The notes beneath the pieces were generated by a model. That model made no database searches. It saw only the letters and a program-made list of their open reading frames with translations, and was not told where the DNA came from. The translations under genes were made by a program, and so were the position numbers. From Acidobacteriota bacterium (GTDB lineage: Bacteria; Acidobacteriota; Aminicenantia; Aminicenantales; Saccharicenantaceae), in assembly GCA_022711665.1 (NCBI GenBank), contig JAKLEN010000002.1:248001-312000 (forward strand): a stretch of DNA of 64,000 bases, written 5' to 3'. Positions 1-64,000 of this stretch are shown here, piece after piece. The first letter of the stretch is position 1. Every line of letters begins with the position of its first letter.

Positions 1-1374
1 CGCTCCAGGCACCGCATTTCGCGCCGGGACATCGACCCCGACTGCCTCAAGGTCCTGTACCGTCTGAACGGCCACGGCTTCATCGCCTACCTCGTCGGCG
101 GGGCCGTCCGGGACCTCATGCTCGGCCGCCGGCCGGCCGATTTCGACGTCGGCACCAACGCCCATCCCAACCAGATCAAGAAGCTCTTCCGCAACGCCTT
201 CCTCATCGGCCGCCGCTTCCGGCTGGCCCACGTCCGGTTCCAGGGCGGCAAGGTCATCGAGGTGTCGACCTTCCGCCGCAAGCCCGACGAGGAAGAGCTG
301 GCCGCCGAGCGCGAGGAGGCGGCGGCCCGGGCCGTCGAACCGGCCGAAGCCGCCCCGCCGGACGGGGCCGGCGAGACCGACGGCCGGCCCGATCAGACGG
401 CCGGGAGCGAGGGCGAAGCGGCCCCCGAAGAAGCCGGGGGCGGGACGGCCGGCCCGCGGCCCGGCCGGCTGCCGCTCAAGCCCATCGCCTACGGCACGCC
501 GCGCGAGGACGCCTTCCGCCGCGACCTGACGATCAACGCCCTGTTCTACGACATCGCCACGTTCTCGGTCATCGACTATGTCGGCGGCCTGGAGGACCTG
601 GCCGCCGGCCGCATCCGCATCATCGGCGATCCGGACGTGAGCTACGCCGAGGACCCGGTCCGCATCTGGCGCGTCCTCCGCCACGCCTCGCGCCTCGGCT
701 TCGGCATCGAGGAACGTACGGCCGAGGCCATCGCCCGGCACGTCCATCGGCTCGACTCCTGCTCGGGGGCCCGGCTCTACGAGGAGCTCAACAAGGACAT
801 GAAATCCGGCAGCATCCGGCCGTTCATCCAGGCCTGCCGGGCCCACGGCGTCCTGCCGCATGTCCTGGGGAATATCGGCGAGATCTATCAGGCCTCCGAC
901 AACGCCTTCGAGCGCCTGACCTTCCTTCTCGGCGCCCTCGACGCCTCCATCGGCTCCGGCGGGGCGCCCCCGCCCGAGGTGGCCTACGGGCTGCTCCTCT
1001 GGCCGTGGGCCGAGCCCCTGCTGGCGGCCATCCGCGGCGACAAGCCCAAGGTCCTTTACGACGCCTTCCGCGGCGTCGGGGCGGCGGCCACGGTGCCGAA
1101 GGCGCTGCTCCTCGAGACGGTCCATACCCTGGCCATCGTCGACCAGATGCTCCGCGCCCTGGCCGACGGCCAGATGCGCTGGGCGCTCAAGGAACGCCCG
1201 CATTACCCCGAGGCCTCGCGGATCGCGTCCCTCCTCGTCGAGGGGGCCTTCGGGACCTGCGAAGACCCGTTCTCGGTCATCTACCGCAATCGCTTCGGCG
1301 CCCGGCCGAGATCGAAGCCGCACCGGCACCGCCGCCGCAGAAAATCGGTTCCGCCGCCGCCCCCGGCGGACTGA
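1..1374 (+). CDS. pcnB: Poly(A) polymerase / CCA tRNA nucleotidyltransferase family, 5' truncated by window edge
   Basis: The reading frame is open from base 1, so the true start lies upstream. The class II nucleotidyltransferase head domain is clear: a GGAVRD motif, then PADFDVGT with the two catalytic Asp of DxD, then RRDLTINALFYD and the RNA-binding stretch EDPVRIWRVLRHASRLGF. The protein would add nucleotides to RNA 3' ends in the cytoplasm. PcnB and CCA-adding enzymes are hard to separate by eye; the spacing and the basic C-terminal tail (KPHRHRRRRK) resemble PcnB. Oddly, about 65 residues rich in Ala, Glu, Gly and Pro are inserted in the palm between FRRKPDE and GTPREDAF. The VKOR-DsbA gene follows 24 bases later. 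Confidence 0.88.
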   Translation, partial: RSRHRISRRDIDPDCLKVLYRLNGHGFIAYLVGGAVRDLMLGRRPADFDVGTNAHPNQIKKLFRNAFLIGRRFRLAHVRFQGGKVIEVSTFRRKPDEEELAAEREEAAARAVEPAEAAPPDGAGETDGRPDQTAGSEGEAAPEEAGGGTAGPRPGRLPLKPIAYGTPREDAFRRDLTINALFYDIATFSVIDYVGGLEDLAAGRIRIIGDPDVSYAEDPVRIWRVLRHASRLGFGIEERTAEAIARHVHRLDSCSGARLYEELNKDMKSGSIRPFIQACRAHGVLPHVLGNIGEIYQASDNAFERLTFLLGALDASIGSGGAPPPEVAYGLLLWPWAEPLLAAIRGDKPKVLYDAFRGVGAAATVPKALLLETVHTLAIVDQMLRALADGQMRWALKERPHYPEASRIASLLVEGAFGTCEDPFSVIYRNRFGARPRSKPHRHRRRRKSVPPPPPAD

Positions 1375-1398
1375 CACGACACCCCGAAGGAGACGCTC

Positions 1399-2667
1399 AT
1401 GAGCTTCCCCCACGAACGGACGCTGACCCTGAACGGCCTGCGCTGGCCCCGCGTTTTGAGCTTCCTGGCCGGCGCGGGCATGATCACGGCCTCGATCATG
1501 ACCATCGACCACTTCTTCAAGGCCAACTACCCCAAGACCATCTTCACCGGCTCCTTCTGCGACGTCAGCGCCTTCTTCAACTGCGACAGCTCGGCCTTCT
1601 CCGAGATCTCGCAGATCCTGGGCGTGCCGCTCGGCTTCTTCGGCGCGTTCATGGGCCTGCTCATCGTCCTGGGCGCGGTCTTCCCGTCGGCGGCCTTCGA
1701 GCGAACGAACAAGTCGCTCTCGCTCCTGAACGTGGCCGGCGTCGTCACGCTCTTCCTCTACTCGGTCTTCAAGCTCGGCAGCCTGTGCCTGCTCTGCTCG
1801 GGCTTCTACCTGTTCTCGATCTTCAATTTCATCCTCTTCGCCGTCTACGGCATCGACCGCGGGACCAGGAACCTGATCAAGCGCTGGGTCCAGCCGTCGT
1901 TCAAGCTGCTGGTCGTCTTCGCCCTGGCCGCTGCGGCCGGCGGCTACGCGATGATCCAGTACCACGACGCCCGCAAGGCCGCCCAGACGGGCACGTCGGT
2001 CAACATCGTCAAGCAGTTCTACGAGCTGCCCAGGGTGGCCGGGCCCTCATTCCTGTCGCCGTACTGGTCGGTCAAGTCGACCGACAGGTTCGAGGACGCC
2101 GCCATCCAGATCGTCGAATACACGGACTTCATGTGCCCGGACTGCCTCTACCTGAGCCAACAGATGGAGAAGCTGAAGAAGGACTTCGCCGGCAAGATCA
2201 ACGTGGCCATCCAGTTCTTCCCGCTCGACGCCTGCAACGCCGTCGTGCCCGAGAAGGGCAACCTCCACCCCGGGGCCTGCGAGCTGACCTACATCGCCGC
2301 GGGGGCGGCCGGCCGCTTCGCCGAGATCCACGACGAGATCTGGGCCAACTTCGAACGGCGCAAGGATCCGGCCTGGCGCCGGGCCCTGGCCGAAAAGTAC
2401 GGCGCGGCGGGCGCGGCCGGCGATCCGGCCGTCCGCGACCTGGTCAAGAGAATCATCGACACTGGCGCCGAGTACGAGAAGACATCGGACAAGTTCTCGC
2501 ACGGCATCCGCTCGACGCCGACGGTGATCATCAACAACCGGATGATCATCGGCACGCTCCCCTACGAGCACCTCAAGGCCATCTGCCAGGCGCTGGTCGA
2601 GGAGCGCGAGGGCGGACCGAAGAAGTTCATCGAGAACTGGGTCGAACCCTCGCGCCGGAAGAAATAG
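1399..2667 (+). CDS. VKOR-DsbA fusion: self-contained disulfide-forming enzyme
   Basis: A 422-residue inner-membrane protein. Residues about 20-185 form a multi-span vitamin K epoxide reductase domain with the loop cysteines C54 and C62 and the quinone-side CLLC pair C130/C133. Residues about 230-420 form a thioredoxin-fold DsbA-like domain with CPDC (C246, C249) and a cis-Pro in STPT (P374). In this family the VKOR half passes electrons from the thioredoxin half to quinone, so one polypeptide replaces DsbA plus DsbB for periplasmic disulfide formation. It starts 24 bases after the upstream gene behind AAGGAG. Extra cysteines between the motifs (near C279 and C294) may form a structural disulfide. 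Confidence 0.92.
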   Translation: MSFPHERTLTLNGLRWPRVLSFLAGAGMITASIMTIDHFFKANYPKTIFTGSFCDVSAFFNCDSSAFSEISQILGVPLGFFGAFMGLLIVLGAVFPSAAFERTNKSLSLLNVAGVVTLFLYSVFKLGSLCLLCSGFYLFSIFNFILFAVYGIDRGTRNLIKRWVQPSFKLLVVFALAAAAGGYAMIQYHDARKAAQTGTSVNIVKQFYELPRVAGPSFLSPYWSVKSTDRFEDAAIQIVEYTDFMCPDCLYLSQQMEKLKKDFAGKINVAIQFFPLDACNAVVPEKGNLHPGACELTYIAAGAAGRFAEIHDEIWANFERRKDPAWRRALAEKYGAAGAAGDPAVRDLVKRIIDTGAEYEKTSDKFSHGIRSTPTVIINNRMIIGTLPYEHLKAICQALVEEREGGPKKFIENWVEPSRRKK

Positions 2668-2714
2668 CCCTTCTCCCGATCCCGGGGAGGCCCCTCTCTC
2701 CGGCCGGACGACGC

Positions 2715-3959
2715 TCAGAAATCCAGGCTGAACCTGGCGAAGACCTCGCTGCTGGCCGGCGCCGGCCCGGTGAAGAGGGGCGAGCGCCGGACGGTCTGGC
2801 GGCGGAACTCAAGGGTCAGCGCGGCTTCGATCCCGCCCCGTTCGTAGAAGGTGTAGCGGCCGCCGGCGGAGACGCGGCGGCGGACCGACCAGGCGCCCAG
2901 CGCGGCGGCCCGGGAGCCGTCGTCGAGGGCCTCGAAGCGGACGGCGGCCACGGCCGGATGAGCCAGACGCCGGCTCCGGCGGGCCCGGTAGTTGCGTCCG
3001 GCCGTCTCCTTCATCTCCTCCGTGACCAGCAGCCACGCCGCCGTGACCGAGAGGACCGATTCGCGGAAGCTACGGCCGAGGCCGGGCGCGTCGTCGCGGC
3101 GCAGGGCCTTCATGTATTCGGCGCTGAACTCGAGGTGCTCGAACCAGGGGAAGCTCAGGTACGAGCCGACGTTGAGCGTAGTCAGGCGACGGGCCAGACC
3201 GGGCTCGCTGGCCAGGGCGGCGGAGATCCGCCAATCGTCGCCGGCCGGGCTGGAAACGCCGGCCAGGATCCAGGAGTTCAGGCGCGGGACGTCGAACGCT
3301 GGGAAGTCCGGCACGGCCGGACCCAGGAGCCCCGAGCCGGCCAGATGGGCCGACCAGACGCGCCCCTTGTAGACCGTGGCCGAGAGGTCGGTCGAGCCGG
3401 GGATCCTGATCCCCGCCGTCAGTCCGACGGCCTTGGCTTCGTAGGCGTCTTGAGCCATGAGGTCGGTCGCCAGGTACGTCTCGAACAGGCCGAAGGGCTG
3501 GATCCGCTTGCCCAGGACCAGGTAGAGCGGCGTGCGCGGCACGGTGATGTCGAGATGGGCCTCGTCCACGGCAAGGACGGCATCGCCGCCGTTGAGCGGG
3601 TCGCCGATCCATTCGGAATTGAGGACGATGGTGGCCGCGAGCCAGCCGGCGACATCGGCCTCGACGCCGAGCTCGAAAGCCCGCAGATAGAGGTCCGTCG
3701 CGGCGGCCGGCCCTTCGGCTTTCCGCCAGCGGCCCTCTCCGGCCAGGTAGCCGGAGAGGTTGATCAGGTCGTACCACTTGGCCTCGGCCGGCGCGGCGGC
3801 CTGAAGGCAGGCGGGCCGGGCCGGGCTGGACGAGCGGTCCGGTGGCAGCAGCCCGGTCTGACCCGGGGCGGCGGGCGCGGGTCCAGGCATGAAGAGCGCC
3901 ATGAGCGCCAGGATAAGCGGAGCGGTTCCCCGGCCCATCTTCCGGTTTCCCCGCCACAT
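2715..3959 (-). CDS. Outer-membrane porin-like protein (LbtU-like)
   Basis: About 414 residues, convergent with the VKOR-DsbA gene. The N-terminus has basic residues followed by APLILALMALFMPGPAPAA, a Sec signal peptide. The rest alternates polar and hydrophobic residues and ends in FARFSLDF with a terminal Phe, as expected for an outer-membrane beta-barrel. Phrases such as GKRIQPFGLFETYLATD resemble the LbtU siderophore-porin and carbohydrate-porin type, but the ligand cannot be read from sequence. ATG 3959 was chosen for its basic n-region; ATG 3938 is an equally possible start, and neither has a strong Shine-Dalgarno. Confidence 0.68.
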   Translation of the reverse strand: MWRGNRKMGRGTAPLILALMALFMPGPAPAAPGQTGLLPPDRSSSPARPACLQAAAPAEAKWYDLINLSGYLAGEGRWRKAEGPAAATDLYLRAFELGVEADVAGWLAATIVLNSEWIGDPLNGGDAVLAVDEAHLDITVPRTPLYLVLGKRIQPFGLFETYLATDLMAQDAYEAKAVGLTAGIRIPGSTDLSATVYKGRVWSAHLAGSGLLGPAVPDFPAFDVPRLNSWILAGVSSPAGDDWRISAALASEPGLARRLTTLNVGSYLSFPWFEHLEFSAEYMKALRRDDAPGLGRSFRESVLSVTAAWLLVTEEMKETAGRNYRARRSRRLAHPAVAAVRFEALDDGSRAAALGAWSVRRRVSAGGRYTFYERGGIEAALTLEFRRQTVRRSPLFTGPAPASSEVFARFSLDF

Positions 3960-4071
3960 CTTGACATACCGCCAGAGGAGTGTCAACGCGCCGCGGACCG
4001 GAGGGCAGCCGACTCTGGAGCGCATCCGGCACGCCGGGCCGGGACGCTAATTCCCGAAGCGCCGGATTTTT

Positions 4072-4092
4072 CCTGTTCGGAACAGGGTTTTT
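4072..4092. other. Perfect 7-bp inverted repeat followed by a T run
   Basis: CCTGTTC and GAACAGG are separated by one base, with GTTTTT following on the + strand. It looks like a compact intrinsic terminator or a repressor site. No + strand gene directly precedes it, so the role is unclear; it lies in the 453-base gap between the porin start and the PadR gene. Confidence 0.35.
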
Positions 4093-4204
4093 CCACGAAA
4101 AGGTCCGAAATCCAGCCCCTTTAGCAGGTTTCGGGAGAAGTCGGTCAGCCGGTCGCCGGCCGCCCCGCCTGAAAGCCGGCCGGGGGACCATCGAGGACCC
4201 GCCC

Positions 4205-4252
4205 CTTTTCGGCATATTTCGAGGAAAACCTCGCTTTGCCGAAGACAAAAGG
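4205..4252. other. Long stem-loop in the gap upstream of the PadR gene
   Basis: Nested arms CCTTTT/AAAAGG, TTCGGCA (4208-4214)/TGCCGAA (4237-4243) and CGAGG (4220-4224)/CCTCG (4229-4233) enclose an AAAA loop, interrupted by small internal loops. It could be a terminator-like or structured RNA element. No coding capacity is evident in the surrounding 3960-4412. Confidence 0.4.
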
Positions 4253-4326
4253 CCTCCGCGGGCCGCGAAAACAGGGCGATCAGCGGGATTGCCGCTTGCG
4301 TCGTTCGTAGGTTCTTCTTCAGCCGC

Positions 4327-4355
4327 TTGACATACCGTGTTATATACACTATTGG
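4327..4355 (+). promoter_or_regulatory. sigma70-type promoter of the PadR gene
   Basis: TTGACA (4327-4332), a 17-base spacer and TATTGG (4350-4355). The -35 box is perfect and the -10 weak. The local sequence is AT-rich against a very GC-rich background. The start codon at 4413 lies about 50 bases beyond the predicted transcription start. Confidence 0.6.
4337..4349. promoter_or_regulatory. Palindromic operator candidate inside the PadR promoter spacer
   Basis: GTGT-TATAT-ACAC is a perfect dyad (GTGT/ACAC) between the -35 and -10 boxes, and a partial copy (GTTTATACAC) follows at 4355-4364. PadR-family regulators commonly bind such dyads in their own promoters, so autorepression is the simplest reading. 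Confidence 0.5.
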
Positions 4356-4412
4356 TTTATACACGTCCTAATGGGAAACGCTCCATGCGTTTCGAAAAAG
4401 GCCGGAGGCTAG

Positions 4413-4754
4413 ATGACGGAACCAGACATCGGCAGGCTGGAAACGGAGATGAACCGGGGCTTCCTCCACATCCTCGTCCTGGCGCTGCTAGAAAAGAACA
4501 TGTACGGCTATTCCATGGTCAAACACATCGGGTCCCTGGGCTACAAGGTCGAGGAGAATACCCTCTATCCCCTGCTCCGGCGGCTTGAAAAGAACGGCCG
4601 GATCGCCTCGAAGTGGGAGCTCGCCGGGGGCAGGCCGCGCAAGTTCTACGGCATCACGCCGGAGGGCCGGGCCCTTCGGACCGGGCTCCTGGAAATCTGG
4701 AGGCGCCAGGGCCGCGTGCTCGAGGAGATCGTCAAGGAGCGCCTGGCCGGCTGA
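4413..4754 (+). CDS. PadR-family transcriptional regulator
   Basis: A 113-residue winged-helix protein of normal length for the short PadR subfamily. Family hallmarks are LALLEKNMYGYSMVKHI, then ENTLYPLLRRLEKNGRI with the recognition helix, then GRPRKFYGITPEG in the wing. Members are dimeric repressors that usually respond to a small molecule or control a membrane protein encoded nearby. The convergent neighbour at 4772 is a small three-span membrane protein, and there is no obvious co-transcribed target. An operator-like dyad in its own promoter supports autoregulation. Confidence 0.9.
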   Translation: MTEPDIGRLETEMNRGFLHILVLALLEKNMYGYSMVKHIGSLGYKVEENTLYPLLRRLEKNGRIASKWELAGGRPRKFYGITPEGRALRTGLLEIWRRQGRVLEEIVKERLAG

Positions 4755-4771
4755 CAATCCCGACGCCCGGC

Positions 4772-5134
4772 TCAGGGCAGGAATTGCTGGGCGTCCGTGG
4801 CGATGGCCGTGCCCAAATAGAGATCGAGGGCCTTGGCCACGGTGAAGACGACGAACACCAGCACGATGACGGCCACGAGGATCAAAAGGACGGCCTGTGT
4901 GCCGGAGACCTTCCGGGCCAGGCCCTGCGGGGCGAGGACGTCCCAGAGGGACTTGCCGACGAAACCTATCATGATCATCAGGCCGAGGAACAGCCGATAG
5001 CCGTAGACGCGGCCGTGGGCCTCGTCCCGGGCGTCGATGTGGAAGAGGGGCGAGACCAGCCAGACGGCGAAGAGGAGCACGACCGCCGTCAAGCCCCAGG
5101 CCAGGATTTTTTTCCGGTCGGGCGGCGTCTTCAT
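4772..5134 (-). CDS. Small three-span membrane protein of unknown function
   Basis: 120 residues with three hydrophobic segments (about 12-28, 46-66 and 80-102). A short lysine-rich N-terminus (MKTPPDRKK) precedes the first span. I recognise no family. A perfect TATAAT lies at 5143-5148, only 8 bases before the ATG, so the mRNA is probably leaderless, and no Shine-Dalgarno is visible. It is convergent with the PadR gene, so regulation by PadR is possible but not shown. Confidence 0.62.
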   Translation of the reverse strand: MKTPPDRKKILAWGLTAVVLLFAVWLVSPLFHIDARDEAHGRVYGYRLFLGLMIMIGFVGKSLWDVLAPQGLARKVSGTQAVLLILVAVIVLVFVVFTVAKALDLYLGTAIATDAQQFLP

Positions 5135-5142
5135 CGCCGGCC

Positions 5143-5148
5143 ATTATA
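5143..5148 (-). promoter_or_regulatory. -10 box of a probable leaderless promoter
   Basis: Consensus TATAAT on the minus strand, 8 bases upstream of the ATG at 5134. Transcription would start at or within about two bases of the start codon. The -35 region (near 5166-5171, TGGCTA) is poor. Confidence 0.5.
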
Positions 5149-5278
5149 TAAGAACGGGGGGCCCGTAGCCAGCCCCCGTTCCCGTCCGGATCCGAGGGCG
5201 GGCCTGCCGACCCCCGGAGAATGATGCGCGCCGGGGAACGCCGCGGGCGCCCCCCGGCGCGCTCGATATCGGTTCAGG

Positions 5279-6298
5279 TCAGTCCCGGTGCGGGGCGCAG
5301 AGCAACCCGTTGTTGTAGTTGTCCAGGACGGAGCAGAGGGGCTCGCCGACGCGCCAGGGCGACAGCGGTCCGCCGGCGGCGACGCCGCTGCCGACATAGT
5401 ACGTCGCCATCCAGGCATCCGCGGCCGTGATCGCGGCCGAGACGCAGCCGGCGTCATTGCCGATCATGACGTTCAGCTTGGCGGCGACCAGCGCGGCGAA
5501 CATGGTGTAGGTCTTGTCCCCGCCGACCGGCGCCTTCATCAGGGCGATGGCCTCTTCCATCGTGTAGGTCCGACCGCCGATCATAATGCTCGAGACAGGC
5601 CAGGCTTCGGGATGGTTCATCCAGTACCCCGGCGTCCCCGTTCCCGGGGAAGAGTTGGGGATGACCGAGAAGTCGAACCGGAGCAGGCTGATCTTGACGT
5701 AGCCGTTGATCAGGCCGGTATCGAGCGAGGGATGGTTCCCCCAGGTGTAATACGTCGGCAGCTGTTCCGAGATGATGGTGTCCGCGACGCCGCCCTGTTC
5801 CGCGCCCGGACGCTGGATGACGACGGTCTGAACGGCCCCGGCGGGGGTGGTGTACGTGATCGTCAGCCTCGGCCTCTGGGCGATCGTCGCATACTCGCTG
5901 CTGTAGTACGCCGTATACGGCGAGGTGGCGTTCTGCATCATCAGGAAGCCGTAGTTGGGATAGGTGCCGTTGACCCAGGCCTGAACGAGGGCTGTCAGGT
6001 CGACCGTCCGCCAGCCATAGACGTCGTTGACGAACGAGCCGACCACCCCGTCCCAGGCGCTGCCGAAATTCTGCCAGTTTACGCCCAGCTCGTCCCAGCC
6101 CTGCGTGATCCGGTACAAGGTCACCGTCTCCGTCGTCGTGTGGTGCTGGACGAAGATCGCGAACTCGGCGCTGTTGACGATCGAGCCTTGCGGGATGGTC
6201 ACCTGGGCCGCGACAGGCGCGGCCGTCAGGGTCAGCAGGCAGGCCGCCGCGAACGGGAAAGCAACCAGTTTCAGGACCCTTTTGAACCCTTTATGCAT
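5279..6298 (-). CDS. Secreted DNRLRE-domain protein with GYWMNHPEAWP module
   Basis: 339 residues with signal peptide (LLTLTAAPVAAQ). Residues about 35-200 look like a DNRLRE jelly-roll domain: VTLYRITQGWDELGVNWQNF, WRTVDLTALVQAWVNG and RPRLTITY are typical. The C-terminal third carries TPGYWMNHPEAWPVSSIMIG and AALVAAKLNVMIGNDAGCV, a module I have seen at the ends of bacterial surface proteins but whose role is unknown to me. The start follows an excellent AAGGAGGAA. It is probably extracellular or surface-exposed and acts alone; a good minus-strand promoter lies about 160 bases upstream. Confidence 0.75.
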   Translation of the reverse strand: MHKGFKRVLKLVAFPFAAACLLTLTAAPVAAQVTIPQGSIVNSAEFAIFVQHHTTTETVTLYRITQGWDELGVNWQNFGSAWDGVVGSFVNDVYGWRTVDLTALVQAWVNGTYPNYGFLMMQNATSPYTAYYSSEYATIAQRPRLTITYTTPAGAVQTVVIQRPGAEQGGVADTIISEQLPTYYTWGNHPSLDTGLINGYVKISLLRFDFSVIPNSSPGTGTPGYWMNHPEAWPVSSIMIGGRTYTMEEAIALMKAPVGGDKTYTMFAALVAAKLNVMIGNDAGCVSAAITAADAWMATYYVGSGVAAGGPLSPWRVGEPLCSVLDNYNNGLLCAPHRD

Positions 6299-6453
6299 GA
6301 CATTCCTCCTTCTTGGATGATTGACGTTTTTTGACACGGTGTTCCCCAAAAAGGTGCTAAACTGTGATTCCCACCTCCCCGCTGACGCCGGAAACCAGCC
6401 CTTTCGAGCATTTGGAAACACTGGTCCCTCATATTCCTTTGAAACCCTAATAA

Positions 6454-6482
6454 TCCATAGCGTATTAACCTCATCCTGTCAA
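6454..6482 (-). promoter_or_regulatory. sigma70-type promoter of the DNRLRE gene
   Basis: On the minus strand: TTGACA (6477-6482), 17-base spacer, TATGGA (6454-6459). This gives a 5' leader of about 150 bases. The stretch 6299-6540 is clearly more AT-rich than its surroundings; I see no gene in it. Confidence 0.6.
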
Positions 6483-6793
6483 GCGGCGAAGGCCACCTCA
6501 AACGGCTAATCTGTATAATATTTGGACAATCCGGCCTGAGGAACTTTTTTTCGCGAAGCGCCGGTGTTTTAGGGCGCCATACAAGCCGATTATCGTGATC
6601 TCTCGAAGCGCCCAAGGCCTGAGATAGAAGCCTGACATGGCGAACCTGACAATGCTCGGAACGGGTCTGATCGCACCGGCTTCGGGATGATCGCGGCCGC
6701 GGGCCAGGACGGGTGCGCGGCCGGGAAGGCCGAGGGCCGGACCGGGCGGCGCGGCGCCGCCGGAAGAAGAAGCGGCTCAAGCATAAATAAAGA

Positions 6794-6822
6794 TGGACCT
6801 GACGCCATCTTGGAATTATGAT
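6794..6822 (+). promoter_or_regulatory. Promoter of the Xaa-Pro aminopeptidase gene
   Basis: TGGACC (6794-6799), 17-base spacer, TATGAT (6817-6822). The predicted start of transcription is about 27 bases before the ATG at 6856, with AGAGGG as Shine-Dalgarno. The rest of 6541-6793 shows no gene. Confidence 0.5.
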
Positions 6823-6855
6823 TTGGCGGAAATGCCGAAAGAAGAGGGAACGACC

Positions 6856-8361
6856 ATGATGAACACAACGCCCGCTCGCAGGAAATCCGCTTCCGGCCTC
6901 TGGCTTCCGGGCCTTCTCGCCTTTGCGCTCGTTCTGGGAGCCGTTGCGGGGTTCGGCCAGGAGATGCCCGGCCGGCCCGCTTCGCTCGACACGGCCAAGG
7001 CGCCGGCGATCGCCGCGCGCCGGGCCCATCTGATGGCCGCCGTCAAGGACGGGATCATCCTCATCCCGTCGCAGGTCAAGTCCCGCGAAAACCTCAATTT
7101 CGTCTACCTCACCGGGCTCAAGGAAGCCGACGCGGTCCTTCTCCTCGATCCCGCGGGGAACCCGCGCGAGACCATCTTCCGCCGCGCCGGCGGCGGGCCC
7201 GGGGCGCGGATCATGGCCGGCGAGCCGGCCGGCACGGCCAGACCCGGCGGCCCGGGCGGCCAGGTCACGGCGCCGAACGCCGCCGGGCCCGACCAAGGCC
7301 TGGTCGAGAAACCGGCAACGCAGCTTTCCATGGAGCTTATCCGCCTGGCCATGTCCGGCCGCCTGAAGCGCGTCTATCTTCCCCTGGCCGATCTCGACTT
7401 CCTGGCCCGGGCCTTCGGCGAGACCGGCCTGCCCAATCCCCTGTCGCAGGCGGAGGACCTGGTCAACATCGACCCGGCGATCTCGGAGCTGCGCCTGACC
7501 AAGGACGCCGACGAGATCGCCGTCCTGCGCCAGGCCATCGACCTCACGGCGGAAGCCCTGAACGAAACCTTCCGGGCCGCCGAGCCCAAGATGAGCGAGG
7601 TCGACCTGGCCGCCATCCTCCGCTACGCTTTCGACCGGCGCGAGACCGAGGACTCTTTCCTCCAGGCCGCGTCCGGCCCGAACTCGACGAACATCCACTT
7701 CGGGGCGACGTCCCGCCCCCTGACGGCCGGCGATCTCGTCGTCTTCGACGTCGGGGTCTGGCTCCGCGGCTACACCTCGGACATCAGCCGGACCATCCCG
7801 GCCGGCGGCCGCTTCACGGCGGCGCAGCAGGACATCTATGCCCTCGTTCTCGAGGCCGAAAAGGCCGGCTGCGCCGGGCTCGTCCCGGGCGTCACTTTCA
7901 AGGCCGTCCAGACCGCGGTCGAGGACATCCTGATGGCCGGATTGGAGAAGCTCGGCCTGGTCACGGACGTCAAGTCCCCCTGGCAGCGGCGTTTCTACAT
8001 CCAGCACGGCTTCGGCCACGGCATCGGGCTGGACGTCCATGACGTCTGGAGCTGGCACAGCCCGCGCCTCGACCAGGTCGTCATGGCCCCGGGAATGATC
8101 ATGACCATGGAGCCGGGGCTCTATTTCCCCGAAGGCCGCCTCGAGACCCTCAAGGGCAAGGCCCCCGAGGCCGAGATCGCCGCCTTCCGGGACAAGGTCG
8201 GGCCGGTCTACAAGAAGTACGCCGGCCTGGGCGTCCGCATCGAAGACGACGTCCTGATCACCGCGACCGGCAACGAGATCCTGTCGGACCGTGTGCCCAA
8301 GGAGATCGCCGCGATCGAGAAGCTGATGCGGGAGAAGAGCGCCTTTAACCTTATGAAGTGA
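6856..8361 (+). CDS. Secreted Xaa-Pro aminopeptidase (M24B)
   Basis: 501 residues. A signal peptide (LLAFALVLGAVAGFGQ) is followed by an aminopeptidase-P N-terminal domain and a pita-bread M24 catalytic domain. The five metal ligands are visible: VFDVGVW and SDISRT (two Asp), GFGHGIGLDVH (His), TMEPGLYF (Glu) and VRIEDDVL (Glu). Members cleave the N-terminal residue from peptides with proline at position 2. The signal peptide places it in the periplasm or outside. The start at the MM pair was chosen because it sits behind AGAGGG and begins the signal peptide; an upstream in-frame ATG at 6793 would add an unlikely extension. Confidence 0.92.
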   Translation: MMNTTPARRKSASGLWLPGLLAFALVLGAVAGFGQEMPGRPASLDTAKAPAIAARRAHLMAAVKDGIILIPSQVKSRENLNFVYLTGLKEADAVLLLDPAGNPRETIFRRAGGGPGARIMAGEPAGTARPGGPGGQVTAPNAAGPDQGLVEKPATQLSMELIRLAMSGRLKRVYLPLADLDFLARAFGETGLPNPLSQAEDLVNIDPAISELRLTKDADEIAVLRQAIDLTAEALNETFRAAEPKMSEVDLAAILRYAFDRRETEDSFLQAASGPNSTNIHFGATSRPLTAGDLVVFDVGVWLRGYTSDISRTIPAGGRFTAAQQDIYALVLEAEKAGCAGLVPGVTFKAVQTAVEDILMAGLEKLGLVTDVKSPWQRRFYIQHGFGHGIGLDVHDVWSWHSPRLDQVVMAPGMIMTMEPGLYFPEGRLETLKGKAPEAEIAAFRDKVGPVYKKYAGLGVRIEDDVLITATGNEILSDRVPKEIAAIEKLMREKSAFNLMK

Positions 8362-8366
8362 AGGAA

Positions 8367-8414
8367 GGGCCGGGCCCGCCTCCGGCCCCAGGCGGGTCTG
8401 GGCGGGTCCGGCCC
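8367..8414. terminator. Strong stem between convergent genes
   Basis: GGGCCGGGCCCGCC (8367-8380) pairs with GGGCGGGTCCGGCCC (8400-8414) with one mismatch. There is no T run, so it is likely a bidirectional stabilising or pausing stem between the aminopeptidase and M55 genes. Confidence 0.5.
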
Positions 8415-8429
8415 CTCACTGCCGTCTCT

Positions 8430-9356
8430 CTATCTCGCCGGGGCGATGGAGATCATCGCCCGCAGCGCCCGGAAGCCCTGGATGTAATCGTCCGCCGTGA
8501 AGGCCAGGGTCCGGGCGTCAAGCCTTTGGGCGCCCGGGATCATGGCCCCCATGTCGGCCTGGGCGGAGACGTGATAGGCCAGCTCGAAACGACAGGGCGC
8601 CGCGAGCTTGAAGGGCTTGGCGCCGGAGAGCTTTTTCAGGGCCTCCCGGGCGCCGGCCTCGATCTTCTGGCGGACCTCGTCCATCGGCAGGAGCTTGGCC
8701 GCCAGCCGTCCATAGGCCTCCTTGACCGCGACCGTCACGACGTCCGGCCCCAGGACCTCCCCGGTCTGCCGGCAGACGGCCGTGTCGCCGGTGACCAGGA
8801 CCACCGGCACTCCGTAATACCCGGCGATGGCCGCGTTCAGGCCCAGCTCCGGCAGCTCGAGGCCGTTGACCTTGATGCTCCGGACGACGCTCCCCGAGAT
8901 GGTGTGGTCGAGGATGGCGTTCTCGGTCCCGGCCTTGGCGTGGTAGCCGAGGAGGAAGCAGGCCTGGAAGGAGGCATCGATCCCCTGCATCATCGACAGC
9001 GGCTTCGGCGTGCCGGTGATCAGCGTCGCCCGGGGATCGAGATCGCCGGCGACGATATTCCGCATCGAGCCGTGGGAATCGTTGACCACGACCTCGGTGG
9101 CGCCGGCCAGGAACGCCGCCTGGACGGCCGCGTTGACGTCCTGGGCCATCCATTTCCGGGCGTTGGCGTACTCCGGATTGCCGGCCGAGGTCTGCTCGGA
9201 GTTGACGACCCCCCAGATGCCCTCCATGTCCACCGAGATGAAGATCTTGAGCGGCGGCTTGGGCGCGGGCTTCGTCTGGGCGCCGGAGGGGGGCGCGAAA
9301 GCCAGGCCGGCCGCCAGGGAAGCGAGAGCGAAGAGAACGAGCCAGGTCGGTTTCAT
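8430..9356 (-). CDS. Secreted M55-family D-aminopeptidase (DppA-like)
   Basis: 308 residues with signal peptide (LASLAAGLAFAPPSGA). The M55 zinc site is complete: SVDMEG (D43, E45), NDSHGSMRN (H95), GYHA (H139), LDHT (H151, expected nucleophile) and the Glu in ELPELGLNA. DppA-type enzymes hydrolyse D-amino-acid peptides, for example peptidoglycan-derived D-Ala-D-Ala. The start overlaps the stop of the upstream MetH-type gene by 4 bases (ATGA), with AAGGAG just upstream, so the two are translationally coupled. With the aminopeptidase at 6856 it suggests peptide scavenging. Confidence 0.9.
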   Translation of the reverse strand: MKPTWLVLFALASLAAGLAFAPPSGAQTKPAPKPPLKIFISVDMEGIWGVVNSEQTSAGNPEYANARKWMAQDVNAAVQAAFLAGATEVVVNDSHGSMRNIVAGDLDPRATLITGTPKPLSMMQGIDASFQACFLLGYHAKAGTENAILDHTISGSVVRSIKVNGLELPELGLNAAIAGYYGVPVVLVTGDTAVCRQTGEVLGPDVVTVAVKEAYGRLAAKLLPMDEVRQKIEAGAREALKKLSGAKPFKLAAPCRFELAYHVSAQADMGAMIPGAQRLDARTLAFTADDYIQGFRALRAMISIAPAR

Positions 9357-10099
9357 GTTGACTCCTTATAGCAGGTGGAATGCGTTCCGGTTGGATGCTG
9401 GGATCGCTGGGGAGGTCCGGAGACGGCGCTTGTCCGCCCGCCGGCCGGCGGGCCCGGCCGGGGCGCCTTCCGCCCCGGGCAACGCTCGCGGTCGCAGAAC
9501 CGGCAGGCCGTGAAGCCTTCCTCCGAAGGGAAGAAGATCCCGGAAACGGACTTGCGCGGCACCATCAGCAGGCTCTCGGTCAGCCGCACGCCGACGATCC
9601 TTTCCGTATCGCCGAAGAGGGAGAAGAGCTTCGGCTGCTCGGTGATGGGCCAGTCGGCGAGCGACCCCGGGCTGAGGCTGGCCAGGCCCCGGACCCCGTG
9701 TCGGTCTTCGAGATGGCGGGCCAGCCAGGCCGCGGCCTGGTCCAGCACCGCGTTGGCCATCTCCTCGAGGCAATACTGCCTGAGAAGATCTCCCTGGGCC
9801 GCGGCCGCCAGCTCGAGCTCCGGGCCGACCGTGATGATGTAGGGGAAAACCTTGTGGACCCGGTCCAGGTTTTTCCGCAGGATGGCGCTCCGGAAGACGA
9901 CGCCGTCGAGCTCGACCGTCCCCTCCCCCGTCGTTCCGACACAGGCGGTCGCGGCCGCCGCCCGGGGCGCGAGGAGCCCGCGGGCCAGGCCGATCAGCTC
10001 GTCCAGGGACGCGGCGGCCGCCCGCGCCGGATCGAGCCGCAGTCGCGCCGCGGTTTCCGCGGGATCGAGGGTCACGGGGATCCGGTCGATCGTCTCCAT
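9353..10099 (-). CDS. Stand-alone cobalamin methionine-synthase reactivation (MetH activation) domain protein
   Basis: 248 residues from ATG 10099. The family signature is strong: YCLEEMANAVLDQAAAWLARHL, LSPGSLADWPITEQPKLFSLF, VRLTESLLMVPRKSVSGIF and a Cys-rich end with CRFCDRERCPGRK. The MetH C-terminal domain binds AdoMet and helps reductive remethylation of cob(II)alamin; single-domain versions usually serve corrinoid methyltransferases. A UroD-type methyltransferase lies at 62252. The start is uncertain: TATGAT 10 bases before ATG 10099 suggests a leaderless start, but ATG 10114 and ATG 10171 are also in frame. The last would put codons inside the inverted-repeat element. Confidence 0.75.
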   Translation of the reverse strand: METIDRIPVTLDPAETAARLRLDPARAAAASLDELIGLARGLLAPRAAAATACVGTTGEGTVELDGVVFRSAILRKNLDRVHKVFPYIITVGPELELAAAAQGDLLRQYCLEEMANAVLDQAAAWLARHLEDRHGVRGLASLSPGSLADWPITEQPKLFSLFGDTERIVGVRLTESLLMVPRKSVSGIFFPSEEGFTACRFCDRERCPGRKAPRPGPPAGGRTSAVSGPPQRSQHPTGTHSTCYKEST

Positions 10100-10109
10100 G
10101 GGCAGGGCT

Positions 10110-10115
10110 ATCATA
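10110..10115 (-). promoter_or_regulatory. -10 box, possible leaderless start of the MetH-type operon
   Basis: TATGAT on the minus strand lies 10 bases before ATG 10099. No convincing -35 is visible. Confidence 0.35.
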
Positions 10116-10158
10116 CCAAATCCGGGGCGGAAAAGACTTTCCCGGATTTCAAAGAAAG

Positions 10159-10450
10159 GTTCTTCTCCCATCTCCGGGATCCCCTCTCGCGGCGGCGAGG
10201 TGCGTTGCCTCGATGATCCCCGTTGCTGGAGAGGGGGACCGGCAGGGAGCGTAGTCGTCGAAGCGACCATCAGAAGCATGGCGGAGCGACTCGTAGCCAT
10301 GCTTCTGGGAAATATCGGAAGAAAGCGCTTTCCGAAGATATTTCTCAGAATCCCGGCCTCGAGTGCTCGGCCGTGATTCTGACCTCCGCTCCCCAGAGTC
10401 CGCTCCGCGCCGGCCGAAGAGAGGGATCCTCCCGGAAATGGGAGAAGAAC
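10159..10450. repeat. Non-coding element with imperfect terminal inverted repeats and internal hairpins (MITE-like)
   Basis: The ends 10159-10188 and 10419-10450 are inverted copies differing by one substitution and a small indel near a GGATCC core. Inside lie three adjacent stem-loops: 10272-10306 (11-bp perfect arms), 10309-10344 (GAAATATC/GATATTTC arms plus inner pairing) and 10345-10382 (TCAGAATC/GATTCTGA with a CGGCC/GGCCG inner stem). The layout resembles a short non-autonomous mobile element or a highly structured RNA. I see no transposase, no convincing target-site duplication and no second copy in the window. Confidence 0.6.
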
Positions 10451-10532
10451 AAAAAAAGGGAGTACGGAAGGGAAGGCCCTCAGGCCACGGCGGGGCGGGC
10501 CGGCACTACGGCGGGATCGATCGGGGCCGCGG

Positions 10533-10733
10533 TCAGGGCTTCTTGCCGCGTTTCTTCCTGGCGTAAATGCCGAGCGAAACCAGCCCGGCTCCTAGGAGCG
10601 CGATGGCCGTCGGTTCGGCGACGGAACGGACCGGGCCCCGGTCGCCGTGCCTGCGGCGCGGGCCGAGATCGGCGGCCGACGCGAACGACGCGACAGCCAG
10701 CAGGATTAAGATAATCTGAACCGCTTTTTTCAC
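10533..10733 (-). CDS. Minimal PEP-CTERM protein, probable exosortase substrate
   Basis: 66 residues. A signal peptide (IILILLAVASFASA) is followed by about 16 polar, Arg-rich residues and then a PEP-CTERM-type tail: VAEPTAIALLGAGLVSLG, with motif, one transmembrane span and the basic end YARKKRGKK. The motif reads VAEPT rather than the common VPEPT. After predicted processing fewer than 25 residues would remain. It lies 12 bases downstream of the exosortase gene on the same strand, so it is very likely co-transcribed and the cognate substrate. Its tiny mature part argues for a lipid- or glycan-linked peptide, a reporter-like substrate, or a regulator rather than an enzyme. Confidence 0.82.
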   Translation of the reverse strand: MKKAVQIILILLAVASFASAADLGPRRRHGDRGPVRSVAEPTAIALLGAGLVSLGIYARKKRGKKP

Positions 10734-10745
10734 AGATGGCCTCCC

Positions 10746-11675
10746 TTATCCCTTTTCCTTCGCTGATTTATTATCGCCGAGCCCGGAGCGTTTGTCAATC
10801 CCCCCGCCCTCCTCGCCGGGACCCCTGAGGGCCCATAGCGCCAGGCCCAGGAGCACGAGCCCCAGGCCGAAAAAGATGAAGCCGCCCGACTTGTGCAGGA
10901 ACCCGCCGTCGATGATCCGCATGTCCACGAAATACGAGAGCAGGTAGAGGATGACGATGCGGGCCCCGTTCTTGAGGATGGAGACGGGGAACACGGCCAG
11001 GGCCAGGATCGATTTGCGCGACCGGCCGCGCAGGAACATCTGCCCGGCCAGGACCGCCGTGATCAGCAGGGCCAGGGTGGAGCGGATGCCGCTGCACTGG
11101 AAAGCCACCTGCAGGTCGAAGCCGGGCAGGAGGAAAACCGCCCCCTCCTGGACGAACGGCACCCGGAAGGCCCGGAGCAGGAGCGCGGTCACGCCCGTGG
11201 ACCCCGCGACCAGGGCGGCGACGATCCCGGACATCCAGGCGAGAGGCAGAGGGATCATGAACCCGAGGAACAGGAAGGGGAAGAGCGCCCGGACGAAGGC
11301 CTTCCGGCCGAACAGAAGCAGGAAGCCGCCGGCCATGACGAGAAGGCCGGCCAGGGCGACGAGCCCGGCGTGTTCGACCGGACCGGGCCCGCGGACGGCG
11401 TCGACGGCCAACGCCAGGAGCCCGGCGGCCAGGCAGGCGCCGCCTCCCGCCGGGGATCCCGGCCCGCCGCGAAAAAGGACCTTCCGCCGGCCGTACAGTA
11501 TGGCCGCGCTTATGACCGGGACCAGGGGGATGTGGCTGTAAAATTCGGGCGGGCGCCCCTGCAGGACCAGGAAGGCCAGGGGGCGGGCCATCAAAGCCAG
11601 GGCGACGGCGGCGCAGACCAGGAAGGCCCTCACTTTCCAGGGATGCGGCAGCGCGGATCGGTTGGGCCGGTTCAA
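10746..11675 (-). CDS. Exosortase (EpsH/XrtX family)
   Basis: About 309 residues with roughly eight transmembrane spans. The catalytic triad of exosortases is visible: Cys in FQCSGIRS (C194), Arg in KNGARIVIL (R239) and His in FLHKSGG (H261). These cysteine transpeptidases cut PEP-CTERM tails at the inner membrane of EPS-producing Gram-negatives. The start is TTG 11675; no ATG precedes the first span, and GTG at codon 15 is an alternative. A near-consensus promoter ends 14 bases upstream, giving a very short leader. It is divergent from the EPS locus that begins with a NadE-like gene. Confidence 0.88.
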   Translation of the reverse strand: MNRPNRSALPHPWKVRAFLVCAAVALALMARPLAFLVLQGRPPEFYSHIPLVPVISAAILYGRRKVLFRGGPGSPAGGGACLAAGLLALAVDAVRGPGPVEHAGLVALAGLLVMAGGFLLLFGRKAFVRALFPFLFLGFMIPLPLAWMSGIVAALVAGSTGVTALLLRAFRVPFVQEGAVFLLPGFDLQVAFQCSGIRSTLALLITAVLAGQMFLRGRSRKSILALAVFPVSILKNGARIVILYLLSYFVDMRIIDGGFLHKSGGFIFFGLGLVLLGLALWALRGPGEEGGGIDKRSGLGDNKSAKEKG

Positions 11676-11689
11676 GGCGGTTCGCGGGC

Positions 11690-11718
11690 ATCTTAGGCCA
11701 GCGCCCGCCCCGTGTCAA
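11690..11718 (-). promoter_or_regulatory. Promoter of the exosortase/PEP-CTERM operon
   Basis: Minus strand: TTGACA (11713-11718), 17-base spacer, TAAGAT (11690-11695). Transcription would start about 7 bases before the TTG start codon. It lies back to back with the promoter at 11729-11757, so the two operons could be co-regulated. Confidence 0.65.
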
Positions 11719-11728
11719 TGCCTGGCGC

Positions 11729-11757
11729 TTGACTTGCCCCCGGGTCAATGCTATCTC
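11729..11757 (+). promoter_or_regulatory. Promoter of the first NadE-like gene and ugd
   Basis: TTGACT (11729-11734), 17-base spacer, TATCTC (11752-11757). It points rightward into the EPS locus, with AGCGGAGG upstream of ATG 11802. Confidence 0.6.
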
Positions 11758-11801
11758 TTTGAAATCTTCGAGCCGGGCGAAAGAACGAGCGGAGGCGGCA
11801 G

Positions 11802-12764
11802 ATGGACTTCACCAGGGATGCCCTCAAGATCGACTGCGGCGTGGAGGCCGGGCGGATCGCCGCGTTCATCGGCGAGCAGGCCCGGGCCATGCGACGCCGG
11901 GGAGCGGTCATCGGCCTGAGCGGCGGGGTGGATTCCGCGCTGTCCGCTTCGCTGTCGGTCAAGGTCTTCGGCCGGGACAGGGTCCTGGCCCTCCTCCTGC
12001 CGGACAAGGAATCGAGCCCGCAGAGTGCCGAGTTCGCCGCCCGGGAAGCGGCCCGGCTCGGGATCGAAGCGCTGACGGTCGATATCACCCCCATGCTGGA
12101 GGCCTTCGGGACCTACGAAAAGCGGGACGCCGTGGCCCGGGCCGTCCGGCCGGAATTCGGCCCGGACTGGAAGCTCAAGATCACGCTGCCCGCCGACGTC
12201 CTGGACAGGGACGGTTACAACTTTTTCACTCTGACGACGATCGACCCGCAGGGCCGCTCGAGGGCCGACCGCCTGAGCAACGACCAGGCCCAGGGCATCA
12301 TCGCGGCCACCTGCACCAAGCACCGGATCCGCATGATGGTCCAGTATTATTACGCCGAGAAAGCCAATTACCTGGTCTGCGGGACGACCAATCGGAGCGA
12401 GTCCCTCCAGGGGCTGTTCGTCAAGTACGGCGACGGCGGGGTGGATATCGAGCCCATCGCCCACCTCTACAAGAACCAGGTCTTCCAGCTGGCCGAGTTC
12501 CTGGGGGTCATCCCCGAGATCCTCGATCGCGCCCCCTGCCCGGACACCTACAGCGCCCCGGTCACGGACGAGGAGTGGTTCTTCCGGATGCCCTTCAAGA
12601 CCCTCGATCTCCTCCTCTTCGCCTGGGAGAACAAGATCGGCATCCCCGAGGTCTGCCGGGTCATGAAGCTCCGGGAGGACCAGGTCGGGAGGGCCTTCCG
12701 GGATTTCGCCAGCAAGCACCGGACGACCGAGCACCTGAGGCGCCTCCCCCCCTGCCTGCCGTGA
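11802..12764 (+). CDS. NadE-like amide ligase, paralogue 1 (EPS-associated)
   Basis: 320 residues with the NAD-synthetase fold. The PP-loop is SGGVDS (40-45), and CGTTNRSE and VKYGDGGVDIEPIAHLYK match NadE. No nitrilase-type glutaminase domain is present, so ammonia would be the nitrogen donor. The region that in true NadE reads like PSADLxxGQTDE is replaced by APCPDTYSAPVTDEEWFFR, and the same replacement occurs in the paralogue at 17606. Family chemistry is adenylation of a carboxylate followed by amidation. Its place directly before ugd, plus a second copy, makes an EPS-sugar substrate such as a uronic acid plausible; real NAD synthesis is the alternative. Confidence 0.75.
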   Translation: MDFTRDALKIDCGVEAGRIAAFIGEQARAMRRRGAVIGLSGGVDSALSASLSVKVFGRDRVLALLLPDKESSPQSAEFAAREAARLGIEALTVDITPMLEAFGTYEKRDAVARAVRPEFGPDWKLKITLPADVLDRDGYNFFTLTTIDPQGRSRADRLSNDQAQGIIAATCTKHRIRMMVQYYYAEKANYLVCGTTNRSESLQGLFVKYGDGGVDIEPIAHLYKNQVFQLAEFLGVIPEILDRAPCPDTYSAPVTDEEWFFRMPFKTLDLLLFAWENKIGIPEVCRVMKLREDQVGRAFRDFASKHRTTEHLRRLPPCLP

Positions 12765-12786
12765 ATACTCAGAGAGAAAGGCTGCC

Positions 12787-14118
12787 ATGAACACCATCTC
12801 CGTCATCGGGACCGGCTACGTCGGCCTGGTCACGGGCACGTGCCTGTCCGAGTTCGGCCTGAATGTCGTCTGCATGGATACGGACGCCGCGAAGATCCGC
12901 GATCTCGAGCAGGGCCGGGTCCCCATCTTCGAGCCCGGCCTGCCGGCGCTCATCGCCAAGAACGTCGCCGCCGGACGCCTGCGGTTCACGACCGACATGG
13001 CCGCGGCCGTCTCGGCCGCGCCGGTGATCTTCCTGGCCGTGCCCACCCCCCCCGGGGAGGACGGATCGGCCGACCTCCAGCACGTCCTGGCCGCCGCGGA
13101 CGCGATCGCCCGCCACATGACGGAGTACAAGGTCATCGTCAACAAGAGCACGGTCCCCATAGGGACGGGGCGCCGGGTCCGGGAGGTCGTCCGGGCCGGC
13201 CTCGACCGGCGGGGCGCCGGACTCGATTTCGACGTCGTCTCGAATCCCGAGTTCCTGCGGGAGGGCTCGGCCATCCGCGACTTCATGCACCCGGACCGCA
13301 TCGTCATCGGCAGCGACAACGCCAAGAGCCGGGAGATCCTCCGCGAGATCTACAACGTCCTCTACCTCATCGACACGCCCTTCATCTTCACCTCGCTGGA
13401 GACGGCCGAGCTGGTCAAGTACGCATCCAACGCCTTCCTGGCCACGAAGATCGCCTTCATCAACGAGGTGGCCAACCTCTGCGACGCCGTCCGGGCCGAC
13501 GTCCGCGACATCGCCAGGGCCATGGGCATGGACGGCCGGATCGGCAAGTATTTCCTGCACCCGGGGCCCGGCTTCGGCGGCAGCTGCTTCCCCAAGGACA
13601 CGAAGGCCCTGGTCAAGATCGGCCAGGAGCACGGCGTCAGCATGAGCATCGTCGACTCCGTGGTCAGGGCCAACGAGTTCCAGCGGCATCGCATGGTCAT
13701 GAAGATCGAAGCCGGGCTGGCCGGCCTCGAGGGCAAGGTCGTCGGCGTCCTCGGCCTGGCCTTCAAACAGGGCACGGACGACGTCCGCGAGTCGTCGTCC
13801 ATCCCCATCATCCGGGAGCTCGCGGCCGGCGGGGCGGCCGTCCGGGTCTACGATCCCCAGGCCATGGACAACGCCCGGAAGCTGGCCCTGGCCGGCCTCG
13901 ACGCCCTGACATACTGCGCGGACGAGTATGACGCGGCCGCGGGCGCCGACGCGCTCGTCATCCTGACCGAGTGGAACCAGTTCCGGCATCTCGACCTGGC
14001 CCGGATCGCCCGGGCCATGCGCGGCCGGCGCTTTTTCGATCTCCGGAACCTCTACGAGCCAGACGAGGTCGCCGGCTCCGGGCTGATCTACGAAGGCCTC
14101 GGCCGGCTGCAGGCCTGA
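12787..14118 (+). CDS. ugd: UDP-glucose 6-dehydrogenase
   Basis: 443 residues, normal length. The N-terminal Rossmann motif is VIGTGYVGLVTGTC; the middle carries GPGFGGSCFPKDTKAL with the catalytic Cys; the C-terminal domain has GLAFKQGTDDVRESSS. The enzyme oxidises UDP-glucose twice with NAD+ to UDP-glucuronate in the cytoplasm. The GTGYVGLVTG wording marks the UDP-glucose type rather than the WbpA/WecC type, which tends to read GLGYVG. It starts 22 bases after the NadE-like gene behind AGAGAAAGG, so the two form an operon. Its product could feed the fused PssD/PssE-type transferase at 42289. Confidence 0.94.
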   Translation: MNTISVIGTGYVGLVTGTCLSEFGLNVVCMDTDAAKIRDLEQGRVPIFEPGLPALIAKNVAAGRLRFTTDMAAAVSAAPVIFLAVPTPPGEDGSADLQHVLAAADAIARHMTEYKVIVNKSTVPIGTGRRVREVVRAGLDRRGAGLDFDVVSNPEFLREGSAIRDFMHPDRIVIGSDNAKSREILREIYNVLYLIDTPFIFTSLETAELVKYASNAFLATKIAFINEVANLCDAVRADVRDIARAMGMDGRIGKYFLHPGPGFGGSCFPKDTKALVKIGQEHGVSMSIVDSVVRANEFQRHRMVMKIEAGLAGLEGKVVGVLGLAFKQGTDDVRESSSIPIIRELAAGGAAVRVYDPQAMDNARKLALAGLDALTYCADEYDAAAGADALVILTEWNQFRHLDLARIARAMRGRRFFDLRNLYEPDEVAGSGLIYEGLGRLQA

Positions 14119-14125
14119 TCCGGGC

Positions 14126-14150
14126 GCCGGGCGGGGCCGCCCCCCCCGGC
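14126..14150. terminator. GC-rich stem between convergent genes
   Basis: GCCGGGCGGGG pairs with CCCCCCCCGGC around a short loop, between ugd and the convergent gene ending at 14151. No T run. Confidence 0.4.
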
Positions 14151-15317
14151 TCAGCCGATCTTGTTCAGGAGCAGGCAGAGGGCCCGGTAGGTGGTCGCCT
14201 GGGCCCAATGGAGCATCGGGGTCCTGGCTTTGACGAAGGGGTACTGCCGGTAGTAGAAGAACCCCCGCGGGTCCTGCATGTGATCGATGGTCCAGTTCGC
14301 CGTTTTGACCGCCAGGTCCAGCGAGGCCCCGTCGAGATCCGAGAAATTCGCCAGGGTCTCGATCGCCTGGGAGGCGCATTGGCTGTCGATGGGATAGGCC
14401 CGGTTGTGATAGTACTTGGGCCGGCCATTGGCCTCGATGAAGTGGTCCTTGAAGAAGGCGAAGCCCCGCCGCAGGTTGTCGTCGAAGGACCGGTCCCCGG
14501 TCGATTCGATGTAGCACTTCAGCGAATCCAGGTTATAGCCGGTGTGGAAATTGTCGATCCAGCGGGTGTCCTCGGCCTGGCCGTAGAACCAGGCCCCGTC
14601 GGGGAGCTGCCGGGAACAGCTGTAGATCATGGCCTCCCTGGCGACATCGACATACGTCCGGTCCCCGGTGAGCTTCGCCGCCCGGGCCAGCATCGAGGCG
14701 CCGAGCATGTTCGAGTTGTGGATGGATTTCTGCAGGAAGGCCACGTAGCTCAGGCAGGTCCCCTGCTCGGTCTTTTCCCGGGGCAGGTCGAGGATCCAGC
14801 GGCAAACGCTCCTGGCGACGTCCAGGAAGCGTGACTCGCCGCCGATCTCATAGGCGTCGAGGTAGGCCTGGCCGATCAGGGCCGTCCAGACGATGATCGG
14901 GGCATGCTTCGGGAGCTTTCCCGTCCGGCTCGAGAAGTCGAAGGCATTGCCCCAGCTGTGGGTCGAGAAGCCGGGCTCCTTGTGGACGTCGAGCCAGTCC
15001 AGGCAGGCGGCCGCTTTCCGCCGGTAGTCCTGGTCGCCCGTGGCTTTGAACCTCTGCAGATAGCCCCAGGCCATGTAGCCGCGTCCCTTGGTCGATTCCT
15101 GCGGCCGGACGCCCAGGAGGGGCCGGAGGTTCAAGGGGCTCTGGCGCACGAGCTGCTGCAGCAGCCGCTCCAGGAAGAGGTTGTGGAAAGTCAGGGGCCG
15201 GAGATAGGAAGCCAGCCCGTCGAACGGCTCGTATCCCTTGTATTCATGGGCTTCGACCCATTTCTCCAGGCGATCGACGCTGCCGGCCAACTTGGCCTTG
15301 AAATCCAGATCGTTCAC
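14151..15317 (-). CDS. Alpha/alpha-barrel glycoside-processing protein, cytoplasmic, function unknown
   Basis: 388 residues without a signal peptide. Regularly spaced helix pairs and motifs such as GYMAWGYLQRFKATGD, THSWGNAFDFSSRTGK, NFHTGYNLDSLKCYIESTGD and KYYHNRAYPIDSQCASQAIE suggest a six-hairpin (alpha/alpha)6 toroid like epimerases, unsaturated glucuronyl hydrolases and family 88/105 enzymes. I cannot name a substrate. GTG 15317 was chosen because AGCGAGG lies about six bases upstream; the open frame extends further but looks non-coding. It has its own promoter and faces ugd, so action on an EPS repeat unit or precursor is likely. Confidence 0.7.
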   Translation of the reverse strand: MNDLDFKAKLAGSVDRLEKWVEAHEYKGYEPFDGLASYLRPLTFHNLFLERLLQQLVRQSPLNLRPLLGVRPQESTKGRGYMAWGYLQRFKATGDQDYRRKAAACLDWLDVHKEPGFSTHSWGNAFDFSSRTGKLPKHAPIIVWTALIGQAYLDAYEIGGESRFLDVARSVCRWILDLPREKTEQGTCLSYVAFLQKSIHNSNMLGASMLARAAKLTGDRTYVDVAREAMIYSCSRQLPDGAWFYGQAEDTRWIDNFHTGYNLDSLKCYIESTGDRSFDDNLRRGFAFFKDHFIEANGRPKYYHNRAYPIDSQCASQAIETLANFSDLDGASLDLAVKTANWTIDHMQDPRGFFYYRQYPFVKARTPMLHWAQATTYRALCLLLNKIG

Positions 15318-15369
15318 GTGGACCTCGCTCTCCCCGGTCCGGTCCCGGCGGACGGGCTCCGGGAATCCG

Positions 15370-15398
15370 CTTTTATCCCGAATCGCGGCGCCTGTCAA
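15370..15398 (-). promoter_or_regulatory. Promoter of the alpha/alpha-barrel gene
   Basis: Minus strand: TTGACA (15393-15398), 17-base spacer, TAAAAG (15370-15375), about 50 bases before GTG 15317. Confidence 0.6.
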
Positions 15399-15429
15399 TG
15401 ATACGCCCCGGGCGTGACCCGGGCTCCGC

Positions 15430-16551
15430 TCAGATCCTGATGAGGATCTTCCGCTCATAGAGCCAGAAGCACAGGCCCCACATCAGCCCCCAGACCCCCA
15501 GATCGACCAGCAGCCGGGCCGTGAGGCCTCCCAGCCAGCCGGCGGTCGCCAGCCCGAATGGCTCGACGATCCGCCGCAGCCACTCGCCCCCGCCCGAATA
15601 GGCAAAAAGGTAGATGAAGATCGGATTGGCGCCGACGCAGGCCAGGAGGGCGGCCCCGGGAACGGGCCGCGGCCCGTCGAACAGCCGACAGGCCAGGGCC
15701 AGGGCCAGGAGGGCGAGTCCCACGCCCACGAGGACGAACGAGCTCGTGCAGAGGCGCCTGATGACAGGCGTGACCGGGTCCAAAGCCAGGCCGGCGACGG
15801 CCGCCAGGACGCCGGCCAGGGCCAGGGTTCTGACCGCCCGGGGCGTCGCCCCGCCGCGACGGAGCGGGCCCGCGGCCAGGACGCCGGCCAGCACGAAGAC
15901 CGCCGCGGGGACGACGTCGAACGTGACCCAGCCGCCTTCGGAGAGGCGGCCGAAGAGCCGCAGGTCCACGTAAGACCCGAAGTTGCGGCCGGCGGTGAAC
16001 GGCTGATCGAAGCCCGGCACGGCCCAGAGCCGGTAGAGGAGCTCCGTCGCCAGGAGCAGACCCAGGGCGAAGCCCGCCTGGAGCCGGGCCGGGGCCTTAA
16101 GGAGCAGGAAGCCGATAAAGCCCGCCAGGGCCAGCTGCGGCAGGACGTCCAGAAGGAATTCGCCCCGCCCGCCGCTCTCGACCGGGCTGATCAGGGAGAG
16201 CGCCCAGCCCAGGGCAAAGAGCAGGCCGGCGCGCCGGGCCGCGCGGCCGAGCGTCGCCATCCAGGTCTCTCCCGCCTCCCATCGCCGCCGATAGGCGAAG
16301 ACCATCGCCGCTCCGCTGATGAACAGGAAGAACGGCAAACCCAGGTCCCAGAGCCGGAGCCCGTGCCAGGGATGGTGCTGGAACTGCAGGCCGATGGCCC
16401 GGAGGACGGGGCCGCCCTTCGCCGACGAGGCCAGGATGTCGGCGAATCCCGTCGTTTCGCCGATCAGCAGGAACATCACGGCGCCCCGGAAGAAATCGAG
16501 CGAAAGGAGCCGCGGACCGGGCCCGCAGAGGCTGTTCGACGCGGCTTTCAC
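15430..16551 (-). CDS. Multi-span acyltransferase-like protein (DUF5009 / heparan-glucosaminide acetyltransferase-like)
   Basis: About 373 residues with roughly ten transmembrane segments. The opening RLLSLDFFRGAVMFLLIGE is the hallmark of the DUF1624/DUF5009 group related to HGSNAT, and QFQHHPWHGLRLWDLGLPFF follows with the conserved histidines. Family members move acetyl groups across membranes onto sugars. GTG 16551 has GGGAG at a good distance; ATG 16572 upstream is possible. A promoter lies just upstream. In this locus it may acylate EPS. Confidence 0.75.
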   Translation of the reverse strand: MKAASNSLCGPGPRLLSLDFFRGAVMFLLIGETTGFADILASSAKGGPVLRAIGLQFQHHPWHGLRLWDLGLPFFLFISGAAMVFAYRRRWEAGETWMATLGRAARRAGLLFALGWALSLISPVESGGRGEFLLDVLPQLALAGFIGFLLLKAPARLQAGFALGLLLATELLYRLWAVPGFDQPFTAGRNFGSYVDLRLFGRLSEGGWVTFDVVPAAVFVLAGVLAAGPLRRGGATPRAVRTLALAGVLAAVAGLALDPVTPVIRRLCTSSFVLVGVGLALLALALACRLFDGPRPVPGAALLACVGANPIFIYLFAYSGGGEWLRRIVEPFGLATAGWLGGLTARLLVDLGVWGLMWGLCFWLYERKILIRI

Positions 16552-16570
16552 GGCTTGACTCCCGCCGATC

Positions 16571-16599
16571 ATTGTCCATATTCCGGCGCCCGGGCACAA
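16571..16599 (-). promoter_or_regulatory. Promoter of the DUF5009-like gene
   Basis: Minus strand: TTGTGC (16594-16599), 17-base spacer, GACAAT (16571-16576). Moderate match only. Confidence 0.4.
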
Positions 16600-16679
16600 G
16601 CCCCCGCGGCCTCGCCCCGGCGTTTCCTTTCCCGCGCCGGTCGTGTAGAATGGTGTCCCATCCCAAAGGAGCCCGAACG

Positions 16680-17504
16680 ATGCTGGACCGGCGGCTGGCC
16701 GCGTTGCTGATCCTGCCGGTCCTGTTCGGCTGCAAAGGAAAAGCCGTGGACCCCCTTCAGGAATCCTATCGCGCCCTCCGGTCCGTCCCCCGGGAACGGT
16801 GGGACCGGCTGGCCGGAAAGAAGATCTTTTTCGGGCACCATTCGGTCGGCCGGAACATCCTCAGCGGCCTCGAGGACGTCATGCGGGCCGAGCCGTCGGT
16901 GCGGCTGGTCCTGCGGGAAACGTCCGATCCGCGGGACTTCGGGGGCCCGGTCTTCGCCCATGCCACGGTCGGCCGGAACGGCGATCCCGCCGGGAAGATC
17001 GACGAGTTCCGGCGGCTCCTGGACGGCGGCCTGGGCCAGGCCGCCGACATCGCCTTCTTCAAGCTCTGCTTCGTCGACGTCGGCCGGGCCTCGGACATCG
17101 ACGCCATCCTGGATCATTATGACCGGACGCTGGCCGGGCTGGGCGCGAGATACCCCGGCCTGCGGATCATCCCGGTCACCGTGCCCCTGACCAATCAGGC
17201 CCGGGGGATCAAGGCCAGGATCAAGAGATTGCTCGGCCGCGGGCCCGCGGTCCGGGCCGACAACGCCAGGAGGAACGCCCTCAACCGCCGCATCCGGGAG
17301 CGCTACGGGGCCGCGGTCTGGGACCTGGCCGGCGCCGAGGCCGGCGCCGGGGCGGGGCCGGAGGCCGCGTCCGACGGCGAGGGGGAAAGCCTGGCCCTCC
17401 TGAACCCGGCCTTCACGACGGACGGCGGGCATTTGAACGCGGTCGGGAGGCAGGTCGTCGCCATCGACCTCCTTCTCCACCTGGCCTCGCTCGACCTCCG
17501 CTAG
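16680..17504 (+). CDS. SGNH-hydrolase-like lipoprotein
   Basis: 274 residues. LLILPVLFGCKG is a lipoprotein signal with lipobox Cys. The mature part begins with KIFFGHHSVGRNI, where GHHS stands where SGNH enzymes have GDS, and ends with TTDGGHLNAVGRQV, matching the block V DxxH pattern. The fold therefore looks like an SGNH esterase or transferase, but the block I serine context is unusual and activity is uncertain. The start follows AAAGGAG. It is divergent from the DUF5009-like gene and may process acyl groups on the polymer at the cell envelope. Confidence 0.65.
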   Translation: MLDRRLAALLILPVLFGCKGKAVDPLQESYRALRSVPRERWDRLAGKKIFFGHHSVGRNILSGLEDVMRAEPSVRLVLRETSDPRDFGGPVFAHATVGRNGDPAGKIDEFRRLLDGGLGQAADIAFFKLCFVDVGRASDIDAILDHYDRTLAGLGARYPGLRIIPVTVPLTNQARGIKARIKRLLGRGPAVRADNARRNALNRRIRERYGAAVWDLAGAEAGAGAGPEAASDGEGESLALLNPAFTTDGGHLNAVGRQVVAIDLLLHLASLDLR

Positions 17505-17521
17505 GTCCGCGCTGGGCCGCC

Positions 17522-17551
17522 TTGACAGGCGCTTTCCCCCCTAGGTATATT
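17522..17551 (+). promoter_or_regulatory. Strong promoter of the second NadE-like gene and acyl-AMP ligase
   Basis: TTGACA (17522-17527), 18-base spacer, TATATT (17546-17551). It directs transcription into the genes at 17606 and 18606. Confidence 0.7.
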
Positions 17552-17605
17552 ACGGCCGTCCCGGGGGACGCATAAGATCGCCGGGACGGAGAAGCGGGAG
17601 AACCC

Positions 17606-18571
17606 ATGGCATTTTCGAAGAAGGACATCCAGATCGATCCCGGTCGCGAAACCGAGCGCCTGGTCGGAGAGATGCGCCGCGTCGTCGGCGCGAAGCTGCG
17701 CAAGCGCGGCGCCGTCGTCGGCATCAGCGGGGGGATCGATTCGAGCGTCTGCCTGGCCTTGAGCGTCCGGGCCTTCGGCCCGGAGCGGGTCCTGGGCCTG
17801 ACCATGCCCGAGTCCGACTCCAACCCGGAGAGCGCCCTCCTGGCCAGGAAGCTGGCCCGGACGTTCGGCGTCGCCTACCTGGTCGAGGACATGACCGCGG
17901 CCCTGGCCGGCTTCAACACCTACCGCCGGCGCGACGAGGCCATCAAGAACGTCTTCCCCGAGTATGACGCCACCTACCGGGCCAAGATCGTCCTGCCCTC
18001 GGCCCTGGGAGAGAAGGACCAGCTGAACGTCTTCCGGCTGACGATCATCTCCCCGGAAGGCGAGGAGAAAACGGAGCGGCTGCCGCTCGCGGAGTACCTC
18101 CAGATCGTGGCCGCCTCCAACTTCAAGCAGCGCAGCCGCATGTCCATGCTCTACTACCACGCCGACCGGCTCAACTACGCCGTCATCGGCACGGGGAACA
18201 AGAACGAGCACGAGCAGGGCTTCTTCGTCAAGTACGGCGACGGAGGGGCCGACATCAAGCCCATCGCCCACCTCTTCAAGACGCAGGTCTACCAGCTGGC
18301 CGCCTTCCTGGGCGTCCCCGAGGAGATCCGCAGGCGCACGCCCACGACCGACACCTACAGCGCCGAATGCACCCAGGAGGAGTTCTTTTTCCGGGTCCCC
18401 TTCGAAGTGGGCGACGTCGTCTGGTACGCCATGGAAAAGGGGGTCCCCGTCGGCGAGGTCGCCCGGGAGCTGGGGATAGGGGAAGAGCAGGTGGCCCACA
18501 TCCAGAACGACATCCGGCGCAAGATCCGGGCCACGGACTACCTTCGGGCCGAGCCCCAGCACCTCGGCTGA
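17606..18571 (+). CDS. NadE-like amide ligase, paralogue 2 (EPS-associated)
   Basis: 321 residues, homologous over its full length to the protein at 11802. PP-loop SGGIDS (41-46); GTGNKNEHEQGFFVKYGDGG and DIKPIAHLFKTQVYQL are NadE-like. The usual NadE substrate segment is replaced by TPTTDTYSAECTQEEFFFR. No glutaminase domain. The C-terminus adds a helical stretch (GELARELGIG-type, IQNDIRRKIRATDYLR). It is followed 34 bases later by an acyl-AMP ligase, so the two share an operon. Keeping two diverged copies in one polysaccharide locus argues for two carboxylate substrates, not for housekeeping NAD synthesis. Confidence 0.75.
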   Translation: MAFSKKDIQIDPGRETERLVGEMRRVVGAKLRKRGAVVGISGGIDSSVCLALSVRAFGPERVLGLTMPESDSNPESALLARKLARTFGVAYLVEDMTAALAGFNTYRRRDEAIKNVFPEYDATYRAKIVLPSALGEKDQLNVFRLTIISPEGEEKTERLPLAEYLQIVAASNFKQRSRMSMLYYHADRLNYAVIGTGNKNEHEQGFFVKYGDGGADIKPIAHLFKTQVYQLAAFLGVPEEIRRRTPTTDTYSAECTQEEFFFRVPFEVGDVVWYAMEKGVPVGEVARELGIGEEQVAHIQNDIRRKIRATDYLRAEPQHLG

Positions 18572-18605
18572 CCGGGGCCGACCGGGGCCGGAGCGCAGAC
18601 CCGAC

Positions 18606-20174
18606 ATGACCCGCACGCGGCTCGTCCATGACTTCCTGGCCGGCGCGGCCGACCGCGACCCCGGCAAGAAGGCCCTCTTCGCCCAGGGCCGCTGGCACGC
18701 CTACGGCTGGCTGGAGGAGCAGGCCAACCGGTTCGCCGCTCTCCTCCTTCGGTCGGGGCTGCGCCGGGGCGACCGGGTCGCTCTGCTTCTCGAGAATTCC
18801 GCGGAATACGTCATCACCTATTACGCCGTCCTCAAGGCCGGCGGCATCACCGTCGCGCTGAACACCGAAAGCACGGCCGACGACGTCGAGTACATCGTCC
18901 GGGATTGCGGCGTCCGGTTCCTCGTGACCGGCCCGCGGCTCCTGGCCCGGGCCTGCCCGCCCCCGCGGGCTCCGGAGCCGGGCGCTCCCGCGGCCCGGGA
19001 GCCGCTCCTCGAGGCCCTCTTCCTCTGGTCCGGCCGGGCGGCGGAGAGAACGGCTTTGGCCCGGTCGGGGCCGGTCCTCCTGCCCGAGGCGTATGCGGGA
19101 GAGACGGCCGCCCCTCCCCCGGCGCGGCTCGTCGACCTCGACGTCGCCTCGATCGTCTACACGTCGGGAAGCACGGGCAGGCCCCGCGGCGCCACGCTGT
19201 CGCACCTGAACATCGTCTCGAACACCAGGTCCATCGTGGAGTACCTCGGGCTCACGCCGGCGGACCGGATCCTGGTCGTCCTGCCCTTCTATTACATCTA
19301 CGGCAAGTCGCTGCTCAACACCCACGTCGCCGTCGGCGGATCGGTCGTGATCGACAACCGCTTCCTCTATCCCAACGTCGTCCTGCAGACCCTGCGGGAG
19401 CAGGAAGCCACCGGCTTCGCCGGCGTCCCCTCGACCTTCACCATCCTGCTCAGCCGCTCGACCCTCAAGTCCTCGACGTTCCCCAGCCTGCGGTACGTCA
19501 CCCAGGCCGGCGGGGCCATGGCCCCGGCCGTCCAAAAACAGGTGGCCGAGGCTTTCGCCCCGGCCCGGCTGTTCGTCATGTACGGCGCCACCGAGGCCTC
19601 GGCACGGCTGTCTTACCTCGACCCCAGCGACCTGCCCCGGAAATGGGGCTCCATCGGGAAGGCCATCCCCAACGTCGACCTCTTCGTCGCCGACGAGGCC
19701 GGGACCCCCCTCGGACCCGGCCGGGAGGGCGAGATCGTCGCCCGGGGCTCGAACATCATGTCCGGGTACTGGAACCATCCCGAGGAGACCGCCGCGGTCC
19801 TGAGGAACGGCCTCTATTACACCGGCGACATCGGCCGGATGGACGAGGAGGGCTTTCTGTACGTCGTGGGGCGCACCAAGGACATGATCAAGATCGGGGG
19901 AAACAGGGTCAGCGCCAAGGAGATCGAGGAGGCCCTCTACGAGCACCCGGCCGTCCTCGAAGCCGCGGTCATCGGGGTCCCGGACGAAGTCCTGGGCGAG
20001 GCCCCCAAGGCCTTCATCGCGGTCAGGCCGGGGTCACCGGATGACGTCGTCGGGGGGCTGCCCGCGTTCCTGCAGAAGCGCCTGGCTCCCTACAAGGTCC
20101 CCAAGCTCTACGAGGTCCGCCCGGCCCTGCCCAAGAACGACGCCGGCAAGATCCAGAAGCTGAAGCTGAGATAA
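18606..20174 (+). CDS. Acyl-AMP/acyl-CoA ligase (ANL superfamily), exosortase-locus type
   Basis: 522 residues. ANL core motifs are all present: A3 (YTSGSTGRPRGATLSH), A5 (YGATEAS), A7 (LYYTGDIGRMDEEG), A8 (VGRTKDMIKIGGNRVSAKEIE) and the catalytic Lys near the end in NDAGKIQKLKLR. It activates a carboxylic acid with ATP and loads it on CoA or a carrier protein. A free acyl carrier protein is encoded at 38495. Ligase-plus-ACP pairs are a known companion of exosortase/EPS loci. The acyl substrate is unknown. Confidence 0.9.
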   Translation: MTRTRLVHDFLAGAADRDPGKKALFAQGRWHAYGWLEEQANRFAALLLRSGLRRGDRVALLLENSAEYVITYYAVLKAGGITVALNTESTADDVEYIVRDCGVRFLVTGPRLLARACPPPRAPEPGAPAAREPLLEALFLWSGRAAERTALARSGPVLLPEAYAGETAAPPPARLVDLDVASIVYTSGSTGRPRGATLSHLNIVSNTRSIVEYLGLTPADRILVVLPFYYIYGKSLLNTHVAVGGSVVIDNRFLYPNVVLQTLREQEATGFAGVPSTFTILLSRSTLKSSTFPSLRYVTQAGGAMAPAVQKQVAEAFAPARLFVMYGATEASARLSYLDPSDLPRKWGSIGKAIPNVDLFVADEAGTPLGPGREGEIVARGSNIMSGYWNHPEETAAVLRNGLYYTGDIGRMDEEGFLYVVGRTKDMIKIGGNRVSAKEIEEALYEHPAVLEAAVIGVPDEVLGEAPKAFIAVRPGSPDDVVGGLPAFLQKRLAPYKVPKLYEVRPALPKNDAGKIQKLKLR

Positions 20175-20225
20175 CCGGCTCGCGGCCTCCCCCCTCCTTG
20201 CGGCAAGGGGGAAGCCGCGAACCGG
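20175..20225. terminator. Large stem-loop between convergent ligase and PKD genes
   Basis: Arms CCGG-TCGCGGC-TCCCCC and GGGGGA-GCCGCGA-CCGG pair almost fully around a TTGCGGCAA-type loop. It starts right after the ligase stop. Likely a bidirectional terminator without a U tract. Confidence 0.55.
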
Positions 20226-20237
20226 TCCCGGCCGTTC

Positions 20238-23200
20238 TCAGTCCTGGAGCAGGTCGTCCAGGTTCCCGGACAGGGCGTAGGCGTCGAAGCGGAGCTTGGC
20301 CGGGATGCCGCCGACCAGCCCGTTCACGTCGGGGCCGATCGCCGGCCACGAGAGCGCGCCGAAGTAGGCCGGCTTGGAGGCGTAGATCAGGCTGTCCGGA
20401 ATGACGCGGGAAGAGATGTTGTCGTCCCAGACCACGCCCTTGTTGTAGTAGTCGTAGTTGCCGTGGCGGACGAGCGTGTCGCTGACCTTGCGGTCGGGAT
20501 AGGTGGCCGTGAAGTTCTCCCAGGCCGTCTCGGCCGTCAGGCTGGTGTTCCCCATGTTCGGGTAGCCCAGGATGTAGATGCAGGCGTTGGCCGAATGGCC
20601 GGGGCTGCCGGAGAGCTCATAATAGTTCGGGGTCCAGGACGCGTCGCCGATGACGTTGCCGATGACCGTGTGATAGTAGCTCCCCCGGCAGAGGTCGACC
20701 AGCCGCCGCTCCATCGTCCACCCGGAATCGGCGTCGATGCCGCTGATCTGGTTCCGGACGAGCAGGCCGTGCGACGTGCTGCCGTGGTAGCCGTCGTTCT
20801 GGAAGGAGGCGATGACGTTGCCCTCGAAGAGGTTCATGAGGCCGTGCGGCCCGTGGTTGCTGTGGAACGACGGCGTGATCCAGCTCAATCCGTCCCTGGC
20901 CCCGGAGCGGACGTAGTTGTAGAGGATGGCGTTGCCCGAGGCCCCGTTCATCATGACCAGGTTGGCCATGCGGCGGCCGACGTTGTCCTCGATCCGGCAG
21001 TAGCAGGTCCCGTAGAACAGGAAGATGCCGTAACCGTCCGACTGGGACGGATAGCCGCTGGCGTCGTGGACGTAGCAGCGCCGGATCTCGCACTGCGAGC
21101 TGGCCCGGAACTCGATCGCCCCGTTGCCCGTGTTCGAGGTTTCCACGCCCTTGACCCAGCACCGGTCGGCGCCGCCGAAGGTGATGGCGCCGCTGCTGTT
21201 GGCGACGACGGTCAGGTCCTCGATGCCGACCCGCACGGCCCCGGGGGCCATGGCGTTGGCCTGCGGCTGATAGGCCGCGCTGAAGCCGTAGGGAATCGGC
21301 GTCGCGAACGTGACGACGTTGCCGCTGACGCCGGTGATCCGCGAGGTGTGCCGCAGGTTCCGGGTCCCGGCCCAGTTGCCGGTCCGGTGGAAGACGAGGA
21401 TGTAATCGTCGTTCTGGACGATCTGGATCATGTTGCCGGCCCGGAACGTCGAGGGAGGCGTCGAGGCCAGGGTGATGCTCGTCGAGCCCTTGCCGTACCC
21501 CGAGGCGACGGAGGTGCCGCCCGAGATGGCGGGATCGATATAGGTCCGGGGATTCGAGGAGATGGCCTCGGTCCCGGAGGACGTCGAGCGGATGATGGTC
21601 TTCCCGGCCCCGGCCCCGCGCAGCGTCACGCCGGAGGCCGCGCCGAGGCTCACGGTCGCGTCGAGGGAGTACGTTCCCGCGGTGAGCAGGACGACCCCCT
21701 CGGAGCCCGAAGCCGCGGCGACCGCCGCGCTGATCTGGGCCGCCGTGGCCCCCGGCCCGAGCGTGGCCACGATGGTCGTCCGCTCGGGGATGCCGCCCGG
21801 GACTCCGGCATAGGTCCAATCGATGACCCGGTCGTCGGTCAGGAGATCCGACGCGGCCACCGAGATCGTCCGGGTCTCCGTATCCGAGGAGGAGGAGTTG
21901 CTGGCGACCAGGGCCACCGTATACGCCCCCTCCACGGTGTAGGTGTGGCTGGGGTTCTGGGCGGTCGAGGTCGTCCCGTCGCCGAAGCTCCACGACCAGG
22001 CCGTCGGCGTGCCGGTCGAGGCGTCCGTGAACTGCACCGCCCGGCCGGGGGCCGGGGACGACGGCGTGAACGAGAAGCCGGCGCTCAGGGCGGCGGCCGC
22101 GGTCACGGTGACCGTTCGCGTGCCGCTGGCCTGGCTGGACGCGTTCGTCACCGTCAGGCCGACGCTATAGGACCCGGCCGCGGCGTAGGTGTGGCTCGGG
22201 TTCTGGGCGGTCGAGGTCGTCCCGTCGCCGAAGCTCCACGACCAGGCCGTCGGCGTGCCGGTCGAGGCGTCCGTGAACTGCACAGCCTGGCCGGCCGCCG
22301 GCGAGGCCGGGCTGAACGAGAAGGAGGCCACCAGCGCGACGGCTACCGTCACCGTCCGGCTGGCGCTGTTGCTGCCCGTGCCGTTGCTGACGGTCAGGGT
22401 GACCGTCTTCGCGCCGGCCGTGGCATAGGTGTGGCTCGGGTTCTGAGCGGTCGAGGTCGTCCCGTCGCCGAAGCTCCACGACCAGGCGGTCGGCGTGCCG
22501 GTCGAGGCGTCCGTGAACTGCACCGCCTGGCCGGCCGCCGGCGAGGCCGGGCTGAACGAGAAGGAGGCCGCCAGCGCGACGGCTACCGTCACCGTCCGGC
22601 TGGCGCTGTTGCTGCTCGTGCCGTTGCTGACGGTCAGGGTGACCGTCTTAGTGCCGGCCGTGGCATAGGTGTGGCTCGGGTTCTGAGCGGTCGAGGTCGT
22701 CCCGTCGCCGAAGCTCCACGACCAGGCGGTCGGCGTGCCGGTCGAGGCGTCCGTGAACTGCACCGCCTGGCCCGCGGCCGGGAGCGAAGGCGAGAACGTG
22801 AATGACGACGCCAGCGTGGAAACGGAGGCCACGCTGAGCGACCGGCTGCCCTGCTTCGAGCCGTTGTTGCCGGTCGAGACCAGCGTCACGGTGTAGGACC
22901 CGACGCTATGATAGGCGTGAGAGGGGTTCTTGGAAGTGCTCGAACCCCCGTCGCCGAAGCTCCATCTCCAGGAGGTCGGATTCCCCGACGACGTGTCCGT
23001 GAACTGGACGGTTTGGCCCGGGCCCGGCGTCGTGGGGTTGAAGACGAAGGTCGCGGCTTCCGTCGCCGGCAGGACGGAGATCGTCCGGCTGGTCTTCTTC
23101 GTGGCGCTGCCGCTGCCGACGATCAGGATGACCTTCTTGAATCCCGAGGCGGCGTAGGCGTGGCTGGGATGCTGGGCGGCGCTCGTCGTCCCGTCGCCGA

Positions 23201-23450
23201 AATCCCACCGCCAGGAGGTCACGTTCCCGCTCGAAGTATCCGTGAACTGAACGGCCGCGCCGACGGTGGGTATCGCCGGGCTATAGCTGAAGGATGCCTT
23301 GACGGCGGATTTCGTCGTGCTCGTGGCCAGCCTGACCAGCCGGCTCTGGGAGGCCAGCGGCAGGGGGCTCGCCTGGAAGACCAGGGCGAAAAGCAGGACC
23401 ACGGACAGGCCCGTGAAGGCCCGCCGGAATGGTTTATTGACTCTCGACAT
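20238..23450 (-). CDS. Secreted protein with six PKD repeats and a right-handed beta-helix domain
   Basis: 1070 residues. A signal peptide (LSVVLLFALVFQASPLPLAS) is followed by six PKD domains (about residues 40-530), each with W-x-FGDGTTS and PSHxY signatures; the middle four are nearly identical. The last ~540 residues form a pectate-lyase-like beta-helix domain beginning VIDWTYAGVPGGIPERTTI, with CWVKGVETSNTGNGAIEF and NHGPHGLMNLFEGNVI. That domain is about 60% identical by eye to the protein at 29521 and more distantly related to that at 35676. The start at 23450 has GGAGAG; the upstream in-frame ATG at 23474 is less likely. It probably binds or cleaves polysaccharide outside the cell. 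Confidence 0.85.
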   Translation of the reverse strand: MSRVNKPFRRAFTGLSVVLLFALVFQASPLPLASQSRLVRLATSTTKSAVKASFSYSPAIPTVGAAVQFTDTSSGNVTSWRWDFGDGTTSAAQHPSHAYAASGFKKVILIVGSGSATKKTSRTISVLPATEAATFVFNPTTPGPGQTVQFTDTSSGNPTSWRWSFGDGGSSTSKNPSHAYHSVGSYTVTLVSTGNNGSKQGSRSLSVASVSTLASSFTFSPSLPAAGQAVQFTDASTGTPTAWSWSFGDGTTSTAQNPSHTYATAGTKTVTLTVSNGTSSNSASRTVTVAVALAASFSFSPASPAAGQAVQFTDASTGTPTAWSWSFGDGTTSTAQNPSHTYATAGAKTVTLTVSNGTGSNSASRTVTVAVALVASFSFSPASPAAGQAVQFTDASTGTPTAWSWSFGDGTTSTAQNPSHTYAAAGSYSVGLTVTNASSQASGTRTVTVTAAAALSAGFSFTPSSPAPGRAVQFTDASTGTPTAWSWSFGDGTTSTAQNPSHTYTVEGAYTVALVASNSSSSDTETRTISVAASDLLTDDRVIDWTYAGVPGGIPERTTIVATLGPGATAAQISAAVAAASGSEGVVLLTAGTYSLDATVSLGAASGVTLRGAGAGKTIIRSTSSGTEAISSNPRTYIDPAISGGTSVASGYGKGSTSITLASTPPSTFRAGNMIQIVQNDDYILVFHRTGNWAGTRNLRHTSRITGVSGNVVTFATPIPYGFSAAYQPQANAMAPGAVRVGIEDLTVVANSSGAITFGGADRCWVKGVETSNTGNGAIEFRASSQCEIRRCYVHDASGYPSQSDGYGIFLFYGTCYCRIEDNVGRRMANLVMMNGASGNAILYNYVRSGARDGLSWITPSFHSNHGPHGLMNLFEGNVIASFQNDGYHGSTSHGLLVRNQISGIDADSGWTMERRLVDLCRGSYYHTVIGNVIGDASWTPNYYELSGSPGHSANACIYILGYPNMGNTSLTAETAWENFTATYPDRKVSDTLVRHGNYDYYNKGVVWDDNISSRVIPDSLIYASKPAYFGALSWPAIGPDVNGLVGGIPAKLRFDAYALSGNLDDLLQD
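21940..22770. repeat. Four tandem ~240-bp near-identical units encoding PKD domains
   Basis: Units begin near 21947, 22190, 22431 and 22671 and share long identical stretches, for example around CTCCACGACCAGGC. They are in frame inside the PKD gene. High identity suggests recent duplication or gene conversion, so copy number may vary between strains and short-read assemblies may collapse it. Confidence 0.85.
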
Positions 23451-23607
23451 CGAAGACTCTCCAATCATTCTCATTCTCTTTCACCGGGGCTTTCGAACCC
23501 TTTGCCATTATGTCGGCCGGACGGCAAGGCCGAATCACCACAAGGGGGGATTCCCCAGACGATATCGGCCGGAATCTGGCTAGCCGCGGCGGAAACGGGC
23601 CTTCGGC

Positions 23608-23636
23608 TTGAAAGACGGGCCCCGGCGTGCTATCTT
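23608..23636 (+). promoter_or_regulatory. Promoter of the deacetylase/GNAT genes
   Basis: TTGAAA (23608-23613), 17-base spacer, TATCTT (23631-23636). The -10 ends 18 bases before ATG 23655, giving a short leader. No gene in 23451-23607. Confidence 0.6.
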
Positions 23637-23654
23637 GGCCGGGGCATATCGAGG

Positions 23655-24467
23655 ATGGTGCTGCGGATCGTCAAGCTTCTCATCAGCGCGGCCTACGCTC
23701 TCGCCGTCCAGCCGCTCTACCGCCATCTCTCGAGGTGCCGGGACAGGTCCTGCATCCTTTTGTATTACCATGCCGTCCCCCCGGGCACGGAGGCCGGCCT
23801 GGCCAGGCAGCTGGACTATCTCGTCAAGGCCGCCACCCCCGTGCCGCTCGGCTTCGGGGGGCCCTTTGTCCCCAAGGTCCGCTACGTGATCGTGACCATA
23901 GATGACGCCTTCCGCAGCGCCGTCGAACGGGCGGTCCCCGAGCTCCTGAAGCGGCGGATCCCCTTTGCCGTCTTCGTGCCGGCCGGCGGCCTGGGCCAGC
24001 CCCCGGGGTGGCTGGAAGATCCGGGCCGCCGCGAGGCCTCCGACAGCGTGGCCACGGCCGAGGCCCTCCGGGCGATCCCGCCGGAGTCCGTCGTCTTCGG
24101 CTCCCACACCATCAGCCACCCGCACCTTCCCCGGCTGGCCAAGGACGAGGCCCGGCGCGAGATCCAGGGATCAAGGCGCCAATTGGAGGCCCTGCTGGGG
24201 CGGGACATCCTCTACCTGTCCTTCCCGTTCGGGGACTTCTCGCCGCGGGATCTCGACCTCTGCCGCGAGGCCGGTTACCGGCAGGTCCTGACCAGCGGCT
24301 ACGAGCCGGCGTTCTCGCCACCCGACCGGTTCGCCAAGGGACGCATCGGCGTCAATCCTTCCGATTGGATGATAGAATTCAAATTGAAGGCGGCCGGGGA
24401 CTACGCCTGGATGGCGCCGGTCTCGGCCCTGAAGAAGAGCTTCAAGAATGTCCTCTCCTTCCATTGA
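23655..24467 (+). CDS. Polysaccharide deacetylase (NodB/CE4 family) 1
   Basis: 270 residues. The NodB fold is marked by LLYYHAVP, VTIDDAFRSAVE (metal Asp in TIDD), GSHTISHPHLPRL (H-x3-H metal site) and LSFPFGDFSPRD. A hydrophobic N-terminus (IVKLLISAAYALAV) is likely a membrane anchor. The family removes N-acetyl groups from GlcNAc-type polymers, or O-acetyl groups, in the periplasm. The ATG overlaps GAGG. The last 20 bases overlap the GNAT gene, so the two are co-translated. Confidence 0.86.
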   Translation: MVLRIVKLLISAAYALAVQPLYRHLSRCRDRSCILLYYHAVPPGTEAGLARQLDYLVKAATPVPLGFGGPFVPKVRYVIVTIDDAFRSAVERAVPELLKRRIPFAVFVPAGGLGQPPGWLEDPGRREASDSVATAEALRAIPPESVVFGSHTISHPHLPRLAKDEARREIQGSRRQLEALLGRDILYLSFPFGDFSPRDLDLCREAGYRQVLTSGYEPAFSPPDRFAKGRIGVNPSDWMIEFKLKAAGDYAWMAPVSALKKSFKNVLSFH

Positions 24468-25656
24468 ACTGCCGGGGGCGGCGGCGGAGAAGGCCGGGCC
24501 GCCGGAGGTCCGCATCCGCCAGGCCACGCGCCGGGACCGGGAGGCGCTCTGGGAATTCATGAAGGCCGCCTATGAGGAGGACGCGCCCGGGACCGTCCAG
24601 TACAAGGTCCCGCGGCGCTGGAACTGGCAGTTCGCCGACAATCCCTTCGTCCGGGACAAGGAAGGGGACGATCTCCTGCCGATCTGGATCGCCCTCGTCG
24701 GCGACGAGATCGCCGGCCAGATGTGCGCCCTGCCGATGCGGATCACGATCGGCGGCCGGACCTACGACGGCGGCTGGGGATGCGATTTCATCGTCCTCAA
24801 GAAGTTCCGGGGCCGCGGCGTGGGCTGGCGGCTGAACGAGGCCTATTGCCGGCATTTCCAGGTCGTCGTGCACGTCACCCAGGCCCGGGCCACCGCTAAG
24901 ATGTGGGAGCGCTGGGGCATGGTCGCCGTCTCCCCCGTGTCCATCATGTGGAGGATCGTCCGGCTGAACGGTTCGTTCGTCTTTCGCTACCTCAACGCCA
25001 AGACCCGGACGCGCCCGCGGCTCAACCGGCTGTTCAGGACCCTATGCCGGTTCTTCGCTCTCCATCATGTTCTGGCCTTCGGGCTCAACGGCTACGCCCT
25101 GGTCCGGAACGCCGTCCGGCGGCCGGCCCCGGCCGGTCCGGGCGCGACGATCACGGAGGAGACGGCGTTCGACGCCGCGTTCTCGTCGTTCATCGACGAG
25201 GCCGGCGCCGGGTACGGCGCCCTGGTCAAGCGGGAGCCGCGGTTCCTGGCCTGGAAGTACGTCGGCAACCCGGTCGTGCCCTATCATCTGTTCGTCCTGC
25301 GGCGTGAGGGCGCGGTCAAAGGCTATATCGCGCTGCGCCGGCCCCATCAGGCGGAGCTGGGCATCGGCATCATCGCCGACATCTTCACGGCCCCCGGCGA
25401 CACGGGATCCCTGGAGGCCCTGCTGGCCCACGCCGTCGCCTTTTTCGGCCGGGGCGTCCGGGTCATCCAGACCCTGGTCCCCTCCGGCCGCCTGGCCCCG
25501 GTCCTGAAGCGGTCCGGCTTCTGGACCATCAAGACCTACGAACCCCACTTCGTCTGCGCCGATCCGGCGCTGCGGGAGACGCTGAAAGGCCAAACCGGGG
25601 ACTGGTACATCACCTTCGCCGACCATGACCAGGACCAGATCCGCCCGGTCGAATGA
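24448..25656 (+). CDS. GNAT-family N-acetyltransferase
   Basis: 402 residues, large for one GNAT domain. The N-terminal half has VRIRQATRRDREALWEFM and the acetyl-CoA motif FRGRGVGWRLNEAYCRHF. The C-terminal half (from about 230) reads like a second, degenerate GNAT domain (GIGIIADIFTAPG, LEALLAHAVAFF). It would transfer an acyl group to an amine, plausibly on an EPS sugar nucleotide or an amino-acid decoration. It overlaps the deacetylase by 20 bases. Confidence 0.72.
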   Translation: MSSPSIELPGAAAEKAGPPEVRIRQATRRDREALWEFMKAAYEEDAPGTVQYKVPRRWNWQFADNPFVRDKEGDDLLPIWIALVGDEIAGQMCALPMRITIGGRTYDGGWGCDFIVLKKFRGRGVGWRLNEAYCRHFQVVVHVTQARATAKMWERWGMVAVSPVSIMWRIVRLNGSFVFRYLNAKTRTRPRLNRLFRTLCRFFALHHVLAFGLNGYALVRNAVRRPAPAGPGATITEETAFDAAFSSFIDEAGAGYGALVKREPRFLAWKYVGNPVVPYHLFVLRREGAVKGYIALRRPHQAELGIGIIADIFTAPGDTGSLEALLAHAVAFFGRGVRVIQTLVPSGRLAPVLKRSGFWTIKTYEPHFVCADPALRETLKGQTGDWYITFADHDQDQIRPVE

Positions 25657-25678
25657 CCTCGCGGGGGCGGGCCCGGGT

Positions 25679-25707
25679 TTGACACCCGGAGCGGTTGATG
25701 CTACCAT
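25679..25707 (+). promoter_or_regulatory. Promoter of the SGNH-MBOAT-DUF5989-amidotransferase operon
   Basis: TTGACA (25679-25684), 17-base spacer, TACCAT (25702-25707). The -10 ends 15 bases before ATG 25723, so the leader is about 8-9 bases with no Shine-Dalgarno. Confidence 0.6.
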
Positions 25708-25722
25708 CGTCCGGCTATCGCC

Positions 25723-26868
25723 ATGGAACATCAAGGGTTTAGGGAGCCATCGAAGCCGCGCCGCAAGGCCGGGACGCGCCTCCTGATCGCCCTGGCGACG
25801 GTCGCGGCCTGCGGGCTGGTCGCCGAGTTGGGCCTGCGGGCGGCGGGACGGCTGCCCTCGAACACGACCGAGGGCTTCTTCGACCAGCACGGCCGGTCCT
25901 ACCGGCTGAAGAAGAACCTGACCAAGATCGTCAAGATCCCGTCCTACTCCTTCACCCTCTATACGAACGGCTACGGCTTCCGGGACGAAAAGACCGGCCC
26001 CCGCGAGATAGGGCCGGACCCCTACGTCGTCTTCCTGGGCGATTCCATGACCTTCGCCAACGGGGTCGATTACGGTCAATCATTCGTCGGCGTCTTCGCC
26101 TCCCTGGCGGCCGGGGACGGCACGAGCGTCCTGAACATGGCCGTGGGCGGGCATCACCTCCAGGAGCAGCGGGACGTCTTTCGCGAATTCGTGGAGACGG
26201 CGGGCCGGCCGCCGGCCAGGGTCGTCATCTGCTTCTCCCCCATCTCCATCCACGGCTTCGACGCGTCCTTCTCCGACGTCCTCGTCAAGAGGGGTTACCT
26301 CTTCCCGCGGCGCGGCTGGCGCCTGGCCTATCTCCGGGTTTTGATGGGAGATTCCTCGTCGTTCTATTGCTACGTGCGGGACAACATCCGGAAGATCCAG
26401 GCCGGCCTCTCGAACAACAGGCTCCTCTACGCCCAGGTCCATCTGGCCTACTATCGCCGGGACAGCGCCCTGGCGGACGCGGCCACGGTGGCCCGGTTCG
26501 ACGCCGAGCTCGCGGCCTTCGACGATTACCTGCGGGGCCTCGGGACGGCCCCGGTCTATGTCTATCTCCCCGCCTCCCCCGACCTCAAGATCAAGGATTT
26601 CCTGGCCCAGACCGGAGAGGACCCGGGCCGCTACGACTTCGAGCTGCTCTATCGTCCCCTCGAGGCCCACTGCCGGGCCCGCGGCATTCCCCTGATCGAC
26701 CTCAGGCCCATCCTGAAAGAGAGATACGATGCCGGAGACAGCCTCAATTTCATGCTGGACGCCCATTACAATCCCCACGCCAACGAGATCATCGGGCGGG
26801 CGCTCTACCAGGCGCTTGCCGGCCGGCCCGGCGGCCTTCCGTCCGGCGACGGATCCGCATCCAGGTAG
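25723..26868 (+). CDS. Membrane-anchored SGNH-type O-acyl transfer partner (AlgJ/AlgX-like)
   Basis: 381 residues with one N-terminal membrane anchor (about 18-42) and a periplasmic SGNH domain. Block I is FLGDSMTFANG (GDS at 106-108) and block V is DAHYNPHANEIIG (D346, H348). Such proteins work with an AlgI-type MBOAT that passes acyl groups through the membrane, and they transfer the group to the polymer. The MBOAT gene follows 12 bases later, which strongly supports this role. Confidence 0.82.
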   Translation: MEHQGFREPSKPRRKAGTRLLIALATVAACGLVAELGLRAAGRLPSNTTEGFFDQHGRSYRLKKNLTKIVKIPSYSFTLYTNGYGFRDEKTGPREIGPDPYVVFLGDSMTFANGVDYGQSFVGVFASLAAGDGTSVLNMAVGGHHLQEQRDVFREFVETAGRPPARVVICFSPISIHGFDASFSDVLVKRGYLFPRRGWRLAYLRVLMGDSSSFYCYVRDNIRKIQAGLSNNRLLYAQVHLAYYRRDSALADAATVARFDAELAAFDDYLRGLGTAPVYVYLPASPDLKIKDFLAQTGEDPGRYDFELLYRPLEAHCRARGIPLIDLRPILKERYDAGDSLNFMLDAHYNPHANEIIGRALYQALAGRPGGLPSGDGSASR

Positions 26869-26880
26869 CCTCGCCGTCTG

Positions 26881-28140
26881 ATGCCGCAATTCGAGTTCTA
26901 CAGCAGCCTCCCCTACTGGCTGGCCTTCCTGGCTGTCCTGGCCGCCGTCCGCCTGCTGGGGTCGGGCCGGCGCGTCCGCCAGGGCGTCCTGCTCGCCGCT
27001 TCGGGCCTGATGCTGCTGGCCCTGCCGGGATTCACGCCCGTCCACCTGGCTATCCTGGCCGTCCTGATCCTCCTGTCCTTCGCCGCCGGGTCCCTTCTGG
27101 GGCGTCCGTCCGACCCGCCCCGGCCGGGCCGCCGGCTGGCCCTGAGCGCGGGCCTGATCGCCGCCACGCTCCTGGTCCTGTGCTTTTACAAGTACGGCTT
27201 CTTCCAGCGCCTGGTCCTGGGCCTGCCGCCCCTGGCCGGGCTGGGGACCGGGCACGTCGTCCGGATGGTCGGCGTTTCGTATTTCACCTTCAAGATCATC
27301 CATTTCATCGTCGAGTCTTACCGGTCGAAGATCGAGGGCCTGGACCTCCTGACCTACGCGAACTACGTCGTCTTCTTCCCGGCCTTCATCAGCGGGCCGA
27401 TCAACCGCTACAATCCCTTCGCCGCGTCCCTCCGGAGCGGCGGCGGCCGGTCCGCCGGGGCCGATCTCGGGGCGGGCGCCGAAAGGATCGTCCACGGGCT
27501 CTTCAAGAAGTTCGTCCTGGTCCAGCTCCTCTATCCCCATATCCTGACCAACGCCGCCTCCCTGAAGGATCTCTCGGTCCTGGGGACGATCGGCGGCCTG
27601 TACGCCTACGCCTTCTACTTCTATTTCGATTTCTCGGGATACACCGACCTGGCCATCGGCTGCGCCAGGCTCCTGGGGATCGACCTGCCGGAGAACTTCA
27701 ATCATCCCTTCCTGAAGAAGAACATCCGCGAGCTCTGGACGAACTGGCACATGTCGCTGACCTCGTGGCTGGTCGATTACATCTACTGGCCGATCGTCCG
27801 CAGGATGAGGAACATCGACGTCTTCCGCAGCCATCCGATCGCCCTGTCGAACGCCGGCATGATCATCACCTTCATCGTCTGCGGCATGTGGCACGGCGAG
27901 GGGCTGAACTTCATCGTCTGGGGGGCCTATCACGGCCTCGGGATCTCCGTCGCGACCGTCTATCAGCGGGCCAAGAGGAGCCTCCGGAGCCCCGGCCTGC
28001 AGCGCTACTTCCGCTCCCGGGCCAGCGCGGTCGTCGGCGTGATCGTGACCTTCAATTTCTTCGCCCTGGGACTGGCCTTTTTCGTCCTCGATTGGGGCCG
28101 TCTGGGGATCTTGCTGAGGAATCTCGCCTCCCGCTTCTGA
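26881..28140 (+). CDS. MBOAT O-acyltransferase (AlgI-like)
   Basis: 419 residues with about ten spans. Family motifs are VSYFTFKIIHFIVESYR, FPAFISGPINRYNPF, FYFYFDFSGYTDLAIG, ELWTNWHMSLTSWL and CGMWHGEGLNFIVWGAYHG, the last containing the catalytic His. It would accept acyl groups from a cytoplasmic donor and pass them to the SGNH partner upstream for O-acylation of the EPS. ACP plus acyl ligase, or acetyl-CoA, are possible donors. Confidence 0.93.
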   Translation: MPQFEFYSSLPYWLAFLAVLAAVRLLGSGRRVRQGVLLAASGLMLLALPGFTPVHLAILAVLILLSFAAGSLLGRPSDPPRPGRRLALSAGLIAATLLVLCFYKYGFFQRLVLGLPPLAGLGTGHVVRMVGVSYFTFKIIHFIVESYRSKIEGLDLLTYANYVVFFPAFISGPINRYNPFAASLRSGGGRSAGADLGAGAERIVHGLFKKFVLVQLLYPHILTNAASLKDLSVLGTIGGLYAYAFYFYFDFSGYTDLAIGCARLLGIDLPENFNHPFLKKNIRELWTNWHMSLTSWLVDYIYWPIVRRMRNIDVFRSHPIALSNAGMIITFIVCGMWHGEGLNFIVWGAYHGLGISVATVYQRAKRSLRSPGLQRYFRSRASAVVGVIVTFNFFALGLAFFVLDWGRLGILLRNLASRF

Positions 28141-28162
28141 GCGGGGCGCCGGAGGAAAGGCC

Positions 28163-28309
28163 ATGAAGAGGATCGCCGCAGCGCTGCTGGAACACCGGAA
28201 GCTGATCACGCTGACGTTCGAGATCTTCTGGATCCTTTTCTTCCTTCTCGACATGCTGGGGAACCGCTCGGGAAGCCAGGTCCCCCAATTCGTCTATGTG
28301 AATTTCTAA
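28163..28309 (+). CDS. 48-residue single-span DUF5989-like protein
   Basis: A short gene with an excellent GGAGGAAAGG Shine-Dalgarno, 22 bases after the MBOAT stop. The product has a charged N-terminus (LLEHRKLITL), one transmembrane helix (FEIFWILFFLLDML) and the end SQVPQFVYVNF. That layout matches DUF5989 peptides, which accompany MBOAT/SGNH pairs and end similarly (xxAPFIYTLF). The assignment is by pattern only. It is probably a small subunit of the acyl-transfer complex. Gene prediction with a 60-residue cutoff would miss it. Confidence 0.75.
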   Translation: MKRIAAALLEHRKLITLTFEIFWILFFLLDMLGNRSGSQVPQFVYVNF

Positions 28310-28342
28310 GGGCGCTGACGGGGCGCCCCGAGGGGGAGCACC

Positions 28343-29464
28343 ATGGGAACCGTCGAAAGATGCCGCTGCTGCGTCTTGCCGGCCGGCCTGCCGGGCGCCG
28401 ATCTCGACGGAACGGGGGTTTGCGGCCTGTGCCGCGGCTATCGGGCGCGGCAGCAGGAGCCGCGCCTCGGCAGGAAGCGGGAATTCGAGGCGCTGGTGGA
28501 GCACGCCCGTCGGCTGGGGCGGGCCTACGACTGCCTGGTCCCCTTGAGCGGCGGCAAGGACAGCACCTACGCCCTCTATCTGTGCGACCGGGTCTACAAG
28601 CTCAAGTGCCTGGCCGTGACGTTCGACAACGGCTACCTCTCCGAGGGGGCGCTGGCCAATGTCCGGAACGCCGTCCGGTCGACGCGGGCCGACCATATCA
28701 TGTATCAGGTCAACCCCGGCGTCATGCGCGACCTCTACAAGCTCTTCCTGGCCAAGACGGGATCGTTCTGCCCGGCCTGTCTGCGCGGGATCGGCCTGGC
28801 GGCGGGCGTCGCCGAGCGCTTCGACATCCCCCTCACGGTCGCGGGCACAGGCTGGCAGGTCAGCTACCTGGCCGGGCTCCCCGAGCTGTATCAGGAGGGG
28901 ACGGTCGGCTATTTCCGGAACGTCGTCCGGGGGGAGCCCGTCGAGCGCGACGCCGGGGCGCTCGTCCAGGCCGAACCGGCCTGGAGCGTCGCCCGGGTCG
29001 GGAAGATCCTGTCGCGGCTGCTCCGCATCCCCCGCCTGTCCTCCCGGCACTATGTCCGGCTCTACGATCATTTCGATCCGGATTACGAGACCATCCTCCG
29101 GCTGATCCGGACCGAGATGGGCTGGTCGAGCGAAGGCGGAGCGAAGACCGAACACCTGGACTGCCGGATCCATGACGTCGCCGGATACGTCCAACAGCTG
29201 AAATTCCCCGATCTGACCCCCGAGACCATCCACCGGGCGGGCCTCGTCCGGATGGGCAAGCTGGAACGGGAGGCGGCCCTGGCCGAAGAGGCCCGGGGGC
29301 TGGAGGGCCGGACCGCTCCCGGGGCGCTCGCTCCGTTCTGCGAAGAGCTGGGCCTGACCGTCGAGGAATTCCGCGGCCTGGCGCAGGACTGGCGGAAGCT
29401 GGCCAGGTTCCGCGAGAAGAAAGGCCGCTGGAAGTCCCTCTACCATCGGCTGACAAAGCAGTGA
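28343..29464 (+). CDS. N-acetyl-sugar amidotransferase (WbpG/PseA-like)
   Basis: 373 residues. Zinc-type cysteines lie at the N-terminus (CRCC at 7-10, CGLC at 27-30). The PP-loop is PLSGGKDSTYA (SGGKDS 69-74), and GSFCPACLRGIG supplies further cysteines. WbpG and PseA convert an acetamido to an acetamidino group, and WbpG needs ammonia from HisH/HisF-like partners. None is in this window, so ammonia may come from elsewhere. It follows the DUF5989-like gene behind AGGGGGAG. The substrate could be the diacetamido-uronate predicted from the genes at 46851-50717. Confidence 0.8.
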   Translation: MGTVERCRCCVLPAGLPGADLDGTGVCGLCRGYRARQQEPRLGRKREFEALVEHARRLGRAYDCLVPLSGGKDSTYALYLCDRVYKLKCLAVTFDNGYLSEGALANVRNAVRSTRADHIMYQVNPGVMRDLYKLFLAKTGSFCPACLRGIGLAAGVAERFDIPLTVAGTGWQVSYLAGLPELYQEGTVGYFRNVVRGEPVERDAGALVQAEPAWSVARVGKILSRLLRIPRLSSRHYVRLYDHFDPDYETILRLIRTEMGWSSEGGAKTEHLDCRIHDVAGYVQQLKFPDLTPETIHRAGLVRMGKLEREAALAEEARGLEGRTAPGALAPFCEELGLTVEEFRGLAQDWRKLARFREKKGRWKSLYHRLTKQ

Positions 29465-29482
29465 GCCCGGGCCGGCGGCCGC

Positions 29483-29511
29483 TTCAAGGGCGGCGCCGGA
29501 TGGTGTATAAT
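29483..29511 (+). promoter_or_regulatory. Promoter of the second beta-helix gene
   Basis: TTCAAG (29483-29488), 17-base spacer, TATAAT (29506-29511), which ends 9 bases before TTG 29521. Transcription would begin almost at the start codon. Confidence 0.55.
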
Positions 29512-29520
29512 CGAAACAGC

Positions 29521-31218
29521 TTGAGAGACCGGGCCGGAACCTCGATTCCTTTGTTTTTCTTGGTGTTATGCCTGGCCTCCGGCCCCGCCCGCCCTCTTTC
29601 CCGAGGTCCGGAGACGGTCATCCCGCCCGACAGGCTCGCCGATTGGACCAGCACCGGCGTTCCGGGCGGGATCCCCGACCGGCCGGAGATCTTCCGGACC
29701 CTCCGGCCGGGGGCCACGGCAGCCGATATCAACGCGGCGATCAAGGCCGCCTCCGGCTCCGGTAAGACCGTCTATCTCGAGGCCGGGACGTACCGCCTGA
29801 GCGCCCCCATCGATATCGCCAACGCGGCCGAGGTGACCCTCCGCGGGGCCGGCGCCGGCAAGACGATCATCGACGCGGATCCGCCGGGCCCGGCGGCCAT
29901 CGTCTCGAGCCCGCGGAGCTACATCGACGCGGCCGCGGCGGGCGGCGCGGACATCGCCTCCGGATACGAGCGGGGATCGACCCGTATCACCCTGGCCGCC
30001 TCCCCGGGACGGGCTTTCCGGGCCGGCCGCCTGATCCAGATCGTCCAGGACGACGACCAGGTCCTGGTCTTCCATCGCCGCGGGAACTGGGCGGGAAGCC
30101 GGAACCTGCGCCACACCTCCCGCATCACGGGGATCGAGGGGAAGGTCGTCACGTTCGCCACTCCCATCCCCTTCTCCTACGATCGGGCCCGCCGGCCGCA
30201 GGCCCTGGTCCAGCCCGCCAACGCCAGGCTGGCCGGCATCGAGGCCCTGACTGTCAGGGCCAACGGCCGGCTGGCCGTCGCCTTCGGGGGGGCCGACCGG
30301 TGCTGGGTCAGGGGCGTGGAGACCTCGGGGACGGGGAACAGCGCCATCGAGCTCCGGGGCTCGTCCCAGTGCGAAGTCCGCGGCTGCTATCTCCACGACG
30401 CCCAAGGCTTCCCCAGGCAGAGCGACGGCTACGGCATCTTCCTCTTCTACGGAACGGGCTACGCCCGCGTCGAGGATAATATCGGCTGCCGCCTGGGCTG
30501 CCTGGTGCTCATGAACGGAGCCTCCGCGAACGCCGTGGCCTACAACTTCGATCGGGAAGGCGGGCGCGCCGGCCTGGAGTGGGTCCTGCCGTCGATCAAC
30601 TGCAACCACGGCCCGCACGGCATCATGAACCTGTTCGAGGGCAACGTCATCGCCCGTTTCCAGAACGACGGCTACCATGGCAGCACCTCCCATGGGCTCC
30701 TGCTGAGGAACCGGATCCACGGCCTCCACCCGAAGTTCACGTTCGAGAGGCAGGTCGTCGATCTCTGCCGGGGAAGCTATTATCACAGCCTTCTCGGGAA
30801 CGTCCTGGGGGACGCCTCCTGGACCCCCGACGCCTACGAGATGTCCGGCCAGCCGGGGCACGCCGCGTCCTGCATCTATCAGCTCGGCTATCCCAACGCC
30901 GACAACACGTCGTTCGCGCCGGAGACGGAATTCGAGGGCTTCCGTGCTCCTCTGCCGGACGCCCGGGTCCGGGAGACGCTGCTCCGCCACGGAAATTACG
31001 ACTATTTCAACCGCCGGGTCATCTGGGACGAAGGCCTCGCTTCGAAGACCCTGCCGGCCAGCCTGCTCTACGCCTCGAAGCCCGGGTATTTCGGGTCCCT
31101 GCCCTGGCCCCCGATCGGGCCCGACGTCGAGGGGCTCGCCGGCCCGATCCCGGCCCAGGCCCGCTGGGAAGCCTACGGCCGCTCGGGAGACGTCGCCGAT
31201 CTCTTCAAGGACCCGTGA
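29521..31218 (+). CDS. Secreted right-handed beta-helix protein 2
   Basis: About 565 residues. A signal peptide (IPLFFLVLCLASGPARP) precedes a beta-helix domain beginning LADWTSTGVPGGIPDRPEI. It is collinear with the C-terminal domain of the PKD protein at 20238, including VTLRGAGAGKTII, RNLRHTSRITGI, CWVRGVETSGTGNSAIEL, NHGPHGIMNLFEGNVIA and FQNDGYHGSTSHGLL. It lacks PKD repeats. TTG 29521 was chosen because a perfect TATAAT lies just upstream; ATG 29500 would contain that box. Function is unknown: a lyase, glycosidase or EPS-binding scaffold is possible. Confidence 0.8.
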   Translation: MRDRAGTSIPLFFLVLCLASGPARPLSRGPETVIPPDRLADWTSTGVPGGIPDRPEIFRTLRPGATAADINAAIKAASGSGKTVYLEAGTYRLSAPIDIANAAEVTLRGAGAGKTIIDADPPGPAAIVSSPRSYIDAAAAGGADIASGYERGSTRITLAASPGRAFRAGRLIQIVQDDDQVLVFHRRGNWAGSRNLRHTSRITGIEGKVVTFATPIPFSYDRARRPQALVQPANARLAGIEALTVRANGRLAVAFGGADRCWVRGVETSGTGNSAIELRGSSQCEVRGCYLHDAQGFPRQSDGYGIFLFYGTGYARVEDNIGCRLGCLVLMNGASANAVAYNFDREGGRAGLEWVLPSINCNHGPHGIMNLFEGNVIARFQNDGYHGSTSHGLLLRNRIHGLHPKFTFERQVVDLCRGSYYHSLLGNVLGDASWTPDAYEMSGQPGHAASCIYQLGYPNADNTSFAPETEFEGFRAPLPDARVRETLLRHGNYDYFNRRVIWDEGLASKTLPASLLYASKPGYFGSLPWPPIGPDVEGLAGPIPAQARWEAYGRSGDVADLFKDP

Positions 31219-31239
31219 GGGAACGCCCGGGGACGGCGC

Positions 31240-32805
31240 CTAGCGCTCCGGGGCCGCCCCGCGGGACAGCATCGCCCGGCCGAGATCGATGACCTTCGTG
31301 AAGGGCCGGAGATTCCCGAAGAGGGCGGCCACGAGCCCGGCATACAGGGCCAGGCAGGCGACGAACGAGACCGGGATCCTGAGGAAGATGCTCAGCCGGG
31401 CGAAAGCGGCCGCCGCGGCTCCTCCGGAAAAAAGGACGAGCCGGCAGGCGACGCCCGCCCCCAGGGCCGCCAGGGCATAGCGCCAGATCTGGGCGTAGAA
31501 CGTCCCGAACTTCAATCCGACGGGCCGGCCGGCGTACCAGATTCCCGGTCCGGCGAGGATGACGAAGGAGCCCGTCCAGGCCAGGGCGACCATGTTCAAG
31601 CCGAAGTTGATCCCGACCGCGATGAGCGCGGCGGTGACGACGAATTCGAAGATCCCCCAGCGCAGCCAGCGATCGGCCCGGCCCAGCGACAGGTGCAGCC
31701 AGCCGTGGGTCCCATAGACCAGCATGAACCCGATCCCCGGCCCGAAATAGAGGAAGACCTCCGCCGTCCGCCCCCAGGCGGGGCCCAGCAGGAGAAGGAT
31801 GATGTCTTCCGCGGCGACGGTCAGGACCAGGCTCAGGCCCATGCTGATGAAGGCGATGGTCGACAGGGCGTCGAAGAAATAACGCAACAGCTTGTCCCGG
31901 TCTTCCTTGTACCGGCCCAGGGCCGCCAGGGCGACGTTGGCCAGGGGGGATATCAGCTGGCTCATGGGCAGGGCGAAGAGGTCGTGGGCCTTCTTGTAGA
32001 AGCCCAGCGGTTGAACGCCCAGGACCTTGCCCACCAGGAGGTTGTCCATGTTCCGGGAACCGTAATGCAGCACGAAGTTCCCATAGGTGTGCAGGGCGTA
32101 TCTCGTCAGGGACCGGTCGGCGCCGCGGAAGGCGGGCCCGGACGGCCGCCAGGAACAGGAAAGCCAGGCCAGGACGGCCGTGATGAGGGGCAGGGAGACG
32201 ACGTTGAAGACCAGGGCCCAGTATCCGGCGCCGCCCCAGGCCAGGACGATCGTCAGGACCACGCTGGCCAGCTTCGCCCAGGCCAGGATGGACGAGGAAC
32301 GGCCGAACTGCATGTTCCTCTTGAGGAGGGCCAGGGGGAACGTCGAGAAGCCGGAAGCGATGATCGAGAGGGATATAGCCGCCGTGATGCCGACCAGCCG
32401 GGGCTCCCGGTAGAACCAGGCCAGGGCGGGGGAAAGCCCGGCGAAGAAGACCGTGATGGCGGCGCAGAGGGCCACGTTGATCCAGAAGAGGACGTTGATC
32501 CGGTCCTGGTCGAGATCGGCGGCATGGATGATCGCCTCGGTGAAGCCGCTCAGGCCGAAGTTCTGGAAGACCAGGCTGAAGGTCGTCACCATGGCCACCA
32601 GGCCGAAATCCGACGGCGTCAGCATGCGGGCCAGGACCATCGTCCCGCCCGCCTGGAAGATGAAGGACAGCAGCTGGGAGAGGATGGTCGCGGCGGAGCC
32701 CCGGACGGCCTTCCTCTTGATGTCCTTGTCCAGGTGCCCGGTGGCGAACGAATAGGGCCGGACGGCCGGACGCCGCTTATTCCCGGACGGCTGCGGATTC
32801 TCCAT
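31240..32805 (-). CDS. Polysaccharide flippase (Wzx/MOP family)
   Basis: 521 residues with 12-14 predicted spans. The opening GSAATILSQLLSFIFQAGGTMVLARMLTPSDFGLVAMVTTF is the classic polysaccharide-biosynthesis flippase signature, and MDNLLVGKVLGVQPLGFYKKAHDL follows in the middle. It moves undecaprenyl-linked repeat units across the inner membrane for Wzy. It is convergent with the beta-helix gene. A TATAAT lies 10 bases before ATG 32805, so the transcript is probably leaderless. Confidence 0.9.
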   Translation of the reverse strand: MENPQPSGNKRRPAVRPYSFATGHLDKDIKRKAVRGSAATILSQLLSFIFQAGGTMVLARMLTPSDFGLVAMVTTFSLVFQNFGLSGFTEAIIHAADLDQDRINVLFWINVALCAAITVFFAGLSPALAWFYREPRLVGITAAISLSIIASGFSTFPLALLKRNMQFGRSSSILAWAKLASVVLTIVLAWGGAGYWALVFNVVSLPLITAVLAWLSCSWRPSGPAFRGADRSLTRYALHTYGNFVLHYGSRNMDNLLVGKVLGVQPLGFYKKAHDLFALPMSQLISPLANVALAALGRYKEDRDKLLRYFFDALSTIAFISMGLSLVLTVAAEDIILLLLGPAWGRTAEVFLYFGPGIGFMLVYGTHGWLHLSLGRADRWLRWGIFEFVVTAALIAVGINFGLNMVALAWTGSFVILAGPGIWYAGRPVGLKFGTFYAQIWRYALAALGAGVACRLVLFSGGAAAAAFARLSIFLRIPVSFVACLALYAGLVAALFGNLRPFTKVIDLGRAMLSRGAAPER

Positions 32806-32815
32806 GGGAGCCCGG

Positions 32816-32845
32816 ATTATAGCCCAGAGGCCGCGCCCGGCTCAA
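32816..32845 (-). promoter_or_regulatory. Leaderless-type promoter of the flippase gene
   Basis: Minus strand: TTGAGC (32840-32845), 18-base spacer, TATAAT (32816-32821), then 10 bases to ATG 32805. Confidence 0.55.
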
Positions 32846-32867
32846 GGCGACCCCGGCGGGGGCCGGT

Positions 32868-34631
32868 TCAGGACGCGCCTTTGAGGATGATCTCGTTGGC
32901 GAGCTCCAGGGTGATGATCTTGTTGATGGCCTGCGTATGGTTCTCCACGCCGGCCAGGTGTTTCTCCACGGCCGCCCTCACGGCCGGCCCGTCGAGGTAA
33001 TCCCGGCGCAGCGTCCGCGGGTCCAGGGCGATCCGGCGGACGAATCCGGCCAGCTCGTCCCGGAACCACTGGCGCAGGTGATAATACTTGTTCCGTCCCA
33101 GGAACAGCCCTTCCAGGCCGAAGGGGCCCAGGCGGCGGTCCAGTCCGGCCAGGCGTTTGGGCATGCCGTGGCTGGCCAGGTATTCCAGCCTGAACATCAG
33201 CTCGTAATAGGCGTGGACCAGGCCGCCTCCCGGGCGCCTGGGCCAGGTCAGGCCCCGGTCCGTCGGCAGCGCGCCCAGCCGGGGATCGCCGGCCGCGATC
33301 AGGCGCAGGGACAGGCCGGTCCAGTCCTCAATCGCCGCGGGGGCCCGGTAAATGAGCTCGAGGAGATCGTTGTCCAGGAACGGCGATCTCATGATCGTCG
33401 CGCTTTCCTCGAGCTGCAGCCGGTTATAGCTGTACCACGGGATCTGCCGGAAGACGATGGAAGTCAGGGCCGGTCCGCCCATGACCCCGGGCCAGCGCCG
33501 GCCGGCCTCCTCCACGAGGGCGCGGCCGCCGGGGCTCAACACGCCCGAGATCGACGGGTTCGGTCCGAAGGTCCGGGTCCGCCGCAGGACCTCGCTGCCG
33601 TAGTTGCCGGTCAGGCGAACGGGCGAAATGTCCCGGGCCAGCCGGCACATGTAGAGATTGGGCGCGCCGGTCAGGTCCAGGTTGCCGTCCGTGCGCTCGA
33701 CGACGGCCCTGGCCAGGTCCTCGAAGCGCTCGAAGAAGTCGGGGCCGATCCGCAGCGTCGTGTGCGGACAGCCGGCGATGCGGGCCGCCTTCCGTCCGAT
33801 GGTCACGTCCAGGCTTTCGCGACGGGGGCCGCAGAACGAGTAGCAGCGGACGTCGCTCCGCCGGTCCCCCAGATGGGCCAGGATCAGGCGCGTATCTATG
33901 CCGCCCGTCACGGACAGGCCGGTCGGCCCGTGCGGATCGAGATACCTCGCCAGGACCTCCGGGAAGACGCGGCCCAGCCTGTCGAAAAATTCCGCCTGGT
34001 CCAGCTTGTCCGCCGACTCCCAGGCGGCGGGAGAGAAATAGGAGCGGCGGGTCCGGGAGCCGTCGGGCCCGAAGGTCCAGACGGAGCCGGCCGGCAGGGC
34101 CCGGATGCCGGCGAAGAGCGTCCGGTCTTCCAGCACCGCGCCGCAGCTCAGCCATTCGCCCAGCCCCGGGGGATCGAAGCGGCGGAGCTCGGGCCGGACG
34201 GCCAGGATGGCCTTGGCCTCCGTGGCGACATAGAGACCACCGGGCCCTTCGTGCCAATAGAGCCGGCGCAGGCCGAAGCGGTCGTTGAACAGGATCGCCC
34301 GGCCGGCCCGGGCATCGACGAGGAGGCCGTGAAAGAACCCGTTGAGGGCCGCGGGGAAGTCTTCCCCGAGCCGTTGATAGAGCTCGTCCGGGCGGAGCGC
34401 GGAAAAATCCTGGCCATGGAAAATGACGGCGACGTCGGCGGCGCGGCCGGCGCCGGTCCCGCCGGCCTCCGGTTCAACCTGGCCCACGCAGCCGGCGAAG
34501 AGGCCCAGGCGGTCGAGGGCCAGCCGGCGCACGGGTTGGGGATCGGGGCCCTGCAGGCTGGCCAGCATCGTTTCGAGCTCCCGGCGGGCCTCGCCGGGCT
34601 CGGTTCCGATGATGGCGGCTAATCCGGGCAT
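32868..34631 (-). CDS. Asparagine-synthetase-like protein lacking the Cys2 glutaminase nucleophile
   Basis: 587 residues with the AsnB two-domain layout. The N-terminal Ntn-type domain begins MPGLAAIIG, so Pro replaces the essential Cys2 of MCGI-type starts; FNDRFGLRRLYWHE is kept. The ATP-PPase domain has SVTGGIDTRLIL, a Thr-containing variant of the SGGxDS loop. Glutaminase activity is therefore unlikely; it may use free ammonia, or form another amide as beta-lactam- and lasso-peptide-type relatives do. GAGGAGAG precedes ATG 34631, which fixes this start. It is downstream of a GT2 gene and acts in EPS decoration. Confidence 0.82.
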   Translation of the reverse strand: MPGLAAIIGTEPGEARRELETMLASLQGPDPQPVRRLALDRLGLFAGCVGQVEPEAGGTGAGRAADVAVIFHGQDFSALRPDELYQRLGEDFPAALNGFFHGLLVDARAGRAILFNDRFGLRRLYWHEGPGGLYVATEAKAILAVRPELRRFDPPGLGEWLSCGAVLEDRTLFAGIRALPAGSVWTFGPDGSRTRRSYFSPAAWESADKLDQAEFFDRLGRVFPEVLARYLDPHGPTGLSVTGGIDTRLILAHLGDRRSDVRCYSFCGPRRESLDVTIGRKAARIAGCPHTTLRIGPDFFERFEDLARAVVERTDGNLDLTGAPNLYMCRLARDISPVRLTGNYGSEVLRRTRTFGPNPSISGVLSPGGRALVEEAGRRWPGVMGGPALTSIVFRQIPWYSYNRLQLEESATIMRSPFLDNDLLELIYRAPAAIEDWTGLSLRLIAAGDPRLGALPTDRGLTWPRRPGGGLVHAYYELMFRLEYLASHGMPKRLAGLDRRLGPFGLEGLFLGRNKYYHLRQWFRDELAGFVRRIALDPRTLRRDYLDGPAVRAAVEKHLAGVENHTQAINKIITLELANEIILKGAS

Positions 34632-34692
34632 CGGCGCTCTCCTCAGGCCCGGCCGGCGGCCGGCCCGGCGTTCGATCCGATCGACGGGACGC

Positions 34693-35679
34693 TCATGGCT
34701 TGGCCTTCTGCAGGCTTTCATAGGGCCGGGCCTTGACCGGATTGATGCCCAGGAGGCCCAGGAGCCGCCCGGCGTGGTCGCAATCGCTGATGAGAAGCCT
34801 CATGAAGACGTGCTTCCCCGGGATGAGGGCGAAGGGCAGGAGCGGCGTGTAGATCAGGAAGGCGGCCAGGGATTTGAGCGTCGCCAGGCTGAAAAGCGGG
34901 GCCCGTTTGGCGTTGCCCTGGCCGCGGGCCAGGGCGCGGCGGACATAGTAAGCCCCTTTCAGGCGCTCCCGGGTCACGGTCTCGTAAACGACGGCCTCGT
35001 TGCACCACTTGAAGGTCCGGCCACGGGCGATCAGGCGCTCGAAGAAGACGACGTCGCTTCCGCCGACCGTGCCGAAGGTCAGATCGAAGGGGGTCTCGTC
35101 CTCCAGGAAGAGGCTGCGGCGGAGGAGCGCGTTCCCCGTCCGCAGGTCCTTCGGGCCGACGTCCGTGCCCGTCGGATGCGTCGGGCGCTCGCAGAGGCGG
35201 CTCCTGACCACCCAGGAGGGCGGCGGCTCCTCGAAATGCGGCAGCACGGGTCCCAGGACGCCGTCCACTCGGAACCGGTCGCGGCAGCGAACGAGCGCCG
35301 GGAGCCAATCCTCCGCCGGGAACTCGTCGTCGTCGATGAAGGCGACGAGATCGCCCCTGGCGGCGGCCACGGCCCGGTTGCGGGCCCGGGCGATGCTGCG
35401 CTGCGGCTCATGGAGGTAATCGACGGGGAAGCTCAGCTCCTGCCGGGCCCGCTCGACCACCGGCCGGGCCGAAGGCGAGTCGTCGTTGTCCACGATGATC
35501 GCCCGGAACGGGAAGGCCGGGTCCCGGCGCTGGCCCTCCAGCTTCCGCAGCAGCCTCAGGAGCAGCTCGGGCCGCCGGAAGGTGCAGATGCAGACGGAGA
35601 TCTCGTGGCCCGGCCGGCCCAGTGGCGCTCGGGCGAGAGGCGCGTCGCCGGGCCGCGGCCCGCTGCCTTGAGAGCTCAT
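34693..35679 (-). CDS. Family 2 glycosyltransferase
   Basis: 328 residues, cytoplasmic face. GT-A signatures are VCICTFRRPELLLRLLRKL, AIIVDNDDS and FIDDDEFPAEDWL (DxD-type metal site), then TGNALLRRSLF and GGSDVVFFERL. The C-terminus has a hydrophobic stretch (AAFLIYTPLLPFALIPG) that could hold it at the membrane. Its ATG overlaps the stop of the upstream beta-helix gene by 4 bases (ATGA), so they are translationally coupled. Sugar specificity cannot be read. Confidence 0.9.
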   Translation of the reverse strand: MSSQGSGPRPGDAPLARAPLGRPGHEISVCICTFRRPELLLRLLRKLEGQRRDPAFPFRAIIVDNDDSPSARPVVERARQELSFPVDYLHEPQRSIARARNRAVAAARGDLVAFIDDDEFPAEDWLPALVRCRDRFRVDGVLGPVLPHFEEPPPSWVVRSRLCERPTHPTGTDVGPKDLRTGNALLRRSLFLEDETPFDLTFGTVGGSDVVFFERLIARGRTFKWCNEAVVYETVTRERLKGAYYVRRALARGQGNAKRAPLFSLATLKSLAAFLIYTPLLPFALIPGKHVFMRLLISDCDHAGRLLGLLGINPVKARPYESLQKAKP

Positions 35680-37457
35680 CGCCGGGAGTCCCCCTCCGTC
35701 GCCGTTGCCGGCGAGCCCGGGGCGAGCCCGCTCTCGAACCGGATCTGGGCCGGGATCTTAGGGATCAGGGCGGGATCGAAGCCCGACCTTTCGGGGGTGA
35801 AGGGCGGCCAGTCGAGGATGCCGAACCAGGCCGGTTTGCCGGAGAGATAAAGCGAATCGGGAATGGCCTCCTGCCGGCTCCGCCATTCCACGCGGTTGGT
35901 CGCGCATTCCCAGTTGCCGGACCGGATCAAGGTCCGATCCACCTCGGGATCGTCGGGCTGGCCCGTGCCCGATCCTTCGGCGTAGCCGATGATCCAGAGG
36001 ACGGGGTTCTCCTCCCGGGTCGTCAGGGGCGTCTGCTCGGCCGGGCCCGGGCAGCCCGGCGTTCCCAGGATGTTCCCGACGAAGGTCGCGTCGTAGTTGT
36101 GCGCGTCTATGATCGCCGCGGCGATATCGCTGGTGACCGGCTGGCCCGGGTTCAGCCGCGTCAGATGGTTGCGGAAGACCATGTGGTGGCTGCCCGAGCC
36201 CCAATAGGCGTCGAACTGGACCTTGCCGGCGACGTTCCCCTCCCAGAGGTTCATGCAGGTGTGCGCGCCGTGCGAGCCGATATTGTACTGGAACCAATTG
36301 GGCTGGTGATGCTCGGTCCGCTCCAGGTAGTTGTAGCCCACGACGTTCCCCGCCCCGCCCGCGCCGCCGATCACGACGCCGGTGTGCAGGGAGTAGAGGA
36401 TATTGTTCTCGACCAGGTTGTCCGAGGCGTAGCAGTGTATGTTGATGCCGTAGCCGTGGTCGCCGTCGTAGCGGGGCGTGCCGTGGATATACGAATCGCG
36501 CACCTCGTTGCCGTAGGCCCCCCACTCCATCTCGATGTGCTTGTAGGGGATATTGACGGTCTCGACGTTCCGGACCCAGCAATGGACGCAGTACGACATG
36601 ACGATCCCGCCCCCTTCCCCGGAGCCGGCGGCCATCTCGATGGCCAGGTCCTCGATGCCGGCGTGCCGGACGGGGGCCTCGGAGGCCTTGTAGAGCTGGG
36701 GCAGGAAGACGGATTTGTAGTCGAAATAGAGGGCCCGGTTGAACGTCAGGCTGCGGCCGTTCTTGGCCTTGACCAGCAGGGTCTCGGCCATGGCCCGCGA
36801 TCCCCCCTGCCGGCCGCACCAGTCGCACGTCCCCCCCTCGCCCTTCGGGGTGACGAGTTCGGGATCGTTGAACTCGTCGATGGTCACGGCGTCGCCAACC
36901 TCGAATCCGCCCGCATCGTCCACCTCGACCGTGTCGGAGCCGCGCTTGAATCCCGAGACGACCCGCGTGGCCGTATCGTCGCCCGAGGCGCCGAGACCCT
37001 CGATGAGGATAATGTGCTCGGCCGAATACTGGACGATCCTGGTCCGCTCCGGGCCGTCGCCCCGGACGACGATCCCGTCCCGGACGGCCAGAGTTCCGCT
37101 GATCCGATAAACGCCCTGCGGCAGGTAGACGACCTGGCCGGCCGGGCACAGGTCCAGGGCCGCTTGCAGGGCGGCCGTGTCGTCCCGGGCCCCGTCCCCC
37201 GCGGCCACCAGGGCGCTGCCGGGGATGGAGGTCCGGACGTCGCAGAACACGACGTTCCGGACGGGGATGCCCTTGATCCCGTTCTCCCAGACGCCGGCGA
37301 CTCCCCAATCCGCGATCCGCTCGGCCGGGAGGAGCTCCCGGTCGGCCAGGGACCCCTCGCTCGAACAGGAGTCCTGGGCCAGGAGGCAGACCGCCAGGAG
37401 GAGGAAGGCCCGGGCCGGCGTCAAGCCGACGATCGTTCTTTTTGCGAATCCCTTCAT
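35676..37457 (-). CDS. Secreted right-handed beta-helix protein 3
   Basis: 593 residues. The N-terminus (ARAFLLLAVCLLAQDSCSSE) is a signal peptide, possibly of a lipoprotein although the lipobox is imperfect. The domain starts AERIADWGVAGVWENGIKG and has helix-turn stretches such as CWVRNVETVNIPYKHIEME, HGYGINIHCYASDNLVENN and GAHTCMNLWEGNVAGKVQFD, matching the other two beta-helix proteins of the locus but more divergent. A CDWCG pair may form a disulfide. Coupling to a GT2 gene ties it to EPS metabolism. ATG 37457 follows GAGGG. Confidence 0.78.
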   Translation of the reverse strand: MKGFAKRTIVGLTPARAFLLLAVCLLAQDSCSSEGSLADRELLPAERIADWGVAGVWENGIKGIPVRNVVFCDVRTSIPGSALVAAGDGARDDTAALQAALDLCPAGQVVYLPQGVYRISGTLAVRDGIVVRGDGPERTRIVQYSAEHIILIEGLGASGDDTATRVVSGFKRGSDTVEVDDAGGFEVGDAVTIDEFNDPELVTPKGEGGTCDWCGRQGGSRAMAETLLVKAKNGRSLTFNRALYFDYKSVFLPQLYKASEAPVRHAGIEDLAIEMAAGSGEGGGIVMSYCVHCWVRNVETVNIPYKHIEMEWGAYGNEVRDSYIHGTPRYDGDHGYGINIHCYASDNLVENNILYSLHTGVVIGGAGGAGNVVGYNYLERTEHHQPNWFQYNIGSHGAHTCMNLWEGNVAGKVQFDAYWGSGSHHMVFRNHLTRLNPGQPVTSDIAAAIIDAHNYDATFVGNILGTPGCPGPAEQTPLTTREENPVLWIIGYAEGSGTGQPDDPEVDRTLIRSGNWECATNRVEWRSRQEAIPDSLYLSGKPAWFGILDWPPFTPERSGFDPALIPKIPAQIRFESGLAPGSPATATEGDSRR

Positions 37458-37595
37458 TGGCACACCCTCGATGGGAGTTCGCCGGACGGCGAACGGGTTC
37501 CCGGGAGGGAACCCGGGCGTCATTCTAGCATATTCCCCGCCGCCAAGCACGACGGCGGAGCCCCCGGAAGGGAAAAGAGGGCCCCTTCTCCCGCG

Positions 37596-38498
37596 TCAGC
37601 GCGGTTCCGGACGCGACCCGTGCCAGCGCCGTCTCAGGGCGGCCAGCCGCTCCCGCAGGCGCTCGGGAAGGGCGTTCTTCAGCCCCTTCTGGAGGCCCAG
37701 CGCCAGGCAGACCCGGCCCCGGCCGCTCAAAGGGACGTAATAACGGGGGAAATCGAAGCGGACGAAGCCGTTGGCCTTCTTGAACTCCCCCAGGGAGCCC
37801 GTCGACCAGGCGCCGTAGGTCAGATAAGGGAGTCCTTTGGCCTCGCAGAGCTCCACGGCCTTGGCCAGGAGGGCGTTGGTCGGAGCCTTGTCCCGATGGG
37901 AGATCATGGCGATGACCTGTTCCGTCCTGGCGATCCGGTCCCCGTAAACCAGCTTGATGAAGCCGATGAGCTCATCCTGGAAATAGGCGCCGATGAACTC
38001 GCTCCGGTCGAGGCGCGTGGCGTTGGCCCTCTTCACCTCGGCGAACGGCTTCTGGTAGTGCCAGAAAGGCTTGCCCTGGCGGACCGGCGATTCGTTGTAT
38101 ATGGCGACGATGCCGTTGACGAAGGCGTCGTCGAATTCGGCCGTCCGCACGACCAGGCCCGCTTTCGCGGCCTTGCGGACCTTCTTCCGGCACTGATGAT
38201 CGATGATCTTGTCGAACCAGTTGGCGAACGTCCCGTAGGCCAGGGCCGCGCAGTTGTCCCATTCCATCCGGTAGGGATATTTCGGCGCGACATCCGGGAT
38301 CCTCTGGATGAAGGTGAACAGGTCCGCCCGGCCCGGCCGGCCTGACCTCAGCCTTTCGATGAGAGGGCGCGGATCGCAGATATCCCTGTCGAGCTCATCC
38401 GCCAGCCTGGCGACGCGGAGACGCCGGCCGCCGATGACCAGGGCCTCCCCCGGAATGGCGGGCGCCGCGGCTCCCTCCCCGGGTTCCGGAGGCATCAC
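37596..38498 (-). CDS. GNAT/FemAB-like acyltransferase A
   Basis: 300 residues. The middle has CRKKVRKAAKAGLVVRTAEF and FIGAYFQDELIGFIKLVYGD, and the end has PTNALLAKAVELCEAKGLPYL, patterns of GNAT-fold transferases of the FemAB type. GTG 38498 overlaps the stop of the acyl carrier protein gene by 4 bases (GTGA); ATG 38495 is the alternative. Coupling to an ACP suggests that it transfers an ACP-borne acyl or aminoacyl group. The 37458-37595 gap downstream contains only a weak promoter (TAGAAT). Confidence 0.68.
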   Translation of the reverse strand: MMPPEPGEGAAAPAIPGEALVIGGRRLRVARLADELDRDICDPRPLIERLRSGRPGRADLFTFIQRIPDVAPKYPYRMEWDNCAALAYGTFANWFDKIIDHQCRKKVRKAAKAGLVVRTAEFDDAFVNGIVAIYNESPVRQGKPFWHYQKPFAEVKRANATRLDRSEFIGAYFQDELIGFIKLVYGDRIARTEQVIAMISHRDKAPTNALLAKAVELCEAKGLPYLTYGAWSTGSLGEFKKANGFVRFDFPRYYVPLSGRGRVCLALGLQKGLKNALPERLRERLAALRRRWHGSRPEPR

Positions 38499-38776
38499 GA
38501 ACCGGCTTTCACCGTCTTCGCCCGGATGAACTTCACCAGCTTGGCGACCGAATCCAGGTTGTCCGGGACGATCTCATCGGCCTCGACGCGGATGCCGAAT
38601 TCCTTTTCCACGTATCCGACGAGCTCCAAAACGCCCGTGGAATCCAGGATGCCCTTTTCCAGGAACGAGTCCTCGTCCTCGAACGAGGCCAGGCCCGAGA
38701 GGGGCAAGGCGGACGTGGTGAGGAATCCCCTCACGGAGGTCCTGATGCCGTCTTCCGCGTGTCCGACCGTATCCAT
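38495..38776 (-). CDS. Acyl carrier protein, EPS-associated
   Basis: 93 residues. Phosphopantetheine attachment is in GILDSTGVLELV (S46), followed by the typical helix III/IV region VEADEIVPDNLDSVAKLVKFI. It carries an acyl thioester in the cytoplasm, probably loaded by the ligase at 18606. A separate ACP in an EPS locus, together with several GNAT/FemAB genes, implies a dedicated acyl decoration. It heads a leftward operon with a near-consensus promoter. Confidence 0.92.
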   Translation of the reverse strand: MDTVGHAEDGIRTSVRGFLTTSALPLSGLASFEDEDSFLEKGILDSTGVLELVGYVEKEFGIRVEADEIVPDNLDSVAKLVKFIRAKTVKAGS

Positions 38777-38833
38777 CTCTGACTCCTTTGCCGTAACGCC
38801 CCGGCGATCCGACGGGAGGGCGGGGGACGCCGC

Positions 38834-38862
38834 ATTATATACGGACGCCCGGCGACAATCAA
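38834..38862 (-). promoter_or_regulatory. Promoter of the ACP operon
   Basis: Minus strand: TTGATT (38857-38862), 17-base spacer, TATAAT (38834-38839), about 57 bases before ATG 38776. The 38777-39148 gap holds this and a divergent promoter and no gene. Confidence 0.7.
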
Positions 38863-39016
38863 CCCGGCGGGCCGGATGGCCCGTACCGCGGCATCATAAC
38901 GGGGATGGGTCGGCGACGGCATGCCCGGCGGGGATGAACGGACGGGTGAATATGCGGCCGGGCGTCTCCTCGCCGGGGGGGAGGCGACGGGGGCGGCCGG
39001 GCGCCTCGCGGGCCGC

Positions 39017-39045
39017 TTGACTTCCGGGGTCATAAAAGCTAAATA
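39017..39045 (+). promoter_or_regulatory. Promoter of the rightward glycosyltransferase operon
   Basis: TTGACT (39017-39022), 17-base spacer, TAAATA (39040-39045). Leader of about 95 bases before ATG 39149. It likely serves a tightly packed run of genes to 47858. Confidence 0.68.
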
Positions 39046-39148
39046 TTTGGCGCGCCTGCCGGCGGCCGACGAAGGAGGATGAGCGCTGGGGACATCGGGA
39101 TTCCCGTTGGGGCCCCGTGTTGCGTCCCGGTCAGGAGCTGAACCCGGG

Positions 39149-40186
39149 ATGATGCCTCAAATATTGAACCCTCTCGAACATCCCGGGTGGGACTCGCTGG
39201 TCCTGAGGGCCGGCGATCCGGGCTTCTTCCACAGCGCGGCCTGGGCCAGGATCCTCCAGGCTAGCTACGGCTTCAAGCCGTCCTATGTCGCCGCCCTCGA
39301 CCGGGACCGGCTGGAGATGGTCCTGCCGCTGATGGAGGTTCCAGGCCTCTTCGGGGCCCGGCGCGGCGTCTCGCTGCCGTTCACCGACTATTGCCCTCCC
39401 CTGGGCGACCAGGCGCTCGCCGGGGAAGCGGTCCGTTTCGCCATCGATCACGGCGGCCGGGCCGGCTGGCGCTCCATCGAATGGCGCGACGCCGCCGGCT
39501 TTGACGCCGGGACGCCGGCCTCGGAGACCTATTACGGTCATGACATCGATCTCCGGGGAACGGACGAGGAGCTGCTGGGCCGGCTCCACGAGGGCCACCG
39601 GAGGAACATCCGGCGGGCGGAGCGCGAAGGCGTCTCCATCGAATTCAGCGGGTCGCTCGAGGCGCTCCGGGGCTTCTGCCGCCTGAACGGCCGGACGCGA
39701 AAACGGCACGGCCTGCCGCCTCAGCCGTTCGCGTTCTTCGCCGGCATCTACGAACACGCCCTCTGCCGGGATCTCGGCTTCGTGGTCTCGGCCCGCCGGT
39801 CCGGCCGGCTGCTGGCCGCCGCGGTCTTCTTCCATTTCGGCGGGCAGGCCCTGTTCAAGTTCGGCGCTTCGGACCCGGCCTCGTTCCCGTTCCGGCCGAA
39901 CAACCTGATCATCTGGGAGGCCATGCGGCGGTGCCGGGACATGGGCCTGCGGTCTTTGAGCCTGGGCCGGACCGAGCCGGACAACCCCGGGTTGCTGCGC
40001 TTCAAGCGCGGCTGGGGCGCGCGGGAACGGGTTTTGCGGTACTATAAGTACGACCTCAGGAAGAGGGCCTTCCTCGCCAGGGGGCCGATCTCGAGAAAGA
40101 GAGGCTGGCAGACGAAGCTGTTCTCCAGGCTCCCGGACGGTATCCTCCGGGTCATCGGCCGTCTGGCCTACAGATATGTGGGATGA
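39149..40186 (+). CDS. FemAB-like GNAT acyltransferase B (exosortase/EPS-locus type)
   Basis: 345 residues. The motif order fits FemAB-related GNAT proteins of PEP-CTERM/EPS loci: DPGFFHSAAWARILQ, LPFTDYCPPLGD, GHRRNIRRAEREGV, the acetyl-CoA-type strand LLAAAVFFHFGGQALFKFGA, and SLGRTEPDNPGLLRFKRGWG. Such proteins transfer acyl or aminoacyl groups, some from aminoacyl-tRNA. ATG 39149 follows AGGAGC. A related protein is at 41205, showing local duplication around the deacetylase gene. Confidence 0.78.
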   Translation: MMPQILNPLEHPGWDSLVLRAGDPGFFHSAAWARILQASYGFKPSYVAALDRDRLEMVLPLMEVPGLFGARRGVSLPFTDYCPPLGDQALAGEAVRFAIDHGGRAGWRSIEWRDAAGFDAGTPASETYYGHDIDLRGTDEELLGRLHEGHRRNIRRAEREGVSIEFSGSLEALRGFCRLNGRTRKRHGLPPQPFAFFAGIYEHALCRDLGFVVSARRSGRLLAAAVFFHFGGQALFKFGASDPASFPFRPNNLIIWEAMRRCRDMGLRSLSLGRTEPDNPGLLRFKRGWGARERVLRYYKYDLRKRAFLARGPISRKRGWQTKLFSRLPDGILRVIGRLAYRYVG

Positions 40187-40221
40187 GCTCCGTTCCGAAC
40201 CGTCGTCCGAGGGAAAGGACC

Positions 40222-41208
40222 ATGCCGACGAGCGTTCTTGACCTCTACTACCTCCTCAAGCCTTTTATCCCGCGAAGGCTCCAGATCGTCGCCCGCCAGC
40301 TGCTGGCGGCCCGGAAACGGAGGTCGGTCGGCGGCGTCTGGCCGATCGACCCTAAAGCGGCCGCCGCGCCGCGGGGCTGGCGGGGCTGGCCCGAGGGGAA
40401 GAAGTTCGCCCTGATCCTCAACCACGACGTGGACACCCAGAGGGGCCATGATCGCTGCGGCAGCCTGATGGAGCTGGAGACGCGCCTGGGGTTCAGGTCC
40501 TCGTTCTATTTCGTCCCGGAAGGCTACCGCGTCTCCGCGGACCAGCGCCGGTCGATCGAACAGGCCGGATTCGAGGTCGGCGTCCATGGGCTCCGGCATG
40601 ACGGCAAGATGTTCAAGTCCCGCAGGATCTTCGACGAACGGGCCCGGCGCATCAACAAGATCCTGAAGGAATGGCGGGTCGTCGGGTTCAGCTCCCCGTC
40701 CATGCATCGGAACCTGGACTGGGTCCTGGACCTGGACATCGAATACGACATCTCGACCTTCGACACGGACCCGTTCGAGCCCCAGAACGAAGGCGTCGGC
40801 CGGATCTTCCCCTTCTTCGTCAACGACGCTGCATCCGGGCGCGGTTACGTCGAGATCCCCTATACGCTGCCCCAGGATCACAACCTCTTCATCATCCTCG
40901 GCGAAAAGGACATCCGCGTCTGGGCGGAAAAGCTCGAATGGATCGCCGCGAACGGCGGCATGGCCCTGGTCAACACCCATCCGGACTATATGCTCTTCGA
41001 CGGGGCCCGGCGCGGCTTCGAGGAATACCCGGTCGGGCAATACCTGTCGTTCCTCGAGCATGTCCGGACCAGGTACGCCGGGCAGTACTGGAACGCGCTG
41101 TGCCGCGAGGTCGCCCGGTTCTGGCGGGCCGAGATGGTCACCCCGGGCGCCGGCCCGGCGGGGACGCCGGGGGACGAGACGGGGCCCCGGGGATCGGGAC
41201 GGGCATGA
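40222..41208 (+). CDS. Polysaccharide deacetylase (NodB/CE4 family) 2
   Basis: 328 residues from ATG 40222, which has GAGGGAAAGG upstream; ATG 40183, overlapping the previous stop, is possible. NodB motifs are ALILNHDVDTQRGHDRC (metal Asp in HDVD), GVHGLRHDGKMF (H-x3-H variant) and GFSSPSMHRN. Length and the LNHDVD variant match deacetylases of exosortase-A-type EPS loci. No signal peptide is obvious, so it may act on a lipid-linked or nucleotide-linked sugar. It sits between two FemAB-like genes and overlaps the next by ATGA. Confidence 0.8.
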   Translation: MPTSVLDLYYLLKPFIPRRLQIVARQLLAARKRRSVGGVWPIDPKAAAAPRGWRGWPEGKKFALILNHDVDTQRGHDRCGSLMELETRLGFRSSFYFVPEGYRVSADQRRSIEQAGFEVGVHGLRHDGKMFKSRRIFDERARRINKILKEWRVVGFSSPSMHRNLDWVLDLDIEYDISTFDTDPFEPQNEGVGRIFPFFVNDAASGRGYVEIPYTLPQDHNLFIILGEKDIRVWAEKLEWIAANGGMALVNTHPDYMLFDGARRGFEEYPVGQYLSFLEHVRTRYAGQYWNALCREVARFWRAEMVTPGAGPAGTPGDETGPRGSGRA

Positions 41209-42275
41209 AGCGGATCGCCGTCCTCGATCCCCTGACGGACCCCCGCTGGGACGCGTTCGTCGACGGCCACCCCTTCGGCCAGGTCTACCACCTGTCCGCC
41301 TGGACGAGGATCCTCGAGGACAGCTTCAAGCACATCCGGGGATCCTGTTACGCCCTTCTGGACGAGACCGGCACGCGCATCGAGGCGGGCTGCCCGGTTT
41401 TCCGGGTGAACAGCCGGCTGACGGGGAACAGGCTGGTCAGCGCGCCTTTCACGACCCTCTATGACCCCCTGGTGTCGAGCCCGGACCAGTTCGACCTCCT
41501 GCTGAGGGAGCTCCTCCGCCTGCGGCAGGACGGACCCTTCGATTTCCTGGAGATCCGGACGTTCCAAGCCGAGCGGTTCGTCAAGCGCGACGATCTCGGG
41601 GAATCCCGCTTCTACAAGCACCATTTCCTCCGCCTGGACTCCCCTCCCGACGTCCTCAGGCAGGGCTTCCACAGGACCTGCGTCCGGCAGCGCATCGCCC
41701 GGGCCGAGAAGAGCCAGGTCGAGCTGCGGATCGGCCGGGGGGAATCCGACCTGGCGGTCTTCTACCGGCTGCTCGAGAGGACCCGGAGGAGGCGCGCCCT
41801 GCCGACCCCGCCCTACCGCTTTATCAGGTCCCTCTGGAACGGCTACGCCCCCTCCGGCCGGGCGGAGATCCTGCTGGCCTGCAAGGACGGCCGGCCGCTC
41901 GCGGCGGTCCTGCTCCTCCTCTATAAGGGCCGCGCCTCCGTGGAATACGCGGCCTCTGACGAGCGGGCCCATCACCTCAGCCCGGTCCATTTCGTCTTCT
42001 GGAAAGCCATCAACTTCGCCTACGAACGGGGCTGCCGGGTCATCGATTTCGGCCGGACGTCGCCCCTCAACACGGGCCTGATGGACTTCAAGGGCCGTTG
42101 GGGGACGGAGACCAGGGACCTGGTCCAATTCTATTGCCCGAAGGACGCCGCCCAGGACAGCGGCCGCAGGGAGGAAAGCCGGGCCTACAGGCTGGCGAAG
42201 AGGGTCTTCGCGGTCCGGGCGCTCAGCCCCTTCCACAAGGCCCTGGCGGCCTTCTGTTACCGCCACATGGGATGA
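41205..42275 (+). CDS. FemAB-like GNAT acyltransferase C
   Basis: 356 residues. Same architecture as the protein at 39149: HPFGQVYHLSAWTRILED, CVRQRIARAEKSQVELR, LLACKDGRPLAAVLLLLYKG and IDFGRTSPLNTGLMDFKGRW. The ATG overlaps the deacetylase stop (ATGA). The shared FGRT/LGRT-x6-G-x-FKxxWG end marks this subfamily. It probably attaches an amino acid or acyl group to an EPS sugar amine exposed by deacetylation. Confidence 0.77.
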   Translation: MKRIAVLDPLTDPRWDAFVDGHPFGQVYHLSAWTRILEDSFKHIRGSCYALLDETGTRIEAGCPVFRVNSRLTGNRLVSAPFTTLYDPLVSSPDQFDLLLRELLRLRQDGPFDFLEIRTFQAERFVKRDDLGESRFYKHHFLRLDSPPDVLRQGFHRTCVRQRIARAEKSQVELRIGRGESDLAVFYRLLERTRRRRALPTPPYRFIRSLWNGYAPSGRAEILLACKDGRPLAAVLLLLYKGRASVEYAASDERAHHLSPVHFVFWKAINFAYERGCRVIDFGRTSPLNTGLMDFKGRWGTETRDLVQFYCPKDAAQDSGRREESRAYRLAKRVFAVRALSPFHKALAAFCYRHMG

Positions 42276-42288
42276 GAAAGGAACACGC

Positions 42289-43296
42289 ATGAACAGGCCC
42301 GTCAAGCTCGCGCTGACCTGCACGCCGGGGGGCCATTACGAGCAGATGCTCAATCTCTCTGACTTTTACGGGGATTACCGCCATTTCTGGATCACCTCGC
42401 GGACCACCCAGACCGCGAATCCGTCCGGCGACGCGGCGGTCTATTACATCCAGATGGCGCATTTCAAGAAGCCCTGGACCTACCTTCTCCAATTCCCCGA
42501 GGTCTTCCGGATCTTCCTGAAGGAAAGACCGACCCATATCCTCTCGACGGGCTCCGGCCGGATCGTCTTCGTGCCGTATCTGCTGTCGGTCCCCTTCCGG
42601 GTCAAGTTCATCCACGTCGACACCTTCTCGCACGTCCAGGGCTTCACCAAGATGGCCCGCTTCCTGTCCCGGACGAAAAGCCCGATCCTGACCCAATGGC
42701 GGTCCCCGCAGAAGGAGAGAGCCATCTATATCGGGCCGATCTTCAAGAAGAGCCCGGCGCCGCGGCGGACGGCCGACGGAACGCACGTCTTCGTGACGGC
42801 CGGCACGAGGTCCGAGCCCTTCCCCCGGCTCTTCGAGGCGGTCGAGAGCCTGATCCGGGACGGGGTCATCCAGGGCCCGGTCGTGGCCCAGGTCGGCGGC
42901 ACGGCCTACCGGTCCGCCCTCATGGAGACCTTCGATTTCCGGCCGCCCCAGGCGATCGACGACCTCATCCTGAACGCCCGCTACGTCATCACCCAGGAGA
43001 GCGCCGGCATCGTCACCAAATGCCTGAAATTCGGCACGCGGTTCATCGTCATGCCCCGGGACTACGCCCATGGCGAGCTGCCGGCCAAGAGCGACATGAA
43101 CGAGGACCTGCATGTCCGCCTCGAGGAGCTCGGCTTCACCTCCGTCGTCCGCAACGTCGAGGAGATGAGGGCCGCCGTCGGGAACCTGCCGCGGCTGGCC
43201 GTCGGGTTCGACTTCGACAACACGCTGGCCATCTCGACCCTGAGGAGCCTGGTCGGGGACGGGGACGCTCCCCCGGCGGGGAGGCAAGAGCCATGA
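42289..43296 (+). CDS. Fused PssD-PssE-type glycosyltransferase (Alg14-Alg13-like)
   Basis: 335 residues. Residues about 5-160 match the Alg14/PssD half (TCTPGGHYEQML, ILSTGSGRIVFVPYL, FIHVDTFSHV), and residues 165-300 match the Alg13/PssE half (HVFVTAGTRSEPFPRLFEAVE, VITQESAGIVTKCLKFG). In rhizobia PssD and PssE are separate proteins that together add glucuronate to lipid-linked glucose. Here they are one polypeptide. With ugd nearby, transfer of glucuronate or a derivative is a reasonable guess. Confidence 0.82.
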   Translation: MNRPVKLALTCTPGGHYEQMLNLSDFYGDYRHFWITSRTTQTANPSGDAAVYYIQMAHFKKPWTYLLQFPEVFRIFLKERPTHILSTGSGRIVFVPYLLSVPFRVKFIHVDTFSHVQGFTKMARFLSRTKSPILTQWRSPQKERAIYIGPIFKKSPAPRRTADGTHVFVTAGTRSEPFPRLFEAVESLIRDGVIQGPVVAQVGGTAYRSALMETFDFRPPQAIDDLILNARYVITQESAGIVTKCLKFGTRFIVMPRDYAHGELPAKSDMNEDLHVRLEELGFTSVVRNVEEMRAAVGNLPRLAVGFDFDNTLAISTLRSLVGDGDAPPAGRQEP

Positions 43297-44186
43297 GCCC
43301 CGAACGGCTGCGCTGCGTCCTCATCACCCCGGCCCGGAACGAAGAGGCCTTTCTCGAGGGGACCATCCGGTCGGTCCTGGCCCAGACGGTCCGTCCCGAC
43401 CGCTGGATCATCGTCAGCGACGGCTCGACGGACCGGACCGACGAGATCGCCGCGGCCCACGCCGCCGCGCACGATTTCATCGAGTTCCTCCGCATGCCGG
43501 ACCATGCCGACCGGCAGTTCGCGGCCAAGGTCCACTGCTTCGAAGCCGGGTTCCGGCGGATCGCGGACTCGAGCTTCGACATCGTCGGCAACCTCGACGC
43601 CGACCTGACCTTCGAGCCCGGCTACCTCGAGTACCTGCTGGAGCAGTTCGCCCGCAACCCCCGGCTGGGGGTGGCCGGGACGCCGTTCGTGGAGGAGGGC
43701 AGCAGCTACGACTACCGCTTCACGAACATCGAGCATGTCTCGGGGGCCTGCCAGCTGTTCCGGCGCAAGTGCTTCGAGGACATCGGCGGCTACCGGCCGA
43801 TCGAAGGTGGCGGCATCGATTGGGTGGCCGTCACCTCGGCCCGCATGAAGGGCTGGCAGACCCGGACTTTCACGGACAAGGTCCTGGTCCACCATCGCAA
43901 GATGGGGACGGGCAAGGGCAACCGGATCACCGCCCTATTCCGGCAGGGCCGGCAGGATTATTACCTGGGGAACCATCCCCTCTGGGAATTCCTGCGGATG
44001 TTTTATCAGATGCGTTTCCGCCCCGCCGTCGTCGGCGGCCTGACCCTGTTCAGCGGCTATTGTCTGGCGGCTTTGGCCAGGGTCAAATCCCCCGTGCCGA
44101 AGGACCTGGCGGCCTTCATCCGCCGGGAGCAGATGCAGCGGCTCCGCTCGAAGCTCCCCATCCCCGGCCGGAAAGGGCGCGGATGA
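43293..44186 (+). CDS. Family 2 glycosyltransferase
   Basis: 297 residues. ITPARNEEAFLEGTIRSVLAQ, WIIVSDGSTDRTDEI, VGNLDADLTFEPGYLEYL (DxD) and CQLFRRKCFEDIGGYRP identify a GT-A family 2 enzyme. The C-terminus has a hydrophobic segment (VVGGLTLFSGYCLAALA), probably membrane-associated. ATG 43293 overlaps the stop of the PssDE fusion by 4 bases behind GAGGCAAGAG. Donor sugar unknown. Confidence 0.9.
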   Translation: MSPERLRCVLITPARNEEAFLEGTIRSVLAQTVRPDRWIIVSDGSTDRTDEIAAAHAAAHDFIEFLRMPDHADRQFAAKVHCFEAGFRRIADSSFDIVGNLDADLTFEPGYLEYLLEQFARNPRLGVAGTPFVEEGSSYDYRFTNIEHVSGACQLFRRKCFEDIGGYRPIEGGGIDWVAVTSARMKGWQTRTFTDKVLVHHRKMGTGKGNRITALFRQGRQDYYLGNHPLWEFLRMFYQMRFRPAVVGGLTLFSGYCLAALARVKSPVPKDLAAFIRREQMQRLRSKLPIPGRKGRG

Positions 44187-44237
44187 GGACCGGCGGGGGC
44201 CGCGGGCCCGGCCGTCCGGAGCGGTGAGGCGGCAGCC

Positions 44238-45611
44238 GTGGCACAGCTGGCGACCCTCCTCTGCGCGGGCTTCATCCTGTTAGCCTTCCGCAAGGACCTC
44301 CGGGAGCGCCCGAACGCCTCCAAGGCCCTGTGGCTCCCGTTCGTCTGGTTCGCCCTGTCGGTCGCCAAGCCCATCACCTACTGGCTCTATCCCGGCCAGT
44401 TCGTGGCCTTCAGCCAGCGGCTGGCCTTCCAGCAGCAGCGGTTCGAGATCGTCCAGAACAATCCCCACGAGAGGATCCTGCTGACGGCCCTCCTCTGCCT
44501 CGGCCTTCTGGTGCTGGTCAAGAGGAAGTCGGCCTTCGTCCTCAGGGTCCGCGACAACGCCTGGCTGTTCGTCTTTTTCCTGTACAGCTTCATCAGCATC
44601 GGCTGGGCGGACTACCAGGGGGTGGCCCTCAAGAGGTGGATCCGGGGGATCGGCGACCTGGTCATGGTCCTGGTGATCGTCTCCGAGGTCGATCCCGAGG
44701 AAGCCCTGGACACGGTCCTGCGGCGCTGCGCCATCCTCCTCATCCCCCTGTCCATCCTCCTCGCCAAGTTCTATCCCCGGATGGGCCGGATCTATACGGT
44801 CTTCGGCCGGCAGATGTGGGTCGGCGTGACGGGCCACAAAAACCAGCTGGGGCTCCTCTGCGCCTTCCTCGGCATCTTCCTGATCTGGCGGATGCTGAAA
44901 AAATGGCCGGTCCTGGACTACGTGGACGCGGCCCTGCTGGGCATCACGATGTACCTGCTGGTGAAGGCCGACAGCCAGGCGTCCATGGTCGTCCTGATCC
45001 TCGGGGCGGGCATCCTCCTGCTCCAGCGCCTGGCCAAGACCGATCCGAGGAAGATCACCAGGATCCTCATCTTCGTGCTGATCGCCGTCTTCGTCCTCCA
45101 GGCCGTCCTGATCGCCTTCGTCGGGCGGTCCCTTTCGGACATGTTCTTCACGGCCGCCGACCGGGACACCTCCCTGACGGGCCGGGTGCCTCTCTGGCGC
45201 GAGCTCCTGATCACCGGCAGCCGCCGGCCGTTCTTCGGCGCCGGGTACGCCGGTTTCTGGAGCGGCGACGCGGTCCGCGACGTCTGGCAGCGCGTCGGCT
45301 GGACGCCGACGACCGGCCACAACGGGTACATCGACACCTTCCTGGACCTGGGGATCGCCGGCCTGCTCATCATGCTCTTCTTCCTCATCCGTACCTACAG
45401 GACGATCCTGGCCTCCTACGACACGGAAGCCGGTTTCGCCCGGCTGAAGCTGTGCTTCTTCGTCATGATCCTCTTCCACAACTTCGCCGAATCCTCGCTG
45501 GGCAAGGCCAACTCGCTCCTCTGGCTGCTGGCGATGCTCTCGTCCCTGGTCTATGCCCGGCGGGCCGCTGCCTCCGGGCCCGAACAGAGCCCTTCTTCCG
45601 GGGCGGAGTGA
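44238..45611 (+). CDS. O-antigen/EPS polymerase (Wzy-like)
   Basis: 457 residues with about 12 spans. A large periplasmic loop region contains DTSLTGRVPLWREL, FFGAGYAGFWSGD and GHNGYIDTFLDLGIAGLL; the GxGxxxF and HNxY patterns are typical of Wzy/WaaL ligase-polymerases. It links flipped repeat units in the periplasm. GTG 44238 with GTGAGGCGG upstream is the best start. Wzy proteins are too divergent to assign linkage type. Confidence 0.85.
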   Translation: MAQLATLLCAGFILLAFRKDLRERPNASKALWLPFVWFALSVAKPITYWLYPGQFVAFSQRLAFQQQRFEIVQNNPHERILLTALLCLGLLVLVKRKSAFVLRVRDNAWLFVFFLYSFISIGWADYQGVALKRWIRGIGDLVMVLVIVSEVDPEEALDTVLRRCAILLIPLSILLAKFYPRMGRIYTVFGRQMWVGVTGHKNQLGLLCAFLGIFLIWRMLKKWPVLDYVDAALLGITMYLLVKADSQASMVVLILGAGILLLQRLAKTDPRKITRILIFVLIAVFVLQAVLIAFVGRSLSDMFFTAADRDTSLTGRVPLWRELLITGSRRPFFGAGYAGFWSGDAVRDVWQRVGWTPTTGHNGYIDTFLDLGIAGLLIMLFFLIRTYRTILASYDTEAGFARLKLCFFVMILFHNFAESSLGKANSLLWLLAMLSSLVYARRAAASGPEQSPSSGAE

Positions 45612-45615
45612 CCGC

Positions 45616-46851
45616 GTGACGACGTCGGGGCCGATCCCGAAGGCAGGCCGGGCCGGCGCCCGGCGCGGAGGGGGAGGTCCGGCCGTCTGCATGATCGCCT
45701 ACACGACCTACGAAAGGGACGCCCGCGTCATCCGCGAGGCGGAGGCGGCCGCCCGGAACGGCTATCGCGTCGACCTGATCACGCCGCGGCGGAAGGGCGA
45801 GCGGGCCCGGGAGACGATCAACGCCGTCAACGTCCGCCGCATCTGGCCGAGGCCCTACAAGGGCGCCGCGCCTGTCCGCTACCTGATGTCCTACGGCCTC
45901 TTCCTGCTGGGCTGCCTCGCCCGGACCGCCGTTCTCGACGTCCGGCGGCGCTACCGCGTCGTCCATGTCAACAACATGCCGGATATCCTGGTCTTCGCCG
46001 CCCTCGGGCCCAGGCTCCGGGGCGCCGGGATCATCCTTGATATCCATGACCCGGTGCCGGAAACATACGTGGCCAAGTTCGAAGGGGCCCGGCGGGGCGT
46101 CTTTTACAGGCTGCTGCTGGGCCTGGAAAGGATGTGCGCCGCCTTCGCCCATCGAGTCCTGACCGTCCACGAGCCCGTCAAGACCGACATCCTGGTCCCG
46201 GACGGCATACCGGCGGAGAAGATCACCGTCGTGGCCAACTTTCCCGACGGGGACGTCTTCCGCGTCGTCGACCCCCCCGTCCTCGACGGGCCGGTCCGGA
46301 TGATCTATTACGGGACCGTCTCGGCCAGGTTCGGCTTGACGGAGGTCCTGGAGGCCATCGCCCGGGTCCGCGGCCGGGACCGCCTGCGCCTGCGGATCGT
46401 CGGCGACGGGGACCTGGCCGGGTCCCTGAAAAGGGAGATCCGCGATCTCGGCCTGGAAGGGATCGTCGACTTCGACAACCGGTCCTATCCGCTCGGCCGG
46501 ATACCGGCCCTGGCCGGGGCTCATCATCTGGGACTGGTCCCCTACAGGCCGAGCCCGGCCACGAGGTACATGCTGCCGGTCAAGCTGCTGGAGCTGACGG
46601 CCATGGGCATCCCGGCCATCACGGTGGCCAACGTCCCCATCCGGCACTACTTTGAAGAGGGAAGCTTTTTTCTGTATGATAACGCCCGGATCGGGTCTCT
46701 GACCGAGGTCGTGGAAGGCATCCTGGACCGTCCCGCCGTCCTGGCGGAAAAGAGACGAACGATCCTGAGGAACCGGGACAAGTACCTCTGGGACGCCGAG
46801 CGCCGGAAGTACCTCGAGGTCCTCGGAGACTTGGCCGAAGGAGGACGCTGA
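45616..46851 (+). CDS. Family 4-type glycosyltransferase (GT-B)
   Basis: 411 residues. CMIAYTTYERDARVIREAEAA opens the N-terminal Rossmann domain. VVHVNNMPDILVFAALG and LDIHDPVPETY follow, and the C-terminal domain has RMIYYGTVSARFGLTEVLEAI, RIVGDGDLAGSLKR and MLPVKLLELTAMGIPAI, the EX7E-type region. It adds a sugar with retained configuration at the cytoplasmic face. GTG 45616 is preceded by GGCGGAG. The stop overlaps the next ATG (TGATG). Confidence 0.88.
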   Translation: MTTSGPIPKAGRAGARRGGGGPAVCMIAYTTYERDARVIREAEAAARNGYRVDLITPRRKGERARETINAVNVRRIWPRPYKGAAPVRYLMSYGLFLLGCLARTAVLDVRRRYRVVHVNNMPDILVFAALGPRLRGAGIILDIHDPVPETYVAKFEGARRGVFYRLLLGLERMCAAFAHRVLTVHEPVKTDILVPDGIPAEKITVVANFPDGDVFRVVDPPVLDGPVRMIYYGTVSARFGLTEVLEAIARVRGRDRLRLRIVGDGDLAGSLKREIRDLGLEGIVDFDNRSYPLGRIPALAGAHHLGLVPYRPSPATRYMLPVKLLELTAMGIPAITVANVPIRHYFEEGSFFLYDNARIGSLTEVVEGILDRPAVLAEKRRTILRNRDKYLWDAERRKYLEVLGDLAEGGR

Positions 46852-47858
46852 TGGCGGCGGTCACGTTTGGCATCGTCGGATGCGGGCGGATCGCCCAGCG
46901 GCACGCCGAGCACATCTCGAAGTGCGGCCGGCTGGGCGCCGTATGCGACATCATCCCCGAGAGGGCCCGGGCCCTGGCCGCCGCCCGCGGCGGCGTCGCC
47001 TACGAGCGGATCGAGGACATGCTCGCCGCCCAGCCCGGCCTGGACGTGGTCTCGGTCTGCACCCCCAACTGGCTGCACGCCCGCCACACCATCCTGGCCC
47101 TCGAGTCGGGCCGGCACGCCATCTGCGAAAAGCCGATGGCCTTGACCACCGGGGACTGCGACCGGATGATCGCCGCCGCCCGGGCCTCCGGCAAGAACCT
47201 CTTCATCGTCAAGCAGAACAGGTACAACCCGCCGATCGTCGCCCTCAAGAAGGTCATCGAGGAGGGCCGGCTGGGGCGGATCGTCAATGTCCAGCTCAAC
47301 TGCTTCTGGAACCGGAACAACGACTACTACCTGAGCTCCGACTGGAAGGGCAAGCGGCTCGCGGACGGCGGCACTCTCTACACGCAGTTCAGCCATTTCA
47401 TCGATCTCATCTACTGGCTGGCCGGGGACGTCGTGACCGTCCTGCCTCTGACGCGCAACCTGCTCCATCAGGGCATCATCGAGTTCGAGGACACCGGGGC
47501 CGTCGCCCTGGAATTCGCCAACGGCGCCCTGGGGACGATCAACTATACGGTCAACAGCTTCAAGAAGAACATGGAGGGCTCGGTCACGGTCTTCGGAGAG
47601 AAGGGCACGGTCAAGGTCGGGGGCCAGTACCTGAACGTCCTCGAATACCAGGCCATCGACGGCTATGAGATCAAGGACCTCCCGGAATCGCGGCCGGCGA
47701 ACGAATACGGGTTCTACCAGGGATCGATGTCCAACCACGACAAGGTCTATCAGAACGTCATCGATGTCCTGGGAGGACGGGCCCGGATCGCCACGACCGC
47801 CGAAGAGGGGAAGAAGACCGTCGAGATCATCGAGAAGATCTACCGGGCTGCCGGGTGA
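46851..47858 (+). CDS. wlbA: UDP-N-acetylglucosaminuronate 3-dehydrogenase (WlbA/WbpB-like)
   Basis: 335 residues of the Gfo/Idh/MocA family. FGIVGCGRIAQRHAEHI is the NAD-binding motif, CEKPMALT the catalytic Lys site. VKQNRYNPPIVALKK, LNCFWNRNNDYYLSS and DGGTLYTQFSHFIDLIYWL closely match WlbA. WlbA oxidises C3 of UDP-GlcNAcA so that an aminotransferase can add nitrogen there. The aminotransferase gene follows after a 210-base gap. The required UDP-GlcNAc 6-dehydrogenase is not clearly in this window. Confidence 0.85.
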   Translation: MAAVTFGIVGCGRIAQRHAEHISKCGRLGAVCDIIPERARALAAARGGVAYERIEDMLAAQPGLDVVSVCTPNWLHARHTILALESGRHAICEKPMALTTGDCDRMIAAARASGKNLFIVKQNRYNPPIVALKKVIEEGRLGRIVNVQLNCFWNRNNDYYLSSDWKGKRLADGGTLYTQFSHFIDLIYWLAGDVVTVLPLTRNLLHQGIIEFEDTGAVALEFANGALGTINYTVNSFKKNMEGSVTVFGEKGTVKVGGQYLNVLEYQAIDGYEIKDLPESRPANEYGFYQGSMSNHDKVYQNVIDVLGGRARIATTAEEGKKTVEIIEKIYRAAG

Positions 47859-47919
47859 GGAGCGGCGGGCCTTCCGGCCGGCGCTCCGCGCCGGGGACCT
47901 GACAGGGACTCCTCTTTAG

Positions 47920-47948
47920 GGGTGAGAAGAGAGCCTGTTTTATCACCC
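47920..47948 (+). terminator. Possible terminator after the wlbA-like gene
   Basis: GGGTGA (47920-47925) pairs with TCACCC (47943-47948) around a 17-base loop, followed by TTGTATT. Weak because of the large loop. Confidence 0.3.
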
Positions 47949-47976
47949 TTGTATTAGCCGCGGGGGGTGATATACA
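47949..47976 (+). promoter_or_regulatory. Promoter of the aminotransferase-to-beta-barrel operon
   Basis: TTGTAT (47949-47954), 16-base spacer, TATACA (47971-47976). It gives a leader of about 85 bases with two stem-loops. Confidence 0.55.
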
Positions 47977-47989
47977 GAGGGGTGGCATC

Positions 47990-48047
47990 TGCCCGATGCT
48001 TGTTCCGGAACAGACGGGCATAGGATTGTGTCCGGGAAGTGGACAAT
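47990..48047 (+). promoter_or_regulatory. Structured 5' leader with two inverted repeats
   Basis: TGCCCG (47990-47995) pairs with CGGGCA (48015-48020) enclosing the 12-base palindrome TGTTCCGGAACA (48001-48012). A second element, ATTGTGTCC...GGACAAT (48025-48047), follows. The Shine-Dalgarno AGGAGAG is at 48053. It may be a regulatory leader or protein-binding sites; it fits no riboswitch class that I recognise. Confidence 0.45.
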
Positions 48048-48068
48048 AGCACAGGAGAGAATGATACA

Positions 48069-49184
48069 ATGAACGTTCCCTTTGTCGACCTCAAGACGCA
48101 GTATCTCGCCCTCAAGCCCGAGATCGATCCCGCCATCCAGTCGGTCCTCGACGAAACGGCTTTCATCGGCGGCAAGCACGTCGAGGGCTTCGAGAAGGCC
48201 TACGCCGAGAAGTACGGCGTCAAGCACTGCATCAGCTGCGCCAACGGCACCGACGCCATCTACATCAGCCTCAAGGCCCTGGGCATCGGGCCGGGGGACG
48301 AGGTCATCACGGCGGCCAACAGCTTCATCGCCACCTCCGAAGCCATCAGCCAGACCGGGGCCCGTCCCGTCTTCGTGGATATCGACGGCTTCTTCCACAT
48401 CGATCCGGCTAAGATCGAGGCCAAGATCACCCCGAAGACCAAGGCCGTCATCCCGGTCCACCTTTTCGGCCAGCCGGCCGACATCCCGGCCGTCCGGGCG
48501 ATCTGCGAGAAACACCATCTTCATCTCGTCGAGGATTGCGCCCAGTCGCACTTCGCCACCTTCCAGGGGCGCAGGACTGGGACGTTCGGCATCGCCGGCA
48601 CGTTCAGCTTCTACCCTGGCAAGAACCTGGGGGCGTACGGCGACGGCGGGGCCATCGTCACGGATGACGACGCCTTCGCCCGGCAGGCCCGCCTGTTCGC
48701 CTGCCACGGTTCGCTGCAGAAGTACGTCCACGAGATCGAGGGCATCAACAGCCGCCTCGACGGCATCCAGGCCGTCGTCCTCCGGGCCAAGCTCGGGCAT
48801 ATCGAGGACTGGAACAAGGCCCGGAACGCCCACGCCCTGAGATATAGCGAGCTCCTGGCCGGGGTGGACCAGGTCCGCTGCCCCAAGCTCCGGCCGGGGA
48901 CGTTCCATATCTTCCATCTCTACGTCATCAGGGCGGAGCGCCGGGACGACCTGGCCGCCTTCCTCAAGACCAGGGGCGTGGCCACGGGCATCCACTATCC
49001 CACCGCCCTGCCGCTGCTGCCGGCCTATCGCCATCTGAGGCTTGCGGCCTCGGATTTCCCGGTCGCCGCCGAGTGCCAGGGCCAGATCCTGTCCCTGCCC
49101 ATGTATCCGGAGCTCGCGGACGAGCAGATCGCCTACGTCGCGGCCGGCATCCGGGAGTTCTATCAGGGCCAGGGACGGAGCTGA
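48069..49184 (+). CDS. wbpE: DegT/DnrJ/EryC1 sugar aminotransferase (WbpE/WlbC-like)
   Basis: 371 residues, PLP-dependent. VPFVDLKTQYLALKPEID opens it; SCANGTDAIYISLKALGIG and VEDCAQSHFATFQGRRTG bind the cofactor; the Schiff-base Lys is K185 in FSFYPGKNLGAYGDGGA. WbpE/WlbC transfers an amino group from glutamate to the 3-keto sugar made by WlbA. ATG 48069 follows AGGAGAG. Neighbours WlbA (upstream) and the WbpD-like acetyltransferase (50238) complete the order dehydrogenase, aminotransferase, acetyltransferase. Confidence 0.9.
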   Translation: MNVPFVDLKTQYLALKPEIDPAIQSVLDETAFIGGKHVEGFEKAYAEKYGVKHCISCANGTDAIYISLKALGIGPGDEVITAANSFIATSEAISQTGARPVFVDIDGFFHIDPAKIEAKITPKTKAVIPVHLFGQPADIPAVRAICEKHHLHLVEDCAQSHFATFQGRRTGTFGIAGTFSFYPGKNLGAYGDGGAIVTDDDAFARQARLFACHGSLQKYVHEIEGINSRLDGIQAVVLRAKLGHIEDWNKARNAHALRYSELLAGVDQVRCPKLRPGTFHIFHLYVIRAERRDDLAAFLKTRGVATGIHYPTALPLLPAYRHLRLAASDFPVAAECQGQILSLPMYPELADEQIAYVAAGIREFYQGQGRS

Positions 49185-49207
49185 GGAAAGAGGAGCGAGC
49201 GCCAACC

Positions 49208-50227
49208 ATGCTTAATATCGGAGTTATCGGTTTCGGCTATTGGGGGCCCAACGTGGCCCGCAACTTCCACGCCGCGGCCGGGGCGAAGCTAGTCGCCATC
49301 TGCGACTTCTCGGACAAGCGCCTGGCCCTGGCCCAGAACAACTACCCGTTCATCCAGGGGATCAAGGACCCCTATGAGCTCATCCGCTCGACGGGGATCG
49401 ACGCCGTGGCCATCGTCACGCCCGTCTTTTCCCATTACGAGCTGGCCAAGGCGGCCCTGCTGGCCGGCAAGCACATCTTCGTCGAGAAGCCCTTCACGGC
49501 GACGAGCGCCCAGGCCCGGGAGCTAATAGACCTGGCGGAACGGAAGAACCTTCGGATCATGGTCGACCACACCTTCCTCTTCACCGGGGCGGTCCGGAAG
49601 ATCAAGCAGGTCATCGATTCGGGCGAGCTGGGGAAGCTCCTTTTCTACGACTCCGTCCGGGTCAACCTGGGGCTCTTCCAGCACGACGTCAACGTCATCT
49701 GGGACCTGGCCCCCCACGACCTGTCCATCATGGCCCACGTCATCGACAAGAAGCCGCTGGCCATCGCGGCCCACGGCTCCATCCATTTCCAGGGCGGGTT
49801 CGAGGACATCGCCTATGTCGCCGTCGAGTTCGAGGGCAACGGCTTCCTGGCCCATTTCCACGTCAACTGGCTCAGCCCGGTCAAGATCCGCCAGACCCTG
49901 ATCAGCGGCGACAAGAAGATGCTCGTTTGGGACGACCTGAGCGCCGACGAGAAGGTCAAGATCTACGACCGGGGCGTCGAAGTCAAGAGCTCCAACGGGG
50001 GCAAGGACGGCATCCACGAGCTCCTGGTCAGCTACCGGTCGGGCGACGTCCACATCCCCAAGCTCGAGGCCATGGAGGCCCTCAAGGCCGAGGCCCAGTA
50101 CTTCGTCGAATGCGTCGAGAAGAACCTGCCGCCGGCCAACGGCGGCCAGGCCGGGCTCCAGGTCGTCCGCCTCCTGGAAGCCGCGGACGAGTCCCTCAAG
50201 CAGGGCGGAAAGCGGATCGTCCTGTAA
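49208..50227 (+). CDS. Gfo/Idh/MocA-family sugar oxidoreductase 2
   Basis: 339 residues. IGVIGFGYWGPNVARNFHAA is the NAD-binding motif, FVEKPFTATSAQARELIDLA the catalytic Lys region; VDHTFLFTGAVRKIKQVI and WDLAPHDLSIMAHVI follow. It differs from the WlbA-like enzyme at 46851 and has only family-level similarity. It lies between the aminotransferase and acetyltransferase genes, so it may catalyse an extra oxidation, reduction or epimerisation of the diamino-uronate, or a second sugar pathway. Confidence 0.85.
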   Translation: MLNIGVIGFGYWGPNVARNFHAAAGAKLVAICDFSDKRLALAQNNYPFIQGIKDPYELIRSTGIDAVAIVTPVFSHYELAKAALLAGKHIFVEKPFTATSAQARELIDLAERKNLRIMVDHTFLFTGAVRKIKQVIDSGELGKLLFYDSVRVNLGLFQHDVNVIWDLAPHDLSIMAHVIDKKPLAIAAHGSIHFQGGFEDIAYVAVEFEGNGFLAHFHVNWLSPVKIRQTLISGDKKMLVWDDLSADEKVKIYDRGVEVKSSNGGKDGIHELLVSYRSGDVHIPKLEAMEALKAEAQYFVECVEKNLPPANGGQAGLQVVRLLEAADESLKQGGKRIVL

Positions 50228-50237
50228 AGGAGCTTCC

Positions 50238-50717
50238 ATGGAATTCTGCCGGATAGCGCCCGACGTCAAGCTGGGACGGGACGTCAAGGTCTTCGCCTTC
50301 GTCAACCTCTACGGCTGCACGATCGGCGACAACACCAAGGTCGGCACGTTCGTCGAGATCCAGAAGAACGCCGTCGTCGGGAAGAACTGCAAGATCTCGT
50401 CGCACACTTTCATCTGCGAGGGCGTGACCATCGAGGACGACGTCTTCATCGGGCACAACGTCACCTTCATCAACGACCTCTACCCCCGCTCGACCGCCGA
50501 GGGCGGCGGGCTCCAAACGGAGGCCGACTGGAAGGTCGTGCCGACCTTCATCCGCAGGGGGGCATCCGTCGGCTCGAGCGCCACGATCCTGGCCGGCGTG
50601 ACGGTCGGCGAGGGGGCCATCGTCGGGGCCGGGTCCGTCGTCACAAGGGACGTCGCCCCCTGGACGATCGTCGCGGGCAACCCGGCCAGGGTCTTGCGCG
50701 CCATCGAGAAAAAATAG
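50238..50717 (+). CDS. wbpD: Left-handed beta-helix sugar N-acetyltransferase (WbpD/WlbB-like)
   Basis: 159 residues with hexapeptide repeats through most of the length (VKVFAFVNLYGCTIGDNTKV, KNAVVGKNCKISSHTFICEG, RRGASVGSSATILAGVTVGE). The catalytic region reads VFIGHNVTFINDLYPRS, and the end is AGNPARVLRAI. WbpD acetylates the 3-amino group of UDP-GlcNAc3NA to give UDP-GlcNAc(3NAc)A. Gene order with wlbA- and wbpE-like genes makes this assignment likely. AAGGAG precedes the ATG by six bases. Confidence 0.9.
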   Translation: MEFCRIAPDVKLGRDVKVFAFVNLYGCTIGDNTKVGTFVEIQKNAVVGKNCKISSHTFICEGVTIEDDVFIGHNVTFINDLYPRSTAEGGGLQTEADWKVVPTFIRRGASVGSSATILAGVTVGEGAIVGAGSVVTRDVAPWTIVAGNPARVLRAIEKK

Positions 50718-50753
50718 ATAATCGGAGGGCTTTTCGAAGAGGGGCTCGGGTCA

Positions 50754-52160
50754 ATGCTCAAGGAGAAGGAGACGGTCGTCCGCAGGTTCCTGATCTTCGT
50801 CGACACCTGCGTCCTCGTCCTGGCCTACCTCTCCGCCTATCTTCTGAACCGCCTCATCGGCGACTCTTCCATCCCGCTCCTGCGGTTCTGGCTGGCGCTC
50901 GTCTTCGCCGTCCCCTACTGGTGCCTGGCCCTCTACGCGAACGGCATGTACCAGTCCATGAGGACGCGGACCTACCTGGAGATCCTCTGGGCCGTGGTCA
51001 AGGCCGCGGCGCTGACCTTCCTGCTCATGGGGACCTTCATCTTCCTGCTCAAGCTGACCTTCATGAGCCGGCTGTTCTTCATCCTGTTCATGGGCTTCAG
51101 CTTCCTGTTCATCTGGCTCGAAAAGACCGCCATCTTCATGAGCTCCCACTACGTCCGCCGCCAGGGGCTCAACACCCGGCGGCTGCTCATCGTCGGGACG
51201 GGCAACCGGGCCCGCGAGTTCATCAAGAAGGTCGATCAGCACCCCGAGTGGGGCTTCGAGCTCCTCGGGGCCATCGACGACGAGCCCGGCCGCGGCGTCC
51301 ACCGCGTCGGCCGGCTCGACGTCATCGGCGTTCTCGACGACATCCCCGGGATCTTCCACCGCGACGCCGTCGACGAGGTCATCTTCGTCGTCCCCCGCTC
51401 GCGCCTGAACGCCCTGCAGGGCGCCATCGACGATTGCGAGACCGAGGGGGTCGTGGTGACCATCGCCGTCGACCTCTTCGACACCAAGCTGGCACGGGCC
51501 TCCGTCGCCGAGCTCGACGGCCAGCCGCTCCTGCACTTCAAGACGACCCACGCCAAGGAGTGGGAGCTGCTGGTCAAGAGGATATTCGACTTCGCCTCGT
51601 CCGGCCTGGGCATCGTCGCCCTTCTGCCCCTGTTCCTGCTGATGTCGGTCCTCATCAAGGTGACGTCGAAGGGCCCAGTGTTCTTCAAGCAGAACCGGCT
51701 GGGGCTGGCCGGCCGGCGGTTCACGCTCTACAAGTTCCGGACCATGAAGCAGGGCGCCCAGGCCGTCCTGTCCGACGTCGCCGACCTGCAGGCCATGACC
51801 ACGCCGGAGTTCCGGGAGAAGAAGACCCAGTGGATCACGCCCATCGGGCGGTTCATGAGGAAATTCAGCATCGACGAGCTGCCCCAGCTCTTCAACGTCT
51901 TCATCGGCCACATGAGCATCGTCGGCCCGCGGCCGACGGTCCCCGACGAGGTCGAGAAGTACAAGGATTGGCAGAGGCGGCGGTTCTCGATGAAGCCCGG
52001 CATCACCTGCCTCTGGCAGGTCAACGGCCGGAACAACATCGCCTTCGAGGACTGGATGAAGCTCGATCTCGAGTATCTCGACAACTGGTCGCTCTGGCTG
52101 GACGCCAAGATCCTGATGAAGACGGTGCCGGTCGTCCTGTTCGGCATCGGGGCGTACTAG
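50754..52160 (+). CDS. Polyprenyl-phosphate sugar-1-phosphate transferase (WbaP/CpsE family)
   Basis: 468 residues. Four or five N-terminal spans (to about 125), a nucleotide-binding-like domain with LLIVGTGNRAREFIKKV, then the catalytic domain from KRIFDFASSGLGIVALLPLF, with GPVFFKQNRLGLAGRRFTLYKFRTMK and SIDELPQLFNVFIGHMSIVGPRP. It transfers the first sugar-1-phosphate to undecaprenyl phosphate and so starts the repeat unit. Which sugar is not evident. It heads the export block with the beta-barrel gene following. Confidence 0.93.
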   Translation: MLKEKETVVRRFLIFVDTCVLVLAYLSAYLLNRLIGDSSIPLLRFWLALVFAVPYWCLALYANGMYQSMRTRTYLEILWAVVKAAALTFLLMGTFIFLLKLTFMSRLFFILFMGFSFLFIWLEKTAIFMSSHYVRRQGLNTRRLLIVGTGNRAREFIKKVDQHPEWGFELLGAIDDEPGRGVHRVGRLDVIGVLDDIPGIFHRDAVDEVIFVVPRSRLNALQGAIDDCETEGVVVTIAVDLFDTKLARASVAELDGQPLLHFKTTHAKEWELLVKRIFDFASSGLGIVALLPLFLLMSVLIKVTSKGPVFFKQNRLGLAGRRFTLYKFRTMKQGAQAVLSDVADLQAMTTPEFREKKTQWITPIGRFMRKFSIDELPQLFNVFIGHMSIVGPRPTVPDEVEKYKDWQRRRFSMKPGITCLWQVNGRNNIAFEDWMKLDLEYLDNWSLWLDAKILMKTVPVVLFGIGAY

Positions 52161-52196
52161 GGGCGCGGCCGGTCCGGGGAAGCTGGCGGAGCCGGG

Positions 52197-53519
52197 ATGA
52201 TCGCCACCAAGAGCAAGACGGCCTTCGCGGCCGCCCTTCTATTCCTGGCGGCCGCCGTCGGCGGCGCCGGGACCGCCCTGGCCCAGGAGAACACCTGGTC
52301 CGGAGAGAGCCTGGCCCTGATGGTCGACCAGGCCCAATGGAAGCTCGGCCTGCTGCGGGTCAACGCCGGTTTCCAGCTCACCAACGCGGGCTACGACACG
52401 GATATCTACTACGGCTATGGCGACGGCGCCGAGCCGGATGCCACGCTCACGGCCGCCCTGCCGCTCCAGATCATCCTGCCGATAAGCCGCAAGGCCGTCC
52501 TGGACGTCACCGAAACCCCCCAGTACGTCTTCTATCTCCAGACCGAACGGGAACGGGCCTGGAACAACTTGCTGCGGGCTCGGCTCCACCTGGCGCTGGA
52601 CCGGTTCTATTTCCGGTTCGAGGGCGGCCTGGACGATATCCGGCGGCGGTTGAGCCCCGAGCTCAACCTCAACGTCCGGCAGAAGCAGAGCGTTGTCGAC
52701 GGGATCGCTCTCTGGCAGGCGAGCCGGAAGACGTCGTTCGCCTTCCTCTACGGCCTGTCGCGCTTCGAATACGGCTCGTCCGACCTCGGCCTGCTGGACG
52801 TCGCGGCCGTGCTCGACCGCGACGAGCAGTACCTCGACGCCCTGACGTTCTTCCAGCCGACGCCCCGGCTGCGCCTCCATCTCGACGGCCAGTACGGCAC
52901 CTACGGCTTCGCCAACCCCGCCTCCCGCAACCGGGATGCCCGCAGCTACGGCCTGCTCGGCGGCTTCGAATTCCTGCCCCGGGAGGGCGAGGCCGAGGAC
53001 TCCCGCGGCGTCACGGGAAGCGTCCGGCTGGGCTTCATGCGCTTCGACCTGCGGGACGCCGCGATGGCCGACGAATCAAATTTCGTCGGGGACGCGCTCG
53101 TCTCGGCCCGCCTGATAAGGCGGACGACCCTGAGGCTGCTCCTGGCGCGGAGCTTCCAGTTCTCAGCCTTTTCCGGTTCGACCTATTACCTTTCGACCCG
53201 CTTCGGCGGCGGGATCACCCGCCATTTCTCGAGGCGGGCGTCGATCTCCTACGACGTCTCCGTCGTCCGGGGCTCGTACCCGGTGACGGACCCCGAGCCG
53301 GGGCTGGCCGACGACATCAATTACCGTTATCTCCTTCATGACATCAGCCTGGATTTCCGCCTGCGCCGGGACCTCTGGCTGTCCCTCGTCGGCTCCCTGG
53401 GCCGGCGGACGATCGGCGGCGAGGAAGTCTCCCGGAGCCGGAATTTCTTCGGCCTGAACCTGTTCTACGGGCGCCGCGCGGGGAGCGTGGCGGTCCCGGT
53501 CGGCGGATTGTCCCGCTAG
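52197..53519 (+). CDS. Outer-membrane beta-barrel protein of the EPS export locus
   Basis: 440 residues. A signal peptide (AALLFLAAAVGGAGTALAQ) is followed by alternating beta-strand sequence to the end, with aromatic girdle residues (YYGYGDG, FYFRFEGGL, STYYLSTRFGGGI). Position between the sugar transferase and Wza genes resembles the porin of PEP-CTERM/EPS loci. It probably helps secrete or modify the polymer at the outer membrane. It lacks a terminal Phe (ends GGLSR), unusual for a BAM substrate. Confidence 0.72.
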   Translation: MIATKSKTAFAAALLFLAAAVGGAGTALAQENTWSGESLALMVDQAQWKLGLLRVNAGFQLTNAGYDTDIYYGYGDGAEPDATLTAALPLQIILPISRKAVLDVTETPQYVFYLQTERERAWNNLLRARLHLALDRFYFRFEGGLDDIRRRLSPELNLNVRQKQSVVDGIALWQASRKTSFAFLYGLSRFEYGSSDLGLLDVAAVLDRDEQYLDALTFFQPTPRLRLHLDGQYGTYGFANPASRNRDARSYGLLGGFEFLPREGEAEDSRGVTGSVRLGFMRFDLRDAAMADESNFVGDALVSARLIRRTTLRLLLARSFQFSAFSGSTYYLSTRFGGGITRHFSRRASISYDVSVVRGSYPVTDPEPGLADDINYRYLLHDISLDFRLRRDLWLSLVGSLGRRTIGGEEVSRSRNFFGLNLFYGRRAGSVAVPVGGLSR

Positions 53520-53536
53520 GGCGGGCCCGCCGGCCC

Positions 53537-53565
53537 TGGATTCTCCGAGTGAGCCGATATATAAT
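53537..53565 (+). promoter_or_regulatory. Promoter of the wza-wzc export genes
   Basis: TGGATT (53537-53542), 17-base spacer, TATAAT (53560-53565). About 45 bases before ATG 53611. The perfect -10 makes it credible. Confidence 0.5.
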
Positions 53566-53610
53566 GAACGGGAAACGTCCGAATCCGCCAATGGAACGAG
53601 GGAACGATTC

Positions 53611-54507
53611 ATGGCCCCTATGAGCGGCGAGTCCGTCCGTCCGGTCCGGTCCTCCCGGATCGCCAGGGCCGGCGCGGCGGCCCTTCTGGCCGCGCTGAGC
53701 CTGGCGGTCCCGCCGCCGGCGTCCTCCGCCCGCCAGGACCAGACGGCCGGCCTGCAGGTCACGGAATACCGGATCGGGGCCAGGGACCTGATCGAGATCA
53801 CCGTCCGCGGCCTGCCGGAGCTGAACCAGACCGTCCGCGTGGCCGAGGACGGCTCGGTGACGCACTCCCTCCTGGGGCGGGTCGAGGTCGCCGGGCTGAC
53901 GGCCCAGGAGCTGGAGCGGAAGATCGCCGACCTCCTGGACAAGCAGTACACGAAAGAGGCCCGGGTGACGGTCTTTATCCGCGAATTCCAGAAGATCGCC
54001 ATCCTCGGCGCCGTCGGCCGGCCGGGCATGTACGAGATCGTCGGCCCGACGACGCTCCTCATGGCCATCGCCCAGGCCGGGGGCCTGACCAGCCAGGCGA
54101 TGAACGAGCTCTACGTCTACCGCCCGGCCGCGGACGGGACCCAGACGCGCCTGACGATCAGGATCGAGGACCTTGTCTCGACGGGCGACCCGTCTGTCAA
54201 CATCGAGCTGAAGCCCAAGGACGTGGTCACCGTGCCCATCGACCAGACATTCAACGTCTTCGTCTACGGCGAGGTCCGGACGCCCGGCGTCGTCCCCTAC
54301 CTGAAATCAAAGGGCATCACCCTGCTCCAGGCCATCGCCCAGGCCGGGGGGACGACCGAGTGGGCCAAGAAATCCGGGGTGACGATCAAGAGGAAAGACA
54401 GGAAGACCGGAAAAGAGATCAAGATCAAGGTCAACCTCAAGCGGATGATCAACAACGCCATCGCCGACCTGGCCCTCGAGGAGGGTGATGTCGTGATCAT
54501 CCCCTGA
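53611..54507 (+). CDS. wza: Polysaccharide export protein (Wza-like)
   Basis: 298 residues. A signal region (ARAGAAALLAALSLAVPPPASS) is followed by a Poly_export domain (YRIGARDLIEITVRGLPELN, AEDGSVTHSLLGRVEVAG) and two SLBB domains (KIAILGAVGRPGMYEI; FNVFVYGEVRTPGVVPYL). No lipobox Cys is evident, unlike E. coli Wza. It would form the outer-membrane/periplasmic export channel with the Wzc-like protein encoded next. GAGGGAAC precedes the start; ATG 53620 is an alternative. Confidence 0.92.
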   Translation: MAPMSGESVRPVRSSRIARAGAAALLAALSLAVPPPASSARQDQTAGLQVTEYRIGARDLIEITVRGLPELNQTVRVAEDGSVTHSLLGRVEVAGLTAQELERKIADLLDKQYTKEARVTVFIREFQKIAILGAVGRPGMYEIVGPTTLLMAIAQAGGLTSQAMNELYVYRPAADGTQTRLTIRIEDLVSTGDPSVNIELKPKDVVTVPIDQTFNVFVYGEVRTPGVVPYLKSKGITLLQAIAQAGGTTEWAKKSGVTIKRKDRKTGKEIKIKVNLKRMINNAIADLALEEGDVVIIP

Positions 54508-54539
54508 CCGCCCGGGGGGGATCCCGAAGGATAGCCGCC

Positions 54540-56810
54540 ATGCCCGAACCCGCGATCGACCACAAGGAAGGCCTGCTGGCCCAGGTCCGGCAGTACGGGC
54601 TGACGGTCCTGAGATGGAAATGGGTCGCGGCCTCGTTCTTCGCCGCCGTCGTCCTGGTGGCGGCCGGGCTGAGCTTCCTCATCCCCTCCGTTTACATGGC
54701 CCACGGCAGCATCTGGATCGAGGGCGACTCCAAGATCCTCCCCTTCGAGGACGTCCAGTCGTTCAACGCCGGGACGAACCTGCAGAGCCACGCCAGGCTC
54801 CTGAGAAGCCGGACCCTGGCGGCGGACGTCATCGACCGGCTGAAGCTCTACGAGAACCCGGACTACATGGGCGGGCTGCCGCCCGGCGAGCGGAAGGCGC
54901 CCGATCCCGCCGATCCGGCCGTCAAGGAGCGCCTGGTCCAGGACTTCCTGAAGAACGTCAGCGTCTCTTCCAACGAGCGGACGAGCCTCGTGGACGTCAG
55001 CTTCAGCAGCCGGAACCCCCGGCTGGCAGCCGATATCCTGAACGCCCTGTTCGACGCCTACATCGACATGATCGTCCGCAAGAGATATTCGGCCTCCGAG
55101 AAGGCCACGGAGTTCCTCAACGCCCAGATCATCGAGCTGCGGACCGAGATCGAGACGCGGGAGAAGGAGCTCAACCGCTACGGCTCCGAGAAGGACATCC
55201 TGCCCCTGACGGCCGCCGAGGCCCCGACGGTCAGCCGGATCAGCGAGGTTAACAGCGCCCTGACGGCCGCCACCCTCGACAAGATCAACAAGCTGAACTA
55301 CTACAATCAGCTCAAGGCCGCCCCCCTGGGGGAGGTGCCCGACGCCCCGGCTGGCAGCATGATCCAGACCCTGCGGGAGCAATACCTGGCCCTGAAGCGC
55401 CAGTACGCCAACAGGCTGGCCTTCGTCCGGCCCGAATATCCCGAGATGCAGCGCCTCAAGTCGGAGCTGGACCTGGCCACGGAATCTCTCCAGGTCGAGA
55501 CCCAGAACCTCATCAGGAACGCCCTGGCCGACTACCAGACGGCCCTGGCCAAGGAGCAGTCCCTCCAGCGCCTGCTCAACGAGCAGAAGAACGAGGCCTA
55601 CAAGGTCAGCGGCAACGCCGTCGTCTACAACAGCCTGAGGATCGAGCTCGAGAACAAGAAGACCCTGCTCGAGACCCTGTCCCGCCGCCAGAGCGAGACC
55701 GACGTCTCCTCGAGGCTCAAGGGCCTCGAGGCCCTGAACGTCTGGATCGTCGATAAGGCGGATTTCCCCCTGAAGCCGGCCTTCCCCAACAAGAGGCGCA
55801 ACATCCTGATCGGCATCCTCATAGGCCTTGGCGGGGGGATCGGGATCGCGCTCGGCATCGAGTATCTGAACCACTCCGTCAAGACCTCCAAGGACATCGC
55901 CGCGACCGTCGGCCTGCCCACCTTGGGCAGCATCCCGGCCTTCGAGGACGAGCTCCGGCCCAAGGGGCCCAAGGCCGAATTCAAGAGGCTCTTCTCGATC
56001 CTGCTCATCCGGGAGCAGCGCGACGAGCGGCCGCGGCGCCGGGCCCGGCGCCGCCCGGACTCGGGGCTGCCGGAATCGAGCGTGCTGGCGGGCGACCCGC
56101 CGGAGTCGCGGCGCGACGGCGGGAGGATGGAGCTGATCGCCTCCCGGGAGCCCCAGTCGATCCAGGCCGAGAGCTACCGGTCGCTGCGGACGACACTGCT
56201 GGTCTCGTCCCCTCCCGGCCGGGTCAAGTCGATCCTGATGACCAGCCCCCTGGCCCGGGAAGGCAAGTCGACGACCGTCTCCAATCTCGGGATCACCCTG
56301 GCGGAAGCGAACAAGAAGGTCCTCATCATCGATTCCGACCTGCGCAAGCCCCGGCAGGCCCGGATCTTCGGGATCAGGAACAACCATCGCCCCGGGCTGT
56401 CGAATTACCTCAGCGACCGGATCGAGATCGACGCGATGATCCAGCCGACGGGGCACGCCAACCTCGACCTGATCTCCAGCGGCCCCCTGCCGGCCAACCC
56501 GATCGAGCTCATCGCCTCGGACGCCATGGACAATCTCGTCGCCAACCTCAAGCGGCGGTACGATTATCTCCTGTTCGACGCGCCCCCCGTCCTGGCCGTC
56601 TCCGACGCCCTGGCCCTGGGCCCGATGGTCGACGCGATCATCCTCGTCGCCCGCGGCGGGCATACGCCCAAGCAGGCCATGCGCCAGGCCAAGCAGAAGC
56701 TCGACGCCCACAAGTTGAAATGCCTCGGCGTGGTCCTCAACGGCATCGACCTGGTCGAACAGGACGGCTACTACGCCCGGCAGTACTACAAGTACGCCGA
56801 TCCGGAATGA
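54540..56810 (+). CDS. Polysaccharide co-polymerase with BY-kinase domain (Wzc-like)
   Basis: 756 residues. A Wzz domain with two spans (about 25-45 and 420-440) surrounds a periplasmic coiled coil. The cytoplasmic kinase has Walker A SPLAREGKSTTVSN (K576), A' VLIIDSDLRKP and Walker B YDYLLFDAPPVL. The last residues carry a tyrosine cluster (YYARQYYKY), the autophosphorylation tail of BY-kinases. An Arg-rich linker (RRRARRRPDSG) sits between the domains. It sets chain length and couples Wzy to Wza. Confidence 0.94.
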   Translation: MPEPAIDHKEGLLAQVRQYGLTVLRWKWVAASFFAAVVLVAAGLSFLIPSVYMAHGSIWIEGDSKILPFEDVQSFNAGTNLQSHARLLRSRTLAADVIDRLKLYENPDYMGGLPPGERKAPDPADPAVKERLVQDFLKNVSVSSNERTSLVDVSFSSRNPRLAADILNALFDAYIDMIVRKRYSASEKATEFLNAQIIELRTEIETREKELNRYGSEKDILPLTAAEAPTVSRISEVNSALTAATLDKINKLNYYNQLKAAPLGEVPDAPAGSMIQTLREQYLALKRQYANRLAFVRPEYPEMQRLKSELDLATESLQVETQNLIRNALADYQTALAKEQSLQRLLNEQKNEAYKVSGNAVVYNSLRIELENKKTLLETLSRRQSETDVSSRLKGLEALNVWIVDKADFPLKPAFPNKRRNILIGILIGLGGGIGIALGIEYLNHSVKTSKDIAATVGLPTLGSIPAFEDELRPKGPKAEFKRLFSILLIREQRDERPRRRARRRPDSGLPESSVLAGDPPESRRDGGRMELIASREPQSIQAESYRSLRTTLLVSSPPGRVKSILMTSPLAREGKSTTVSNLGITLAEANKKVLIIDSDLRKPRQARIFGIRNNHRPGLSNYLSDRIEIDAMIQPTGHANLDLISSGPLPANPIELIASDAMDNLVANLKRRYDYLLFDAPPVLAVSDALALGPMVDAIILVARGGHTPKQAMRQAKQKLDAHKLKCLGVVLNGIDLVEQDGYYARQYYKYADPE

Positions 56811-56814
56811 GCGC

Positions 56815-56840
56815 CGGCCCGGTCAACCCTGAACGGGCCG
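56815..56840. terminator. Stem between convergent wzc-like and 56842 genes
   Basis: CGGCCCG (56815-56821) pairs with CGGGCCG (56834-56840) around a 12-base loop. Confidence 0.4.
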
Positions 56841-56841
56841 C

Positions 56842-58818
56842 CTAAACCCCGCATCCCCGGCCGCCGGCTTGGCGGCGGCGCAGGCGCCGGCGCCTGATGA
56901 CGCGCCTGACGACGAGCGCTCCGGCCAGCAGGACCGCCCCGAGAAGAGCCAGGCGCGCCCGTCCGCCGAGATCATAATAGGCCCCGATGATCAGGCGTCC
57001 GGCCGGGCTCGCGGCCAGGGCGTTGTCCCGGAAATCCGAGAACTCCCTCAGGATCCTGACGCGCAGGCTTCTTTTGGAGATATCGACGGCGGCCAGGTCC
57101 GGGGCCTCCTCATAGACGATCTCGACGAGGCCGGTCGAGGCCGGCGGCATCTCGAGCTCGACGGTCAGGCCGTCCCCGCTTCGGCCCCAGCCGGCCGGGC
57201 GACCGTCCAGGCGGACGGCCCGGACGCGGGCCGACGGGTCCTCGGGCTTCCGGACCCTGAACGTCACGGGGACCGGGGAGGGATTGCGGATCTCGATCTC
57301 GGGGCCGAACGCCAGGACTTCGACGGACCCGCCGGCCAGCCGCCTCCGCAGATAGAACCGCCGGGCGATCGTCCCCAGGCTCGCCCAGATGACGGACGGC
57401 TCGAGGCGGTTGACGAGCCGGGCCTGGGGATTGAAGGCGTCCGGCCCGGGCTCGAACAGGTCATGATGCGAATACAGGAGGATGGGGTTCCCGAGGAAGA
57501 GGTCCAGGGCGACGGCCGGCTCGGAGACGCGCCCGGCGTCGGCCCGGTCGAAGCTGGCGATCGTCCCGTAATCGAGCGTCGGGTTCCGGAGATAGAAAAG
57601 CAGGTCGGCCGGCCGGGGGGACCCGGCGGGAACGGGATCGCCGTTCACCGTCGCCAGAAAGCCCAGCTTTTTCAGCAGCCGCAGGGAGGCCTCGGTCCCG
57701 ATGGAGTGGGGAAAGACCATGACCCGGTCATAGGGCAGTCCGGTACGACGCCGGAACTCCTCCATGCGCGCCAGGCCCTGGACCATGTCCCGTTCCTGTT
57801 CCCGCAGGGCGACGGTTGTCGAGAACTCGCGGTGATCGTGGTTGTCGCCGTGGACGCAGACCGAGAAGCGGTCGGGGTTCCGGGCGAACAGGGAGACCAC
57901 GCCGGGCTGGCTGCGATCGTAGTTCCAGGGGACGAAGGCTATCGTCGTGTGGAAGTTCGCCGCCTTCATCTCCGCCAGGACCCGGTCGTAGCGCAGATGT
58001 CCGTAGGGCTCTCTCAGCCAGGGATCGTCGATGACCAGGTTGGCGAAATGGCCGGAGCTCTCCCAGCAACGGTCGCCGCAGGCGGCCCGGAGGAAGAACA
58101 GGTAGGGCAGGAGCCCGAGCAGATCGCCCCTCCCGATCCCGGGCCGGAGCAGATAGGGCGAACCCCCGATCGCGAACGCCGAAAGGAAGTAGGTCGGCCG
58201 CCCCCCGACGTCGCCGGAGGCGAAGACCGCTTCCTTCCGGGACCCGGACGGGTCCGAGAGGGCGATCAGGGGGAGCAGGCGGCCGCCGGGGCCGGCCTGC
58301 AGGGCGTCGGCCGAAAGGAGCTCGACGTCGAAGGACTGGCCCGCGAGCTGTCCGGTCACGTCGCCGGCGTCGGCGACGACGAAACGGCGGAGATCTCCGG
58401 CCGGGCGCAGGGTCTGGCAGGACGACAGAGCCCCGGCGGAAAAGGCCCGCAGGGCCGCGGCCTCCGTGCCGGCCCGGACGTCCGTGACCAGGACGCGGGG
58501 GCGAAAGCCCGCGCTCCGCGTCAGCTCGTCGAGCACCCGGGCCACGGTCCCGTCGGCCAGCGAGGCGGCGGTCACGACGATCGCCGCCGGCGCCTGTTCG
58601 AGCAGGGCGGCCCGCAAAAGCCCGGCCGAAGCATTCTCAAGGCCGATCCGCGGGGCCAGGTCGAGGCCGTAGAACAGGCAGCCCCGCTTCAGGACCTGGT
58701 ACGACGGGGAGGGCGATCCGGCCAGGTCGATGTAGACGACGTCGGCGGCCGGGGCGCCCAGGCAGAGCCCGGCCAGGGCCAGGAGGACGCGGCCACAGGC
58801 TCTCAGGATGTTCTTCAT
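56842..58818 (-). CDS. Secreted, C-terminally anchored polysaccharide-deacetylase-like protein
   Basis: 658 residues. Signal peptide (LLALAGLCLGAPAAD), an N-terminal domain of about 230 residues with no family I can name, then a NodB-like TIM-barrel region: NLVIDDPWLREPYGHL, TTIAFVPWNYDRSQPG and CVHGDNHDHREF (His/Asp metal candidates), then VMVFPHSIGTEASL. A beta-sandwich-like segment follows, and the end has one transmembrane span and a long Arg cluster (RRVIRRRRLRRRQ). Whether it is a deacetylase, hydrolase or binding protein is open. It lies beside the wzc-like gene and is divergent from a small deacetylase. Confidence 0.7.
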   Translation of the reverse strand: MKNILRACGRVLLALAGLCLGAPAADVVYIDLAGSPSPSYQVLKRGCLFYGLDLAPRIGLENASAGLLRAALLEQAPAAIVVTAASLADGTVARVLDELTRSAGFRPRVLVTDVRAGTEAAALRAFSAGALSSCQTLRPAGDLRRFVVADAGDVTGQLAGQSFDVELLSADALQAGPGGRLLPLIALSDPSGSRKEAVFASGDVGGRPTYFLSAFAIGGSPYLLRPGIGRGDLLGLLPYLFFLRAACGDRCWESSGHFANLVIDDPWLREPYGHLRYDRVLAEMKAANFHTTIAFVPWNYDRSQPGVVSLFARNPDRFSVCVHGDNHDHREFSTTVALREQERDMVQGLARMEEFRRRTGLPYDRVMVFPHSIGTEASLRLLKKLGFLATVNGDPVPAGSPRPADLLFYLRNPTLDYGTIASFDRADAGRVSEPAVALDLFLGNPILLYSHHDLFEPGPDAFNPQARLVNRLEPSVIWASLGTIARRFYLRRRLAGGSVEVLAFGPEIEIRNPSPVPVTFRVRKPEDPSARVRAVRLDGRPAGWGRSGDGLTVELEMPPASTGLVEIVYEEAPDLAAVDISKRSLRVRILREFSDFRDNALAASPAGRLIIGAYYDLGGRARLALLGAVLLAGALVVRRVIRRRRLRRRQAGGRGCGV

Positions 58819-58847
58819 CGTTCCCGCACTTCCGATCAGACGGGTCC

Positions 58848-58875
58848 ATTATATGCAAGACGGCCGATTCTTCAA
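58848..58875 (-). promoter_or_regulatory. Promoter of the 658-residue protein gene
   Basis: Minus strand: TTGAAG (58870-58875), 16-base spacer, TATAAT (58848-58853). Confidence 0.6.
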
Positions 58876-58917
58876 TGGCCCTTTCGGCCCGGGGCCGGGC
58901 GGAGCCGGCCGCGGCCG

Positions 58918-58946
58918 TTGACATCTCGGGCCCGCCGGCCTATTTT
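58918..58946 (+). promoter_or_regulatory. Leaderless promoter of the small deacetylase
   Basis: TTGACA (58918-58923), 17-base spacer, TATTTT (58941-58946). Seven bases later comes ATG 58954, so transcription should begin at the start codon. Confidence 0.65.
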
Positions 58947-58953
58947 TATTGCC

Positions 58954-59691
58954 ATGCGATGGCCCTTTCAGGCGCCGGCGGCGGTCAGCCTGACCTATGA
59001 CGACGGTCTTCCCGACAACCTCGACCGGGCCATCCCGGATCTGGAGGACCTTGGCTTCCGGGCCACCTTCTACCTGACCACGGGGAAGCGATGCGTGCGC
59101 CGGCGGCGGCTGGACTGGCGCCGGGCCTTCGAGCGGGGCCACGAGATCGGCAGCCATTCGGCCAGTCATCCTTGCCGCGCCGACGCCTACGCCCGGCCGC
59201 CCCGCTGGCTCGCCAGGGACCTCCGCCTCGAGGGCTGGCCGCCGGACAGGATCTCCCGGGAGGTCGGCGAAGCGGCGCTCTGGCTGAAAGAGGAGATCGG
59301 CGACGATCCCTGGCGGACCTATGCCTATCCCTGCTGCGCGACGTCCATCGGCAGCCCGCCGGACGAAGGGCCCTATGACGAAGCCGTGCGCCGGCACCAT
59401 TTCGCGGCCCGCGTCGGGGGCGGAGGGCCCAACGACCCGGGATCGGTCGATCTCCTGCGGGTCCGGAGCTTTCCCTGCGTCCATCCGTCGTTCCGGGAGC
59501 TCGCGGGCTATTGCGACGCCGCCCGGCCGGGGGGCGGATGGACGGTCCTGATGTTCCACAGCATCGGAGGCTGGCGGATCCGGACCAGGCGATCCGTCCA
59601 CCGGGAGCTCCTTGATCACCTGGCCCGGGGAGGGTTCTGGGTCGCCCCGCTCCGCGACGTCGCCCGGCACATCCTCGAGAACCGGGGCTGA
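58954..59691 (+). CDS. Polysaccharide deacetylase (NodB/CE4 family) 3, leaderless
   Basis: 245 residues without a signal peptide. PAAVSLTYDDGLPDNLDRAI holds the metal Asp (DD), and EIGSHSASHPC the H-x3-H site; AYPCCATSIGS and VLMFHSIGGW follow. It is close to short cytoplasmic or unconventionally exported deacetylases. No Shine-Dalgarno precedes the ATG. It closes the EPS locus on the right and could act on sugar precursors. Confidence 0.82.
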   Translation: MRWPFQAPAAVSLTYDDGLPDNLDRAIPDLEDLGFRATFYLTTGKRCVRRRRLDWRRAFERGHEIGSHSASHPCRADAYARPPRWLARDLRLEGWPPDRISREVGEAALWLKEEIGDDPWRTYAYPCCATSIGSPPDEGPYDEAVRRHHFAARVGGGGPNDPGSVDLLRVRSFPCVHPSFRELAGYCDAARPGGGWTVLMFHSIGGWRIRTRRSVHRELLDHLARGGFWVAPLRDVARHILENRG

Positions 59692-59734
59692 GGGTCCGGG
59701 GCCGCCCGAGCCGGGGAAGCGGGCCGGAAGGTCG

Positions 59735-60631
59735 TCAGCCGCCGGAGGCCCGGCGCAGCCAGGCGTCCTTCCAGAAGACCAGGCACCCCCGCTGGCAGCC
59801 GCCATGGGCCTTGCCGTCGCAGGTCACGCCTTCGAGGATGACCGTCCGGGTCAGGGTCCGCAGCTCGCCCGTCTTTTCGCTCATCATCCGGTCGACGGGG
59901 TGGAGGACGCGGAGTCGGCGGCCGCAGTGGGCCCACATGCCGGGCATGAAATAGAGGCCCCGGAACCGGCCTTCGGCGTCGAGCGTGGCCCAGATCTCGG
60001 CGGCGGACCTGACCTCGACGATGTCGCCCGGCCGGAGGCCGAGGTCGGGGAGAAGCGGCGCCCCGGCCGGCGCGGCGACCGCCCGTCCGCGCCCCGACAG
60101 CCGGGCCTGGATCTTGCGCTGCCAGGCGCCCAGGACATAGGCGGCGAGTTCCCGGGGCGAATAGGTCCGGGCCCGGATGTCCAAGAGATGGCGGACGGGG
60201 TTCCAGAGAGGGAGCGGCGTCGTCGCCCTCATCAGCTCCGTCACCTGGCAGCCGCCGCGTGAAGGGAGCGAGGCCGGCCCCGGGGACGCCGCGGGCCGGC
60301 CGGGGGCCGGCAGTCCGGGGCCCGCTAGCCAGGCGGTCTTCCACAAGGGGAAGCAGGCCCTCCGGCAATCGCCGTGGGCCCGGCCGTCGCAGATCGCCTC
60401 CTCGAGCAGCACGACGTCCCGGAGGCGCCGCATGCTCGATCCGACGCCTTCCTGGATGAGCTTCTCGACGCGGCGGCGGACCGTGAGCGTCCGGCCGCAG
60501 TACCCGGCCATCTCGGGAAGGAAAGGCAGGCCCTCGAGCGCGCCGTCGTCGTCGAGGGTCGCGAGGATCTCCGGCAGGCCGCGGACGGTGACGCGATCCC
60601 CGGGCCGGAGATCCGGAGACCTTCTTTTCAT
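59735..60631 (-). CDS. Tandem-duplicated Cys/His-motif protein of unknown function
   Basis: 298 residues built from two homologous halves (about 12-100 and 205-298). Each half runs: ATLDxxGxxxGLxFxP, then CGRxLxV, then CDGxAHGxCxRxC, then WKxAWL. The conserved Cys and His residues (C-D-G-x-A-H-G-x-C-x3-C) look like a metal-binding or redox site present twice. I have seen single-unit proteins of this kind annotated only as hypothetical. There is no signal peptide. The start follows GGGAGGAA. I assign no function. Confidence 0.8.
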   Translation of the reverse strand: MKRRSPDLRPGDRVTVRGLPEILATLDDDGALEGLPFLPEMAGYCGRTLTVRRRVEKLIQEGVGSSMRRLRDVVLLEEAICDGRAHGDCRRACFPLWKTAWLAGPGLPAPGRPAASPGPASLPSRGGCQVTELMRATTPLPLWNPVRHLLDIRARTYSPRELAAYVLGAWQRKIQARLSGRGRAVAAPAGAPLLPDLGLRPGDIVEVRSAAEIWATLDAEGRFRGLYFMPGMWAHCGRRLRVLHPVDRMMSEKTGELRTLTRTVILEGVTCDGKAHGGCQRGCLVFWKDAWLRRASGG

Positions 60632-60662
60632 CGGCGTTCCTCCCTGACCCTTGCGCCCGGTC

Positions 60663-60692
60663 ATTGTAGACGAGCGCGGCCGCCCTTGGCAA
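60663..60692 (-). promoter_or_regulatory. Promoter of the duplicated Cys/His protein gene
   Basis: Minus strand: TTGCCA (60687-60692), 18-base spacer, TACAAT (60663-60668). Confidence 0.6.
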
Positions 60693-60728
60693 GGCCCGCC
60701 CCCTCGCCGCCGGGACCCGGGCTCCGGC

Positions 60729-60757
60729 TTGAATCGCCGGCGGGGCCATTGTATCCT
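60729..60757 (+). promoter_or_regulatory. Promoter of the C45-like hydrolase gene
   Basis: TTGAAT (60729-60734), 17-base spacer, TATCCT (60752-60757), with AAAGGAG upstream of ATG 60794. Confidence 0.6.
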
Positions 60758-60793
60758 CTGCCGTGACAGCGGAACCGCCCGAAAGGAGCCCCC

Positions 60794-62236
60794 ATGAGAC
60801 CACGCACCCGCGTCCGGGCCGGAGCGCCGGCCGTCCTGATCGCTTTTCTCGGCGTCCTCGTCCTCGCGCCGGCCTGCGCCAGGAAGACCGCCCCTCCCCT
60901 GCCGGCCGAGCTGGCCAAGGCCAGCCGCGTCGACATCAACGGCTGGATCAACGTCCACCTCGAGGGCACGCCGCGGGAGATCGGGTTCCAGCACGGCTGG
61001 CTGCTGGCGCCGGAGATCGACGACCTGCTCCGGGCGCTGGCCCACTTTCTCGAGGGCTCGACGAAGCGCGACTGGGCCTTCTTCCGGGCCGCGGCCGAGC
61101 GCCTGTTCTGGCCCAAGCTCGATCCGGAATACCGGGAGGAGATCGAGGGCATCGCCGCCGGGCTGCGGGCCCGCAGGCCGGACTCGGTCCGCGACCGGAT
61201 CGACATCACCGCCCTCAACGGCTGGATCGAACTGGCCTGGTACTACGTCCCCTACCTCGACGCCCAGGCCCGGCCGGGCGCCGGCGACAACAAAGCCCCC
61301 GGCTACTGCAGCGCCTTCATCGCCACCGGGAGCTGGACCGAGGGCGGCGGGATCGTCATGGGCCACAACAACTGGGTCGATTACGTCATCGGCGCACGCT
61401 GGAACGTCGTCGCCGACATCGTGCCGGCGGCCGGCCAGCGCATCCTCATGGACTGCCTGCCCGGGGCCATCCACAGCGGCGACGATTTCGTCGTCAACGG
61501 CGCCGGGCTCGTCTACACCGAGACGACCATGGGCACGTTCAGGGGCTTCCGCGAGGCGGGCACGCCGGAGTTCCAACGGGCCCGGAAGGCGGCCCAGTAC
61601 GCGGCCTCGATCGACGATTTCGTGCGTATCATGACCGCCGACAACAACGGCGCCTACGCCAACGACTGGCTCGTCGGCGATACGAAGACCGGAGAGATCG
61701 CCAAGTACGAGCTGGGGCTGCTGAACCAGCGGCTCTGGCGGACCCGGGACGGCTGCTTCGTCGGCTCGAACTTCCCCGGCGACGAGAAGGTCATCGCCGA
61801 AGAGACGACCTTCGACCCGTCGGACCAGGGCCAGTCCGTCCTGGTGAGGAAGGCTCGCTGGGAGCAGCTGATGGCGGAGTACAAGGGCTACATCGAGGTC
61901 GAGGACGCCAAGCTCTTCGAGGCGGACCACCTCGACCTGGCTTCCGGCCGGACGGGCTTCAACAGCAACGTCCTCTGCGGCCACGTCGACGAGGACCCCA
62001 AGGGCGCGCCGGAGCTCGGCTGGGCCCCGTTCGCGCCGGCCGGTTCGGTCCAGGGCAAGGTGACGTCGACCGCCCTGGCCAAGGAGATGAAGATCTGGGC
62101 CCGCATGGGGCATCCCTGCGGCCGGGACTTCAGCGCCGCGGGCTTCCTGGCCGCCCACCCCGAGTACGCCTGGCAGGAACCCTACCTGAAAGACCTCAAG
62201 GCCTCTCCCTGGACGCTCTTCCAGGCCGGGAAGTAG
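60794..62236 (+). CDS. C45/phospholipase-B-like Ntn hydrolase, probable lipoprotein
   Basis: 480 residues. A lipoprotein-type signal (GVLVLAPACARK) is followed by ISTHLEGTPREIGFQHG-like N-terminal sequence, here NVHLEGTPREIGFQHGW. GYCSAFIATGSW holds the predicted nucleophile Cys (C172) after autoproteolysis, and MGHNNWVDYVIG and NNNGAYANDWLVGD follow. This pattern fits the C45/PLBD group, which cleaves amides or acyl chains. The substrate is unknown. It is convergent with the UroD-type gene. Confidence 0.83.
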   Translation: MRPRTRVRAGAPAVLIAFLGVLVLAPACARKTAPPLPAELAKASRVDINGWINVHLEGTPREIGFQHGWLLAPEIDDLLRALAHFLEGSTKRDWAFFRAAAERLFWPKLDPEYREEIEGIAAGLRARRPDSVRDRIDITALNGWIELAWYYVPYLDAQARPGAGDNKAPGYCSAFIATGSWTEGGGIVMGHNNWVDYVIGARWNVVADIVPAAGQRILMDCLPGAIHSGDDFVVNGAGLVYTETTMGTFRGFREAGTPEFQRARKAAQYAASIDDFVRIMTADNNGAYANDWLVGDTKTGEIAKYELGLLNQRLWRTRDGCFVGSNFPGDEKVIAEETTFDPSDQGQSVLVRKARWEQLMAEYKGYIEVEDAKLFEADHLDLASGRTGFNSNVLCGHVDEDPKGAPELGWAPFAPAGSVQGKVTSTALAKEMKIWARMGHPCGRDFSAAGFLAAHPEYAWQEPYLKDLKASPWTLFQAGK

Positions 62237-62251
62237 CCTCCGGCCCGGGGC

Positions 62252-63268
62252 TCAGGCCGCCTTGTTGAATTCCGCGACGGCGCGGAAGAAGCCGTTCAGG
62301 TTGGCCAGCGGCGCACCCGGCGGGATCTCGCAGCCGGAAGAGACGGCGAAATTCGGGTAGGGCCGGGTGGCCTCGAGCAGGGCCCGGGCGGCCTCCCCGA
62401 CCGACTGCGGCGTGCCCTTCTGGAAAAGCTTGATCGCGTCGAGGTTGCCGATCAGGACCGTCTCGGGGGTCAGCCGTCCCAGGGCCGCGGCCAGGTCCAC
62501 GTGGGCGCCGAGATGATAGACCCCGGCTCCCGACTCCAGGATGGCGTCCAGGTGGGCGTTCGAGGCCCGGCAGTTGTGGAGGACGACCGCGAATTCAGGG
62601 GCCTCGATGGCCTTGATGATGCGCTTGACGAAGGGCGTCGAGAAGCGGGCCAGGTCCTCGGGAGACAGGCGGCCGGCCGCGCCCTCGGCCACGATGATGC
62701 CCCAGGCCCCCGTCTCGCGGAATTCCAGGGCATAGCGGCAGAGGAAGCCCGTGACCGTGTCCAGCAGGCTCTCGACCATGTCCGGGTCGGCGGCCGTGGC
62801 GGCCAGGGTCTCCTTGAGCCCGGCGAGATGCGTGGCCAGCGTGAACGGCCCCAGCATGGCCCCGAGGACGGGGACGGATTCGCCGACCTCGGCGGTCAGT
62901 CGCCAGGCCGTCTCGAGCGGCACGCGGGTCCGGGCGTCGCCGGGAACGGGGTCGGCCAGCGAGGCCAGGTCGGCGGGGCCGGAGACGATCCGGTCGACAA
63001 GCGACGGCCGCTCGCGGGCGGAGAACCGGACCTCCGCGCCGTAGGCCTCCGCCTCGACGGTCGTGTCGATGGCCGTGACGAGGACGGGCGTCCGGTAGCG
63101 GTCCTGGAGGGCCATGACCGCCTTGAACTGGGAGCCGGGAACGCTGACGATATCCTCTACCGATTCCCCGGTGATGGCCAGCCCGGAGTAGGCGCAAAGA
63201 GGCATGGCCAGCCGTCCCGGAAAGTCCCTGACGAATTTCGCGAAGCGAGTGTCCATTTCGCCGATCAT
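62252..63268 (-). CDS. Uroporphyrinogen-decarboxylase-family corrinoid methyltransferase (MtaA/CmuA-like)
   Basis: 338 residues, TIM barrel. VLGAMLGPFTLATHLAG and VVLHNCRASNAHLDAILESG (HxC zinc site) with SSGCEIPPGAPLANL at the end (second Cys) are typical of MtaA/CmuA-type methylcobamide methyltransferases rather than true HemE. It would move a methyl group between a corrinoid protein and a thiol. No corrinoid protein is adjacent, but a stand-alone reactivation domain is encoded at 9353. The start at 63268 is weakly supported; ATG 63256 is possible. Confidence 0.82.
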   Translation of the reverse strand: MIGEMDTRFAKFVRDFPGRLAMPLCAYSGLAITGESVEDIVSVPGSQFKAVMALQDRYRTPVLVTAIDTTVEAEAYGAEVRFSARERPSLVDRIVSGPADLASLADPVPGDARTRVPLETAWRLTAEVGESVPVLGAMLGPFTLATHLAGLKETLAATAADPDMVESLLDTVTGFLCRYALEFRETGAWGIIVAEGAAGRLSPEDLARFSTPFVKRIIKAIEAPEFAVVLHNCRASNAHLDAILESGAGVYHLGAHVDLAAALGRLTPETVLIGNLDAIKLFQKGTPQSVGEAARALLEATRPYPNFAVSSGCEIPPGAPLANLNGFFRAVAEFNKAA

Positions 63269-63462
63269 CTTAGCTCAACCCCCCCGGAGGGGTCAAACCC
63301 GCCTTTTCGAACGAACCCCGGGGGTCCGATCTTTCTCCGCCCGCCTGGCAACGTTCCGGCCCGTCCCGCCGTATCCTTTTATGGGCGGAAGGGTTCCGGA
63401 GATCTCTGGCGGGCGGTCTTGGGCCTGAGGGGCGTTGCCCGTCCGCCGTCGAGGAGTCAAGC

Positions 63463-64000
63463 ATGAACAAAGCCATCCTCCGGGTCCTGGCGTTCGGTTG
63501 CGTCCTGGCCGGCGCGGCCCTGGCCCCCGAGGCCTCCGCCGGTCCCTTTCCGGCCCCGGGCCTTCGCGAGGCCCGGAAGGCGGCCGGCGTTGTCCAGCAG
63601 GCCGCTCCGCCCGTCAAGACCGTCCGGGCCGTCCGGACGCCCGGGCCCGTCGCCCTGGACGGGCGTCTCGACGAAGCCGTCTGGAAAAGCGCGCCGGCGG
63701 CCTCGGGCTTCACCCAAAACGACCCCCAGGACGGCGCTTCGGCCACCGAGCCGACCGAGGTCTGGGTGGCCTACGACGACCACGCCCTGTACGTCGCCGC
63801 CTTCTGCCACGACTCCCAACCGGCCAAGATCCGCAAGCGCCTCGGCCGCCGCGATTCCCAGACCGACTCCGACTGGTTCGCCGTCCTCGTCGATCCCTAT
63901 TTCGACAAGTGCTCCGGCTATTACTTTGTCGCCAACCCGGCCGGCTCCATCACCGACGGCGCTCTCTCCAACGACATCAGCGAGGACGATTCCTGGGACG
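63463..64000 (+). CDS. Secreted CBM9/DUF5916-type protein, 3' truncated by window edge
   Basis: The frame is open to the window end (179 residues visible). Signal peptide (LRVLAFGCVLAGAALAPEASA), then a CBM9-like domain: ALDGRLDEAVWKSAPAASGF, TEVWVAYDDHALYVAAFCHD and DSDWFAVLVDPYFDK, then SGYYFVANPAGSITDGAL. This opening is typical of DUF5916 proteins with a C-terminal outer-membrane barrel. The start follows GAGGAG. No convincing promoter was found in the 194-base divergent gap. Confidence 0.83.
   Translation, partial: MNKAILRVLAFGCVLAGAALAPEASAGPFPAPGLREARKAAGVVQQAAPPVKTVRAVRTPGPVALDGRLDEAVWKSAPAASGFTQNDPQDGASATEPTEVWVAYDDHALYVAAFCHDSQPAKIRKRLGRRDSQTDSDWFAVLVDPYFDKCSGYYFVANPAGSITDGALSNDISEDDSWD

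Follow-up and report, generated by a model that had tools for sequence, protein, structure and literature searches.

The window (the whole 64,000-nucleotide stretch analysed here) carries on its minus strand an exosortase gene (10746..11675), followed after 12 bases by a second minus-strand open reading frame (10533..10733) that begins with GTG and encodes a 66-residue PEP-CTERM-like protein, and the two genes lie as a preliminary description of this DNA had placed them. Between the two genes, a Shine-Dalgarno-like GGGAGG (10740..10745, minus strand) comes immediately after the stop codon of the exosortase, leaving 6 bases to the GTG. The exosortase product exceeded the cut-offs of Pfam PF09721 (125.5 bits, cut-off 25.7) and TIGR04178 (52.6 bits, cut-off 23), and the triad proposed for it, C194 (11094-11096), R239 (10959-10961), and H261 (10893-10895, all minus strand), was invariant in all nine aligned sequences, as was N236, which together with R239 gives an N-x-x-R motif. 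It narrowly missed the general 8TM_EpsH model (102 bits, cut-off 105.55) and did not reach the cut-offs of the named subfamilies XrtC (120.4 of 300 bits), XrtA (114.4 of 208), and XrtD (102.9 of 400); with every subfamily score below its cut-off, assignment to a named subfamily was rejected. An AlphaFold2 (AF2) model of moderate confidence (pLDDT 71.9) consists mostly of long helices in a membrane-type fold, and suggests a many-helix protein that would be inserted in the membrane. Comparison of this model with PDB structures gave no significant match, and no PDB chain was matched by sequence.

The small protein can be divided into three parts. Residues 1-20 (10674..10733, minus strand) form a predicted signal peptide, which AF2 models as a helix (residues 2-22), and cleavage is likely after A18-S19-A20, with A18 invariant in our alignment of the family (A1). 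Residues 21-37 (ADLGPRRRHGDRGPVRS; 10623..10673, minus strand) form a Gly/Pro/basic linker, in which G24-P25 is invariant among the exosortase-linked copies in A1 and GP is almost invariant overall. The preliminary description had called this linker Arg-rich and shorter than 25 residues; its shortness holds (about 20 residues), but its composition is Gly/Pro/basic with the GP pair and not strictly Arg-rich. Residues 38-66 (10536..10622, minus strand) form the predicted sorting tail, consisting of VAEP (10611-10622), a transmembrane helix, and the basic end KKRGKKP. V38, E40, and P41 are invariant in A1, so that of the motif first read as VAEPT, the VAEP is conserved and the following T is not. 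AF2 places the second helix at residues 39-62, with a low-confidence linker between the two. The predicted mature peptide, from ASA to VAEP, would be about 19-26 residues long in most copies, with a net charge of 0 to +3.

Assignment of the tail to the PEP-CTERM type rests on TIGR02595, which matched residues 40-62 above its cut-off (20.3 bits, cut-off 16) and matched all 17 homologues of the small protein (E up to 1), whereas PF07589 was missed by 1.2 bits (19.5 vs 20.7). A signal peptide, a C-terminal helix, and a basic end are all present in the predicted product. A literal Pro-Glu-Pro is absent, nearly all copies having AEP or TEP and a single one (L034) PEP; the published motif is described as near-invariant rather than invariant. 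We found no NCBIfam or Pfam model specific to these proteins, and the window protein defines a small family of its own.

The codon bias score of the small frame (-0.76) alone would not call a gene. However, adjacent homologues are encoded at ten other loci, and exosortase-linked copies compared with one another mostly give dN/dS values of 0.13-0.33 (0.45 for one closely related pair, and below 1 throughout), from which we conclude that the gene is real; conservation and purifying selection rule out a chance frame. Constraint is strongest in the tail (pN 0.07-0.14). Within the order, this exosortase was found in 10 of 94 genomes, and all 10 carry an adjacent homologue of 66-82 residues, as compared to a small protein in 4 of the 84 genomes lacking it (Fisher p about 1e-10, a value that ignores relatedness and is descriptive only). 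Stronger evidence than this test comes from gene order: in the genus of the window (g1) and in G050 the small gene is found downstream of the exosortase, and in g4 upstream of it, which means that the adjacency outlasted rearrangement. The possibility, raised at the outset, that the small frame would prove unconserved beside the exosortase in relatives was thus not borne out within the order. At the G050 locus (L014), the exosortase frame is interrupted on a contig holding N/X stretches, a frameshift or an assembly error. A contig filed under Tepidanaerobacteraceae (L070, JANLFP010000026.1) carries a Saccharicenans-like exosortase locus with the same pair and is probably mis-binned.

The four exceptions are congeneric genomes, G001, G003, G005, and G012 (loci L062, L064, L063, and L065, respectively), in whose incomplete assemblies no exosortase was found by PF09721, TIGR04178, or alignment. 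At least some copies therefore persist without an exosortase. The orphan copies have a dN/dS of about 0.5, a looser constraint than that on exosortase-linked copies. They are possibly remnants; alternatively, the exosortase gene may have escaped assembly in these genomes. In G005, G012, and a second copy in G006 (L066), the small gene has a dipeptidase-like gene on one side and, as far as both can be read from the sequence, an EamA-like transporter gene on the other. The earlier suggestion that the small protein is a sensor of sorting found no supporting feature, and it is further disfavoured by survival of the protein in these four congeners.

The genome of the window has one exosortase by PF09721, TIGR04178, and alignment searches. 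Tails were sought in it with PF07589, TIGR02595, and two alignment profiles, and none of the four returned another genuine C-terminal PEP-type tail; the best tail-model score in the genome was 19.6 bits. A scan of the whole window likewise gave no second tail of the VAEP type. The candidates from outside the family that we inspected, in this genome and in relatives, proved to be internal, to lie in an overlapping or wrong frame, or to come from long proteins with a membrane tail. A dedicated system is one in which a sorting enzyme has a single target, and the single targets of rhombosortases are mostly adjacent to the enzyme (PMC3237569), while PEP-CTERM proteins have been counted at a median of eight per genome (PMC1569441). 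Since these searches returned a single exosortase and one genuine C-terminal tail, the genome has a dedicated single-target system, and that the exosortase and the small protein are a conserved pair of this kind is well supported. The dedicated miniature substrate of the preliminary description was accordingly upheld, being adjacent wherever the exosortase was found in the order (10 of 10 genomes), and the opposite outcome, many ordinary PEP-CTERM proteins sharing the tail of a degenerate small frame, did not occur there. The single-target state is not strict in every relative, because the small gene occurs twice in G002, where the other copy is about 3.5 kb away (L013), and likewise twice in G006.

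That an exopolysaccharide (EPS) locus borders the pair was confirmed by profile matches of the neighbouring genes. Divergent from the pair lies a NAD synthase-like ligase gene (11802..12764, plus strand; NF002048, 382.7 bits), homologues of which occur near the exosortase in relatives (tblastn), and it is followed by a UDP-glucose 6-dehydrogenase gene for UDP-glucuronate supply (12787..14118, plus strand; TIGR03026, 467 bits), which tblastn placed near the pair in one relative only. Further along are genes for a NagX-like transmembrane N-acetyltransferase (15430..16599, minus strand; NF046061, 107.7 bits, below the cut-off of 480), a second NAD synthase-like ligase (17606..18571, plus strand; NF002048, 458.3 bits), an AMP-forming acyl-CoA ligase similar to the exosortase A-associated type (18606..20174, plus strand; second-best match TIGR03098, 388.4 bits, below cut-off), a FemAB-like protein of the PEP-CTERM-associated type (39107..40186, plus strand; sole match TIGR03019, 114.3 bits, below the cut-off of 260.35; homologues in relatives), and an EPS chain-length determinant with a tyrosine autokinase (54540..56810, plus strand; TIGR01007, 172.1 bits, above the cut-off of 108.05; TIGR03007, 159.1, below cut-off). 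A sugar-phosphate transferase is also encoded in the locus. The NagX-like, NAD synthase-like, acyl-CoA ligase, and FemAB-like genes, and that for the 40183-41208 product, are found again close to the exosortase in most relatives; the NagX-like homologue seems broken in G023 (L019). The NAD synthase-like genes are two paralogues that flank the exosortase region, and one such homologue recurs beside the exosortase of relatives together with the acyl-CoA ligase and an acyl-carrier-like protein, a set that perhaps carries out an amidation or acylation step on the EPS. An electrostatic bond between the peptide and an acidic EPS was also considered and is weakened by the lack of conservation of the UDP-glucose dehydrogenase gene beside the pair.

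In the wider phylum, a profile of the family was run over 297 genomes. Apart from the family of the window, it matched only the tails of proteins of 186-320 residues and of a few longer frames, with one exception: in G271, a 66-residue protein is encoded immediately in front of an exosortase (L184:246-446 and 450-1346). A detection rule for tiny partners beside exosortases, which recovered 11 of 11 known pairs, was also applied, and G244 encodes a 73-residue protein about 700 bases behind its exosortase (L192:6782-7003 and 5152-6069). These two tiny PEP-CTERM-like proteins come from genomes of two other acidobacterial families. Common descent with the family of the window would be a tentative reading for them, since the one from G271 failed the TIGR02595 test. 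At 30 further exosortase loci, such PEP-CTERM neighbours as could be recognised were 180 and 305 residues long. Predicted tiny substrates beside exosortases are, on this reading, rare but recurrent in Acidobacteriota.

The explanation we favour, and consider somewhat probable as a whole, is a dedicated exosortase system with one nearly tag-only substrate, whose product would be a surface-held peptide, perhaps serving EPS retention. Sec would export the 66-residue precursor, with removal of the signal peptide after ASA, and the VAEP-transmembrane-basic tail would keep the precursor anchored in the inner membrane on its periplasmic side. The exosortase, through its Cys-Arg-His triad, would then cut at or near VAEP and transfer the new C-terminus of the peptide, about 20 residues long, to an acceptor (a lipid, an amino sugar, or an EPS unit) that the neighbouring locus may help to make. 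Export, cleavage, attack at VAEP, and transfer are modelled on PEP-CTERM and archaeosortase systems (PMC1569441; PMC7157517). In the last step, the surface-held Gly/Pro/basic peptide would help to keep EPS on the cell, by analogy with a Nostoc crtB exosortase mutant that still makes EPS but retains it poorly (PMC12188702), and in view of the adjoining EPS locus. That the small protein is a substrate of the adjacent exosortase is very probable; EPS retention as its role is a tentative proposal, with somewhat less than half of our confidence behind it. Of the functions first suggested, that of a surface-attached peptide fits best, and the peptide might alternatively anchor a glycan. In favour of the explanation as a whole are the pairing in every exosortase-bearing genome, the kept adjacency, dN/dS values below 1, the one exosortase, and the XrtA-like neighbours; against it are the four congeners with a copy but no exosortase, AEP in place of PEP, the missed PF07589 cut-off, and an exosortase model of moderate quality that resembles no PDB structure significantly.

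Other readings of the pair are less well served by these data. It is unlikely, though conceivable, that the peptide is a connector, linked by the exosortase through its C-terminus to a lipid or glycan of the envelope, with the EPS built on or tied to it, in which case it would be a ribosomally made polysaccharide primer or linker that evolved more than once in Acidobacteriota. The small protein could instead be an uncleaved two-helix subunit or regulator that aids the exosortase in acting on other, unrecognised substrates, as its obligate adjacency, its small size, and the AF2 model of two helices joined by a loop would allow; however, all 17 copies match the PEP-CTERM sorting domain in their tails, the genome offers no other genuine PEP-type tail to act on, and copies occur in genomes without an exosortase, so we regard this as quite improbable. 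Release of the peptide as a signal or an antimicrobial, with the exosortase as its maturation protease, fits the short mature form predicted (about 20 residues) and its mostly positive charge, but that charge is modest, the setting is one of EPS synthesis, and a scan of the immediate neighbours revealed no recognisable gene for an exporter, a receptor, immunity, or a two-component system; we judge it very improbable. We take a similarly poor view of the proposal that this is an ordinary short PEP-CTERM protein and that other substrates with divergent tails were missed. The tail models are indeed short and weak, as the best score in the genome illustrates, but two of them and two alignment searches find nothing there except the small-protein family, and the same profile readily detects PEP-CTERM proteins of ordinary length in other Acidobacteriota. 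Least probable of all is that a larger PEP-CTERM protein has eroded to a remnant kept by proximity alone, for although the protein is very short and its orphan copies are under looser constraint, ten exosortase-linked copies are intact, of similar length, and under purifying selection, the low tail pN and the GP pair are maintained, and two other exosortases have tiny partners.

Among known systems, XrtA EPS systems resemble the pair in having a Cys-Arg-His membrane enzyme and a tripartite tail of the PEP type, and resemble its locus in having similar ligase, FemAB, and chain-length genes, of which the window versions are distant relatives. Unlike them, the window exosortase scores below the XrtA cut-off and no PrsK/PrsR was seen beside it, and there is one tiny target here rather than the median of eight proteins (PMC1569441). 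In L069 (Syntrophaceae) and L077 (an uncultured bacterium), apparently XrtA-type in an order judged from sequence, the exosortase is followed by histidine-kinase-like and response-regulator-like genes, with no small partner. Haft et al. are said to have described VPEID-CTERM/exosortase E in 2012 as a dedicated single-target system. That system and rhombosortase/GlyGly-CTERM (PMC3237569) share with the window pair one enzyme and one target side by side, but their enzymes belong to another subfamily or fold, and the window pair has the VAEP motif and a predicted payload of about 20 residues. The archaeosortase A/PGF-CTERM system, with an enzyme related to exosortase, provides a model for the acceptor step, as cleavage in Haloferax leads to C-terminal lipid anchoring (PMC7157517), but it is archaeal and its substrates are large and diverse. 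Ordinary PEP-CTERM proteins of other Acidobacteriota have the same tail and are found by the same profile; they differ in having frames of about 186-320 residues and large ectodomains. None of the papers searched mentions exosortase together with Aminicenantes.

As judged from its sequence, then, the pair represents PEP-CTERM sorting pared down to a single enzyme and a substrate that is little more than its tag, and the small protein shows how little substrate content may suffice under selection. Known exosortase substrates are large, repetitive, and probably glycosylated, which is partly why the acceptor is hard to find, and we know of no bacterial exosortase substrate for which the acceptor has been resolved. 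A mature substrate of about 20 residues, encoded 12 bases from its cognate enzyme, would have a modified C-terminus readable by intact-peptide mass spectrometry. The main interest of the pair thus lies in offering a natural substrate of minimal size for identifying the exosortase acceptor.
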